From assembly GCA_963920765.1 (NCBI GenBank), contig OY987242.1:15586002-15650001 (forward strand): DNA of 64,000 nt, in the 5' to 3' direction. The translations under genes were made by a program, and so were the position numbers. Positions 1 to 64,000 of the stretch are shown in pieces. The first letter of the stretch is position 1; each line of letters begins with the position of its first letter. This DNA comes from Ulota crispa. Taxonomy: Eukaryota; Streptophyta; Bryopsida; Orthotrichales; Orthotrichaceae. The notes beneath the pieces were generated by a model. That model was not told the DNA's origin. It searched no databases and was given only the letters and a program-made list of their open reading frames with translations.

Positions 1-157
1 AGCGTGTGAAGATTTCTTCACCCCACTCTTCCCCTGCAAAGGTGAAGAGAAAAAATTCTCAATCATTAAAGAATAGGATTTCCAAAAATCAAGGAAAAAC
101 TGCCCACAATCTCATTCTTTAAAGATTGAGAATGGGGTGAAGGAGTGACTATCCCTA
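1..157. mobile_element. MITE, right part only (cut by window start)
   Basis: The sequence ends near 139-157 with GAAGGAGTGACTATCCCTA. This closely matches the right end of the complete element at 9083-9444 (GAAGGTGTGACTACCCCTA). The inner part also shares the phrase around 'caccccactcttcccc' and the 'gattgagaa' motifs. The left end lies outside the window. It is a non-coding, TIR-type element; the superfamily is not certain. Confidence 0.6.
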
Positions 158-241
158 TTACTTTACAAAGACTTGCATATGATCAAAATTGAAAAAACAC
201 ATTTAGTTTCAATATGGTGGATTTCATATAAGACCTTTTAA

Positions 242-947
242 TTAACCCCTAAAGGACCAACTGTCTCCTCGGGGGACATGGGATTTTGGGCATGTACCTA
301 TGGCTAAACTACTTTGCGTGATTTTTTGAAACTTTTATGGAAGATGGGGAACTCAAAGATCTACTTGAGCATCTATTTTTATCTTCATTTTGACATTTAT
401 TGAAGAAGTTAAAAATTAATTTTTGGGAAAAGGTCCAGATCAAGCAGCCCAAAAATTTCTTAAAAATTGCATTAAAAATAAATAAAAACATGAAATGTGC
501 TCTTGAGACTTATATGTAGGTGGGGGATTTTGAATCATTCAATTTTCATTGATGAGATGAAAGTTATGAGAAGTTTTTGTTTGTGTGTAGGTATGGTTTC
601 TCTCAAAATCACACCTACCCGCAAACAAAAACTTCTCATAACTTTCATCTCATCAATGAAAATTGAATGATTCAAAACTCCCCACCTATAAATAAGTCTC
701 AAGAGCGTATTTCATGTTTTTATTTATTTTTAATGTGGGCTGCCTGATCTGGACCTTTTTCCAAAAATTCATTTTTAACTTCTTTAATAAATGTCAAAAT
801 GAAGAAAAAAATAGATGCCCACGTAGATCTTTGAATTCCCCATCTTCCATAAAAGTTTCAAAAAATCACGCAAAGTAGTTTAGCCATAGGTACATGCGTG
901 AAATCTGATTTGTCCCCCAAAAGGGGGCTTGGTCCTTTAGGGGTTAA
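242..947. mobile_element. Foldback MITE flanked by TTAA (piggyBac-like)
   Basis: This is a near-perfect palindrome. The left arm (246 to about 592) is repeated in reverse complement from about 598 to 943, with a short loop around 595. The two ends read CCCCTAAAGGACCAA inward from both sides. TTAA lies immediately outside each end (242-245 and 944-947), as expected for a TTAA target-site duplication. No coding capacity is seen. A TTAA target with CCC-starting inverted repeats is the hallmark of piggyBac-class elements; assigning this element to that class is inference, since no transposase is present. Confidence 0.8.
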
Positions 948-1985
948 AGTAGGCCTCTTTAACTTACGTTTTCTAAAAATAAATGCACAAATTAACAAAT
1001 TAACCCTTGACGATGTGCACAAATTCAGCCCATTGGTTCCCTACAAAAAAATTTGCACTTGACATATGCCACATGGCAGTCATTGTGCAACCTTTGTGGT
1101 GGCAAGGCCACCATATTCCTTACCATGGCTGAATCCAATTTCCTTATTCTTAAACTTTCAAAAGATGAGCATTGTAAATAGCTAACTAAACTCTCACTTG
1201 AGGGGGTGCGGCACTGCAAGTAATTTAATGCTTTGTTGCAGGTAGTATGATATCAAGTATGCAAATATAAAAAACAAGTTTGTTAATTTATGACAATACA
1301 CAAATTAACTTTCATTATGTGCATAAATTAGGCTAGTTTGTTAATTTATAAAAAAATGTAAATTAAAGAGGCATGGGTTAAAGAGCATAGATTATTTTAT
1401 TTCTTAAAGGTTGAGAATGGCACGTAAAATTAAACTAGTGTTGACAATTGTCCAACAGTTATCTCTTTAACTCCTAAAGGACAAAGTAGTCCTTTGTGAC
1501 TAGTACAATGCGGGGTATTTTTCTTGTATTTGGATTGTATTCACACCTTTATTACATTTGAGATCAACAAAGAAGTTAGAATATAGATCAATGCTGTTCC
1601 AGTGAGGTAGTCAAGATCCCAAATTGAAACTTTTTGTTGGTAGCAAATACCAGTTATACAACAGCGTACAAACTATGTATTATAGTAGCTCCGTCTTTTA
1701 AGATTAACCCCTAAATGATGTTGATGTATTGTATACGCGCTCTCTTGTATTGTATATGAATGGGGTATTTGGGTAGCACATGAATTTCATTGGAACTGCA
1801 AAATTCAAGCCAAGTCATAAGCATACTACTAGTCAACGACAGTAGGATTTTTTGGGAAATTTTTGATGTTTATCATGAAGCCATTTTTTGATTACTAAAT
1901 GATCCTTGTATACATACAAGGAACACTCTTTGTAAGTTAATTATTTTGATTTATCAAGGCATGTATATTGAGGATATTCATATTG
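948..1985. other. Repeat-derived spacer
   Basis: No gene is seen. The stretch is AT-rich. It carries isolated TTAA-CCC-type motifs, at 1000-1010, at 1467-1482 (with a short inverted repeat of the AGGAC motif) and at 1704-1716. These resemble ends of the TTAA-flanked elements, but convincing partners are not visible. Confidence 0.5.
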
Positions 1986-2346
1986 CTAAGGCCATCTCCA
2001 CTCCACCCGTTGCCCCGGGCTTTGCAACCCGGCAGGCAACAGAGTGGGGAGGGTGAGTAGGGTGTCGAGTTTGTTCCTGCAGTCCACCCGGGCCGGAGCA
2101 TTAGGCTGCTACCCCGCTGAAACTAGCTTGGAGGTAGTTTTCTAGGTGACACGTGTTGAAATCTCATTGAAGAACCAAGCCGGCATTTCCCCTCCCCACC
2201 CGCCATTGGGGAGAGAAATGCTGTAGCGCAGCTCCGCTCCCCTGGCTTAGCGTTGGCGGTGCCGGGTGGGGGAAGGTTTTCTCCCGCGCCCCATCTGGCC
2301 AAAGCTGCGGAGCCAACTTGACGGACATGGTGGAGATGCTCTAAGG
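1986..2346. mobile_element. GC-rich MITE with GCATCTCCA-type ends
   Basis: The left end reads CTAAGGCCATCTCCACTCC and the right end, reverse complemented, reads CCTTAGAGCATCTCCACC. The interior is unusually GC-rich (CCCGGG, GGCAGGCAAC) with small hairpins. Related ends occur at 31480-31810 and 53039-53320, but with AT-rich interiors. It is non-coding, and the superfamily is not assigned. Confidence 0.6.
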
Positions 2347-4421
2347 TGTTACTTTGAGGGACGAGAGATTTCCATCAGAGGTCAGCTGAGCATGCGTGTG
2401 GATGAGAATGCTGATGGCGTTGCACTAACTTGGACAGAGTTTGAGTTGGATGAAAAACGCCCCCTGGCCCTGATCTTTCAGCATTGCCATAAATTACTGC
2501 ACCACGAGCACGCAGACATCTGGACCCCTCGCCAGACACGTACGTTTTCTGCCTTGCGTGGCTGCCCTGGACTCCCTGGAGGGCTGGACTGCGCTCCACC
2601 GTGACGTCACCGCTGGTCGCGCGTCTGCGCCCGGCTCTCTCGGCGGCAATTGCGTCGCGAAGTGCTGGATCCTGCTGCGACGGGCGGCCAGCCTGACGCT
2701 TCGCCCCGAATTGATAGAAACACAAGTCAGCCTCGATGGTCCCGGAACGCCTTGTGCTCCTCGGTTCAGCGGCGGTTAAGTAGAAAGCTTGGTTAGAATT
2801 TAACTCTGCGCCTCACTTTTGTCGTCTGTTCATTGCCGCAGCATCAAGCTGTCTGCGGCAGCCCTGTTGCTCGAAAGATTAAGAGCCGAGGCTTGCTCGC
2901 TGCACACCCCGCCCTTCCGGTTCATGCCGGAGGCTCATGTAGAACAAGCTCGGAAGTTAGCAGTGTGAGCACAAGAGCCTTTGAACTTTGTATCACTGTA
3001 CGGAGAATTTTCTAGATCGGGCTGCGGCATTCGCACTGATCGTAGCGTAGCAGTGAGCGAGACGCAGTGGCTCTTCGCTTCCCCATTCAGCTCAGCAACG
3101 TAAGTCGGTGGCTATGGAACAGCGTTTTTGGGGATTTCGTGACTTCGTTTGGTTTGGGCTGTTTTGTGAGGGAGCATGTGGTTGCCGCAAACTCCCACCT
3201 TGATGGAGATGGCGTTGTGTTTCAAGTCTGTAGAATGGAACGCATACAAATAGCGGAATTGGGACCCGTGAATGCAATCAATGATTGTGAGGTTGAGGGG
3301 TTGGGGTTTTTGGGAAGGGTTCATTTCGCAGTGCTTCTAGCACTAGCAATTTATCTCTGTATCGGTAGTGGAAAGTTTCGGTGAGAGAAGGGTAGGGTTT
3401 GGTCTTGGCTTGGAACCTCAAATCTGGCTGTTTATAGATGTAAAAATGAGATGCCGTTGCAATCTGTGTGCTGCACAGAATTTGCACTTCGCGTGAAGTT
3501 TGTGTAGATGTCGTGGTTGCTGAAACCTTCGCAGTTTCAGTAAAGACCAATTTTGTCAAATTGTAGTGACTGGATTCCTGCTTGCCGACTGATGGTTGAT
3601 GGATCACTTCACCTTCGCTCCATCCGTACGGCATGGTCTACTCAAGTTTTTTGAACTTTGTGTTCGGCATTCTTGTAGAGTCTATTGCCAAATGGTTGCA
3701 AATATTTGTAGTGTTCCTCGAGCTCGTGCTCTCGTCAGTTTCTTTTCCGTTGAGGTTTGTTATTTCCGAAGCGAGCAGTCTGTCTCCATTTGTCCATATA
3801 AAGTTTTCTCTCAATATACGACTCCTTTGAATTCAAGACCCTTTCTTCTTCTACAATCCACTCAATTAGGCTTGTTCAATCTCGTCTAGCTATCTCACAG
3901 TTGAGATTGCACTTGTGCTTATGCAGTAACTGTGACGGCGACAAAGAGAATTGTGTCTTGGAAGATGGTACAATTCCGAGGAGGAAGAGTTGCAGATGCA
4001 TCAGGAAACCATTATGTTTGCTCAAGGGTTTGATGAGAGCCCAAATTAAGCAGCAGGTAACTTTTGTCCCAAGTCACTTAGTACTACTTTTGGTTGAATC
4101 AGAGCGGTGGCGGGATATATGTTAGACCTATGTCCGAGGTTGACCACTACCGCAGTTTCGGTTGTTCTTATTGCTGACAGTCATTGTTGTGGGGGTCACG
4201 CACCTGGAGCAGGACTATCTCCATGCCAAAGAGCAATTTTGTGATCAATTGTGTCAAGCATGACTGACTTTCAGCAATTCCTTGCGGCGGACAGCGACTT
4301 CACTCGTCGAGCTGCAGTGTCAGCTCAAGCCAAGCAAGAGAATTTAGGTATGTGCAGCTTCCAATCTCGTAGGGTTCTGCTGTTAAATGAGCCAGAGTGC
4401 TTTTTGGGGTGACGCTGATGG
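2347..4421 (+). other. Probable promoter and leader of the bHLH gene
   Basis: GC content rises relative to the repeat spacers, and no convincing protein-coding exon is seen before 4260. Reading frames here have no recognisable domains. The stretch most likely holds the promoter and a long 5' leader, possibly with leader introns. The one coding-like piece is a short ATG-started frame at 4260-4373, described separately. Confidence 0.4.
4260..4373 (+). other. Upstream duplicate of the bHLH N-terminal module (now a uORF)
   Basis: An ATG at 4260 opens a frame reading MTDFQQFLAADSDFTRRAAV before diverging and stopping near 4373. It is a clear duplicate of [20 protein letters not shown], encoded at 4911-4970 inside the main protein. 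The similarity continues to a GT donor in both copies (ttaG|GTATGT at 4348/4349 and tctG|GTACGT at 4998/4999). One extra T around 4320 relative to the downstream copy shifts the frame. Without that base, splicing 4348 to 4447 (TTTTAG acceptor) would join in phase 1 to the main frame. As the sequence stands it acts as an upstream reading frame of about 37 codons. Confidence 0.65.
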
Positions 4422-5986
4422 ATGGATTCCGTGAAAACTGTTTTAGGAATGGGGAGTGTGGAAGATGACATTTCAGCGATGTTCGAGAGTAGCCATGGCA
4501 ATGTCTCCCTGGCCGGTGTCATGGCGCCCGTGACGAGCCCAGATATATTCGCTTCTTTCGCGAGCCACAGTGCGCACCACCAAGGCATGAGCGGCCTCGC
4601 GCGAGCCTCCACCATGTCGCAAGCAGCGCTCGCAAGCCATACCTCGCAGCTCTCCAACGCATCGTTTAGTGCGGCGTTCGACACATTCATGCCCACGTTC
4701 CCGGCGCCCACTCCAGCGCCCCCGACGAGCAATAGTGGACTGCATCGCTACCATTCAGCACCTGGCGCTTTCTTGCAATCCCTCGCGGAGGACGCCTTCT
4801 CTCAGATCCCCTCTATAGGTGCAAACCCCTCGCCCGGTTCCCTGTTTTCCGAAGGCGGGCTTGCTCCCATCACCGAGCTCGACGTCGAACGCTCTGGGAG
4901 CGGCAACAGCATGACGGAATTCGAGCAGTTCCTTTCGCCAGACAGCGACTTCAGCCGCCGCGCCGCCATGTCCGCGCAAACTAAACCTGAAAATTCTGGT
5001 ACGTTCAAAACTCTTGCTCTCCTCTAAGTTGCGCGCTTGCCACACACTTTCAAGCTCTGTATGTACGTAGTAGAAGAGTAGTGCCTGAGCTCGTTGAGTT
5101 GTACCTTACAGAGATGTTTGCGAATCTGTTTCCGCCGACTAAGAACACCGGGTTATTGCGACAAAAGAGTCTTCCAGTCCCGCCGCCGATCACGATTGTT
5201 CCGAAGCAAGATCCCATGGAGGAGCATCAGTCAGATGAAAGCATCTCCGGGACGTCGGACGACCACACTCTTGGCAATGGACTGAAAGCTTCCATGTACG
5301 ACGACCTCTTCACCACTTGGCCAACAAGCCCAGGTACTATGCCTTCAAAACCCTTATACATTAGAAACTCGGTCAAAACACAAACGAAATTGGTGAAAAA
5401 GAAACCTTTAAGTAACTATATTCAGAATGTTCACTCAGAATTTGAGCCCTAATTGGGCTAATCGCGGTATACCTATTATCTTCTAACCACTAAGATGCTT
5501 ACATAAGAGTTATGATGTTGTGCTTCAGGTGCGACAGGAGGGAAGAGGGCGCGGGGATTTGCTGGAGAGAGTGAGACGTCAAGCGGCACATCCGAGAACC
5601 CGAAGTCATTCCGGCTCAACAATCATAGCGGTCTCATACGGCACGCAAGCTTGCCTACATCTGCTGCTGCTGCTGCAGCAGCAGCAGCGGCGGCAACCAC
5701 CGCTATCAACGATGATCATTACGTCCAAATGCGAGCTCGCGCGAAGCGTGGCTGCGCCACGCATCCACGCAGCATTGCGGAGCGAGTGCGTCGCACACGC
5801 ATCAGTGAGCGCATGAAGAAGCTTCAGGACCTAGTGCCCAACATGGAGAAAACGACCAACACCTCCGACATGCTGGATGAAACGGTCGACTATGTGAAGT
5901 CGCTGCAGCTGCAAGTCAGTGAGCTGAATGCCACTATTGCGCAGCTTAAAGCCGCCGCCATGACGCCGGCGCAGAGCAGCTCGTGA
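4422..5986 (+). CDS. bHLH transcription factor, FBH/bHLH122-130-like (subgroup IX)
   Basis: Predicted nuclear E-box-binding regulator. Exons are 4422-4998, 5112-5333 and 5529-5986, with two phase-1 GT-AG introns, giving 418 residues. The bHLH domain lies at about residues 345-395. Its basic region [14 protein letters not shown] and helix 1 [20 protein letters not shown] are diagnostic of the FLOWERING-BHLH-type subgroup, and Glu351 for E-box contact is present. The family motif [13 protein letters not shown] lies near residue 106. An 11-Ala run (residues 312-322) precedes the domain and is encoded by a (CTG)n(CAG)n stretch. The N-terminus is Ser/Ala/Pro-rich and low complexity. ATG 4422 gives an intact frame. 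An older start at 4260 may once have been used (see the duplicated module). The family acts in flowering time, stomata or stress in seed plants; its role here is unknown. Confidence 0.88.
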
Positions 5987-6092
5987 ATATGAATGTTAAA
6001 ACTCTTAGTTTTGCATCACCAGTTCTTCGCTTGCTCTTGTAACATATCGATCGAAATTGAAGTGCATCCGGATTCTAGGATCATGTACAGTC

Positions 6093-6124
6093 GTAGCAGC
6101 AGCAGCAGCAGCAGCAGCAGCTTT
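6093..6124 (+). repeat. CAG/AGC trinucleotide microsatellite in the 3' UTR of the bHLH gene
   Basis: About ten AGC units follow the stop codon by about 110 bases. It is distinct from the in-frame (CTG)n(CAG)n run at 5658-5690 in the same gene. Length is likely polymorphic. Confidence 0.85.
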
Positions 6125-6412
6125 CTTTGTCGATATTGGTTGCCCCACTCTGGTTATATAAATTATGAACAAATTGTTTGGGTTTCAGAAACTCTCTTTT
6201 CCCACCTCCTTATTTTGCAATGTAATTTAAAACGCCGTCAATATTCCCCCACAAATCACGTACTTCTCATATGTATCATTTTTTGCTGATTATTGCGAAT
6301 GACGGTAAACTGCAACATCCTGTGCTAAACAATGGTGTGTCCCAAAGCCGCAATTATGTTAGCAATATGATAATCCATCTCCATTGAAAAACCTTCGTCG
6401 ATGAACTTCGAT

Positions 6413-6421
6413 CTATATATA
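6413..6421 (+). promoter_or_regulatory. Candidate TATA box of the ILR1-like gene
   Basis: TATATATAG lies about 160 bases before ATG 6583, between the bHLH gene end and the ILR1-like start. Position and sequence fit a plant TATA element. There is no transcript evidence in the window. Confidence 0.4.
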
Positions 6422-6582
6422 GAACACAATTTGCAGGAAGATTCTTGAGATTCGAGAATTGGAGACTATGTGTGAAGATGGGATTTAACATGTGAACAGT
6501 AAACAGTCTTCAACCGGGTTGTGCTAAGAGGAAGAGTTGTCACGCGGAATTGTATTGTGACTAGTGTTGGTTTGATTCGACA

Positions 6583-8975
6583 ATGGCTAAACTGACGGAG
6601 ACGATGTGGATGATGATGAGCTTGGCCGCATTCCTTCTCCTTGCTAGTGATATCATGTCCGTGAGAGGAGGGTCACTTTCTTCTCGACAGTTACTGGAAG
6701 AGGCGAGCGAGCCGGCTATGGTGGAGTGGTTGCGACACGTGAGACGAACTCTGCACGAGTATCCGGAGCTGAAGTGGGAGGAGGAGCGCACCAGTGCGCT
6801 CATACGGCAGGAGCTTGAACGGATAGGGGTGGCATACGAGTACCCCGTTGCCAAGCATGGCGTCGTTGCAATTGTCGGTAATGCCGAGGCTCCTGTGGTG
6901 GCTCTTCGAGCGGACATGGACGCCCTGCCAATTCCGGTTCGCTCTCACTGACTTCCCATCGGCTTGTGAATGTAGGGTTTCTAGTGAACCAGTCAAACGG
7001 ATTCCACAGAGTTCACGTGTAGTAGGACGGAATTTCTGCTTGCCTAACTGTGACGGGTAAGCAGGAAGCAGGATCATGGGCGCACAAGAGCAAGACGCCG
7101 GGGAAGATGCATGCCTGTGGCCATGACTTGCACGTCACCATGCTTCTCGGAGCGGCAAAGCTACTTCATCGACATCGCCATCTCTTGGAGGTTACACACT
7201 ACTTGAATCGCATGGTCTTTGGTTCCAGTTGCTCGTCCTTAGGGTTTGGCCAATGGCCATGGCTGTGGTGGACATGGCAATTGACGCAGAGATTTTGAAC
7301 GCCGTGGCAGGGGTCAGTGAGGCTGCTGTTCCAGCCGGCCGAGGAAGGCGGCGCAGGAGCCAAAGTGATGATAGACGAGGGTGCTTTGGGAGATGCGTGC
7401 GCAATCTTCGGGTTCCATGTGGATCCGAGTATTCCAGTGGGCACGGCGAGCTCCAAGCCGGGCCCGATGCTTGCGAGCAGCTGTGCTTTCGAGGTGGAAA
7501 TCAGAGCACTGGGAGGCCATGCGGCGAGTCCGAGTCGCACCGCGGACCCAATCCTCACCGCGGCGTCGCTCGTGCTGAGCCTCCAGCAATTGGTGTCGCG
7601 TGAATCTGACCCTCGAGACAACGTGGTACAGTACTGTCATTCTTTCTTCGATTCCAGCCCTTTTTTCGTTTCGGTCTCCTCGACCATTGATTGACCCTCA
7701 TTTTACTTCACGGGTGTTTTCCAAGCTTTTGCCCTTTTTACTACGCTTGCATTTCAAATTTTCCTTCACGTGACTTTGGGAGAACAGGTGATTAGTGTCA
7801 CAGCCATTGACGGTGGGACTGGTCTCAATGTGATACCGAGCCTCGTCACCATGAAGGGAACAATGCGCGCCTTCGAGCCCGACACTATTGCTAGAATTGA
7901 ACGTCGGATGGAAGAGGTGCACTCACTGTTCCATTTCTGCTTAACTTAATAACATTTGATGGTTATGAAACTGCTCATGTTTACAAAGGTCGGAAGACGA
8001 AGGTCAGGGTGAAGTCAAACTCTAAAGTCTAAACCTCAAGGTGAAAAGTGATCCTTAGAGCATCCTCAATCCAGCAGGTATATTTACTCTGTAACAACAC
8101 TCTCACGGTGGGTGGGTCTGAGTTTAAGAACTGCAAACTTGTCCAATGCACACTACATGTGGGACATGATGGACAACAAAACCCAGCCCACATCCGGTAG
8201 TTTCAGCGGTCCTCAAGAGTCTTTCAAATTGAAATGATGACTACTTTGCAAGTTAGAAATAGAGATCCTATAAAAGAAAAAGCCTAACAGAAACTTGACA
8301 AAAAAACAAAGTTTACATCTCTTGCTACTGGTATACATTGGGTTAGAGGAACTAGTGTGCTGCCTGTGTCGAGGCCACGCAAGAAAGCTCATTAATCGCT
8401 GTTAACCGGGCCCAATGCAGGCTCTGGACTGAGGATGCCCTTATTTGTGGCCTCTCCGGTACTTCTTTGAGAGAACACCGAGCTCTTGGAAGGTTTTGTG
8501 TCCCGACGAGGACTGAGCGTCGGTGGTATGGGTATGGGGGTGGGGGTGGGTGCAGATAGTGGTGCAGCAAGCAGCAGCACTGGGATGCACGGCGGAGCTC
8601 TTTTTGGGCAGAGCTAGACCGACATATCCGCCACTGGTGTGTGACGAAGGGGCATACCGGTACATGCGGAGGGTGGCAGCGGACATGCTGGGCGAGGACA
8701 ACGTACAGCTTTCGTCTCGTCAGATGTATGCCGAGGATTTTGCCATGTACCTGCAGAGGATTCCCGGGGCCTTCCTTAGTGTCGGTACTGGGGATGCCAC
8801 GCCGGCTGCGCACAATGACCTCCACTCCCCCCATTTCGTTGCCAACGAAGATGTTTTGCCCCTTGGGGCTGCCTTGCATACCAATTTGGCTCTCTCCTTC
8901 CTGCAGGAGGTGCATGCTGCTGCTGCTCCTCCTCCTCCAGGTTCCACGGCATCGTCTTCCTCACATTTCCAGTAG
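6583..8975 (+). CDS. IAA-amino acid hydrolase, ILR1-like (M20 amidohydrolase)
   Basis: Hydrolyses amino-acid conjugates of auxin or related hormones, typically in the ER. Five exons: 6583-6936, 7065-7190, 7311-7625, 7788-7916 and 8556-8975. All junctions are phase 0, giving 447 residues, a usual length. An N-terminal hydrophobic stretch ([14 protein letters not shown], about residues 10-23) is a likely signal peptide. The metal ligands known for this family are all present: Cys136 and His138 (HACGHD), Glu171/Glu172 (QPAEEGG), His196 (GFHVDP) and His398 (LHSPHF). The motif [11 protein letters not shown] (near 107-117) and the lid-domain motif GGHAASP are present. The C-terminus is a low-complexity Ala/Pro/Ser tail with no KDEL-like signal, so ER retention is uncertain. 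Acyl and amino-acid preference cannot be read from the sequence. Confidence 0.93.
8522..8555 (+). promoter_or_regulatory. G-rich splice acceptor region of ILR1-like intron 4
   Basis: The 3' end of the 639-nt intron has no pyrimidine tract. The last 30 bases contain GGG runs separated by short loops (GGGTATGGGGGTGGGGGTGGG, minus the last base of the acceptor context) directly before TGCAG. This satisfies the four-run pattern for a G-quadruplex on the RNA strand. Confidence 0.55.
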
Positions 8976-9082
8976 TAGCTAGGACCATGCAACGCTTCCG
9001 TGGAAGGGAAGTGTATGTACCAACTTTCTTCACGACTGTTCCTAGTTTTCAAGGAATGAAAGCGCAAAACTCTTGCTTGCAT

Positions 9083-9444
9083 TAGGGGTAGTCACACCTT
9101 CTGCCCTATTTTATGAAGATTGAGAAAAAAATTTCCTCTCCTCCACAGGTGGAGAATCGCCTAAAGAAGTCTTTGCTTGCATTGTTTTCACCCCAGCGCT
9201 TGCCTTGTTTTCACCCCACTAGTTCTGATTTATTGTCATTTTATTTATTTTTAGCTCTTTGCTTTTTCGTTTATAGCAATTGCTCTTTATGCTTTTCACC
9301 ATTCTTCATTCTCCATTTTTCATCACCCAACGTGGGATGTCACACTTCCTTCATGGAGAAATGCTCTCATTGGTTCTATTTTCACTCAACCAATTCTCAA
9401 TCTTCACGGAAGTTTCAATCTCAGTGAAGGTGTGACTACCCCTA
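9083..9444. mobile_element. MITE with 19-bp perfect inverted ends
   Basis: TAGGGGTAGTCACACCTTC at 9083-9101 is repeated exactly in reverse complement at 9426-9444. If the outermost TA is a target duplication, the element would fit the Tc1/mariner class. It is non-coding and 362 bp long. It sits about 100 bases after the ILR1-like stop, so it may be within or just beyond that gene's 3' UTR. A second copy is cut by the window start. Confidence 0.75.
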
Positions 9445-11499
9445 TTGTTGTATTGTACTTATCTTGCTCCATGACATGTAGTCTGCGCTAGTTGTGATGT
9501 GAAGCCAAGTGAGGATGGTGTAGAGCTCCAAGTATGTAGACATAAAGGCATCCATACAAGCATGTGAGCGTGGTTCCTTGTGTCAACTAACTGCCTTTGA
9601 TTCTATTGGCAACTGAAAGAGAATTTGAAGGTCACGTGCATTAGAGCATTTGTACCCTTGCATGCAATCTAGAGCTCTATCTTGAAAAAGCAGGTGTGCA
9701 TGGTGCATCCACGACTATAGGTCTGCTCAAATTTCAAATGCCCACCCTTGTCCTGGAGCAGGTACTAGCAGATATTGAGAATGTATCACAAACAACATGT
9801 GTTAAGCTTCAAGTGCAAGTCTCTTTTGTTGCCCAATCAGCAAGTTTCAGTTATCTTGGCTTTGGATGAGCTTCATCAAACCTTGAACATTCCAAATTTT
9901 AAGCTGCAATTGAGGAAGCCATGTCTTGTGTAGGTCATTGGTGTCTCTGCAGTGAAGTGCGTCAACCAAAACAATTGTGCCAAGTGCTCTTACAGGGCTA
10001 CTGAGGGTGTGTGGGTGCAGATATTCTTAATATGTATTTTTAGACATTGTATGGGAAGCTATTGACTTGATAATTCTAGGTGTGCACAACATTGAACCCA
10101 TACTCTTGAGTTCTAACAACGTATATTTTTTGGTATCTGTTATTTACTTATAGGGAAATTTTGATGGATACACTTGACGTTTGCAATATTTGTACATATG
10201 TATTTGGTTTCTCAGAAATTGCACTAATATCCTTGCACCATAATTTTTAGGTGCTTGTTTGTATGTCACTTGCTTCTCTCTTTGTGTGCACATTGCCTTT
10301 ATTTTTATTTTTATTGTACCCCTTGTTGTAACTGTCATTTTCATAACATGATGATGAAGCTCTTGCATCAAAGAAAAGAGCAAGCCAACTTGCAAAATAA
10401 CTTCCATATGAGCAAGCACAAAGGTCTATTATGCTTGTGTGGGATGTGTCATGACCAATGTTGAAGCACAGAGTGTAACAAAATGGGAATAAAATAGCTT
10501 GCGCACAAAGGAAGAAACAAGTAGGGTGTAGAACAAACCAAACGTCTAAAAATTACAATTTGAAGATATTTGTGCAATTTTTGAAAAGCAAGGCATTTTC
10601 TACACAAGCATAGTTCACAAATGAAGTTTACATAAGCAACAATCATAAAATGGTTATAAGATTGAATAAAATTGATTGGTTGAAGACTTTTATTAACCCT
10701 TAATTTTTTTAGCAACCCAAAATAGGTTGATTGATTTTTAGAACAGTCATTTATGAACTTAGGAATGTAAAGAGTCACTTGAACTTTGGCTTGTTTAAAT
10801 GAGAAACAAGTTAGTTATGCAACGACGCTACTTGGAGAGCGGCAAGCGGTGAACTTGTGAGCCGGGAGCGGGAAAGTCATGAATGTATAGCCTAAATCCT
10901 AAACATTTGAAGTATAACTGAAAATTTACAGTGATGAGTTTAAACACTTGTAGTAATAAAATAAAAATAGTACTCAAATTGAAAATGAGGTCCTATTACT
11001 GTGGATATTGGGTTGCATTCATGACCGTGTAGTTGAAGCGGATTAAGCCAAATGTTTTAGAGGTTTTCTAAATTGTTGTAGTACATGATAGGGCATTAAT
11101 AAAACAAATAGGTAGTATTCAAGAAAAAAAAAAGAAGGTGCAAAAATTGAGGGAATTTGATTTGCCATGATTTGGTAGTATAATATACGGGTTGCCAAAG
11201 AGGGAGTTCAAATTTGATGAGTAGTAATGAGTGCATAGTTTTGGATATTATTATTTAGTCACAAATAGAGAAGAACAAAACAGTCGTTGTCACAAGTAGC
11301 TTTAAATATATCATCTTTACAATTATCAAACATCTGAAGCTACTTGTTGTAGACGATCTTTGACAAATTGCAAGTAAGCATATTTGCCAACTCTTCTAAG
11401 TTGAAGTTTTACATACAGTACACAATAGAAGTTCTATTATTTTGTAAAAAATATGTTGAAAATGTTCATGGGTAGTAATACATCTAGAACATCATTCTT
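9445..11499. other. Gene-free AT-rich spacer
   Basis: Short frames here (for example around 10144-10778) show no domain or coding signature. No structured repeat is recognised. It is probably old transposon-derived sequence. Confidence 0.5.
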
Positions 11500-12100
11500 G
11501 GCATAATGTTCACTTGCAGTAAATTTCAATGGAATGAGGTGCATTTCTTTGTAAATAGTAGCCAGGATTATCCTCGTTATCTTGATAGAGATCTCTCCAT
11601 CATATAGATACTTGTTATTTATTTATGTTTGTGTTGATTTCAATAAATCAACAGTTGTGGCAAAAGAGGTGGTTGTGGTGAGGACCACGATTTGGTGACA
11701 GCGCGGGGGTCATAAATTCCAGTGCACTGTGTCATCTTGTCACATGTACAGTTTAGAGGGGTAGGTAGCGAGTTGGCTGTGCCAATTTCCTGTCTCACTA
11801 GCTGCCAAGCCATGGGTCGCCATCATCGCTTGAAGAGTTTGATGGAATTCAAATCTAGAACGGTGGGCGGCTAGAGACAACCGCTTCTCTAGCCAACCAA
11901 ATTTACAACTTGGCGACTGAAAATAAGCGTTTGCCGCTATTATATGCCCGCAAGAGCATGTGACAACTTTATGGTGGTGTTTATTTTATAATTTAATCAT
12001 TTTTATATGTTTGTCTAGATGTTTTGGAAGACTCAAATATTTTGCCTTTGTTTGAATAAAAAGTATTAAGGGTTTAGAAGTGAATGGAAAAGGTATGAAA
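11500..12100 (+). repeat. Interspersed repeat, copy 1 (pair with 38830-39300)
   Basis: Runs of shared phrases in the same order and orientation link this stretch to 38830-39300: a 'gatttcaataa' start, 'cttgtcacatgtac' versus 'ttatcacatgtat', 'gtaggtag.gagttgg', 'atatgc.c..gag.gcatgt', and 'tgtttgtct'. Divergence is high, so insertion is old. Superfamily is unknown and no coding frame survives. Confidence 0.5.
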
Positions 12101-13724
12101 GAAAAAGGGGTTTGATATCTATAGTGGAGTTGGAATAAAGAGGAGCATGAGCTGATGTGCCCTACCTCCCTACCTTAGATAGGGTTGAAATTAAGGAGGA
12201 GAGATTTCTTAGTTGTTGGAAATTAGTATATGAGTGTTAATGGAAAGAAAGAAGAAATCTTGAAATTTTGATGTGAGAGAACTTTTTGTATATACATGAT
12301 TTTAAATTAAAATTTGAAGGAGTTTTTTTTTGTAAGATTATCTTTTGAAAACGAGTTTGCAAGTTTAATTTGAAATTGTGATGCAAAAGTTATGAGTGTC
12401 TGAATTTTAGAATCAAAAAGCCAAATTATAAAGAAAGGCTAAGACTTTAACAAGCCATAGCTTATGATTTGTATATCATTTTGCAATAAAATTTAGAGGA
12501 AATGTTTATCTTAGTCTTAGCATTCTAGAAAGTCCTTAAACTTGAGATTTGAAGTTTGGAAGAGAAAGTTATGAAGGTGTGAACCATTGGAGGTAGCTGC
12601 CTTTTTGTTTTGAGAAGGCCAAAACTTTGAAGAGCTACAATTTTTGAACAGTATGAAATTTTCTTCTTAAAATTTTAGAAGTGCTAATTTGTTGTCATAG
12701 CTTTTTGAATTGTCTTCAATCATTTTATTTGAAGTCTTATTGAAGAAGTCATAGTGTGTAGAAGTTGGAAGTTTGGATACTCTCTAAAAAATTAAAACCC
12801 ATACTTTGATTGATTAGAATTTTTTAGAAGTTGTAGCCAGTAGTATCATCTTTTCAAATTGATATCACAATTCTATGGGTAAGTTGTAGAACAAAAGTTA
12901 TAGAGGTTTATAAAAACAGTGTTTAATTTGCAAGGAGGAAAAAGAGCTTCTACTTTGAATTTGCATAGCCTTTAAATAGTAGTTTAGATTGACTTGAAAT
13001 TTGAAATAATATTAGAAGGTTAGAAGAGTTTTTTAAATTACTATTGCATTTAGCATTTAGATCTTCGAGCCATCTGTGGTACTAAATAAAAGGTTGCAGC
13101 TCTTCTAAGACTTGTTATTTGTGATTTTCCTTATTGTTTTTATTAAAACATGAAGATTTGAAGATATGAAGACTTGAAGATATAAAGACTTAAAGATCTA
13201 AAGATATGAAGATTTCAAAAGGAATGTTTTGGATTTATTTTTTATATATGTGTAAAATGTAGTTTTGTTATTCTTAGCCGGCTTGGGGGCTCGTTTGTTA
13301 GTTCATTTCTATTTTGTTTTGTAAACCTTGTTGCGGGTAGTTTGGATTAAACCAAACTTAACCCCATTTATTGTCGTAGTGACAAAGTGGGATTGATTAT
13401 TCATATGATCGAAACTTGTTCTGTTTTCACGATCTGGAGTTTGGCCAGCAGATCATGAATTGAATTTAGGATCTCGTCATACAGACGGCAGCTTGTGCCT
13501 GCTGTCCCGATCTACCCGTTCCGTATCCAGTGAGCTCTTATTCCCACCTTGACGCTTATATCCCTAGAGCCAGCTACATGATAGGCCAACAAAAGACTGA
13601 AGATTGAAGATTTGAAGAGTGAAGATCAAGACCGAAGATGATTTTAGTCAGCAACGCATAATCGCAGCAAGACACTTTGTGTGTTTCTAAGACACGCTCC
13701 TCTCAATCCGACAGCGTCACGCTT
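12101..13724. other. Gene-free AT-rich spacer with a purine-rich patch
   Basis: No gene is seen. At 13148-13216 there is a degenerate short-period repeat of 'gaagatatgaagactt'-like units, echoed at 13590-13640. The rest reads like decayed repeat DNA. Confidence 0.45.
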
Positions 13725-14262
13725 TGTCCGGACGTCCGGATGTTCGTTTGGACGTTAGGATCTAGTTCTGGCGTCCATTGACAGAATTTCAAAAGTGGAT
13801 GAAAAGATGCATTTTGTAGATGAATGTTTTTGTCAATAGCGGATGTGAAATCTAGTGGACGAACATGGCGATGCCCTCGTTGGACGGCTTCAGTCGACGA
13901 TTAATCTTAACAAACGAACGGGTTGACAATCTTCGACTCCACATTGACAGTCAATATGGACGACCCAATTTGACGGCTAGATGGACATTTTGGTCGGACG
14001 GCTAGATGGACGGTTTAGTTTGATGGCCTTCTTGGACGGCCTGATTGACGCCTCGATTGAACAATTTGGATGGACAATCAAATGGACGGCTTGCCTGGAC
14101 AGCCAAATAGACATCTTGATTAGAGGCCAGATGGACATTTTGGTTGTACGGTGAGATGGACGGCCTAGTTTAACGGCCTCCATGGACGGCCAAATGGACG
14201 GCCTTCTTAGACGGCCACATGGATGGCCTTCTTTGATGGCCAAACGGATAGTCCGCTTCAAT
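13725..14262. repeat. GGACGG-rich degenerate minisatellite, array 1
   Basis: About 500 bp of imperfect units containing GGACGGC, spaced about 12-25 bases and alternating with short variable spacers (for example 'tggacggcc' and 'agatggacattt'). Similar arrays occur at 18900-19520, 20785-21095 and 27690-27860. A short-frame protein on the minus strand is only the translation of the repeat. Confidence 0.7.
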
Positions 14263-14480
14263 ACCTTATAAAATTCATGCATAACTTTTTGAATAAATGT
14301 GTTGATCAATCTTTACCAAAATCAAATTCTAACACTAAATGTAACCTTGTACTTAGAAATTACTTTCAAAATTTACAAAAATTAACAATTAGTGTATACG
14401 TTTACAACTTTACATTTAGTGTTGGCAACATTTTGTTGACATTTAGTGTTAGGATTTGTAATTAGTGTTGCCAACACTAA

Positions 14481-14720
14481 TTGACAATATAAGTGTAGTG
14501 CTGGATAGAGTAGTGGGAATACAAGCGCGCTTCCAACTAATTAAGCAACCGACACGCTTCTTGCAATTTGTTGTTTGTTGATGCCAAGCACGGAAACTAT
14601 TTGACAATATAAGTGTAGTGCTAAATAGAGTGGTGGGAATACAAGCATGCTTCCAACTAATTTCGTAGCCGACACGCCTCTTGCAATGTCAAGTTTGCTG
14701 ACGCCAGGCACGGAGAGTCG
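14481..14720 (+). repeat. 120-bp tandem duplication
   Basis: The phrase ttgacaatataagtgtagtg starts at 14481 and again at 14601. The two 120-bp units match along their length (gtgggaatacaagc, cttccaactaatt, cgacacgc.tcttgcaat). It is preceded by several copies of 'acactaa..gt' arranged as inverted repeats (14325-14480). Confidence 0.8.
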
Positions 14721-16161
14721 AAGCAGGACACGGAGAAGTAGATCCAGAAATTTAGAGCGCCATAGAGGTCACGTTATTTCAAATTTGCAGTTGTTATTGG
14801 CTGTATGGAATTCAATTTTCAGCAGACTTAAAGTATTTGTTTTCAAGAATCTCTAAACCAAGAAAAGTTGGCTACTGTAGTTCAGTTTCACCTTCACCAA
14901 TTTTTTTTGAGATTTCTATTCCTTAATAAACAGTTATAAGCATAAATAACAAGTTCTAAAGAATTACAACATAGAGGGTTTGAACCCTAGACCTCCTAGG
15001 TACCAGCCCATGGGCCTTCACCAACACACCACGTGCTAGGCTAGATGTCCAATAGAGGATTAATAATGTACTTATATTGTAAATCACAGTACTATCTTTA
15101 TTTTGCAAGTCTGGAGGCCATTTCAGGGTATTAAGCCCTAAAGGACCATGGCTTTTATTTTGTCACAAGATACTCAAACTTGTCACATCTATGGCAAAGA
15201 GTAAAAAAGTTTGAAGATTGATCTTTTTGCATATCTGACCGTAGGATCTTGTACTAGACTTGTATAAGAATGTGTCATTCAAAACTTAAAAACTTTGACC
15301 ACACATATTGCAAGATATTAGCATTTAAAGAGTAAAAAATAAGCTTTTTTGCACCTTGCTTGACTAGATTATTTGACTTTGAACCTCTTTAACTTAAAAT
15401 TTTTGCACCATGGAGTTTTGAGATTTATTTTTTAGTTGTGGAAAATTGGGCTGAAAATTTTTGGGAAAAAACCAAAACAAAAAAAACTTAATTTTCATTC
15501 TTTAAAAAAACATTAATTACAAGAATATTTGACATTGAACAAAATCTTACATTGTTAATGACCTTGCACTAGAATTGAATCACAATAATCCCAATGGTGA
15601 GATTGTCCTAGCAAGTACCAAGCAATCATCACCCTTTCCAATATATATTTTTTCAAAAATATTAAATTTGCATTCAAAAATGAAGTTTATAAGTTATTTT
15701 TTCATAGCACAACCACACTTGCATCTATAAAAAAGTAGGATGTTACAATTTATTGAATTGGGAAGAAAGTAAGAAAACTAGTTTGTTCAATAAGTGATGT
15801 TGTAAAATGCTTCTAATACATGTAGTAATTCCAGATCACATCATGCGCTTCTTTCACAAAAGTATTTATTTCCATGGGTTTACTACACTAATCTATGGAT
15901 TAAGAATATACTCTACTTCTGTTTTGCAAGCAAGCATAATACAAATGCACAATACAATATGTAGAGAAGACATAGTGAAATGTAAATGCTTCATTCCATA
16001 CCAAATTTTGCAAGTGCAACAACAAATGCTAAGCCTTCTTGGATCCTTGTTTTGAACAAATTCCATACATATTTACATCCATGTAGACTAGTTACACACA
16101 TTTCCAACAAAAACTATTTACTCATCTCCTCGTATTACAATGCCTTGTGCTTTGGTATGTA
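14721..16161. other. Repeat-derived spacer, with a tRNA-like SINE head
   Basis: No gene is seen. On the minus strand, around 14975-15050, there is a box-B-like GGGTTCAAACCC preceded by a box-A-like TGGTGTGTTGG, in the spacing of tRNA-derived SINE heads common in plants. The conserved AGGTCTAGGGTTC phrase is also present. No poly(A) tail or target duplication was found. At 15131, TTAA followed by GCCCTAAAGGACC resembles the end of the 242-947 element but is alone. Confidence 0.35.
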
Positions 16162-17115
16162 TCAAAAATGTATCAAAAACGTATAAACTAGCCATCTAGG
16201 AATCCAGGCATCTCCTAGATCTATAATGTGTTGCGCTAAGTCTATGTCATTTCCAAAAAACCTTTGCAGATCTCTGTGAGATTGCAAAGTGGTCAACGTC
16301 TTAACTGTTCTTGCATCGTACTGATTGTGGATGTGGTTGAATACAGAACTTAAGAGTTGAACCTCGTGGAATGTATTGTCAATAATGAAGGCAGATAGTT
16401 CCTCAAATGTCATATCGTCTTTTTGTCCCAATGCGGTACCATTGTTGTCATATACAATGCCTTGTAGGTGGGGTTCAGGTGAATTGACGTCTCTATGTTT
16501 GTCCCAATGTCCACCTGCGAGTTGACCTGCATACAATCGTTGCTCACGTTTGCCTTCCAGGATGACCTCTGATGATGCTGGTGATCTTCTCAACAGTCCT
16601 ACCCTCCATGGCGTGCTGCATGGTTTGTGCTGGTTGATGTCGTGAGTCTTTGGACCACTTCCACATCCAGCACAAATCCTTCGCCTAGTGCACCTATTAG
16701 AATCCTCCGGTAAATTATCTTTGTCATGCTTGTGATAAATTGGCATGTGGTCTAGGGTGTTAAACATTTGGTAAAGCCGTCTATGAAAGGGGGCCTTGCA
16801 AGTAATGCATCTCTTTCTGGTCACCATATAGGCAAGGAGACATCCATGATGGTACATATGCGGACACATACCAAGGCTCCATCCGCCTTTGGGGCCATAA
16901 GGATCTAGGCATACACTGCATATTGTGCCGTCCTTTAGAAACTTTAGAACTTCAGGCCACAGTAAGGAGGGTTTGCCTACTTGGCCTAGGCGCAGGTACC
17001 TACATCGTGTAGTGTCATACTGGAATTGCAACTCGGGCACCACATTCAAATCAATGCTTGCGTTTAGGCGGTTTGTTGCCAACATGGGGGGAACATCTCT
17101 TTGATGCAAGGCCAC
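16162..17115 (-). CDS. RING-H2 zinc-finger protein, C-terminal part of a decayed repeat-island gene
   Basis: A long open frame of 317 codons. Its first codon is not ATG, so it is probably an exon rather than a whole gene. A canonical RING-H2 finger spans residues 66-106. Ligands are C66, C69, C84, H86, H89, C92, C103 and C106, with exact C-x2-C-x14-C-x-H-x2-H-x2-C-x10-C-x2-C spacing. RING-H2 domains usually recruit ubiquitin-conjugating enzymes. A second, smaller Cys cluster (CTRRRICAGCG) follows. The C-terminal part is unrecognised. Upstream on the same strand lie coiled-coil and N-terminal pieces (see 17171-18611). The open length suggests either recent decay or use as one exon. I do not recognise the full-length family. 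Confidence 0.6.
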   Translation of the reverse strand: MALHQRDVPPMLATNRLNASIDLNVVPELQFQYDTTRCRYLRLGQVGKPSLLWPEVLKFLKDGTICSVCLDPYGPKGGWSLGMCPHMYHHGCLLAYMVTRKRCITCKAPFHRRLYQMFNTLDHMPIYHKHDKDNLPEDSNRCTRRRICAGCGSGPKTHDINQHKPCSTPWRVGLLRRSPASSEVILEGKREQRLYAGQLAGGHWDKHRDVNSPEPHLQGIVYDNNGTALGQKDDMTFEELSAFIIDNTFHEVQLLSSVFNHIHNQYDARTVKTLTTLQSHRDLQRFFGNDIDLAQHIIDLGDAWIPRWLVYTFLIHF

Positions 17116-17170
17116 AAGGTCAAGCCAAAATACCGATGACCTCTATCATTGAATTCTGTAGCAATTCTCT

Positions 17171-18611
17171 TTAGTTTTGCTGCATTTGCTGGGCTTTGTT
17201 TTCTAACATGATGCACTCCAGCTTCATGTTCAACAACAATAGCAGCATTTTCTTCCTTTTAGGGCTATGGACCAACCTTGTATTCAAGGCCTGGAGGGTG
17301 TCCGATTGTTCTTCCAGGTCAGTGTTTGCTGTGCTAAGAAATACAACATTTTCCTCAGCTTCCTGGGAACAAAGTTCTAGGATGTGAATGGAGTTGGTTA
17401 GCTCTTCCATGCTTGCTTTTGTACTTACAACCTCTGCTTCTGCTTGCTCCGCACGTACACGCATGGCATTCAAATCCAATGTGAGCCCTCCAAGGTTCTG
17501 CACCGCTTAGATTGCTTTAGCCCCAGCCGCATTTGAACTTTTACCTTTGAAAGTTTGAGGCAAGAATGATGAGAGAGGTCGCACCGCAAAGTCATTTGCA
17601 CGAGTGGCGGCTACTGGGTTGTCATCCGCAGCATACGTTGCGCTCGCCACAACATCATCTAGCCATGGAATGTTGTCCATGCTCAGTCGTCCTCCTCAAG
17701 CTAGAAGGGTGGCTTGGCTTCTAACTAGCTTGTCATTCTCATCCTTGAGGCGCTGCACCCTTACTCTATGGACTTCCACATCTGTTGCATGTGCCCTTAC
17801 TGCCTCGTCCTTCTCCGCTCGCAATGTCAACACTAAGTCGCACAAGTGTTAGAGTTCCTCATCATTGGCTCCTGCTCCATGAATCAGGTTGAAGACAATA
17901 TTTTCTTGTTGCAGCGGAATAAGTGCGGTCACATGTTCCTCAGTTGCCGTTGGAACCATGATCTCATTTGCTACATTTGGTACAGGCAACTTGTATTCCT
18001 CCAGTGGTTCAACCTCCACCACCAAATCTTCAACTTCCACTTTGTGAAGAACTTCCACATGGCTCCCACCATCATTTGCCGTAATATCTTGTGCCATTGG
18101 TTCAACCTCTTCCATGTGCATTGGCATATTCTCCAAGGGCACGTTATCATTTGCAGGAATGTTGCAAAGTACGTTTGGAAACTGGTTTTTCTGTTTAGTG
18201 GCCTGGTAAGTAGTCCAATCTACATCTTTCCCAAGAAAAACCTCTATGTATACCATTTGGCGCTGTAAGAGCGTCGCATCCTTCTTTGTGACTTCCTCCC
18301 CAAAGTGCCAATGTCACTTCCGTCAACCTCTTCTTAAACGCAGCGTGCTTGCAAATCTTGATGTTTGCTGCTCCAGATTTCACGTGTATTTCATACCGTA
18401 TAAGATCCCAATGGCGGTTTATGTGGGCCCAGTCAATGTACTTTCGACATGTCATTCTTGTCCTCAGTTCCACTTCTTGTTTCCAACCATGACGTGCCAA
18501 AATCCCCACATCATGATATGTGTTCCAATCCACCACCGACCTATTCTCCCTCCTCTTCCTCGAGGGTTCACCTTCATTTCTTGAGTGAACTAGGGAGCCT
18601 GGAGTAGCCAT
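17171..18611 (-). pseudogene. N-terminal and coiled-coil parts of the RING-H2 gene, interrupted
   Basis: Read on the minus strand, an ATG at 18611 starts MATPGSLVHSRNEGEPSRKR, followed by a basic, Trp-rich region (VVDWNTYHDVGILARHG). An acidic Val/Glu-rich stretch follows at 18256-17849, and a heptad-like coiled coil (MRVRAEQAEAEVVSTKASME) at 17503-17171. The pieces are in compatible order with the RING exon. They are separated by two in-frame stops in the 17.5-17.85 kb part and a frame change near 18.2 kb, unless unrecognised introns remove them. No known family is recognised. It lies between GGACGG-rich arrays 1 and 2. Confidence 0.45.
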
Positions 18612-18899
18612 ACTATTTACGTGCACAATAACACACCACAATTTGTAGGAGGATACAAATGGCAAGTTGCTCTGCCTTTTATTGCATGGAGGCAACTGAA
18701 ATTTGGCAAAGCAATGCCACGTGTATAACAATTCCCCTCGAATTGCAATGCAAAGCTTTCTCAAGCAAAGATGAAGCAACTCAAAAGAGGAAGCACAGTA
18801 ATGAAGGGATTTTGCAAGTTTATACACCCCAATTACCCAAGCTAATTGGGTCGGTAATTGGGGTCAAATTGGCATTACACCCCCAAATTTGGATCGTTG

Positions 18900-19520
18900 A
18901 TGTGGACGGACACGCCCCTCTATTGACGGCCAGGGCGTCTACAGAGCATCCACAGAGGTTTGGCAGCCCATCAACAGGTTTAGAGGGCCGTCTCCAGCCT
19001 TGTACCACCATCATGAAAAGTTAAATGCTGTCCGCATTAATTGACAGGCTGCGCGTTGACATGGAGTCCATCGGCAGGTTTAACAGACCATCGACCGCTT
19101 TGAGGGACTGTCGGCCGCCTCAGTAGTCCGTCTAGAGGTTTGGCAGGCCATCTACAGATTTGGATTCCAGTCTTGATGGTCGGGGCGTTGTTGTTAGCCT
19201 TGTGTTCTCATAATCATAAATAATACGCCGTCCAGGCCCATTGATGGTCTACATAGATGGACCTGCTGACATAATCGACGGCCATCATTGCTCCTCGACA
19301 GCCTAGAGGATTTGTCAAAGGTCTCGACGGCCCGCGCCACCTGTCAGTGGCCTTGGCGGATGGATAGTCCGTCTAGTTGGACGGCTACAATTGAACGTCG
19401 ACGGCTCGTGGGTTGAGCACTATAATAGTTTAAATCGCCACTTTGGCACTTCTTAAAAAAGAAAAAAAGAAAACCTGATCCCCACTGGACTTGGGCCCGT
19501 CCATTTTGACGGTCTTGAGT
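18900..19520. repeat. GGACGG-rich degenerate minisatellite, array 2
   Basis: Irregular units contain GACGGCC, GTCGACGG or their reverse complements. They start about 290 bases upstream of the ATG of the minus-strand RING-H2 gene. The array ends near a phrase (cactataa.a.tttaaat, then 'gccactttggcacttctt' at about 19436) that recurs at 43690-43752. Confidence 0.65.
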
Positions 19521-19944
19521 TCTAATGGACGGTGAGTACAACTCCATATAAAAATGGTTTGTTGATTCCTAAAAGACCACACCCTTTATTCTTTGAAAAA
19601 AAAAATAAAAAATTTGCCCCAAAATTTCAGGCGCCTTTAACTACTCTTATAACAAAAAAGTTGATGTACTCCAAGTTGCGCTCTTTTTTCCCACGTAGGA
19701 GATCAATGTCAATATATGTGGGAGAATTTTCAAATCAATTGGATTTATACATCAAAAGGGAAAAAATAGTAAGTAAAAAGAAGTAGGGAATGAATCAAAA
19801 CACTAAATTGTTAAGCATTTAATTATTGAAATGAAAAATGCAAATCCTAAAGGTTATAGGATTTAGGGTAAAATATCTATCTCCTTTGGTTTAATTTTGA
19901 TTCCAAAATAGGGGAAATTGAGTAAAACAAAGAACTTCAAAGTT
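19521..19944. other. AT-rich spacer
   Basis: No gene is seen. The short frame at 19532-19786 is Lys/Phe-rich and has no domain. The stretch runs into the 175-bp tandem array. Confidence 0.5.
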
Positions 19945-20560
19945 CAAAATTTTTGTGGAATTAATTGAAGCTCATTCCTTAGTGACCCCCTTAGGGTTCA
20001 CAATTTCATGTATTTGTTCAAAGATGGAATAACGAGGTTCCTATTTAAAATACATAGCAATAATAGTTGGAATGACTTGAAACTTGCACATTCACTTCCA
20101 GTTAGGGCAAGGGTCATGTGGGAGTTTTTGTGGATTTAATTGATGCTCAATCCTTGGTGACTCCCTTAGGGTTCACAATTTCATGTATTTGTTCAAAGAT
20201 GGAATAACAAGGTTCCTATTTAAAACACATAGCAATAATAGTTGGAATGGCCTGAAACTTGCACATAAAATTCTAATTAGGGCAAGGGTCATGTGGGAAT
20301 TTTTGTGGAATTAATTGACGCTAACCCCTTGGTGACCCTCCAAGGATTCACAATTTCATGTATTTGCTCATATATGGAGTAACAAGGTTCCTATTTAAAA
20401 CACATAGCAATAATAATTGGAATAGCCAAAAACTGGCACATTCACTTCCAATTAGGGTGTGTGACATGTGGGAATTTTTTGGGAGGAAATTGAAACATGG
20501 TTCATGGTGACTCCTTTGGGGGTCACATATTCAAATACTTGCCAAAGGATGGGATATCCG
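19945..20560 (+). repeat. 175-bp tandem repeat array, about 3.5 units
   Basis: The marker phrase 'ttcacaatttcatgtattt' recurs at about 19997, 20172 and 20347, and a diverged version at about 20522. The period is constant at 175 bp. Other marker phrases (ttcctatttaaaa.acatagcaataat and gggcaagggtcatgtggga) keep the same spacing. Divergence between units rises toward the right end. Confidence 0.88.
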
Positions 20561-20784
20561 GGTATTAATTTAATGGCGTTTAGGGGTTAATTGAGCATAG
20601 GGATTGATGAGCGTATTCAGTTTTGTAGGAATGTTTTGGGAGTTAAATGACCCAATATTGGTTTTCACCCCCTTCTTGCTAGTTCTTGCAGCTAGGGTGA
20701 TGAGTGTACAAATTCCTTCACAGTCTCAATTTGGAGTGAATTTTCACAAATACTCTGACCCTAGGTTGCTCCAACTATCTTTGC

Positions 20785-21095
20785 AAGGTATCCGATGGAC
20801 TGCATGTCCGTCCTTTGGACGGTTTCCACATCCATTCCCCGGATGGCCTCCTTGACAGATTGCCTATTGCCTCGTTGGCGTGCCCAAGACCCTAGATGGC
20901 TCGCCCGTCCCCTGAACAGTCCCCCATCGCCTTGTTTGCTTGCTTGTCGCCAAGACGGCCCGCCCGTCTCTGGAGGATGGACTGGTCGCCCACTTGACGG
21001 ATTGTCCGTCCACTTGACAAACTGTCCGTCCCTTTGACAGACTTCCCATCCCCTTGACAGATTGCCCGTCCCCTTGACAGACTGCTCGTCTACAA
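20785..21095. repeat. GGACGG/CCGTCC minisatellite, array 3, with a 20-bp period
   Basis: At 20993-21092 five consecutive 20-bp units can be read, based on CTTGACAGATTGCCCGTCCC. Upstream units (20785-20990) are more degenerate. It is followed directly by the kinase-like pseudogene. Confidence 0.75.
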
Positions 21096-21289
21096 GAATC
21101 AACTTCTTATACGTCACTTTTGGTTTCATTTGCACAAGTCTCTCCTGCTCTGACAATGCTTCCTTGTCTTGGATTGACTTTGATCCTTGCTTGGGAGTGC
21201 GGGTGCTTGGATAGGGGCTCGAGTGAAGGAGGAGGGGAGGTTTTGCAAATTTTACAACCCTTAAACCCTAAATCCTTTGTTTCTTATAC

Positions 21290-22940
21290 TTGATTTATAT
21301 TTCAATGCATGGTCAAGCAAGATTTTTGAAGGAGAAGGTGGATGCCTGGTTCACAGGCATTGGGGATCTAGTTGTGCAAATATCCCTGGAATCAATAGAC
21401 TACATGTTGGAGGGCGTGGCGGTTGTACCAGATGGGGCCAATGCTCATGGTGTTGGGGAATCTTCAAAGGGGAAGAAGCGAAAGTAATAGAAATTGCACA
21501 AAGCTTCTAGCCTGAAAGATCAGCCAAGCAAAACTGCAACAAGGAAGTTGCACAAAGTGGCGTTGACTTTTTTTGAGCAGTACTTGATTTCACAGTTGGA
21601 CAAGGCATACATCTCAAAGGAAACCCATGGATTGGATCTTGTGAAGAAGAAGTTGGAGCACATGTTCTGGAAAACGATGCACAATGACGAGTGGCTGGAA
21701 GACCGCATGAAAGAGAACTTTGATAAATGGCTTAATGATCAAGTGCAGACGTGCGTCTGCAACCTCGTCCAAGTGGCCGAGAACATTAAAACCTTCAAAC
21801 GGGATGATGAGTCAAAGCAATCAGAGTTGAAGCTGCTGCACAAGAAGGTGTACTAGTGGTACAATGGTGTCCGTGGATTCTCCTTGAGCAATATCCGCTC
21901 TGCTCTGTGGTTTTAGAAGAGTCAAGACTTGGCCATAGGTCAAGGGGCAGCAAGAGGGGTGGTGTTCCTCGATCAAGGGGTGGTGGTGAACGCCTTTTCT
22001 AGTAGCAGCAAGCAAGGGAGGCATGGACGGATGTGTAGGGTGAGCCTCGAGAACTCAAAGTATATTCCCGATATGATGGAATTAGCTGGCAAAACATCTT
22101 TGTAAGTTGATGACTTGAAGAAGGCTAGGGAGAAGTTGTCCATCAAGACATTGGTTTGCCCATGCGAGCATCCAAGAGCCATCAAATTCTTTGCAGTGAA
22201 TGACACGACTATAGAGTGTTATTCCTAGTGGTGGAACAGAGGTACTCTAGGTGCTATGTTTCACTTGGATCACAACAACAAAGACTATGACGAGATTGGA
22301 GAGCTTGCTTATCACGCATCTCCATAGGTGATGGAAGAAGCAAAACGAATCATGGCATATAGACGCAACTGCACCAAACTAGCATGGGCGTTGATTTGCA
22401 TTGTGGACGCTGTGCAGCAGTATTTGGTACTACACAACGACATACCCCGGATAACATCATGTTGCACTTTCCAAATGATGATAGAAGAACTATGTGGATT
22501 AGGCTATGCAATTAGGGGATGGGGAGTTGCCTAAATGAAATAACCCCATTGTTGTATCAATTCCAAGACCCTCAACAATTGCAGACCACTAGACAAAAGC
22601 GTTGGTGGGTAGCACCGGAATTGATGTACTTGATTAGAGGGGTAGGATCTTTGCTCTTTCCCATTCATGGTGTTAAACCCCCATGTGTAAGTATACAAAC
22701 GGATGGATATGCAGTAGGGAAAATTGCGGCAAAGATATGGAAGGAAGATTGAGGAAATGAAGAGATGATTATTGATAATACTGGATTTGGTATGTTCCAA
22801 GCAACATTAGGTGCATTGTGCAAGGAGGATCACTGCAAAGACGCTTAGTGACAAATGCCGTATAACAACTTAGTGGGGCTCCAACTAATTGGCTGCCACG
22901 CATAGGTTCCTACCGCAAAGCGCAAAAGGAACAAGAAATG
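21290..22940 (+). pseudogene. Protein-kinase-like gene, decayed
   Basis: Broken plus-strand pieces together show kinase-like landmarks. There is a catalytic-loop-like HND followed, one base out of frame, by PDNIMLHF (22435-22470). An activation-segment-end motif RWWVAPEL lies at about 22600-22625, and a subdomain-IX-like DGYAVGKIAAKIW at about 22703-22741. Upstream is a charged alpha-helical region (21494-21856, RKLHKVALTFFEQYL) and an N-terminal piece (EKVDAWFTGIGDLVVQ). Several stops and shifts interrupt it, so it cannot make a full kinase. It sits between GGACGG array 3 and the convergent hAT transposase. It could be a captured host fragment or an element-borne gene. Confidence 0.5.
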
Positions 22941-24323
22941 AAGAAAGATCAAGCCAGAATGGAAGGCTAGGCATTAGTATACTATAATTCAAGTGCACAT
23001 TTTTGGATTTCCTGTATAGCATTGGTGTCTATTATAGTATTGGAGAAGTACATGTGTAGCAATGCTAGCATTATATTTTCAATGTACAGTTCTCTGAGCA
23101 TTTAAAAAAATATAAATACATATATATTTTCTTGGTCCTTTGGTGGCTTTTTGTATTGAATTTTTTTGCTGTATATTATTAAGACCGTAATATGTGTGCC
23201 TTGAAGTTGTATGCAATTATGCAAATTACAACAAAAGAACTAGAAGCTTGGCATGTGCTATTGCACCTAAAACTTTTACAGAAAATACCTAAACTCGTGA
23301 AGGACCATTATAAGTTGGGGGGGGGGGGGGTCATTGGCCTTTGGGAATTTGGAATGTATCTATGTCCAAAGTACCTTGTGTGACTGTATTAGAATATTAG
23401 TTCAGATAAAATGGAACTAAGAAGTCCCTTGTTTTAATCAATTTCCTATGTTTTGGGAAACCCATGAAACCACCATTAATCAAGTCATTTATCATAACTT
23501 CCTAAACCCATTCTTAGATGTTACTCATTCTATACTTTTTCTACTTCCTAATATTCCTGTGTGTCCTAAGCTTGTATGCATGGTTAGAATTTATATGAAA
23601 ACTCTCCCACCTAAACCTAACTACAAATTTTCATCTCGTACACGAAGAACTCATAAAGTAGTACCTGGTAACATGGTTCATTTATTAAAAATAGGAGAAG
23701 GGTCAAAGGCGTATGAGTGCACAAATTGTATGGGCATCATGGATTTTAATTTTCATCATCTTACATGAAAAGACTATATCCCACAATACGATGTACATTT
23801 GGAAAGAGCTGACCCTCACAAGTATCTGTTATAGTCTTGGTCATGACATCCCTAAACCCTAAACCCTAAATACATAACAGAGAATCCCTTTAGAACCCTG
23901 AACCCTCATAGAAGTGGCAATTTGCATAGACTTTCACACATCAAAAAAATTTGTCATGTAGAGGGTGAAGTGCTAAACGGCCTAAACCCTAATACCCATA
24001 TAGCATGCACATTTTAGTACTACATAACATGTGTTAATTGACAAAAGCACTATAAGTTTGTAAATCTTGTGTCTTTTGGGAAGAACAATAAATTTCAAAA
24101 GCAACTTTTGATGTAAAGTTTAAAGAAATTATACCCTGAACTAGGCTAACATAACAAAACTTTGACACGATGTGCATGAAGGATGTGAATTGTAATTAAG
24201 CACGTCCTTCATGACTTTGTGTGAGCGAAAGAAGGAGTAGCACTTCATATTAATGCAAAAATTGACATGCACGATAATGACCAATGACCTTCAAAAATCA
24301 TTGCAAATGACAACATGATGTTG
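22941..24323. other. Spacer with G14 run and telomere-like repeat
   Basis: A 14-base G homopolymer is at 23317-23330. Three tandem CCCTAAA units are at about 23850-23870, with scattered CCTAAACCCTAA nearby. A 106-codon open frame at 23448-23768 has no recognisable domain. No gene is supported. Confidence 0.6.
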
Positions 24324-27300
24324 CTATATTCCACATAGAAGCACTCTACGATTTCCATGCCTAAGGTTGCGCCTAGAACTATTTACTAAACTCTCTTTAG
24401 TAGTTATTTGATCGTCGCCAAGTCTAGGTATTGGAATTTGTTGCGGTGCTCTGTAATTGCTATCTCCTGGAACCTTGTCTGACCCACCAGACATAGCACC
24501 AACGGATTTGGATTCTTCATCATCGTCAAATCTAGCACTGCTACTTTGACTCGATGAATTAGAAAGGGCAGCGGTGTCAGGAGGGGGAGAATGACAAACA
24601 ATTGAGGACACTGTCCAAATAGCTCTTTGCCAGGTTGCATCCATAACCCCGTCCGTATTAGGCATCCCTACAGATTCAAATGGTAGGGTTGCCGCCAATT
24701 CTCTTCATAGTCTTCTCCGCCCTCTTTTTAGTCAAACATTCACCACTAGTGCTTTGTTGATGTCAACGTTTAGATGGATCGTTCGGGTGTACACTTGGGC
24801 GCGATGGCGCTTTGTTTGAAGTCCTACGCTGTGACGTATTCAACGTTGGCAAGAAATTAGCCAACCATTTACCTATCAACAAAGTTGGTGCAAAAAGATG
24901 AACCTTGGAAGACAGCCTCGACAAACTATGAATTAGTGGATTGTTCGGCATTAGCATTTCATGTTGCTCCAATTGGAAATTCAAGTGGAGGGGGTATATC
25001 CAGCTCTTGATAGCTAGGAGGCCCTTTGTTACAAGTGTTTTCAACATGAAGTGCTAGTGTTACCACCTCATTATGTTCACATCCTCTTTGGACACAAACA
25101 CCATATGGTAATGTTTCGGTGGCCACTCGTTCATCAGCAGGGTCTAGACTTGGCACCTTTTGTGCCACAACGTCGTCAAATGTATTCCCATCAGGGGATT
25201 CAACAGCCCCTATATTTGACATCTCTATAAGCATTCCTTTTTGACCGTTGTGGCCATTGTCATTATTATCCTCCTCATCAAAGTCAAATACGGACTTGTC
25301 AACTAGAGTACGCCTTTCAGGCCTCCCATTGTTTAGGAAATGTGTCATTGTCTTCATTGGAGTCGTCATCTTTGGGATTAGAGAGAACAAACCCATGGTC
25401 TAGACCATCAGATTCTTTTGTCATGGAGTCTTCTGATATCATGTTCGTAGTACACCACCTTGCTAGATCTGCTGCAGCCCTTTCCTTCAGAGTCTTGGAA
25501 TTGGTATAAATGTAAACCAATTGTTTTGCGCGCTCTAGTGTCAATCTATTGCAGACCTTGCTATGAACAAAGGAGTACATGCTCCAATTTGCATGATGAT
25601 GCAGAGCACACTTGCGCTAGGATCCTTTTGACAATCAGTGCAAGTGTACTGGCACTTGCTCCAAGAAGATCCCACCATTCGTGGGGCTCCAACTTTAGGG
25701 TGGTAGGATTTGGAAGCCCTCCAAAATGGCCTCGCCCCTCTCAAAAAGCTTGGTACTCAGATAGAGCCAAGACAAATGCTTGGTCTCCAACCAATATTTT
25801 ATGCAATACTCTCAATATAGCCTCTTTTGCTTCATCATCATCCATTAATGGTACTTTGTCCAATAAAAACGGATTCAATAGAGCACTAGCGTAATGTAGA
25901 TTTGTTCTCATCAGATCCCACCTTGTGTAAAATTTGTCTTTGGCACAACTTGCATAATGTGCCGATAACAAAAACGGTGGATCCTTGAAGGATAAAACCG
26001 CCTTCTCCACGATCTTCATCACAAGCCATGCCTTCTCCATACATGGATGTTTGCCATTAAACTCTCAAAGGGCAACCAAGAGAGACTCCACCATGCGCAT
26101 GAAGTTTAAGCATGACTTCCAAAAGGTTTCTGACCTCACATGTCGTCGAACAACGTCCGCCTTCCTTTGCGTTTCCTCTATTGTCAGTTTCCTATAGTAC
26201 TCATTCCATTGCGGATCATGGATAGTCGCTTCCATGGCTTCCCTTACTTCCACCAAATGCTCAATCATATGGAACGTGATCGCAAAGTGCGTCTCATTTG
26301 GATTTTTGAGCATGTGAGTGGGAGAATGTTGACAAAATATTGCAAGTGACATATGATGCCTGCAAATATAATTCACAATGACCCTAGCTTTCTCCACAAT
26401 GTTTGTTATCCAATCTTGTTTTCTCCAGTCTTCAAGTAAAAGGTCCAACACATGTGCTGCACAACCTTGAAAATAAATGTGTGGAAACCGTCCAATTATC
26501 CGACCTGATGCAGCACACATGCTCCCTGCGTTGTCCGTGCAAATGTGTACTACATTCTTCCCCCCACCTCTTCAATGAAATCAAGCATACAATTAGCCAC
26601 ATAAGTAGCATCTTTGCTTTCACCCGTGGTATCTACCAATCCAAGGAATACCTCTCCACTTGTGCACGCCATCATGATATTTATCAATGGCCGATGTGAG
26701 ACATTGTCCCATCTGTTAGAGCATATTGTCACACCGTATTTATGGATTAGGCCCCTCATCTTCTCTGCCACCGTTGCTACCAGTTTGTCCTTTGTGGATT
26801 CCAGGAGCTTTGTACAAAGTGCATGGTAAGTTGGAGGTTTGTATAGAACTCTTGCCTTTGATGTTGATCTCATAGCATCCACAAAAGTAGGGTGCTTTGC
26901 TACATTGAATGGTATATTAGCTTTGTAAAAAACCTCAGCCTACTTCTTGTCTAGCATTTGTCTCATTGAGGAGTTCATCCCTTCTTGTACAGATAATTGC
27001 CTCAAAGGTCGACTAGGGGTTAAACTAGGGCTGGACACCTCTGACAATCATACTTGGGAGCATTGACCCTTGTAGTGTTTGGCCTCTTCATTTGCTGAGA
27101 TGGAAACAATACGCTATTGCTCCCCCTGTACTATACTCGCTAGAGCTATTGACGGCGATGTCACTTCCACATTATTATTAGTTTCACCCAAAAGGCCAGC
27201 TGGTACATTTGCTCCACAATTGAAAAACATTGTTTTCACAGCTGGAGGGACTTTGGTGCACACTTGCACGCCGTGGGGGTTATTATTTCCTTTGTGCCCC

Positions 27301-27425
27301 AAATGGAAAAGCATGCAATCTCTCCAATAAGAAATCCCTAAACCGCAGTACTTGCATGCACTTTTCCCATCTGATTGTTGGGTGTACCATGGGTCCCATT
27401 TACTCCTATCCCCTCCCATTGCCAT
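24324..27425 (-). mobile_element. hAT-superfamily DNA transposase, decayed
   Basis: On the minus strand, in order: a BED zinc finger (KSACKYCG, then HLGHKG and GVQVCTKVP, 27370-27230); a hAT N-terminal motif FYKANIPFNVAKHPTF (about 26920); a DUF659-type catalytic region (PPTYHALCTKLL, then WDNVSHRPLINIMMA and VDTTGESKDATYVAN, 26840-26560); the CAAHVLDLLLEDW motif (about 26450); and a C-terminal dimerisation region (MYSFVHSKVCNRLTLERAKQ, 25580-25520). A non-conserved acidic tail may extend to 24324. A few stops and frame changes separate the pieces, so it is inactive as it stands, but the domains are well preserved. Terminal repeats were not identified. Confidence 0.85.
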
Positions 27426-27689
27426 TATTTGTTCTTCTACCTAACCCTGCAAAGAAGAGAGCAAGATTAGTATTTTGCATGAAATGTGATGAAGAAATAA
27501 CACTTGTTGCTCTCACAACAAGTGCTCCCCGTACACACCCTTCTTGGACTTCCCTCCAGTGCAATGGTTGTATACCAACCAAGTCATAGGAGCAAAGATC
27601 AACAAGGAAAAGTGACGTTGAATAGGAGGGAGTCCTTCTTATGGTCCTGAAACCCTAAAAATTTTGTGGACTCCCAATCTTGCCCAACA

Positions 27690-27860
27690 ATATGGAAACA
27701 TCAACGAGTCGTCCATCGAACAGACAATGCGTCCCGTGGACGGACCGTGCATTCGGTCGACGGACTTGTCGTCGAGTCAATGGACTTCATCCATGGCCTG
27801 GACGTCTCGTCAGCATTGCGGATGGATCTTGCCGCGTCTGGTCGCGTTGCAACGGACGTG
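27690..27860. repeat. GGACGG-rich array 4, next to the hAT transposase 5' end
   Basis: A short stretch with GTGGACGGACC, TCGACGGAC and AACGGACGTG motifs, starting about 265 bases upstream of the transposase's BED-finger frame. Composition matches arrays 1-3. It could be a subterminal repeat region of the hAT element. Confidence 0.5.
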
Positions 27861-28280
27861 TCACAACATCTAAACGCGAAATGCCAGTGTCACATCGTTT
27901 TAGACAACCCTGATAGTAGCCTCCCTAGGACATCATTCTTGAAAGAATGTTCAAGTTCATTTCTTCATGGATATAGGGCATCTTACAAAATCATTTTTGG
28001 AAAAATCTTTAGGTCTGTTTCTTTGCAAACAGTAGCCACCCTTAGACATCATTCTTGGAAGAATGTTCAAGTCCATTTTTTTTGCGGACAATAGCCACCC
28101 TCGGACATCATTCTTGAAAGAATATTCAAATAATAGAACCACTATAGAAGGAACTTCTAGTGGAAGTTTGTAAATTTTTTTCACGGACACTACATTGTCT
28201 TTGAAATCATTTGAGATCATTCTTGGACAAATGTTTAGAAAAATAACCTAGTCTTTGGTACTAATTGAATGAAGATCAAT
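27861..28280. repeat. Short imperfect tandem repeat of the 'acatcattcttg.aagaatgttcaa' type
   Basis: The phrase 'catcattcttg(a/g)aagaat' recurs at about 27932, 28047 and 28106, with more diverged forms near 28215. Spacing is roughly 60-115 bases. No gene is seen. Confidence 0.6.
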
Positions 28281-28646
28281 TTAACCCCTAACCGTCCAAG
28301 AGGACAAAAATTGTACTTTCAATGCCGAAAACACACCCCAAGGGTGGAAAAAGATTTTTTATTCAAATTTTTTGTCTTGAAAGAGGTCAAAGAGATGTGC
28401 CACATCACTAAATGCCAAAAATAGCTGCTCTGAATGCCTCCATATTTTTTAAAACACCAATTTTTAAAGAGATGTACAAGGTCCCTGCTGCCTTTTTTGT
28501 GTGGGCAAGATACACTATTGACTTTTCCTTCTTTTGAGGAGAATATTATCTCTCTTGGACACATGCCATAGGCTATTCACTGCCCATGAATAGTGCACTC
28601 TCCTTGGTCTGAGCCACGGGTTCAGGATTAGTCCTTTAAAGGTTAA
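28281..28646. mobile_element. TTAA-flanked MITE
   Basis: TTAA lies at 28281-28284 and 28643-28646. The left end reads CCCCTAACCGTCCAAGAGGAC, less the last base for the shared core; the right end, reverse complemented, reads CCTTTAAAGGACTAATCC. The ends match only in part (TAA and AGGAC), so this is an older or less certain member of the group at 242-947, 59348-60144, 60782-61419 and 61416-61681. It is non-coding. Confidence 0.5.
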
Positions 28647-29624
28647 ACAACATATGAGAGGTCCAAGAACAAGCTAGTTTGCACCAATATGAATTTCATT
28701 TATATGTCAAGCAATACATACAAAGAAGCACAAATTAATCAATTGAGATGGTAGGGCCGCAGAATACATACCATTTGTGAAGGGCCACCCCATTGCTTGT
28801 TCCACGGTCATAGATGTGCGGCTTAGCTTGATCACCCTAAACCCATGGTAATGGGACCTTATTATAAATTTCAAGGTTTGAAACTAATTGCTCACAGGCT
28901 CATAGGCTCATGGGCTCCTGCTCACATGCTCTTGGGCTCCCGCTCACAGGCTTGCCTCCTAGCAACCTTGGTTAGCTATGTAGTAGTATTTTCAAATTTA
29001 GTAGAAGAGTCATTGCTAAATTTACAAAAAATTTCAAACCATGGGTGGTTTTGGAGTTGTAGTGTTATATATTGGCCCTAGATTTGTGAAAATTTTCTAT
29101 TTTACTAACAATTTTTGAAATTTAAGGGTGAAGTGGTCACTATTGCAAGACCATGTTCCTAATCATTTTTTACCCTGAAAATACAAGACTTGTTTCTATG
29201 CATGTGGAACTTGGTTACCTTGAGAATGAGAGTAGGATGTCAACTTTTTAAAATGTTTTGTGTCCAAAAGAGCAAATCAAAGCACAATTTCAACTACTCC
29301 AAAATATTAGTTTCCTTGTAGTACCCTTTACATTTTTGTTATAATCTTCCAATCTAACCATTGGATTAAAATCAAACTTTGTAAAGATGATAAGGATTTG
29401 AATTTCTACAAGATCTTATGATTACTTTGGCCTAAAAATGACTCATTGTACTTCAAACTTCACCTTTTCATAACTTACAAAATCAAGATCCAAAACACCT
29501 TCAAAAAGCATGAAAAATTTAAGGATTTAATTGTAAGTTTTTGACATCATTGTATAGACTTTGTTATCAAGTATTGCAAGAGTCTCTCCTTGAGCACTAA
29601 AAGGGATGCAATGTTGTTGGATGA
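28647..29624. other. Gene-free AT-rich spacer
   Basis: Contains a short direct repeat of 'ctcacaggctcataggctcatgggctcctg' character (a 10-12-base unit, 28893-28950). Nothing else is recognised. Confidence 0.5.
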
Positions 29625-30452
29625 TTGCAAGAAACGGGTGTACTACATTTTGTCCCCTATTACCTTGATAGCATGTTTTAGTGTTGTATCTTTTGCTTCA
29701 AAAGACATTTTGACCTGATATTTTAGGACAATGTGAACATCAAAGTCACAGATGTTTGCTAATTTTTAAGTATTTTTTAAAATTATTCTAGTTATTTTTT
29801 TGGGTTTTAGATAATTTGTCTACTTTTGCTGTTTTGGGGGTTTTCAGTACTACATTGGGTTGTAAAATGTGAATTTAGGGCCACAAATGAGGGCAGTGAT
29901 TTAGGAGGCATCATTACACAAATCTGTAGACCGGTTTTGCAAATCTCAAAGTTCTATGCCTTGCACGTTCTCTCAAAGTGGACATCCTATCTCCCTGCCT
30001 AGGTGATAGACAAAAATCTTCCTAGAAAAAGTACTTTCATTGTTTCAAGCCAATCAAGGAGGCCACAAATGGCCAATTTTTGATTTATTTTTTTTGGTTT
30101 TTTTGTAATTACTAAGAATTAAAACATGGTAGCCTAGAAATTCTAGTAATTTCTGCTCCACATACCTATGTAGTACTCCCCTCCATTTATTGGCACTACG
30201 TAGTACCATTGACCACTGACATCTTTTGAAGATCTAAATTTTTTTTTCATCCATTCATTAAATTGCCATTATTGATAGTTGGCCTTCCTAAATGACATGC
30301 CACGTGCCTCGTTCCCACTAGATTTGGGATGGGAGTGACAATTCAGATTTTTAGTGTGAGGATTTTATGTAGTACTTACAGTATTGGTAGCACTGCTAAT
30401 ATTACACCCAAAAAGGGGCATTTTGAGATAAACCCGTGAGGTGTTCTTGCAA
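29625..30452 (+). mobile_element. Non-coding element with TTGCAAGAAAC ends, copy A
   Basis: TTGCAAGAAAC at 29625 is mirrored by GTTCTTGCAA ending at 30452. The interior (TAGTACT-rich stretch, 'atttttttgg.ttt' and a 'gatagg...cctac' phrase) matches copy B at 39654-40383 in the opposite orientation. It looks like a non-autonomous TIR element of about 0.7-0.8 kb; the superfamily is not assigned. Confidence 0.6.
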
Positions 30453-31479
30453 CTACCCTGTCGCAAGTTTATATAAAATTTGTACTTTATTGTCAAAGGA
30501 TAACCCAATTTCCTATCATTGTAGTGTCAGTTTTTTGTTGACACTCAAAGAATAAATGCAACTGTATAAGATTATTCTAAACTAATCACTTACCCAGGCT
30601 TGATATACTTTACATACAGTACGTGCTTGCAAGCCAAGGTGGAGAAGCTCTAATTTCTCTCGTGGCAAAAAAATGTTAAACTATAAATTTTTCACCAAGA
30701 AATAGAAATTTGGAATTTTGGTTTCATATATGGATTTAAAGACTCATTTTGTTTGGAAGGAGATTGTGAGTGTCACCAATAGTATAGTCAAGTACTTATT
30801 CTTTTTAAAACAACAAATTTGTCTCTTGGGAGACCACTAGTCCATGTTTTAGAAACTACGTGAGTAAAAAGATAAGGTCCGCTTAAGTGATATATATTTT
30901 TTAATATAATATGAAGAGTTACTATAGAGTTCATGATATAGTATACGTATATATAGATCAAGGCATGTAAAAACATTAAGTACTAGGAATTTTTTCTAAG
31001 AAATTAGCCTTGAGAAACAAGGGTAGTGAAAATTTCTAATGTTGCTTGTTGCTCAATAATATTTAAACCTTGTTGATAAAAATGCCACTTGGAGAGTGGT
31101 CATTTGATTCACATGCTTATTATTGGATTCATGGTTTCATGATGTATAGTGAGTATATCAAGTCCTTACTAAGGAATAGCAATATTGAAGACTTGCAAGC
31201 ATTCTTCACCATGTTTTGTGCATCACTTTTACTTCCACACTAGATTGGTAGTAATTACATGCCCCCTACAATTTTCTTGTTTAACTATGTTCTCATCTAG
31301 GGTCTCAAACTAAAGTAAGTTCTCATAACGCAAATCAAATTTCCACGTTCAACTTCTCAATGGTAAACATCTAAACTCTCACGTTTTTTGGCGGGTGAAA
31401 ATTAAATGCTTTTCTACCATGGCTTCACTTGCGAAACATGACAAGAAACATTTGCAAGTTCCAAACATTGCTCTTCCAT
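30453..31479. other. Gene-free AT-rich spacer
   Basis: No supported gene or structured repeat. Short frames have no domain. Confidence 0.5.
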
Positions 31480-31810
31480 AAGGCATCTCCACTGGTGCCC
31501 TCCCAAGCTTTGACAAATCTCCAAAGGAAAAAAAAAGTGTTGAAAGCCCATTCAAAATCCTCTCAAAACACTTTGTCTTATCATTTCTAACAAGGGCCCT
31601 CCAAGACACTATTCATCATTATTCATCCTAAAGCTAGTAAACTTTATCCTCCACTTTCCTTGATAATTGATCAAATGAATATGTTAGGGGCATGTTGCAA
31701 TGCAAAGTCACCTTTTTGAAGAGCATAGGTAGGTGGAGATCTAGGAGCTAAAGGGCCCTTCAAAAAAAGATGAAAAGTTTGAAAGTGCAAGGGCCAATGG
31801 AGATGCCCTT
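31480..31810. mobile_element. MITE with AAGGCATCTCCA ends
   Basis: The left end reads TAAGGCATCTCCACTGG and the right end, reverse complemented, reads AAGGGCATCTCCATTGG. The interior phrases 'ctcaaaacactttgtcttatc', then 'aagggccct' and 'actttccttgataa', recur in 53039-53320 and, more diverged, in 41745-42020. It is non-coding. Confidence 0.72.
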
Positions 31811-32051
31811 GGCCCTTACCAAGTGTAAAGAGTGGATTCCAAGGGCTCTCTTGATGGCTCAATTTACTAGAAAGATGTCAATGTGGGGCTAGGGAAGAAG
31901 AGTGCATGCTTCTATCCAAGCAAGTGTAAAAGTAATAATTTGCCCCCTAGTTTTTTTTGTTTAATTCTATCCTCCTCTAGGGTCCCTACCCATGAAAGGA
32001 TCTTTGAACCCAAATATGAGATCAAAATCCTCAAATTCCATCTCCAGGTTG

Positions 32052-32368
32052 TAAGGTAGGAACACCCATAAGCATCAGTGTCCCCATAACCATCACCTCT
32101 AAAATCTTGGAAAATTTGTGGAAGTGAATAGATGTAATGATAAGGATGTACAACATGTGAACTTGAAATCTTAAAAGTGGTTATGGATGCAATGGCAGTT
32201 TGCTCTTGAAACATTCACAACTTATTTTCACAATATCCAAATAATACATTCAAAAGTGCAAACTCATTTTTTTGTGTTCCTAATAGGATCCTATAATTTG
32301 CTAGTTGTTTATTAATAGTCATCATGTTCAAAACCCTTAAACTAACGCTTATGGGTGTTCCTACCTTA
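32052..32368. mobile_element. MITE with 22-bp perfect inverted ends
   Basis: The left end starts TAAGGTAGGAACACCCATAA and the last 22 bases (32347-32368) are its exact reverse complement. TA at both extremes would fit a mariner-type target. It is 317 bp long and non-coding. A lone related end (TAAGGTAGGCCCACCCATAA) follows at 32450. The sub-terminal phrase CCCATAACCATCAC (about 32084) matches the unit of the minisatellite at 32716-32942. Confidence 0.75.
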
Positions 32369-32715
32369 AAATCTAAACTCTCAAAAAAATTCTAGTGGGT
32401 GAGAATAAACAATACTTTTCCACCTTGACGGCATGACCCGATATTGACGTAAGGTAGGCCCACCCATAAGCGTGGAAATAAGGGTTTTGGAGTAGGTAAA
32501 ACAATTGACTAACTTTGAAAAAAATATTGTAAGCTAGGAAGTAGAAACCAAAAATATTGGCATCAATTTCAAGGTTCCAACTACAAGCATTTGTTCACAA
32601 AGATTTTTCAAAGTCCAAAAGCACTGAAATTGTAAGAACCATGTGTAAGAGATGCTAAAAACAAGGATTGTTGGTTCTTAAACAATGAGATGGATACTCA
32701 AAACTTCATGCTAGT

Positions 32716-32942
32716 CACCCACAACCATCACTTCATCACCCATAACCATCACTTCATCACTCATAACCATCACTTCATCACCCATAACCATCACTTCATC
32801 GCCCATAACCATCACTTCATCGCCCATAACCATCACTTCATCGCCCATAACCATCACTTCATCGCCCATAACCATCACTTCATCACCCATAACCATCACT
32901 TCATCACCCATAACCATCACTTCATCACCCATAACCATCATT
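32716..32942 (+). repeat. 21-bp minisatellite, about 10.8 units
   Basis: The unit is ACCATCACTTCATCACCCAT plus one base. Units are nearly identical, varying only between CACCC, CACTC and CGCCC. Because 21 is a multiple of three and the unit has no stop, both strands stay open: plus gives repeated HNHHFIT and minus gives repeated GDEVMVM. Neither looks like a real protein. It lies about 560 bases before the GH3 ATG. Confidence 0.93.
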
Positions 32943-33505
32943 CAGTCTCCCACAACCATTTGTTTTTTATTGATTAACCCCTGCCACTGGTGACGGCCGT
33001 GCGGACACAGCGCTTATGATACTACTGAGGCAGCTCTGATAAATCTGAAGACTTGGTTCTGGTAGGAAGACGAGAGTACGAGCTGTCTATCTTCAGTAGT
33101 TGGCTGTAGTGCTGTACTTAGCTGCAGTATTGCCGGCACGCGGGAACTCCCCCGACTTGAAGATACACATGGCAATGGATGAAGGAGAGCACCGATCACA
33201 TCTTATGTACCGGTACATGCTTTCCACGCTCTCGACAGCTGAAGCTTCACCAGAGCTTGCCATGATTCGAGATAAACTTTTTGAGGCCTTCTCAATCAGA
33301 ACCAACCTTTCCTGAATGTGAGTAAAAAGGATTGTCCTGTCCACTTGAGTAAAGCTTAGTCGTGGGACGAAGCCTACTACTTGAAGTTTTGAACCCAGGT
33401 TCTGGTGTATTGCCCGAATTATTCTCAGCACCAAGATTCAGTTCTCCTTCGCTGCTTCTCTGATCGACGACGTTGACGGTGCTTGTAGTGCAGGAGGCTG
33501 CCGCT

Positions 33506-36500
33506 ATGGCAATCGAAGCGACCGACAGTGGTGTCAAAACGGACTTTGAGGTGGCCAATAACGCTCCTACAAATTCTGGCACGACTAGTAAGCTGCTCCA
33601 GCTGCACCAGGATGGTTCCCCATTCGTCATGCTTAGTAAGCGAGGGATTGACCCTCGCGCACCTGGATTTGATACCGAGGCCTTTATGGACCTGCTGACT
33701 AAGGACGTCATGTACATCCAACACGCAAAGCTGCGGGAGATTCTGGAGGTGCAGGGCGAGGTGGAGTACCTGCGGAGGCACGGGCTTGATGGACGGACGG
33801 ACGTGGAGAGCTTCAGGAAGTGCCTGCCCGTTGTAAACTACAGCGATTTGGAAGGTGATATCATGCGATTGGTAGGTGGAGAGAAGTCTGCGATCTTCAC
33901 CGTGGACCCGATCTCCAACTTCCATATCAGGTTGACTTCTCTCCTGGACTTCGTGTATTGGCCATGTCCACCTTTTCCCTCCCACGCCTAACGACTTCTG
34001 GGTTGTACTTCTGCTGCAGCTCAGGAACCACAGGTGGGAATCCCAAATTTATACCAGAAACTGCAAGATCATTCGAGTATATGAGGTTTCTAAAAGCCTA
34101 TGAGGAAGCGCTGTGCCACAGGTACGAATTTGAAATTGTGTGAGATAAACTTCCAGAAATACGTGCCTAGGAAGCAAGTAACGCACACATTTGCGGGACA
34201 ATGTAGGTCTGTTCGGAGACTGATGCGGTTGACCTTGGGGGTGACAGAGATTTTCCAGGCTACACGAATGGCAAGGGACTAAGTCTTGCGTTTGCCGGGA
34301 AGCAGACAGACACACCTTCAGGAATCAAAGCAGGACCGTGGAGCACAAACTATTTCAGAGGTCCACTCTTTCGGAATCGGGTTAGGACCCCTAACGACAT
34401 CTATTGTGTGCCCGACGAGGTAATTATAAGCAGCGGCTCTTCCCAGGGCATGTACTGTCACCTCCTTTGCTCGCTAGCTCAAGCTCCGAGATCATCCAAG
34501 TGATTAGCTTATTTGTAGGTATGGCCCATCCATTGCCTGCGAAACATTGCTGTGTCAACAGCTGGGATTTCTGCACTATCCATTCCAGCAGAATCGTTCT
34601 GCGTAGAAATTTGCGTTTCATAATCTGAACTCCTTTTTTTTGATGCACTACTTGTGACATCCTAGCACAAATTCTGATACATGAGACTTAGCGATTCTCC
34701 GATGTGTTGCATCATATTTTCTCTGCACATACCTGTGTGTGACTCTAGAGATTGGCATTCATAAGGAGTTGACAGCGTAGTCTGAATTTTGCCTACCGCG
34801 GGCATCACCTGTTGAGTTTGATAATCATCTGTCAAATGAATGCTGTTGCAGCCAGTATTGTTGCTGCAATCCGTGCCTTGCAAAAGCAATGGCCAGAGCT
34901 GGTGGAGGACATCAGAATGGGCACGTTAAGCAAGAAGATCACAGGACCTGAAGTAAGAGCAGCAGTGGAAAAGACTCTCCTGCCCAACCCTGACCTTGCA
35001 AGCACAATCGAGAGAGAATGCTCCAAGGACGATTGGGAGGGCATTCTCCCACGACTGTTTCCCAATGCCCAGCTAGTTGTCTGCATTTTGTCCGGAAGCA
35101 TGCTGCAGTATGCTCATGCTTTGCAACATTTTTCGGGTCATCTCTCAATTGTTTCCCCTTTTTATGGGTCTAGCGAGTGCTTATATATCGGCATCAATCC
35201 TAACATGAAATGCGCACCAGAGGACATTGCGTACATGTTATGGCCTGAAACGGCCTACTACGAGTTCATTCCGCTGAACGATGATGGTGCGGAAGTACAC
35301 AATGGGGAGATTATGAAGGTTGTGGAGGCTTGTGAGCTTGAGATTGGCAAAGATTACGAGCTGGTGATAACAACTGTCGCAGGTAAACAAACACTCGTAC
35401 CAATCTCTATGTTCAGAAAAGATCGAAACACATTGGCTGCGTCCGAAGACGTCGATGGAAAGGCATCTAATTTGAGTTGGAATTGTGCGCCAGGTTTGTT
35501 CAGGTACCGCCTAGGCGATGTGATCCGAGTGAAGAGCTTCCGAAAAACCGTTCCAGTGTTTGAGTTCGTGCGACGCCAGAACGTGATTCTTAGTGTACAT
35601 ATCGATAAAACGGATGAGGAGGAACTTCAAGCTGTGGTGAACAAATCCAGTGAGCTTCTCAAAGGGACAGCCATGGAGCTGTCGGATTACACCAGCACTG
35701 CTGACTTGACCTCCTCGCCAGGTGGATATCGAATCTTTTGGGAGATGACAGATTCCAGGTACATCTCATCGCACTTTTGAAGATCTGGTTCCCATTCTTT
35801 CAATCCCTTAACGCACTTCCGATTGTGTGCTGAAAAATCTGGTTCTAATCTATCTCTAATTTTTGAGCTGCATTTTAGATCAGAAATTGGGCATACAGTT
35901 CTGATGTAATCCTCAACGATGATGAGACAATGTAGCCTAAGTGAGACACATATCTGAAAGAAGTATCTTAATATTTGATGGAGAATATATAGTTTTTGCA
36001 AGTTCACTTATTAGCCCTAAGAATTTTGTGATTAAGCGTGGAAAACTTTCAACTTTTCATATACTGATGTAGTTCTTTCTCTAGAGTCCTCTGACAAGAG
36101 CATAAGCAAATAGTTGCATGTGAATGTGATACTAACTATCCAGCAAGTAGTCCGTTGGTGTACTGATCTTTTGTTCATTTTTTCAAAATCTGAAGTATGC
36201 CCCTAATTGCGTGCAAAGCATTTTTAATAGTAGAATGAAGGGGATTGTGGAAAACAATGTATAACAGCAACTTATATCAGTGACAAAGTTGTGGAGAGTT
36301 TGAGAGTTTACGTAACTTGTTCTATCTTTGGACTTTGTTTAGATTGCGTGCCAATATTTGATACTGAAAATTGTGTAAACTGTTTACTTGTGACAGTAAC
36401 TTGGACCACGACGTCCTCCAAGAATGTGCAAACATACTGGATCAAAACTTCAACAGGGAGTATCGAAGATGGCGAAGTGTTAACCAGATTGCGCCCTTGA

Positions 36501-36670
36501 AGCTGGACATTGTGAAGGAGGGCACATTCAACATGGTGATGAAGTCGGCTGTATCAAGAGGCGCAACAGTAGCTCAGTTTAAGCTACCTCGATGTGTGAA
36601 CCAGCCGCAAGTGCTTGAGATTTTGAATGATGGAGTTAAGGCGTCGTTTGTGAGTAGCATCACCCAATGA
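33506..36670 (+). CDS. GH3 acyl-acid amido synthetase, JAR1-like; one frame break
   Basis: GH3 enzymes adenylate jasmonate, auxin or related acids and join them to amino acids in the cytosol. Six exons: 33506-33930, 34020-34121, 34248-34518, 34852-35382, 35494-35758 and 36397-36670. Motifs: SSGTTGGNPKFIP (adenylate binding, about residue 142), RDFPGYTNGKGL, SPFYGSSE (about 35155-35178), LFRYRLGDVIRV (about 35494-35530) and C-terminal FKLPRCVN. Exon order and spacing follow Arabidopsis JAR1. The exon total is 1868 nt, one short of a multiple of three. The frame changes near 34475, between CHLLCSLA and SSSEIIQVISLFV, which align without gap to JAR1. This is either an assembly error or a real inactivating deletion. 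About 622 residues would be expected otherwise. Substrate cannot be inferred. Confidence 0.85.
35383..35493 (+). other. In-frame, stop-free GH3 intron (exitron-like)
   Basis: This GT-AG intron is 111 nt and has no stop in the reading frame. Retention would insert 37 residues between ITTVA-G and LFRYRLGD, inside the conserved C-terminal core. Confidence 0.6.
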
Positions 36671-37149
36671 TGGAAAAATGAGCTCAACAGAAGGCCCGTA
36701 TGCAAAGTGGTTGGAGGGGTCAAAGCATTTAAATTTAATGATTGTCCTTTTTCAAATAAAAAGAGACTAATCCTTGTATACCTGCTTACAAGTACTTCAA
36801 GAGAATGATTTCTTTTTTACAATATTATAATATGCTTTTTGTTTGATGAATGTCTTTGTTTGATTGTGAATTCTAGTCCTAATTTATTCTTGTGTTCCAC
36901 TAAAGGTCTTTGCATTTGTCATTGTCATGTTATAATATTGTTTTCCATCATTAATCCTTTTGTTATGTATCATGGTACATTTGAGTACTTCAAACAAGGT
37001 AGAGACCTTTGTGTAGGTATTGTAGATAGGTTTTTATTTTCTAAAAAGAATAATAAAATCCCTAGTGTAGAGTTTGTTTGCGCTGAGGAAAGATTGCTAT
37101 TGTAATTTCTAAGTTCTTTTGGGAAATCCAAAGGCATGCACAATGGAAA
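36671..37149. other. GH3 3' flank and AT-rich spacer
   Basis: The first part is presumably GH3 3' UTR. An open frame at 36839-37105 is Cys/Phe-rich, without an ATG or domain. No gene is supported. Confidence 0.4.
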
Positions 37150-38430
37150 GTTTTAAAAATGATCTCAACCCTAACCCTTCCAATAGGTAGCTTATATTCT
37201 ATTATAATTGAAAGTTAAGGAAGGACTTATCAACAATTGTCTTGTTTCCTTTCTTTAGCTTTAGCTTTCATTCCATTTCCAATTTAGCTTGCTCTACATT
37301 CTTCATTTTGGTCTTCAATTGGAGACTCCAAAAAGATTCCATTTAATTAGTTTTTCCTTCTCTATTGATTTTCTATTAAACTCCCAAATTCTCTTGGAAT
37401 TGCTCTCTCAATAGAAATCAATTTAAATCTCCCATAGAAACCCATATTCAAGCAATGACTAAATACCAATTAGCCCTAGTGGCTTCATTAATTACTCTCA
37501 TTTGATACAGTCATATCCTAGTCATAGGAGACTATTGAAATTCCCACCCAATTCTCTCAAAATCCTATGGAATTTAACTTAGCTTTCACAGAATTCTATT
37601 GATTTGAAATCTCTCATTTTCAATACTCTTCTCTCATCTCTCACTATAGATTACATTCAATCCTAATCTGACATTCTCATTCCATTGTTTTTAATATTCA
37701 ATTAGCCATATGGCCCTCATTCAAATCACTCCAAATCATTCCAGATTAATTCCCTCAATCAACTATTGATTTATTCTTTCTTACTTTCTTAATCATAAAC
37801 TATCGAATTTATTTAAACTTCCAAGCCTAGTTCAATACATTCACACAATTCCAAAGTTTTCAATCCAATTCATCCCACATACATAACATCAATCAAACAA
37901 TAGAAAACATAACTTTCATTCTCTTAATCCAAATCTGGTTTCAATCAATTCTATCTTGATTTACAAACAACCATAGGCATCAATAGCCATAGATACACAC
38001 ATCCACTTAATTCCAAACAATCTCAATTATACACTCACTTATCAAATACCATCATACACATGCACTCAAACAATCAATCAATTCCAATTCCACTCTTCAG
38101 ACTTCACAATATTCCAAACAAATATGGATACAACATCCACACGAGAATTCCAATCAACTTACACAATCATAATCAATAATCAAATCTAAATCAACACATA
38201 CACACACATACAATCAATCCAACACTTTGATACACTCAAAAACATAGGAAAAACTAGAACACGCAATTGTTATTAAAAGTATAAGTTTTCATTTCAACTG
38301 CTTCACAGGAATAGAAAAATCGATTGCTCTCACTTCCTCATCTCACACCGGCAAGAGCTCTCCTCTCCAACTGCAATTGATTCTTCCTATTGATCTTCCT
38401 TTTCTACCCTTTTCATAGAGCGGTATTAAC
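37150..38430. other. Strand-asymmetric, G-poor tract
   Basis: Over about 1.2 kb the plus strand is built almost entirely of A, C and T; for example 37861-37920 has a single G. Repeated phrases such as 'caatcaat', 'attccaa' and 'atacacaca' occur. No open frame or gene is present. Such skew could come from an expanded purine-rich element arm; the cause is not determined. Confidence 0.7.
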
Positions 38431-38829
38431 CAACTTTTTAGCAGTTATAGTTACTAATACTATAGAAAAACAAAAAGTTAACAAAAAGTTTAGCATTTTG
38501 AAACTTTTACTATAGATCTATGACTACAGGTACCTTACGTATGCTTCTCCTACCTTAATAAATAAGGTGGTTTGTCAAGGTGTAGGGGCCCTCTCTTGAG
38601 CCCATTTTTTCTCTAATGCTAAATGCAATACCATCGGCACATTGGCACACATTTGGACACATTAACCATGACTTTGGATGCAAGAATTTGCCAAAGCTTT
38701 AGTACTATGAGTGAGAAATCTTGAGAATATAGCAATAACTTTTTTTGTAGGCATATGAAATGGTTGTGGCAATAGAGGTTTTACAATGTTTTAATGGAAA
38801 TATTTTCATCATGTACATATTCATATTTC
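38431..38829. other. AT-rich spacer
   Basis: No gene or recognisable repeat is seen. Confidence 0.5.
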
Positions 38830-39300
38830 AATACAATATGTTAGGATTTCAATAAGCAAAAGTTGAGACAAAAGGGGTTGGTCCGTATGGGAACTATGAA
38901 TTAATAGTAGCAAAGTGCTTGTTAACTTACAAAAGCTATGTTATTTTATCACATGTATAGCTCATGAGGTAGGTAGTAGGTTGGTTGCCTAATTTCTTAT
39001 TACACTAGCATGCAAAATCGTGTGCTGTCTAAACCGCTTGACAAGTATAATTAGTTTCAAATTTACATCAACGGACAACTAAAGACTTTTGGTTCTTCAA
39101 CTAACCAACTCTACAATTTAACAATTGAAGCTAAATGTTTAATGCTTTCATATGCTCATGAGGGCATGTACCTACCATATAGTGGTATTCTTTTTATGTT
39201 TGTTCATTTTATTTTATTTATTCACATGTTTAAAAGATCCATATATTTTGTTTTTTACTTAAACAAACTTACTAAAGATTTTAAGTGAATTTGAAAAATA
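38830..39300 (+). repeat. Interspersed repeat, copy 2 (pair with 11500-12100)
   Basis: Same order and orientation of phrases as 11500-12100, including a CACATGTA-then-GGTAGGTAG block and an ATATGCTCATGAGGGCATGT-like block. Strongly diverged and non-coding. Confidence 0.5.
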
Positions 39301-39653
39301 TGAAAGTATCTTACCCTAGTTATCTTTGTGAATATTAATAATATCCCTAGTTTTTGGAAAAATATCAAAAATACCCCTCAATTATTTTGAAATATCAAAC
39401 ATATCCATGTGTTATTTGAAATATCAAAAATACCTTTGGTTTTGTGGAATAATATCAAATAGACTATACCCTTGATTACCTTTGAAGAGGTTAATGCCCT
39501 TAGTTCTTTTGTGCCTCTTTACTATAGTTTTCAAAATTATTGGAATGACAACAAAAATCATTATGTAGTCAATGCAATGGTTTTGGCCACAATTTTGAAT
39601 AAGAAAAGAATGCAAATGGGCTCAACAAGTTAAACAGTTTTCTATTTGGGTAG
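39301..39653. other. Short tandem 'aatatcaaa.ata.cc' repeats
   Basis: Between 39330 and 39480 the phrase 'aatatcaaaaatacccc' and variants recur four or five times about every 35 bases. No gene is seen. Confidence 0.6.
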
Positions 39654-40383
39654 TTGCAAGAAACACTTCACAGTTTTGTCTCAAATACCCTTAAAATTGG
39701 TAGTACTATGTAGTACTATGAGCATTTGAAATATATATTTAAAAAAATAAATAAAATATGGACAATTTGTAAAGCACTTAAAATAGCATACTCATGAAAA
39801 TTCAGACCTAGAAAATTTTTATTCTAAAAGTTATGCACAAAACAAAATTATCAACAAAAGGCAAATTTCTTTCTTGCTTTTTAGAAAATAGTAAGATAAT
39901 TCAAAAAAATAAAATAAAAATTGGCCATTTGAGAATCCATTAAATACATTCACATGGTACAATTGCTTTGCTGTGGAATTTCTTTGTATTTTGCCAATGA
40001 AGGGAGATAGGATGCCTACTTTGAGACAATGTAGATGCCATGGAATTTATAATTTTGCAAAACCCTTCTACAAATGCATGTAAGCATGCTTCAAGAACAA
40101 CATCCTTGATTTATAGCCTTAGAAAAGCTTTTTTGGATCCAAAATAGTACTAAAAACCCCTAAAATGGCCAAGGTAGACACCTATTTGGGGCTGCTCAAA
40201 AATAATAAAATTATTTTAAAAAAACCATAAAAATTATGGAAGGTTTGTAACTATAACATGTACCTTCCTCTGAAATTTCAGCTCAAAAGAACTTGCTGCG
40301 CAAAAGTTACAAGCCAAAAAACACCTGCACGAGGTGAAGGGGACAAGGAAGGGGATAAAGAATAGTACAAGTGTTTCTTGCAA
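39654..40383 (-). mobile_element. Non-coding element with TTGCAAGAAAC ends, copy B
   Basis: TTGCAAGAAACAC begins at 39654 and its inverse GTGTTTCTTGCAA ends at 40383. It is the inverted relative of copy A (29625-30452): the TAGTACTATGTAGTACTATG patch at 39700 corresponds to the TAGTACT patches in A, and the phrase 'gagataggatg.ctactttgaga' matches its reverse complement there. Confidence 0.6.
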
Positions 40384-41744
40384 TCATCCATCCATCTAAT
40401 TTTTATATTGGATTCTCATATTAGTTTGTGATACATGTATTGCACAACTTCCAAGTTTTCTTTATGCAAGTTTAAATTTAATCACACAAGTTTGATTGAC
40501 CTCTATAAACAACTTTTCCAATCCAAAAAAAACCCTTACAACAAATTACAAACGAGATATTAATAAACATGAAAATGCCTTGATAAAAAATGAATGTTAA
40601 TGCATTAGGAGGGATTTGGACCCCCAAAGAGGCCCCTTCCCCCAAATCCATGGGAGCTTTGGGAACACCTTCCACATGAGCAATATGCTGCAAGCCAGGC
40701 TGGCACTATGTCAACCATGTCAGCCTGTATTATTTTATTACTCTTTATTTCTTATAAAAAAATTCAAAATTTTTTTTAAATTTTTTTTTGTTTTTTTTAA
40801 GATTTCTTTTTTCTTTTTTTTTTAATTAATTTCTCTAACAACTAGCAGGGGTTGGTTCCCAACATTGGGAACAAAAAAACTCATAGCCCCTTTGGGGGTT
40901 CAAATCCCTTGTAATGGTATGAAGAAAAAACATCTTTATACAAATAATTCATTTTTAATTCATGATTAGTTTTAGAAGAAATTTTCAAATAACAAACTAA
41001 AAACTTGTTCATGGGTATTGGTAATTGCAATAGTATAACCAAGTTTGTGGATACGATCAATGAGTTCTTTAGTTTATATTCTTGAAAGTCGTCATTTTTT
41101 TTCTCCTAGATTGTTGTTTATGACGCCTTCACATTTATAGAAATGTGAAATACTCCTTGTCCTTGAGGAATAACTATTTTAAGAATAAAAAGGTAAAGAT
41201 AAGAGCACAAAATCACCAAACTATATTACATAGGGCCATAACTTGAAAGCAATTACAAATAAGAGCACACCTTAAAACATTGTCAATGCTCTAACTTTGT
41301 CCACTGTTGAACATTGATCATTAGTAATTGCTTGCCTTGCATTGCAAGTTCATTTCCCAACATTTGGTAATCCAAGAGACCTCTCACCGACAATATTGCA
41401 AACATATATGTACAAATATTATATCCCTTCTCTTGCCACACTTCCCGCCATGTACTTGATTTCTACAACAATTATTTTTGCAGCTACAAAGTCAAACTTT
41501 TTGCGGCCAATTAGTTTACCAAATAACGAGACAATGACAACATTGTTGGCTCAATTGTTGGTAAGTCTTTATTTGTGATCACTTCAAACCAGGGTTTTTT
41601 TTTTTTTGGCAATACAAACTTGTATAGTCTAGTTAGAGGTTGTCCCTCCAAATTTTGACAAATTTGATTGGATTATAGAAGTTGATGTTACCAAGAAAAA
41701 AACGTTTTGTTTCAAACTATGTTCCAATTATTGAGTTTATTAAA
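40384..41744. other. Gene-free spacer
   Basis: Contains long T/A homopolymer-rich patches (40760-40830 and 41597-41607). A GGGGGTTCAAATCCC motif at about 40895 resembles a tRNA T-arm, but no tRNA folds around it. No gene is supported. Confidence 0.5.
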
Positions 41745-42020
41745 ATTGGATGCTCTCATTTATAGATTCTTCAAACATCTTTAGAGGCATGTAAATATAG
41801 TTAGAAGGCCTCTTCAAAATACTATCCATCTTAAGTTTAGTGAGCTTTATCCTATATTTTCCTTGGTGAATGATCAAATGACTATTTATGGAACACATAC
41901 GAAGTGTAAGGGTGGAGAATAAGAAATTTGAGGGCTCTTCAAATATAGTTGTAATCCCATGAAGTGTCAAGTTTGAAGTGCAACAGTGGAAAAACTCTAA
42001 GCAAAATAAGAGCATCCCCA
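41745..42020. mobile_element. Diverged relative of the GCATCTCCA-type MITE
   Basis: Interior phrases 'atccatcttaagtttagtgagctttat' and 'ttttccttggtgaatgatcaaatgactattta' match 53160-53235 and 31630-31680. The ends are eroded ('ggatgctctca' on the left and 'agagcatcccca' on the right). Confidence 0.5.
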
Positions 42021-42339
42021 CCAAACCAAAAATTCTCAATTCAAGGATTTGCTGTGAATTTTTTTTCTTGTGTTGAACTATAATTTCTCCCAAGCAAGCA
42101 ATTTGGCTAAATAGCGCACAATTAATAACAAGCCATCTTGCTTGAAAAAGTAAACAAAATCTTCAACAGTGCTTATTCAACCTTTTAATTGATAAAAAAA
42201 TAGAATCTAGAGGAGTTGCCATGCATTAGGAAAATACAAATTTTGCAATGCAAGAGAGAATATTTTGGTAGGTTCAAGCATTAATTGCTCTCTTTTCATC
42301 CAAAAGTGACCCCAACAAGGTGTTTTGCAAGATGAGTTC

Positions 42340-42465
42340 ACTCGTAGAAAACTGTGTTGAAGTTAACATAAAGTACATGATGTTTTCATGCTTCTAATGC
42401 AAACTGCATTAGAAGCAAGAAAACATCATGTACTTTATGTTAACTTCAACATAGTTTTCTACTAG
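42340..42465. mobile_element. Palindromic CACTA-like MITE, first of two
   Basis: The left arm from CACTCGTAGAAAACTGTGTT is matched by the reverse complement up to about 42465, with a TTCTAATGC-AAACT-GCATTAGAA loop in the middle. CACT-GTAGAAAA ends are typical of plant CACTA elements. It is non-coding, and its folded RNA would be a near-perfect hairpin. Confidence 0.7.
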
Positions 42466-42471
42466 TAGTTT

Positions 42472-42581
42472 CACTACAAGAAACTATGGTCTTTTTGATA
42501 GAAAAATGTGACCTAATCTACAATTTATTGTAGATTAGGTCACATTTTTTTTGTCAAAAAGACCATGGTTTCCCTGTAGTG
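42472..42581. mobile_element. Palindromic CACTA MITE with TTT target duplication
   Basis: The 110-bp element begins CACTACAAGAAACTATGG and ends with CCATGGTTTCCCTGTAGTG. The arms pair through 'tgacctaatctacaat'/'attgtagattaggtca'. TTT on both sides is the expected 3-bp CACTA target duplication. It sits 6 bases from the previous palindrome. Confidence 0.85.
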
Positions 42582-43752
42582 TTTGAATGCATTAAAGTTT
42601 ACAACTTGGTTCCTACCAATTGGTGGGCCCAAAAGGTACAAAAAGCAACATGGAGCAAACATCAAGCACTTGTCATGATTGGCCCACCCAATAAAGTAGT
42701 TTGCTCATATTTTGCTCAGGTTCTAAAATAACTCACTTCACCAAATGTACTCGGCTAGTACATGTTGTTTTTTTTATAGTGCTTCAACAATGTACAAGGT
42801 GATGTACATTTGAGGGGGTGGGTGGTTCTAGAGACCTATGGCCTTTCCACTTCAAAATTTCATAACTAATTTCACAAAGCTCCAAAAAATACAAAACAAC
42901 TTGGGTTAGATGTCAATTCTCCTTGTCTTTCAAGGAAAAGTTTATAGTACAAACTAGTTCAAGAAGTGTCACCTCCTTAAAATTCAGTTTCAGCCCTTAG
43001 CTGGACGGTTTATGAGCACACTACCTTACTTGCTACTTTTTGCCAAAATGCTGGCCTATGCCAGTCAATATATAAACAATGCCCACTTGAAACCCGCCCC
43101 AATACTCGATAATTTTGAATGGAGGATTCAACCCACTGTGCAGGGAGATTTTGAGCTTTTTCGGCAAATATCCGACATTTCTCATTTTCAACTAGTTTTT
43201 TAATTGTATATACCAGATATTGCCTATATACTTACACTATAATTAGAAATTTGTCAAAAATTTAGTCAGCCTTTAGCTGATATCTTAGAGTTTTAATTGG
43301 TTTTTTTCACATTTCATTAGGCTAACTTTCTAGTGTTTTTTGGCTCTCTCCTTTCATTGGTTCAGCCGGTCACCGCTTGAAAGTACTCCTCGATGCATAC
43401 CTTGACATTCCAAACGATGCCCTAGCCATATTTCTGAATTTCAAAAAAACCTCCTTTTTCTCCCTTTTCCCCCTTTCTAAGGCTACACATCACTAGGGTT
43501 TCTTTTTTTGGTAATTTGGAGCAAAATTGCACCAATTTTTTTGATTGGCACCAAGCCTATAGAAAAAAATTGTATAAAACCACCAAAAAACTTCAAACTT
43601 TAAAAAAACTTGAATGAAATTGCCAAATTGTGAATGAAAACCAAATTATAGACATGTAATATGTGTTAATCTGATATTTTCAATATGGAGCACCACTATA
43701 ACATTTTAAATTGCCACTTTGGCACTTCTTAAAAAATGAAAAAAAAAAACCC
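42582..43752. other. Spacer; shared repeat fragment at its right end
   Basis: No gene is seen. At 43690-43752 the phrase 'gccactttggcacttcttaa' with a purine-rich A tail matches about 19436-19476, suggesting a shared retroposon or element end. Confidence 0.5.
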
Positions 43753-45422
43753 TGCATATCACCATCGCCCACGGAAGAAGCGCCCGCCCTCGTTCCCCAA
43801 GTCCAACGAGCAGTGACGTGGGGGCAGTAGCGAAGGCGCGAGTGCCGCGTTGGTGACTGTGATTGGCCAACAAGTGCAGCAGCAAACTTACTTACCCAGA
43901 CCTGCGAGCGGCATGCGAAGGTGCTCTTTAGATTCTCGCAGCATCATGCTCCACAGATGACATATCCTTCCAGATGCCCCCAAACATTCTCCTCAACACC
44001 TTCCCTCAAAGCCTGCCTCCCCTGTAGCTCACCAACTCCTCCCTTAGGAAAATCGTATTCCGCTTTTGACCTGCTGCTGCTGCTGTGAGCCTTGAGAAGA
44101 AGAAGGCACTTACTTGATTCCACTCCCCAGGGCCAAGGCGGTGGCGGCGCTCTGGACGTTGGCCATGGTGCACGAGCTCACCGGTGAGCACCTATTCTCG
44201 TGTCCCAGTTTTCCGTCATTATGTTCCTTGAGGATTTGTGGGTGAGCATTTCAGGGAGGAGATGCGGAGAGCATGAATTTGGGCCGCAAGATTTCGGTGG
44301 TAGAGATATGGAGACCTAGTTCTGGTCACAATTTTGCTCGGATTTTGAACGGAGCCGGTTGCAATGGCGCAGACGAGCTCTGTTTTTTTATATTTTTGTT
44401 GAATATTTTGTCAGCCTTGTACCGATTGGGGATGGTATTTTGTCGATGCAACCGAGGCGGAATTTCGTTTTTTCTGTGTATTGAAATTGAAGTGCACAAG
44501 AAGCGCATGTGTTGAGTTTAGAATTGTTACGGAAATCGTGTTCTGAATGATGAGTTCTGTGGCCAGCTAGTAGATATAGCCGCGGAATTCTAGGAGATTC
44601 TGGTCGCATCGCCTAGAGAGCTAGTGGTCTACTCTGTTCAGTTTTAGGGTTGCTATCCTACTCGCAAACTAGCTGACCTTGCTTGGTCTATAGAGCTTCA
44701 TTTTGAATTGTGTGAACGGAACCGAACATGCAAAGCGTGCCATTCAATGCACAGCGATTGAAAATGAGCTGTTAGGTTGAGAAGGATTTGCATTGATTTG
44801 CCGGATTATCAGAAATTCCATACGTCTCGTTGGGAGCTTCTTTTGAAATGTTGGTTGCAGCTTGTTGTTCACATTTCCTTGCTGGAAAGGTGACAAAGGA
44901 AACAGGAGCACTAAATTATGAAGTATGAATGTTCGTGTTTCTTCTGAATTTGCAAACATCAATGATATCTCTTGACGATCCAGTCTTTGTGTTTTTTCTT
45001 AAAACTGAGCTGTCTGGTTCCTTGAAGACTTTGTTTAGGTAGTGAAGAAGTGGAATTCACTGTCTCGCATTCGGAGTCTTGTTAGGGTTTATCAAAGTTG
45101 TTTCTCTCGACGAGCTACACAGGGAGTTGATGTTTTTGGTATTGTACTTTCAATGTTGAAAATTGAAGATTCAACAACGCCTGATGAAGTCAGTTGTTGG
45201 TATTTTTTTAGAAATCAGGTTGAATGTATATATGGACAATCGCTGGCAGTGCTGACTTGTTGCTTACGCATTGAATGCAGCTCTCTGAAGGTGCATGTGT
45301 AAGTAGCCCAATGGGGTACGGCCAGGCCATACGAATGAGCAGCAGCCATAACGTTTGAATCGAGATGAATTGCTAACAGATTTGAAGCCAATCATAGCCA
45401 TTGTAGAAACTGATTATCTACC
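43753..45422 (+). other. Probable promoter and leader of UGP3
   Basis: GC content and CpG density rise sharply at 43753, as at the other gene starts. A good donor, ACCG|GTGAGC, at about 44183 suggests a leader intron. Only short, unrecognised frames are present before ATG 45423. Confidence 0.4.
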
Positions 45423-48400
45423 ATGGAGGTCTCGTCCATGGGACTCCTCGCCCGGGAGCCACCGTCACCGGTGCTATTTGGAGACAGCCTTGCATCGAGA
45501 GTGCGAAATGGTGGGTCAAGCATCCATCGCAAGGGCCACTTGAAATTGCAAGTGATTAGTGGTGAGCATACCGCATGGGATGAAACCTCAAGCAAGAATG
45601 CGTGGGGGCTTCAATCTCGGGGACCAAACGATCCTCAGATTGCTCCACCGACAGGCAGTCGGCACATGCTTTATGCTCTCTCAACTGCCCCAGTGGCGAG
45701 GCCCACAGAGGAGACTGGGAGTTTCGATATATGGAGGCTGGATGGTGAACTTAGGGACCTAAAGATTTTGATGAGAAGCTTGCAGTCGGCATGCAGCTTT
45801 GGAGAAAAGAACAGTATTCTCGATAGTAATAGGCGAGTTCGGGCCTTGTTTGGGGGCTATGGACGATCAGGCATTTACGTTAGTCCTCTGATAGAGCTGG
45901 CAATGCAGGTATTAAGTGCAAAAGACCTTCATTTTCTGAAGTGTATGGTAGCGTCTGGACAAGATCACGTATTGGACATCCCCTCAGATTCGTTGGCCGC
46001 ATTCTTTGATAGCCAGAAGTTGGACCAGCCCTACGATCTGCACGAGCAGTCACCGGGAAACCCTGTTAAAGACGCCTTTTCCATGTTGGCAAATTTTATC
46101 AAAAGCTGGGATACGGCTTCAGATGTTCCAGCCTGCATTGCGCCTGAACAGTGGGTGCCCTTGATGACAGAATCAAGGCCAAGCACGGAGCATGTTCATG
46201 CAGTACCTGAAGGAGGTAATGCAGATGTCATATGGTATACAGAAGCTTTGAATCATCTTGTTCGCACGCTGGAGCGCATGGAGAAGTTCTATGACAGCGT
46301 TGGTGGTATTATTGGGTATTTGGCTTCCCCTGGCGAACTGGACTTGATTACATATTTCTAGGGGTCTCTGTTGTTCTACCTTGTCGTTGTAGGATTATCC
46401 AAGTGCATTTAGATTGTGTGTTTGAGAAAGCATTTTACAGTTACTAATGTGGAAAATGTGGTCGCAGATACCAAGTGGCGGCTTTGGAGCTCATAAAAGC
46501 CTCTGAGCTAGAGCAGGACAAGCCAAGTTCTCAATGGACAAGGCTTGGAGCAGCAGCGGATGGAGGGCATATGAAGAAGCGTTTCTCTGTTCCTTATGGC
46601 CCTGACCTTGCGAAAGACCACAAATATGCAAATCAAGCTGCAAGCTGGGGCCTTGAGGTACAAATCGAAATGCACAATGAATGATATTCATCTTCTCTCC
46701 TTTTCACTTAGGCATTTTGGGCTGATTGTGCATCTGGTCAAGGGCATTGTGCGTTATCTAACTATAGTTAAGGTGTGAGGTTCGCTAAATTGTTATTCCG
46801 CACAGGGACTTCCGGATATGGCCGAAATCTACCCTCTTGGCGGAGCAGGCGATCGCCTTGGATTAGTCGACGAGAAAACCGGGGAATGTCTTCCAGTCGC
46901 TATGCTGCCGTATTGTGGACGCACGCTGCTGGAAGGCTTGATTCGTGACCTTCAGGTAAGCCGCTCTTGAGCAGCGTCAGCTTGCTTTTGCGATTTGGTT
47001 GTCAACTACGAGGAATCATATCAGTGTGCACATGTTGTATTGTGGATGTTGTTGTCGTTTGAGTTGCAAGCTGCAGAGAGGAGTAATCCGTTTTAATAGA
47101 AAGAAGTGCTTTTTGGTTAGATCTACTATTTTGCTATGGTTTATAATGATTGTTGGTCAATGTGATCAGGCCAGAGAATACCTACATTACAAGGTTCATG
47201 GAGTTCAGCATGTTACACCAGTAGCCATTATGACAAGTTCTGCCAAGAAGAACAATGAGCGTGTTCATGCATTATGTGAGAGCCTTGGGTGGTTTGGACG
47301 TGGCAAACAGAATTTTCGACTTTTTGAACAGGTTGAGTGTGCCAAATCTCCCGTACCTAAAACTTATACATGTTTAGGATGATGGAGATGTACATGATGG
47401 GTTTGTTGATTGTATAGTTGCCCGCTTCTTTGTCAAGCCACTTGTGTGAAGCATAATGCTAGTGCCCTTACCTTTTGGCGTTCTTTTATTAAAACCATGG
47501 GAATTTTTTGTATTCAGCCCTTGGTACCGACAGTGAGAGCTGCTGACGCGCGGTGGATGGTCAGCGAACCTTTAATGACAGTACTCAAACCAGGAGGGCA
47601 TGGTGTTATTTGGAAACTGGCCAGTGATGAGGGAGTTTTCGAGTGGTTTTCTCGGCATGGTCGGAAATCAGCCATTGTTCGGCAGATCAGGTCCGAACCT
47701 TCACATTGGCAGTTCTTCTTGGGGTATAAGTTAGACTCTAACAAATTCTAATCAGGCTTACAGAATTTTTGTACCTCATTCTTTGAGCTTCGGTAGGGAA
47801 AGGAGCAATCCTGGCTTCATAATACTTGTTGCAGATGCGGGTTGGAGAACTTGTTTGTTACTTTCATATAATTGGAGGCTTTTCTTTCGTGACCTGATCT
47901 AGAGGGTTTAGCTTTTTGCGTTGTTTTTTTCTGAATGGACTCTTCTTCGCTATGGCAGTAATCCTATGGCAGGCGTGGATACAACTTTATTGGCCTTATC
48001 GGGTATAGGGCTCAAATACAACAAGGTGATTTCCATGTTCTGGCGATCATATGCTGGAAGCTAACGTATGCTCTTTTCTGCATAACGCATTCGAGAACAT
48101 TTGTCGTGTCAATGTTGAGGACTACTATCAGTTAATGCTAACAAAGCTCTGTGTTTATCAAGCAGAAATTTGGATTTGCATCATGCCGACGGAACGTCGG
48201 TGCTGCAGAGGGCGTTAATGTTCTTACAGAGGAGAGAAGAGGCGATGGTTCGTTGGAGTACGCCATCACATGTATTGAATACACAGAATTCAGCAAACTT
48301 GGGATTGCGGATGTGCCAGTTTCCTCTGGCAGGTTGTGCACTGCTAGCACCACGCCATAAACTAGTGCTTTATGTAGTTTATAGTGTCCGGGTTCACTTT

Positions 48401-51263
48401 CAAATGTTTCTCTTGACAGGGAATGAATGTGACGATCGAAGTGTATGGTTGTATAGAATATTGATTATTTGATCCTCTCTGCGTTACTATTGCTCATTCG
48501 TAATTGTTTACTGAAATGAGCTATTTGGATGGAAGGACAGTATGGAGGCACAATATCCTGCCAACACCAACGTGCTATACGTGGATCTGGCAGCGGTGGA
48601 GCGCATTGCATCGAGTCAGACGGCAGCTTCTCTGCCCGGAATGATTCTGAACTTGAAGAAGCCTACTGTCTTTTGTGACCATCATGGCTTGAAACATAGG
48701 TCTACTTTTGCATATAACCCACTTCCACATGTAGCAACTCAAATTACAATTTGCAAATAGCAGTTAAATTGTATATCGATGCTTTTAGCTGTAATCGTTG
48801 ATGATTTCTCAGTAGTCATTTCACTCCGTGCTCTGAACAGTGTACAGGGTGGAAGAATTGAATGCACCATGCAGAATGTTGCAGACCTGCTGGTAAATCG
48901 GCGATCATCAACTATTTCACCCGAAGAACATGGTTTACATCATCGCCATCTCTCGATTGTTTGCACTGTCTTTTGCAATACGTGTTGCTCGCTTTTGAAA
49001 ATATGTGATTACACTCTTCATTACTGAACGTAAGCTATGATCGGCATTAATGAGATACCAGCACAAGAGTTTATTGGCCATTGGCGCACCACACGACTTC
49101 TGATTGGATGCTTTGAAATTGGACAGATGAATTGGATACTTTCTTATTCTACAATGAGAGGCGAAAGGTGACCTCATCTGCCAAACGACGAAGAAAACCG
49201 ACTGATGCTTCATTGCACCAGGTTGGTTGTATGTCATCCATCTCTGCTGGAAAGTGTCCGTTTCAGTAGTTTGGTTGAAAATCTTCGTGGTCATAAAGGA
49301 TAATCGTTAGGTTGAATCCAGCATGTGTTGTGGGGTCTGGAATCATTTGTGAAAAGTTTGATTTCTTTGGACATGTTTTGTTCTCTGGGGTATGTTGTGG
49401 GTATTAGTACTGTGAATGAAATCTCAGACCCTCGTTATTGTTCTTGGCCCCCAGTCCTAGTGTAATCAGTAATTGTTTCCTCGCTCGATATCCCATATGC
49501 TTCAGAAGGATCCTAATTTTTTAATTTTACCTCGACACGTTCTCTTTTTGTGTTTCAGACTCCAGATGGATCCTTTTTGGACGTGACGAGGAATGCATAT
49601 GATTTGTTGAGGTCTTGTGGGGTTATCATGCCTGAGGTTTGTAATATTTATGTTAACGCTGCTTGTGTGAAGTTTTTGTTTCTTCAATTGTTGATGAAAA
49701 GTTTGTCAAACCGAGTATTTTTGGTTTTGTGTTTCATTTTATGCTATTTCAGAAACGTCTAAAACTGTTTTTTGGGCAACAGATGCTAGGCAATCACTGC
49801 TATGTAGACCATGGCCCTCCCTTCATCGTTCTGCTGCATCCTGCTTTAGGACCTATATGGGATGTCATCCGCCAAAAGGTGCAGCTCTACGTCTCTTCAT
49901 GCAGCTATTTTGAGAGTAAATACCTCAAGTAGGATTCTGTTCTTGTGTGTTTCAACTAGGATTCATCCGTTGTGAAAATATGGTAGTCAATTTATTTTTA
50001 CAAGCAGTCTAGCATATTATTCACCCGCTTCTATCAGCTCCATGCAATAGGTTTCCCATCGAGAAATGAGTGTGCAGGATTTAGGGATCATGTCCCTAGC
50101 TTCTAGTGTTGATCTCAAGTTCAAATCAGATGAATGTTATTTTGCGAAATGCTGTCCTAAAATAGTAGTTCATGATGAGTAATTTATTGAGTGCTGCATA
50201 TTCATTCAATGCTTTCTATTCATTCCAGATAAGAGGTGGCTCAATTGCAGAGGGCTCGGAGCTGCAACTTGAGATTGCTGAATACAGTTGGCGAGATGTC
50301 AAGGTTGCTACCATACTTTTAGACCTATGTCTCTGCAAGTAATGAACTTGGAAATTTCGGATCACTTTGTTTCGTATATCATTTTTTCTTGTTCCACTAC
50401 TGATGTCAAATGGTGGTTACGTATTGACAGATGAATGGTAGTCTCCTCGTCAAGGCCACTAACACCATGGGCTCAGTTTCAGCCCAAGCTAATGGTGCAG
50501 AGGGCATTCTGCAGTATGGCGTTGGGTAAGAATGTTGATCCCTTGAAGGCCACTTTTTAAAGTGAATCTGTGAACGCCTGCAGGAAATTATTCATTTTTT
50601 CCTCCTCGGAGTGTATGTTATAATACTTCCCTTGAAACTTTGCTACAGGTGTGGACGATGTCGGTTGCAGGAAGTGCAAATACGAAACAAGGGTGTTGAT
50701 TGGAACTGTGAAAGCAATGTCTATTGGCAGCATCAAGTTCAGAGGATAGAAGCTTTGGAGATTATTTTGCATGGCAATGCAGAATTTGAAGCTTTCGATG
50801 TTGTGCTGGAGGTGAGTTGGGATTGCAATTTCTATTGTTCTTCAAATGTGGCAGTAAAGCTATTATTTCTCCTTTCTGCTGCATCAGTAGTAGCGCTCTG
50901 GATAAGTGTCTCATCTAACCCCTTTCCTCCTTCTGTATGCAGGGTTCACACAGATTTGAGGTGCCGAATGGTTATCGTATGCGCGTTACATCTGGCGTCT
51001 CAGGTTTAACCCGCATTTTGATTGTCCAGCTTGTAGTTCATATACCACTGTGCCTTCGTTGCAGTATGAAATCCTAAACAAATGAGTTGATGTTGTTGGT
51101 TCGTGCTTGCTCTTCTACCTGCCACTAATAACCTGGTCGTGATGCAGGAATCTCGTCGAACTTGACTCCCCTAACAGGCGAGGCGGCAACGAAAGGCACC
51201 TGGTTCTGGCAATACGGAGTTGACAATGATGGGCAGATTCTCTTAAATATGGTTGAAGTTTGA
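45423..51263 (+). CDS. UGP3: Plastid UDP-glucose pyrophosphorylase UGP3
   Basis: Makes UDP-glucose from UTP and glucose-1-phosphate inside plastids, supplying sulfolipid synthesis in seed plants. Seventeen exons: 45423-46315, 46468-46657, 46806-46955, 47170-47331, 47518-47690, 47959-48025, 48166-48332, 48541-48699, 48841-48932, 49127-49221, 49559-49636, 49783-49878, 50229-50303, 50431-50525, 50649-50811, 50943-51003 and 51148-51263. All junctions are GT-AG, keeping one frame of 943 residues (Arabidopsis about 880). Signatures: FYDSVGGIIGYQV, nucleotide-binding IYPLGGAGDRLGL (residues 369-381), PYCGRTLLEGLIRDLQ, TPVAIMTSSAKKN, KPGGHGVIWKLA, YPANTNVLYVDL and ILHGNAEFEA. The Ser/Arg-rich N-terminus fits a transit peptide. 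The frame is intact. Confidence 0.96.
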
Positions 51264-51974
51264 AAGTTTTATATTGTCTGTTTCATCGTTGTCCACGATT
51301 CTAATGATTTAGTCCTATGACGGTACTACTGTGATTATTATCTCTAGTTATCAGGCTTCATCGAAGTCTATACTGCATGGTATTTAGCATAAGAGAATAT
51401 GTGTATGATTTTTATTTGTCCAGCGATCGCTGTACCCTTACACGTTGGCTGAGGGCATCTAGTCGATGCTCACTATACAAGCTGACGAGGAGAAAGTTCT
51501 CCACTCTGTAATGTAGAGTGAATGGTTGTGTAGTTAGGCTCGGTGACTTCAGCTCCTCGTTGAAGTGTAAAAAGAAAAGTGGCCCAGAAGTGTGGCCGGC
51601 TACTGTGTTGAAAGATGAGAAAGTCTCTGTTTTTATGTAATGTTCCTTCTTTCTGATAATTTGATAGAATTACTTTATCCTACCAGCAGCTTGGGTGCCT
51701 GTATGAAGTCTTGGTGACCAGCATTTTGTTCATGCAGTTTACGTCTGCTTTCTACTACCTCTGCCTCCCAGCTTGTGATTGATTCCTGTGAAGGCAATCG
51801 AGACTGGTCATACCGTATGTTGGCCCTCAAACGTGGTGTTACGATGTACTTCGCCAGTGTAGGACAAGTGGCCATTTGACGACTCATGGCGAGCGAGTGA
51901 CTGGACAAGATCCAAGCTCCAAAGGTCTGAGCCATTAACTCTTGGATTTGTGCTTCACTGAATATTACGTTTAG
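51264..51974. other. UGP3 3' flank
   Basis: Presumably the 3' UTR followed by downstream sequence. No second gene is seen. Confidence 0.4.
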
Positions 51975-52250
51975 GTTGCCGCACACTAATTTCTTGACAT
52001 TTTTTACAAAATGAATATCTACTGCTGCTACAGTAACTTTCATCAGTAATGATTGTAGAAAACAAATTCGGAAGGGCTTGGCAATAATAACAGAGCTGCA
52101 GAAAAAAAATTAAACAGTGTTTGAGTTGTAAACCATGTGATATCCAAGTATCCAAAGAGTTGTATGCGCCTCCAAATGATAAAGTGATAAGTCATGAGGT
52201 AACTTTACACAGTTAGGCAACCTAAATGCAATATTCAATGCAATATTTAA
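51975..52250. repeat. Interspersed repeat fragment (relative of 60365-60782)
   Basis: Shared ordered phrases: 'cacactaatttct', 'aatgaatatctact' versus 'atgaaaatacttatt', 'acaaaccatgtga', 'caatatttgaaaagttg' versus 'gtatccaaagagttg', and 'aatctaaatgcaatatt' versus 'acctaaatgcaatattcaatg'. It ends near 52250. Confidence 0.55.
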
Positions 52251-53022
52251 TGTAGGTTTGCTAAATGAAAACCTGAAAGAAAGGCAGAAACTTCTTGTTT
52301 GCCATCCTACAAGGTTGAAACTTCTTCAAGCCTATGAACTTTTGACCCATAAGACTACTACCCCTCATATCAAGAAAGCATTCACAAAGGAAACTAGGCT
52401 TACTAGATCATTGCCAACTCAAGTCACTCAATCCTATATCCTAAATTGGTAGCTTGTCAAGTGGCAACAAAACCAAGTGATAAACATTCATGCAACCCTT
52501 GGTGTTTTCGTTCTTGAAATCAAACTTAGTACTTTATTTGTAATCCCTAAGGACACCCTAAGTCCAACCCAATATTGTAGTATGACATAATAGCTACTAA
52601 TGATCATCCTCATCCGCTATCAAGGGTGAAGGATGCTTTTTTTATAGGAAGTGTTGAAAATGATATATTATTAGTTTTTTTGACTTTCACACAAATCACT
52701 AATCATGATGGGCCAAGGATTAGAAAACCCCTAAACAACAAGTAAGTTTTTACTACAATATTGCTTGTTGTTTCTAGGTTTTCTCATTTAGGGATAGTAT
52801 GGAAGTAGATTTAGGTTAGAGATGCAATTACAAGATATGTTTTTGAGCTAAAGTAGGAGGTCCATAAACCGACCATGCTTTAAATGTGTTTTCTATCTTT
52901 GAACAAATGACATATGTTTTGGAATATCTATTATTGCAATTGATGAGGTAGGGAAGCTTAAATGGACAGTTCATGGGCCTCTTACCTTATGGTTGAGTTT
53001 GTACTTTACATTTAGGTTCAAC
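52251..53022. other. Gene-free AT-rich spacer
   Basis: No supported gene; short frames have no domains. Confidence 0.5.
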
Positions 53023-53025
53023 TAT

Positions 53026-53475
53026 AGTGGTGCTTGGATAAGGGCACCTCTAGTGGTGATTCCAACACACTCAAAGTGTATGAAAAGTGTTGAGGCCCCT
53101 CTCAAAACCCTCTCAAGATACTTTGTCCTATCGTGTCTAGCAAGGGCCCTTCAAGCCACTCTTTGTCATAATTGATCTTAAGTTTAGTGAACTCTACTTT
53201 CCTTGATAAGGGGTCAACTAATTATTTATGGGGCGTGAGTGCAATGCCACCTTATTGAAAAACATGGGTGGAGATCAAGGGGCTTGAGGGCTGACCAAAA
53301 TAGATAGAGATGCTCTAAGATCAACCTTTGTAAGAGAAATGTTTGGATAATGTCAAAGTCCCATTCTCTTTTTTGCGTACAAGGCTTCATTAAATGGAGT
53401 AATTTTTAAAGTCAATGCTTGGATATGATCAATATTTTTTCTCAACCAAGACATTGACCTTATCCAAGCACCAGT
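53026..53475. mobile_element. Outer TIR element with nested GCATCTCCA-type MITE
   Basis: TGGTGCTTGGATAAGG near 53028 is mirrored by CCTTATCCAAGCACCA ending near 53473. Inside, 53039-53320 carries the 'ctcaagatactttgtcctatc' to 'agagatgctctaag' block related to 31480-31810. The order suggests either nesting or one composite element. It is non-coding. Confidence 0.6.
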
Positions 53476-54996
53476 GTATACCCATCAGACTTCAAGGGTT
53501 AAGAGGCACCTAGCAATTTCATCCATTTTCACCCGTTTTTATTCACTGAGAAGGTACCAACTACCAAGTGCTCAAATGAGGCAAGATTCTCTGGAGCATT
53601 TGCCCATTGTTTTTGTCCCGAGCAATGTGTGGGAAAACCCGGCTGTTAGTTCATTGTTAGCCGGTGAATTTAGGAAAATAACCGGTTGGATTTTGAATTT
53701 AGAGGATGCAGAACTGGAAAGAAATTTAAAAAGCCGGATTTCAATCAATGCTTTCCAAAATTTGTAGGATTTTAAACCGGCTTTCATCAAAATATAATGG
53801 ATTTCAGCCGGTAAGTTGAAGTATTCAGTGGTTGGTACCAGGGCAAGCCTAGGGTTATACCCAGGTATCAATCCCACAGCCCTTTGGGTATAGTTCCTTG
53901 AAACTCTCTAGATATTATTTCTCACCAATACCTTGAACCCTATGCATAGTGCGCAATGGTGCAACAATAAACCATCATTAAACAAATGCCATTTCTGAAA
54001 CCGTAAACAGTTGCCGGTTAGCCGCTCACAATCATCACATAAGTCTTCTTGGACTTGGGGCATTGGTTGTGAATTTACAACATTCATTATCAACATCTTT
54101 GTCTTTTACCTTTGTTTGTGATTTTTTCAATGGTTGTGTTTTGTGATCCCTTTGAAATTGTCTTTTCATTTATGCATTTTGAGAATTTAATATAATTACC
54201 AGTACAAATTTCAATTTGGAGAAAATTAGCTGGTGAAAATTTGAAATGATAGGAAATCAACCGAACATTTTTTTAATTAAGAGGATGCAATCGGTGCCCC
54301 TTGAAAAAAACCAATTCAATTTTGTAATAGGAGGAAATCAGCTGGAGGGGCCCAAAAATTTCTCAAACACCGGTCCCGGGCCTCCACTGTGCCACTCTGG
54401 AGCGCCGAAGCTCGGCAGCTGTGAGGAGACTCGAGAGTCGGGACCATCGAACAGAGAGAGCCGAAAAACAATAGAAAGTCAACCAAACGAGATGTGCAAA
54501 AAACCAATTGAAATTGAAATTTACTGACTAAAACCCGACTACATTTCTCAAAAATTCTAATTATAGTAGTGTAAGTATGTAAGGAATAGTAGGGAATAGC
54601 CGGTGCATCTACTGAAAAAAGCGGATGAAAATAAGAAATGTAGGCTTTTTGCCGAAGGAGCTGAAAATCTCCCCGCACACTGGTCGGGACTGTGCCTGGA
54701 CTGCTTGCCCCGGTCGCCCACCACCACTACCGACACTATCCGCTTCGCGTCGCTGGTCTCCAGTTTTTCCTCGTGAGTTGCGCCCTTTGCCACCTCGTGT
54801 CTTGTTGTGGGGCCTTCGCATTCCTCCTGCTCGCTCTTGCTCAATTCTTGCATCGCCCGTTGTAGGGTTTCAGGGTTTTGGCGTGGTCGACGTTGTCTCC
54901 AGCCCACCTGGTGTCGTGGTTTGTGGACGAATCCTCTCTCGGGCACCAATCTTTCCGTCAGTTGTTGCTTGGGGCGTGGCTAATTCTTTCAACGGG
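53476..54996. other. Spacer and probable promoter of the PrmA-like gene
   Basis: 53500-54250 contains recurrent 'accggtt/aaccggc' motifs in AT-rich DNA. From about 54340 the sequence becomes GC-rich with a stop-free stretch (54625-55122) in the same frame as the gene, though without conserved content. It is likely promoter and leader. Confidence 0.4.
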
Positions 54997-57900
54997 ATGC
55001 CGCGCTGGTGCTCACTTCGCATTGATGCTTTCCCTCTCAGGTACCTCGTCTTTGAATTTCACTTGCAAAGCGTACTCGTTTGCTGGAATCTCCTCCTTCA
55101 TTCCTCTCAGTTCACTTACAATTAGTTTGTGTCGGTGAATGAACAACGGCTCAGGCGTTTGCTGTTGCCATCGCCATCGCCACTAGCTTTAACGCGGCGT
55201 TCTTCACCGCCATTGCCATTGCGTCTGCCTTTCCTCCGTTGTCGAGGATCCTTGGCAACAGTGCAAGTCTGCTTCACGTGTAGCATTGCTACTCCTCGTT
55301 CTCGTCCGTCCCGGTGCTTCGCGTCTTCATCCTCTCCTACCTATCACTACACTCCCTCTGCTACCATGCAGTCCGTGCGCATTTCTTCCTCTGGTGACAC
55401 TGCTGTAAGTATCCTCACTGCTACCTCCTCCTCGTAGTCATATTCTCATCGTTATCGGGGTGATCCAGTTTTGCTATTTCATTGCAGGATGCGTTGGTGG
55501 AAGCTCTGCTTTGCTTCGGTGCTGCGTCTTGTAGTATTGAAGATTCCAATCTGGGTGCACCTCAAGAACAAGAGGTTCTCCACGTCTCCTCATTGAATTT
55601 ACCTTAGCAATGCTATGCCCTATGTCTGTGCACTTTCAGCAGCCCGTTTGCATTCAAAGATAAGTGACCTTATGAATATTACCAACTCATGCTTACATCA
55701 ATTGCTGATTCAAGGCTAATCAAGCGTGTGAATAGACGCATTACCGTTGATAACAGGGGTCACGGAATCAGATCCCGAACAGTTTTAGAATCCTCTGCTG
55801 TAGTCCTGTTATGAACTGACGGTGTGTATGCTGCAGATATTTTCGGACGGACCAGTTCCTTGGCAAGCAGGCAAGCGCCAGCTTTGGAAAGAGGTAAACA
55901 ATGCTTCTATGGATGTGAGTTTTCTCCCCCCAGTCCTGATGAGCAAGGATTCCTGATTGGTCTCCAGCTCTTGACCATCTTTGTCAATATCCACTCATTA
56001 CTGGGAGCTAGTGAATACGGATTCACGTGGTGGCTCACTGTCATTGCAATCCATGCTTAAGGTGATACTGTTGTGCTTTTGGGCGACCCTTGCAAGGTTA
56101 TGCCTATTCACTAACTTGCCACGTGGACGCTTACGATTGTAAGTATGTTTCTACAGGGCAATACTGTGTGAGACTTTCAACTTTGCTCTACCTGTGTGGG
56201 TAGTTTTCCATTCGTACGAAGTTTGACCTCAATCAGCATCTTCGCTCTACGACAAGGGCAATCTGGTTCTCTTGTTTTGCAACTCGTTTGTGTTCACATG
56301 TGTATTGAATACGTGTAAACTATACGTCCTGAATTGCAGAGCTCGATCATTGCTCTCTTCGCAGCAGGTGACGATGTAGGTGAAGCCATTGCCATGGCAG
56401 CAAATTCCGTTGAACTCAAGGTGATGCCTCTTTATGAGGTGGAAGAGCTTGAAGACTGCGACTGGGTTCTGGAAATAGAGGTATTGTCTATCATCCTCTC
56501 TATTCGTTTCTGTTGCTTATTGCGACCCTCAAGAATTGTTTTCCATGTTACCAAGTTGTTGTTCTCATAATATGAAAGTGGTTTTTATTTGTTCTGTGTT
56601 GTGCTTGGGAAACATGTTGAGGAGAGTTTCCATTGTTTTTGAAAGTGCACGGAAGTGGGCACTCCATAGATGTTCTTAGTCTAGGTTTGTATTGTCTACG
56701 CTGACATTGCCACATGGAGATGAACAGACTCATACATCTAAGACATCTTGTACTCTCGTTGTCTTTTTGGTGCAGAGCCAATTTAAGCCAATCGAGGTTT
56801 CAAAAGGTCTTTGGATTGTCCCCAAGTGGAGCCAACCCCCTGTATGTATACCATTCTGTATGTATACCGTTCTGTATGTTTCACGACTTTTCCTGTTGGT
56901 TTATTTGGTTGTAGCTGTCGGTTGAGTTTATGCTCTTCTCAATTCTGCAACGAATATCCCACTTTGTTGCAGCAGCTTGTTAACTCTCCCAATTGTGATT
57001 GGATAGGTGAATTTTGAACGTAAGTTAGAACATTTTTGAACGTAAGTTAGAACACTCTGTCAGTGATGCTCATTGCCTTGTTGTGCTGCCTATTGCCATG
57101 TTGTGCTGCCTATTGCCATGTTGTGCTGCATATATATATACACACATACTAATTTAAGCCTCATTCCACGGATCATGTATCCTCTAAACTTCTCGATATA
57201 TATACAGGACGCAAAGGCTGTGAATGTAATTATAGATCCAGGGCTCGCCTTTGGTACTGGAGAGCATCCAACTACTCGTCTTTGTCTACAATGGCTGCAT
57301 CGAGTGGTGAATCCTGGGGATAGGATTCTTGACTACGGAACGGGCTCAGGCATTCTTTCCATTGCAGCTCTAAATGTGAGTGCTCGCTGCATGGATCCCT
57401 TTCTCGTTTCTACTGTCATTTTACGTTGTTTTCTCTCAAGTTGGTACCTCTTCATCCTTCATTATCTATGCAGTATAATCATACATCCTCGTATTATCCT
57501 CCCATACCAGGATTTACAAGGGTGGATTCATTTTCATTGTGAAACACGGCTGTGCTAATAATTCATTTTTGCAAACAGATGGGAGCTGCTCATGCAATTG
57601 GGGTAGACATCGACCCAGCAGCAATCTCCTCTGCAGAGTATAACGCTTCCTTGAACAATCTTAAACCCGGCACATTGCAAGTGTACGTTGCCTCTGCGGA
57701 TGGAGAAGATCCTGTACCTAAGGATTCTACGGGCTTTGACATAGTGGCAGCCAATATATTGTTGAATCCATTATTGGAGCTTGCCGGACCAATAACGGGA
57801 TACTGCAAACCAGGAGGTCTTGTAGGGGTTTCTGGAATTCTTGTGGAGCAGGTTAGCTCCATTGTTTTATACTACCTCCTGCTCGAAGTCAACATTGAGA

Positions 57901-58145
57901 TTTTCGTTGGTGTTAGTGAGATGAGTTACTAATCAAAATTAGATCTGCTTCATTAGACGAGCTGCATGTTAATCCTATTTTTTTGGCTGAGAATGCAGGT
58001 CGCTTTAGTGAAGGAAGCATATTCACAATATTTAGAAGGTATGGCAGTTTCTTATGACAACGATTGGGCTTGCGTTAGTGGAAGGAAGAAAATACTTGTT
58101 CAGATAACAGTGGACAAAAGTCTTTGTGTAGAACATCATTCCTGA
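54997..58145 (+). CDS. Ribosomal protein L11 methyltransferase-like (PrmA family), organellar
   Basis: An AdoMet-dependent enzyme, expected to methylate organellar ribosomal protein L11. Best model, nine exons: 54997-55040, 55155-55404, 55488-55574, 55837-55893, 56340-56480, 56776-56841, 57208-57375, 57579-57851 and 57999-58145, giving 410 residues. Motifs: FGTGEHPTT (230-238), AdoMet motif I LDYGTGSG (256-263), VDIDP (280-284) and the catalytic-site motif NILLNP (330-335). The substrate-binding part begins at [20 protein letters not shown]. The first 70 or so residues are rich in Arg, Ser, Leu and Pro, like a transit peptide. The first exon is the least certain: it was chosen because ATG 54997 and phase-2 splice sites join it to the in-frame transit-like region, which has no ATG of its own until 55367. 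Confidence 0.85.
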
Positions 58146-59347
58146 AGATTTCGCCATCAGTAGCAACTTATGGTCCGTATCTAAGGAGCTCGTCCTATGA
58201 TTGTTGGCCACGCAGATGCTGAGTGCTTGGTCTTGTGAAAATAAGTGTTGAATGAATCGTTTGTAGTATACGGTCTTCAAAGCAACTTCATTCCTTATGG
58301 TTGACCAGTCTCATGCTATTGACCAGCAACAGAATATTCGGCTCCGGATGTGCTCTGCACTGTACCTTGCGTCTTGCTTTTTGACTTGCTTGATTAGTAT
58401 TCACGTTCTATGGTAATACTTGCCGTCACTATTGATGTATTGGTAGAAGCAAAAATATTGGATCTAATTTGCCATGGGAAGAACTTTATAAGACAAAGCA
58501 GACAACTTATATCATTGGTTCAACAAACTAAGAAGAATCACGCCAACATGAGTGTTTGAATATTTTTGGATGTACAGAAATTCATACTGTATGTTTCAAA
58601 GTAACACGGGAACTCCTAATAGGTCAATCTTGGTTGGTTTATCTAAAGTGTTTGATAAATGAAACTAAGTGTAATCCTCTTATTTCTCACCAATCCAAGT
58701 ATTCTTGCACTCTCTTCAACCTTCCTAAAACACATGATTAAGATAAAAAAGAGTAGTGGAGACATGTAAGCTTCCAAATCTTGTTGCCCTTTTATAAAGG
58801 TCGACTTGCCTTTCCATTTCAAAAATGTACAAATACCACTATAAGAATATTAAAATGTGTGAATTTTTGGGAGTCAATGTATAAATTCCTAGTTACAAAT
58901 TGTAAAATCTAGATTATATCAATATGGTTGCAATTACCAAAATTATTACTAACACTTTGTTTATTTTATAAAATAAAAATTGGTATTTCTTCTAAAATTG
59001 ATTATAGATGAAATATTGATATTTTAAGAATGAGATTCATTAAGAAAGATTAAATATATGACAACCTCATTGTAGCAATTATTTGTGTTTTGTTGGATTT
59101 TTGGTTTATGGGCCCACTTTTTCAAGGTAATTATAGCACTAAAGGTTGACTTTGTAAAAAAATTACATACTTCCACTTATGTACTTCTACTAAAGCATAC
59201 ATTTTAGCCATATTAGATTCTATGTCTAGCACAACCTCTTTGCCAAGTTTCATCCAAAAAGGAGAATCCTAATCTAAAAAGACACTTTTGATTGTGAGCA
59301 ATTGAAAATTTGAAGCATCCATTGACCAGAATAGGTTGATTGGGCTT
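58146..59347. other. 3' flank and AT-rich spacer
   Basis: No gene or structured repeat is recognised beyond the PrmA-like 3' UTR. Confidence 0.5.
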
Positions 59348-60144
59348 TTAACCCTTGAGCGCCCAGTGCAAAATCTAGAAAATGAGGCCAAGAGTGACCA
59401 TGCCCATAAAAATTGCACGTCCCAAGTTGGGAATTTAGATTAGGGAGGATTCACCGCTGAAATAGCAAAAAGAGTGCTTGATGCACCCAACTAGAAATTT
59501 GCAAAATTTTTGACCGCATCGTTTCAGAGATTATAAAAGTCAAAGTACAGTTGACTATGTGGCAACCGGCTAATTTTGGGGGAGTCCATGGCTATGGATG
59601 CAAAAATTCATGCCTTAGAAGAGGCTTCTTTATATGAAATTTAGACAAGGGGTGCAATTTACAAGAATCTCGCTTGTTGCCAAATCTGGTAATGTTTTGA
59701 CATTTTCAAGGTGCTTTTTTAGAGGTCCAGAGTTGCAAGGCTCACACGGCATGGTGAACAATAGACGGGGTACGGATACAGTTTTGACCTCCACAAGGGC
59801 ACAAATCTTGATAGTATAACTGCAAAACCCTTTTCCAGTCTAAGGCATGCGTGCCAAAACACCCTAATAGTATTAAACCGGCCATAGCCGGTGGTCTTTA
59901 TCCTTGCAACTAAACCCTAAATCGCTTGGAATGAAGTTTTAGTGTACTATTGTCACGGTTGACTTGCACAATCCGTGCTTGTACAAGTGGTGAAACCCCA
60001 TTGCCCACTTCCCGACATGAGAGTAGTACCATACCTTTGACCAAGTCACTTTTTTAGAAAATATAGTACAAATTTGAACTAGATTTTAAGGAAAGTTCAA
60101 TTTGCAGAGGCCATATTCTGGCATGTGGGGCGGTCAGGGGTTAA
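59348..60144. mobile_element. TTAA-flanked non-coding element, 789 bp
   Basis: TTAA lies at 59348-59351 and 60141-60144. The left end reads CCCTTGAGCGCCCAGTGC and the right end, reverse complemented, reads CCCCTGACCGCCCCACATGC. They agree over most of the first 18 bases. The interior has no coding frame. Confidence 0.75.
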
Positions 60145-60781
60145 GGGTCAAGAGTGAAAAAGCATGGTGAACTTGCCAGATCCTGAGCAGATCCTGCGAT
60201 CACCATTGACCCCAAATGTGGATACATTTAGCAAAACCCCTACTGTATTAAAACATTTTGTTTTTCAAGAAATAGAAATATAAACAGTAAAAAACTGAAA
60301 ATCTAGCACATTCAACAGGGTTATCAGCAACTTGAGCTACACTAAGTAGTACATTAAGTTTGCCCCACACTAATTTCTCAATATTTTACCCTATGAAAAT
60401 ACTTATTGACAGTACAACAATTTTTATCAATAATTACCATAATAATTCTTTTTTGCCAACAACAATGATGTTGTGAAAAAATAAAACAAAATTTTCCAAG
60501 CTACAAACCATGTGAAGTCCCAATATTTGAAAAGTTGCATTTGTCTCCATGTGGCCAATAGGCTGCTGGATGAATCATGCGCAAGGCTTTTTTTCTCAAA
60601 TTGCCAGATCTTTGCTATCCACATTCCATTCAAGTAAAAATGGAAAGGCTAGCCCATAGTGGTCTAAATTTATCAAAATTGTTGCCTACTAGCAATGCTT
60701 TCCTAGAAAAAAAATGTTGTGGTCGTGAATTAACTTTTTAAGATAAGGCAATCTATTTGTTAAGGCAATCTAAATGCAATA
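60145..60781. repeat. Spacer with interspersed repeat (relative of 51975-52250)
   Basis: From about 60365 the sequence follows the order of the 52-kb repeat and ends at 'ggcaatctaaatgcaatatt', exactly where the next TTAA-flanked element starts. Confidence 0.55.
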
Positions 60782-61419
60782 TTAACCCCTAAATGCCTAA
60801 GGTCTTTTTTGAGCTTCTAGATGTTTGCTCAAAATTGAACAAAAAGCCAACATTTAATAAGCTATGTAATTCTTTTTAAAATTCTAATTGTGCATATTCA
60901 AACTAGATATGTTAAAGATCACATAGGAAAAGAAAACACAACAATAACACATGCAAATTTAAAGATTATAATGCTTGATCATGAAGGTGTTAAAATTGCA
61001 AAAATGACTTGAAGTCTATCAATCCTCTTTTCACATATTGAATCTAAAAAATTGGTCACCTAGAAAACATGAGGTTAAAAAATGACATACATAACTTCAA
61101 TCACTTTACAGCTTTTCAAAATCTTTTCTACACTTTTTGAAAATGAATTTCTAATGTAAATTTTCCTTGAAGATCTAATGTATTTGAGGCTCATTTGCAA
61201 GAGCTCTCCACACTACATAAGGTGAAGACCCTTGCACAACCTCTTGAATAGAAAAATTGCAATCAACCATGTTCAAAATCAGATTTTTGATGTTGAAACT
61301 AGATTTCAAAAGAAGAGTTGAAGAATATAAACTACTAAAAATAGCAACTTAGTTAGGTCTATTGAACTTCAAAGTATTATTGACACCAAAATTTGGTGTG
61401 TTAGGCATTTAGAGGTTAA
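60782..61419. mobile_element. TTAA-flanked non-coding element, 630 bp
   Basis: TTAA lies at 60782-60785 and 61416-61419. The ends are CCCCTAAATGCCTAAGG and, reverse complemented, CCTCTAAATGCCTAAC: a 15-base inverted repeat with one mismatch. AT-rich interior, no coding frame. Confidence 0.82.
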
Positions 61420-61681
61420 CCCTAAGCGCCCGATCAACATTATACTATCAATGGGGATTTTAAAAGGGAAAATTCAATGCAAATTTGACTGCTATAACCG
61501 CATTGTTCCTTTGGTGAAACAGCCAAGAACCAAGCCCAACACATGGCAAATCCTCTAAACTTGCAAATTCAAGGGTCGGATCCCGTGGATCCAATTTCCC
61601 AATCCACAAACCTAGCTTGATTGCAAGCATTTCTCTTGGTACCCCAAAACCGCATTTAGACTCTAAGCGCTCAAGGGTTAA
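61416..61681. mobile_element. TTAA-flanked non-coding element, 258 bp, adjoining the previous one
   Basis: The left TTAA (61416-61419) is the same one that ends the previous element; the right TTAA is at 61678-61681. The ends are CCCTAAGCGCCCGATC and, reverse complemented, CCCTTGAGCGCTTAGAG. It is related to the 59348-60144 ends (CCCTTGAGCGC). Confidence 0.75.
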
Positions 61682-61695
61682 GTGTAGATAAGATA

Positions 61696-61922
61696 GAAGT
61701 CTTTTCTTCCGACCATGAACCTTATTTCGTGCATTTGTGCCCTTGGCGAGAATTTTGGGCCCGACCATAGATGCCTTATTTTTTAGGACCCAAAAAATAA
61801 AGCATCTATGGCTTCCCTAAACCCAAAAAATAGGGCATCTATGGCCTCCCTAGATTTTGGGCCCAAAATTCCCGCCAGCGTACAGATGCACGGAATAAGG
61901 TTCATGGTCGGAATAAGAGACG
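61696..61922. mobile_element. Foldback element, about 227 bp
   Basis: The left arm phrases TTCCGACCATGAACCTTATT and GAGAATTTTGGGCCC, then CATAGATGCC, are mirrored in order on the right (GGCATCTATGG, then GGGCCCAAAATTCCCGCC and AATAAGGTTCATGGTCGGAA). The loop is near 61800. It is non-coding. Confidence 0.75.
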
Positions 61923-62424
61923 TCCACCTTATGAAAATCACATTTGAGACCATTGCTGCACCAAGGTCCCCACTTCAAAGTCAATAATTCGAAAGCAAAA
62001 AATTATTGCAAGGCCCAGCAACCAGATTCCTAGCATCGGCGAATAATACTGCACCAGGGGGCTAAATGCTCACCTAGCAACAGCCACGTGCCGAGAAACT
62101 GACTCTGGTGGCTCAGTTTCAAACTACTTCGTCACTGAAGGAGTCGAGAGTTCGCGACTGTCCCGCCAGACTCCCACAGCAGACTGTCGCAGCGCCGGTC
62201 AATCGCTGGAGCAAGCAGGAGCATGGAGCTGGTCCCGAATTCTCGGACCACAAGGATTCACATTCTAAACGTGCTTGCACTGATTTACACCTTTCCAGAG
62301 CACTTCGTCCGATCCGTTCGTGAGCAGAATGGTTAGGGAGTGAGACTGCATTCTGGGTCTGGACTCGGAAACGGTCGGAAGGAGATTTTAGTGGGTGGGG
62401 GGTACTTGGCTGGTGGTGAGCACG
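61923..62424 (+). other. Probable promoter and leader of the QSOX-like gene
   Basis: GC content rises at about 62050. No recognisable exon is seen before ATG 62425. Confidence 0.4.
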
Positions 62425-63989
62425 ATGAAGATGGTCGTGGACGAGGGCCATGCTGGATTTGGTCTACTCGTGTTGTTGCTGCTATTGTTGAGCGCCGGCC
62501 TCGGATGCGCACAGAGCTCGCATGGGGACTGCTCTGCGGAGCTTTACGACAAGATTTTCAAGCCGAGCTTCGGACAAACCAAGACTCCGTATGCGCTTGT
62601 GCAGTTCTTCTCTTCTTGGTAATAAGCTAACTCTCCCAAAGCGCCATTGATTTTCGAAATGCGTGCTGCTTCCCCTGCATGCGTTGTATACATCTGGTAC
62701 ATTCTCTCCATAGCACAGCTGTGAAGGCTGCCGTTGAAAGCCTTTACACGTACTGAGCAACAGACACACCCTTCCTTTTGCATTTTATGAAACTCTTGTG
62801 GTCGTTTTGGCCCGACTTCGACCTCCACTTTCCTGCTACTTGAAAGTCACCATATTTTGGTGGTTGGCTTCGTTGTGTTGTCCTGCTTTTTAAGTTTTTG
62901 AAACTTCTAGAGTTGTGGGTTAATCTCCAGGAGGTAAAGTACATTCTTCGATTGTGTTTGATAGCGTTGTTGGCAGAAAACACGCAAACCTTGAAAATTT
63001 TATCACCGTTTTGTAAGTGCATGATCCGACTCAAAGTGTCGGTGGTTTGGCATCCTTAAGTTCAAAGCCTGTCTTTATTTTTTCTGTGTCTGTGTATGGT
63101 ATATGTCAGTTTCGATGACCGTGCAGTCCCTGAGGGTTACATACAATAAACGTGACCCTGATTACGGGATCTGCAGAAATCTTCATGATCAGCATTATTG
63201 GGATCGTGTTTGTGCAGGTTAGCTGCGTGCCAGGAATTCCAGGTGAGCTCATCTCTTGAAATTACTCAGTTATGGTGTGATCGCATGGTGTTGGTGGTTT
63301 TAGTACTCTTTTACAATGTAATGCGTGCAGCTCAACGATAACTGGGATTGGTAGGCAATGAAATGGCAAGGTTCTCGTGCACATGGTGAGAAGCATTTTC
63401 TGAGTCTATTGTGTGATAGTGCAGCCGCATTTTGAGCGTGTGGCATGCCTGTTTAATGGCCCACATCCAGCTCATGAGGGCGAGGTGTTTGTGACGAAGG
63501 TGAATTGTGATATTGAGGTACCGATTTGCTGTCCCTCAATCTTTGATATTTCTGGCATATCTGCTTCGGCTGCACTGAGCTGCTAAACGTCACCAAAATG
63601 TAATATTTGTTGTGATATTTGTCTCCTGGTTATTGCGCAATTTTACTGTTATACTTCTATTTCCTTCAATCTTTTTTCACTTATTGTGTTGTCCTAACTT
63701 CCATAACCGCATTACCTATTGGCTACACTTTCTTGAATGAAATGCATCCGTAAGATTAAGTTGACATCTGTTTGTGATTGTTTCGCACAAACTGGAGCAG
63801 TCTAACAAAGGCCTCTGCGATCGATACGATGTTCAAACATATCCGACTATGTACTGGGGATCTCCAGAAATCCTGGCATCAGGTGGTGGATTGTCTAAAG
63901 CCAAATTAGGACTCGATTCTGTTGATGGAGGGAATGTGAGCACTGCTGAAGATTTACTCGAGTGGATAAACCAGCGCATGAACAAGTAG
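62425..63989 (+). CDS. QSOX-like protein, N-terminal thioredoxin domain (possibly partial)
   Basis: Quiescin sulfhydryl oxidases make disulfides in the secretory pathway, with a thioredoxin domain followed by an Erv domain. Exons 62425-62618, 63218-63242 (25-nt microexon), 63425-63517 and 63801-63989 keep one frame of 166 residues. A signal peptide is clear (FGLLVLLLLLLSAGLGCA). The alignment-defining phrases RVACLFNGPHPAHEG, VNCDIESNKGLCDRYDV, YPTMYWGSP and LLEWINQRM are QSOX-like. The active site reads W65-L-A-A-C69 where the family has WCPAC, so the first Cys is lost. The frame meets TAG right after WINQRMNK, but GTAGGC at 63986 could be a donor, in which case the gene continues past the window with its Erv domain. 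Confidence 0.75.
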
Positions 63990-64000
63990 GCATCTAGATT

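Follow-up and report, generated by a model that had tools for sequence, protein, structure and literature searches.

Several short elements flanked by TTAA and ending in CCC lie in the 64,000-nucleotide stretch of Ulota crispa DNA analysed here (the window; C1:15586002-15650001), raising the question of which transposon superfamily they belong to and whether the genome holds a transposase that goes with them. The preliminary description had read them as piggyBac-like and predicted an autonomous partner with a DDE_Tnp_1_7 transposase elsewhere in the genome. On the basis of searches of the 274.8 Mb genome (157 contigs), we conclude with high confidence that several piggyBac families of a land plant are represented here by nonautonomous (MITE-like) copies, because the genome-wide end motif and the transposase genes together carry this assignment. 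Genes for GH3 and bHLH proteins lie in the window, and Dirigent had 14 matches in the genome and none in 14 control genomes, a set that may hold no plants; we take GH3, bHLH and Dirigent to be land-plant markers. The window also contains a fragment of DUF659, presumably a domain typical of hAT-like transposons, at 26065-26571 on the minus strand.

Table 1. Nonautonomous elements in the window and the TTAA at which two of them meet (window positions).
Feature	Start	End	Strand	Description
E1	242	947	.	706-bp nonautonomous piggyBac-type element, both TTAA counted; ends TTAACCCCTAAAGGACCAA; near full-length palindrome
E5	28281	28646	.	366-bp nonautonomous element, both TTAA counted; sits inside a high-copy repeat
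E2	59348	60144	.	797-bp nonautonomous element, both TTAA counted; ends TTAACCCTTGAGCGCCC / TTAACCCCTGACCGCCC
E3	60782	61419	.	638-bp nonautonomous element, both TTAA counted; left end TTAACCCCTAAATGCCTAA
E4	61416	61681	.	266-bp nonautonomous element, both TTAA counted
TTAA common to E3 and E4	61416	61419	.	One element inserted in the flanking TTAA of the other

All five elements (Table 1) carry TTAA at both ends, as first described, at coordinates that include the TTAA, and all five are dispersed repeats. The own-genome DNA searches scored about 40 of the best candidates per element, so that the counts are lower bounds, and they include the window copy. The full length 1-706 of E1 was spanned exactly by 55 of 84 match rows, with others at most 89% identical (best 40 of 6187 candidates). 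For E2, 31 of 40 matches spanned 1-797, with others 80-92% identical (best 40 of 321 candidates); for E3, 28 of 41 spanned 1-638, with others at 80-83% and one at 73% (best 40 of 4988 candidates); and for E5, 33 of 41 spanned 1-366, with others at 88-92% and one at 72% (best 40 of 402 candidates). The boundaries of these four elements are therefore real, since most scored copies stop exactly there, including those of E5, which had earlier been rated the weaker case. E4 likewise has TTAA at both ends and dispersed copies; 12 of its 40 matches spanned 1-266 exactly, the rest being partial, down to short fragments (39 of 39 candidates scored), and its two ends agree at 10 of the first 20 bases, ungapped. 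The two ends of E5 agree at 13 of 20.

Aligned with its own reverse, E1 was 85% identical over 730 columns, and it was predicted to fold far better than 20 shuffles (z -47.6); because it is palindromic, E1 gave matches on both strands at many places. No similarity between the interiors of the five elements was detected by blastn, indicating five families rather than one. A single composite element over 59348-61681, whose outer 15 bp pair perfectly, was considered and rejected, as E2, E3 and E4 each recur with boundaries of their own. Just to the right of E4, at 61744-61877, is a compact set of inverted repeats with arms of 19-23 nt, apparently a separate small repeat. Arrangements like that of E3 and E4 recur, with 491 exact back-to-back element junctions genome-wide, which is 1.3-fold over expectation if TTAA is counted once or 2.6-fold if both sides are counted (about 190 expected); we do not claim a strong preference for back-to-back insertion. 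Abutting elements with 4 bp in common were also seen at C5:11087190-11087193 and C7:20562168-20562171.

The preliminary description had pointed to TTAA-CCCY ends as something to be sought across the whole genome, and there they are abundant. The motif TTAACCCYTNANNGNCC occurred 31,318 times (15,685 + 15,633) in the 275 Mb genome, compared with 9 occurrences of its reversed pattern and 17 of the version with TATA in place of TTAA, placing it about 1800- and 3500-fold above its two controls. A variant with a first base other than T occurred 1,272 times (reversed control, 30), so that the outermost T is retained in 31,318 of 32,590 ends (96.1%). The inverted ends begin with CCC (CCCT or CCCC), as do those of the piggyBac superfamily. 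With two exact ends assumed per element, half of the ends multiplied by 555 bp, the average length of E1 to E5, gives a rough figure of 8.7 Mb for what the elements might cover, about 3% of the genome.

Duplication of the target was approached by joining the flanks of 53 candidate insertions, some of them overlapping, and comparing the joined flanks with the other genome loci read. Twelve of the 53 sites yielded 35 alignments that spanned the junction, 15 of which were gapless near it, 9 had TTAA opposite it and 4 had both. The clearest empty sites were those of an E1 copy at C9:88912 (L037) when compared with L024 (87%) and L012 (83%), both gapless with a single TTAA. Gapless empty sites reading TTAA were also found for a 939-bp element in L017 compared with L009 (73%) and for an E1 copy in L039 compared with L031 (86%). 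The other alignments were gapped or had letters other than TTAA, notably those of L034, which aligned to TTCA, TTGA and others, of L036, and of L041, which aligned to TCAA and GTAA; in most of the 35, divergence or gaps are too great for TTAA to be visible. The expectation of empty sites with a single TTAA thus held for the clearest cases, with TTAA opposite the junction in only 9 of the 35. Together with the retained outer T, these sites show the TTAA target site duplication of the piggyBac superfamily.

For the elements in the window, a genome-wide search with joined flanks (best 40 of 1041 candidates; coordinates only) gave 25 of 72 rows crossing the junction of E5 at 84-89% identity, most of them 395 bp long against 405 in the query, indicating that the host of E5 is a common repeat with other copies that lack E5. 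No match to the joined flanks of E1, E2 or E3 plus E4 crossed the junction by 25 bp on each side among the best 40 of the same 1041 candidates. Two split matches with 4-bp overlaps were discarded as TTAA duplications, the overlapped query letters being TATA and ACAT.

The predicted transposase is present in the genome. With 116 of 528 candidates scored, DDE_Tnp_1_7 (PF13843) gave at least 120 matches, whereas the 14 control genomes gave no match. Stop codons interrupt 110 of the 120 rows, leaving 10 stop-free rows from 8 places. The 20 highest-scoring rows were read with 4-kb flanks, along with two further loci. Ten pieces were given to Pfam, and PF13843 was recognized in seven, that is, in all the transposase pieces (two from L012 and one each from L014, L009, L019, L045 and L044). 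The first L012 piece matched the solved structures of piggyBat (9c0f, 1.7e-16) and insect piggyBac (6x67, 3e-13); the second has a cysteine-rich tail, which might correspond to the C-terminal cysteine-rich domain of piggyBac transposases but had no Pfam match. All three aspartate motifs are present in L012, L019 and L044, and we take them to hold the catalytic triad that characterizes piggyBac transposases; the third motif has N in L045. Local alignments between the transposase pieces of six loci gave 32-55% identity, indicating several families.

Transposase-bearing elements are 5.0-6.8 kb long and contain long upstream frames (L012:5563-6852, minus strand, 430 aa; L013:2381-3997, plus strand, 539 aa; L014:1739-2920, plus strand, 394 aa). 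These three were the remaining pieces given to Pfam and had no match; they may extend the transposase at its N terminus or represent a second gene. The interrupted state of most transposase matches, together with the divergence of E1 copies (pairwise identity 83-93%, median 89%, among 15 copies that were the best-scoring ones and hence biased towards likeness), suggests that piggyBac movement in this genome is mostly past rather than current.

The end motif and the transposase genes are linked in position. At 10 of 20 transposase loci, ends agreeing at 15 or more of 20 bases were paired across the transposase, whereas swapping of flanks gave a mean of 4.2 loci and 1 of 5000 shuffles reached the observed number; the other 10 loci had no end pair at this threshold. 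Requiring 16 of 20 bases left 7 of the 20 loci (swapped mean 2.5; 4 of 5000 shuffles), and 14 of 20 gave 11 loci, less clearly separated from the control (swapped mean 6.9; 39 of 5000 shuffles). At 17 and 18 of 20 bases, pairing at the 20 loci was not significant over the control (288 and 444 of 5000). Ends around the 20 transposases faced inward 45 times and outward 23 times. Among the ten paired loci, L028 is uncertain, its right end serving also as the end of a 234-bp element, and L009 and L018 seem to represent a single family. The connection to the window is an element of 5746 bp at L012 (1528-7273 of the locus), which has at both of its ends the 19-bp left end of E3; the right end of E3 differs from the L012 end by one mismatch. 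For E1, E2, E4 and E5, no transposase element with the same ends was found among the loci read. The forecast of an autonomous partner was therefore borne out at the level of the superfamily, with DDE_Tnp_1_7 genes bracketed by ends at half of the loci, and at the level of an identical end sequence for E3 only.

Other origins for the small elements can be set against these data. That they are chance inverted repeats in AT-rich DNA draws some plausibility from how common TTAA is, with 300 in the window, but copies have their boundaries in common and the motif far exceeds both controls, which rules this reading out and leaves it a vanishingly small probability. It is also very improbable that they are mariner- or Harbinger-like elements that duplicate TA or TAA and happen to prefer TTAA. 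If the empty site reads TTAA, duplication of TA by an element with A...T ends leaves an identical sequence, and no single site can tell the two readings apart. The end counts speak against TA duplication, since a TA target would leave the outer base free, as expected for Tc1/mariner or PIF/Harbinger elements, whereas T is retained at nearly every end; this constraint contradicts a TA-duplicating family, which was rejected, and the linked transposase is that of piggyBac. The end counts thus run against the duplication of TA or TAA that the preliminary description had named as contrary evidence.

Kolobok and Sola3 also duplicate TTAA, and the small elements could belong to one of these superfamilies and merely coexist with piggyBac, a reading left some room by E3 being the only element with a same-ended, transposase-bearing relative in hand. 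Yet DDE_Tnp_1_7 genes lie between ends of this very motif at more loci than in swapped controls, and ends of the CCCT type are those of beetle piggyBac in the accessible text of PMC12732532, so we consider this reading improbable. We therefore favour piggyBac as the source of the small elements. Extrapolating from known piggyBac biochemistry, the transposase would bind the CCCYTNANNGNCC end, cut at TTAA and insert into a new TTAA, which would be duplicated, and short elements with matching ends would be mobilised in trans.

The mechanism and the superfamily are known; the host and the abundance are unusual. Most of what is known of piggyBac comes from animals, in whose genetics it is a standard tool. 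Animal piggyBac-type MITEs are short, noncoding and TTAA-flanked with CCC ends, and the window elements are likened to them from this general description, with the difference that E1, at 706 bp, is palindromic over nearly its whole length. The piggyBac of insects (6x67/6x68) and the piggyBat of bats (9c0f) likewise have DDE_Tnp_1_7, three aspartate motifs, a TTAA target and short inverted ends starting with CCC; in contrast to these, the elements described here have a land-plant host, larger transposase elements with upstream frames, and at least one copy with an apparent GT-AG intron. The transposase elements are also longer than those of beetles, which span 2074-3465 bp according to the accessible text of PMC12732532.

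That 2025 paper, as far as its accessible text goes, describes piggyBac as occasional in plants and names red algae. The accessible portions of PMC8086355 and PMC10140906 mention piggyBac in plants and give no detail, and that of PMC10794571 treats it as one of the plant superfamilies and as a tool. The fern Ceratopteris richardii is likewise a land plant with PiggyBac-labelled repeats, its repeat table listing 1,230 fragments (122,417 bp, 0.00%) in the accessible part of PMC6890710, compared with 31,318 exact end motifs and linked transposases here. A term search of the accessible text of the Physcomitrium paper PMC7466625 did not return the word piggyBac, and another moss paper, PMC10619864, was set aside as a source, the word there being piggybacking. 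Within the accessible parts of the open-access literature we found no description of piggyBac as abundant in any land plant, which fits the earlier remark that such elements are little described in this group. Tens of thousands of piggyBac ends in a plant genome indicate that land plants can be colonised extensively by this superfamily and that repeat libraries built from other plants may miss it; its arrival, by inheritance or transfer, and its silencing by the plant are open to direct study here.

One transposase locus differs from the others. No recognisable ends were found in the 5.3 kb read at L044 (C1:1178709-1183995; transposase match C1:1180709-1181995), where the best end score was 10 of 13. 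Its two main coding pieces (about 1941-2432 and 2703-3629 of the locus) are open and are separated by an apparent intron of GT-AG form, as read by eye. L044 is thus a candidate for a host-adopted gene, or else for an element whose ends have been lost or lie far off. Host adoption of piggyBac transposase genes is known from animals and ciliates. A broader scenario, in which a plant-lineage piggyBac was a major DNA transposon of several families and left behind at least one open, intron-bearing gene without ends, possibly adopted by the host, is one that we hold only tentatively and think unlikely, and L044 is the gene to which it points.
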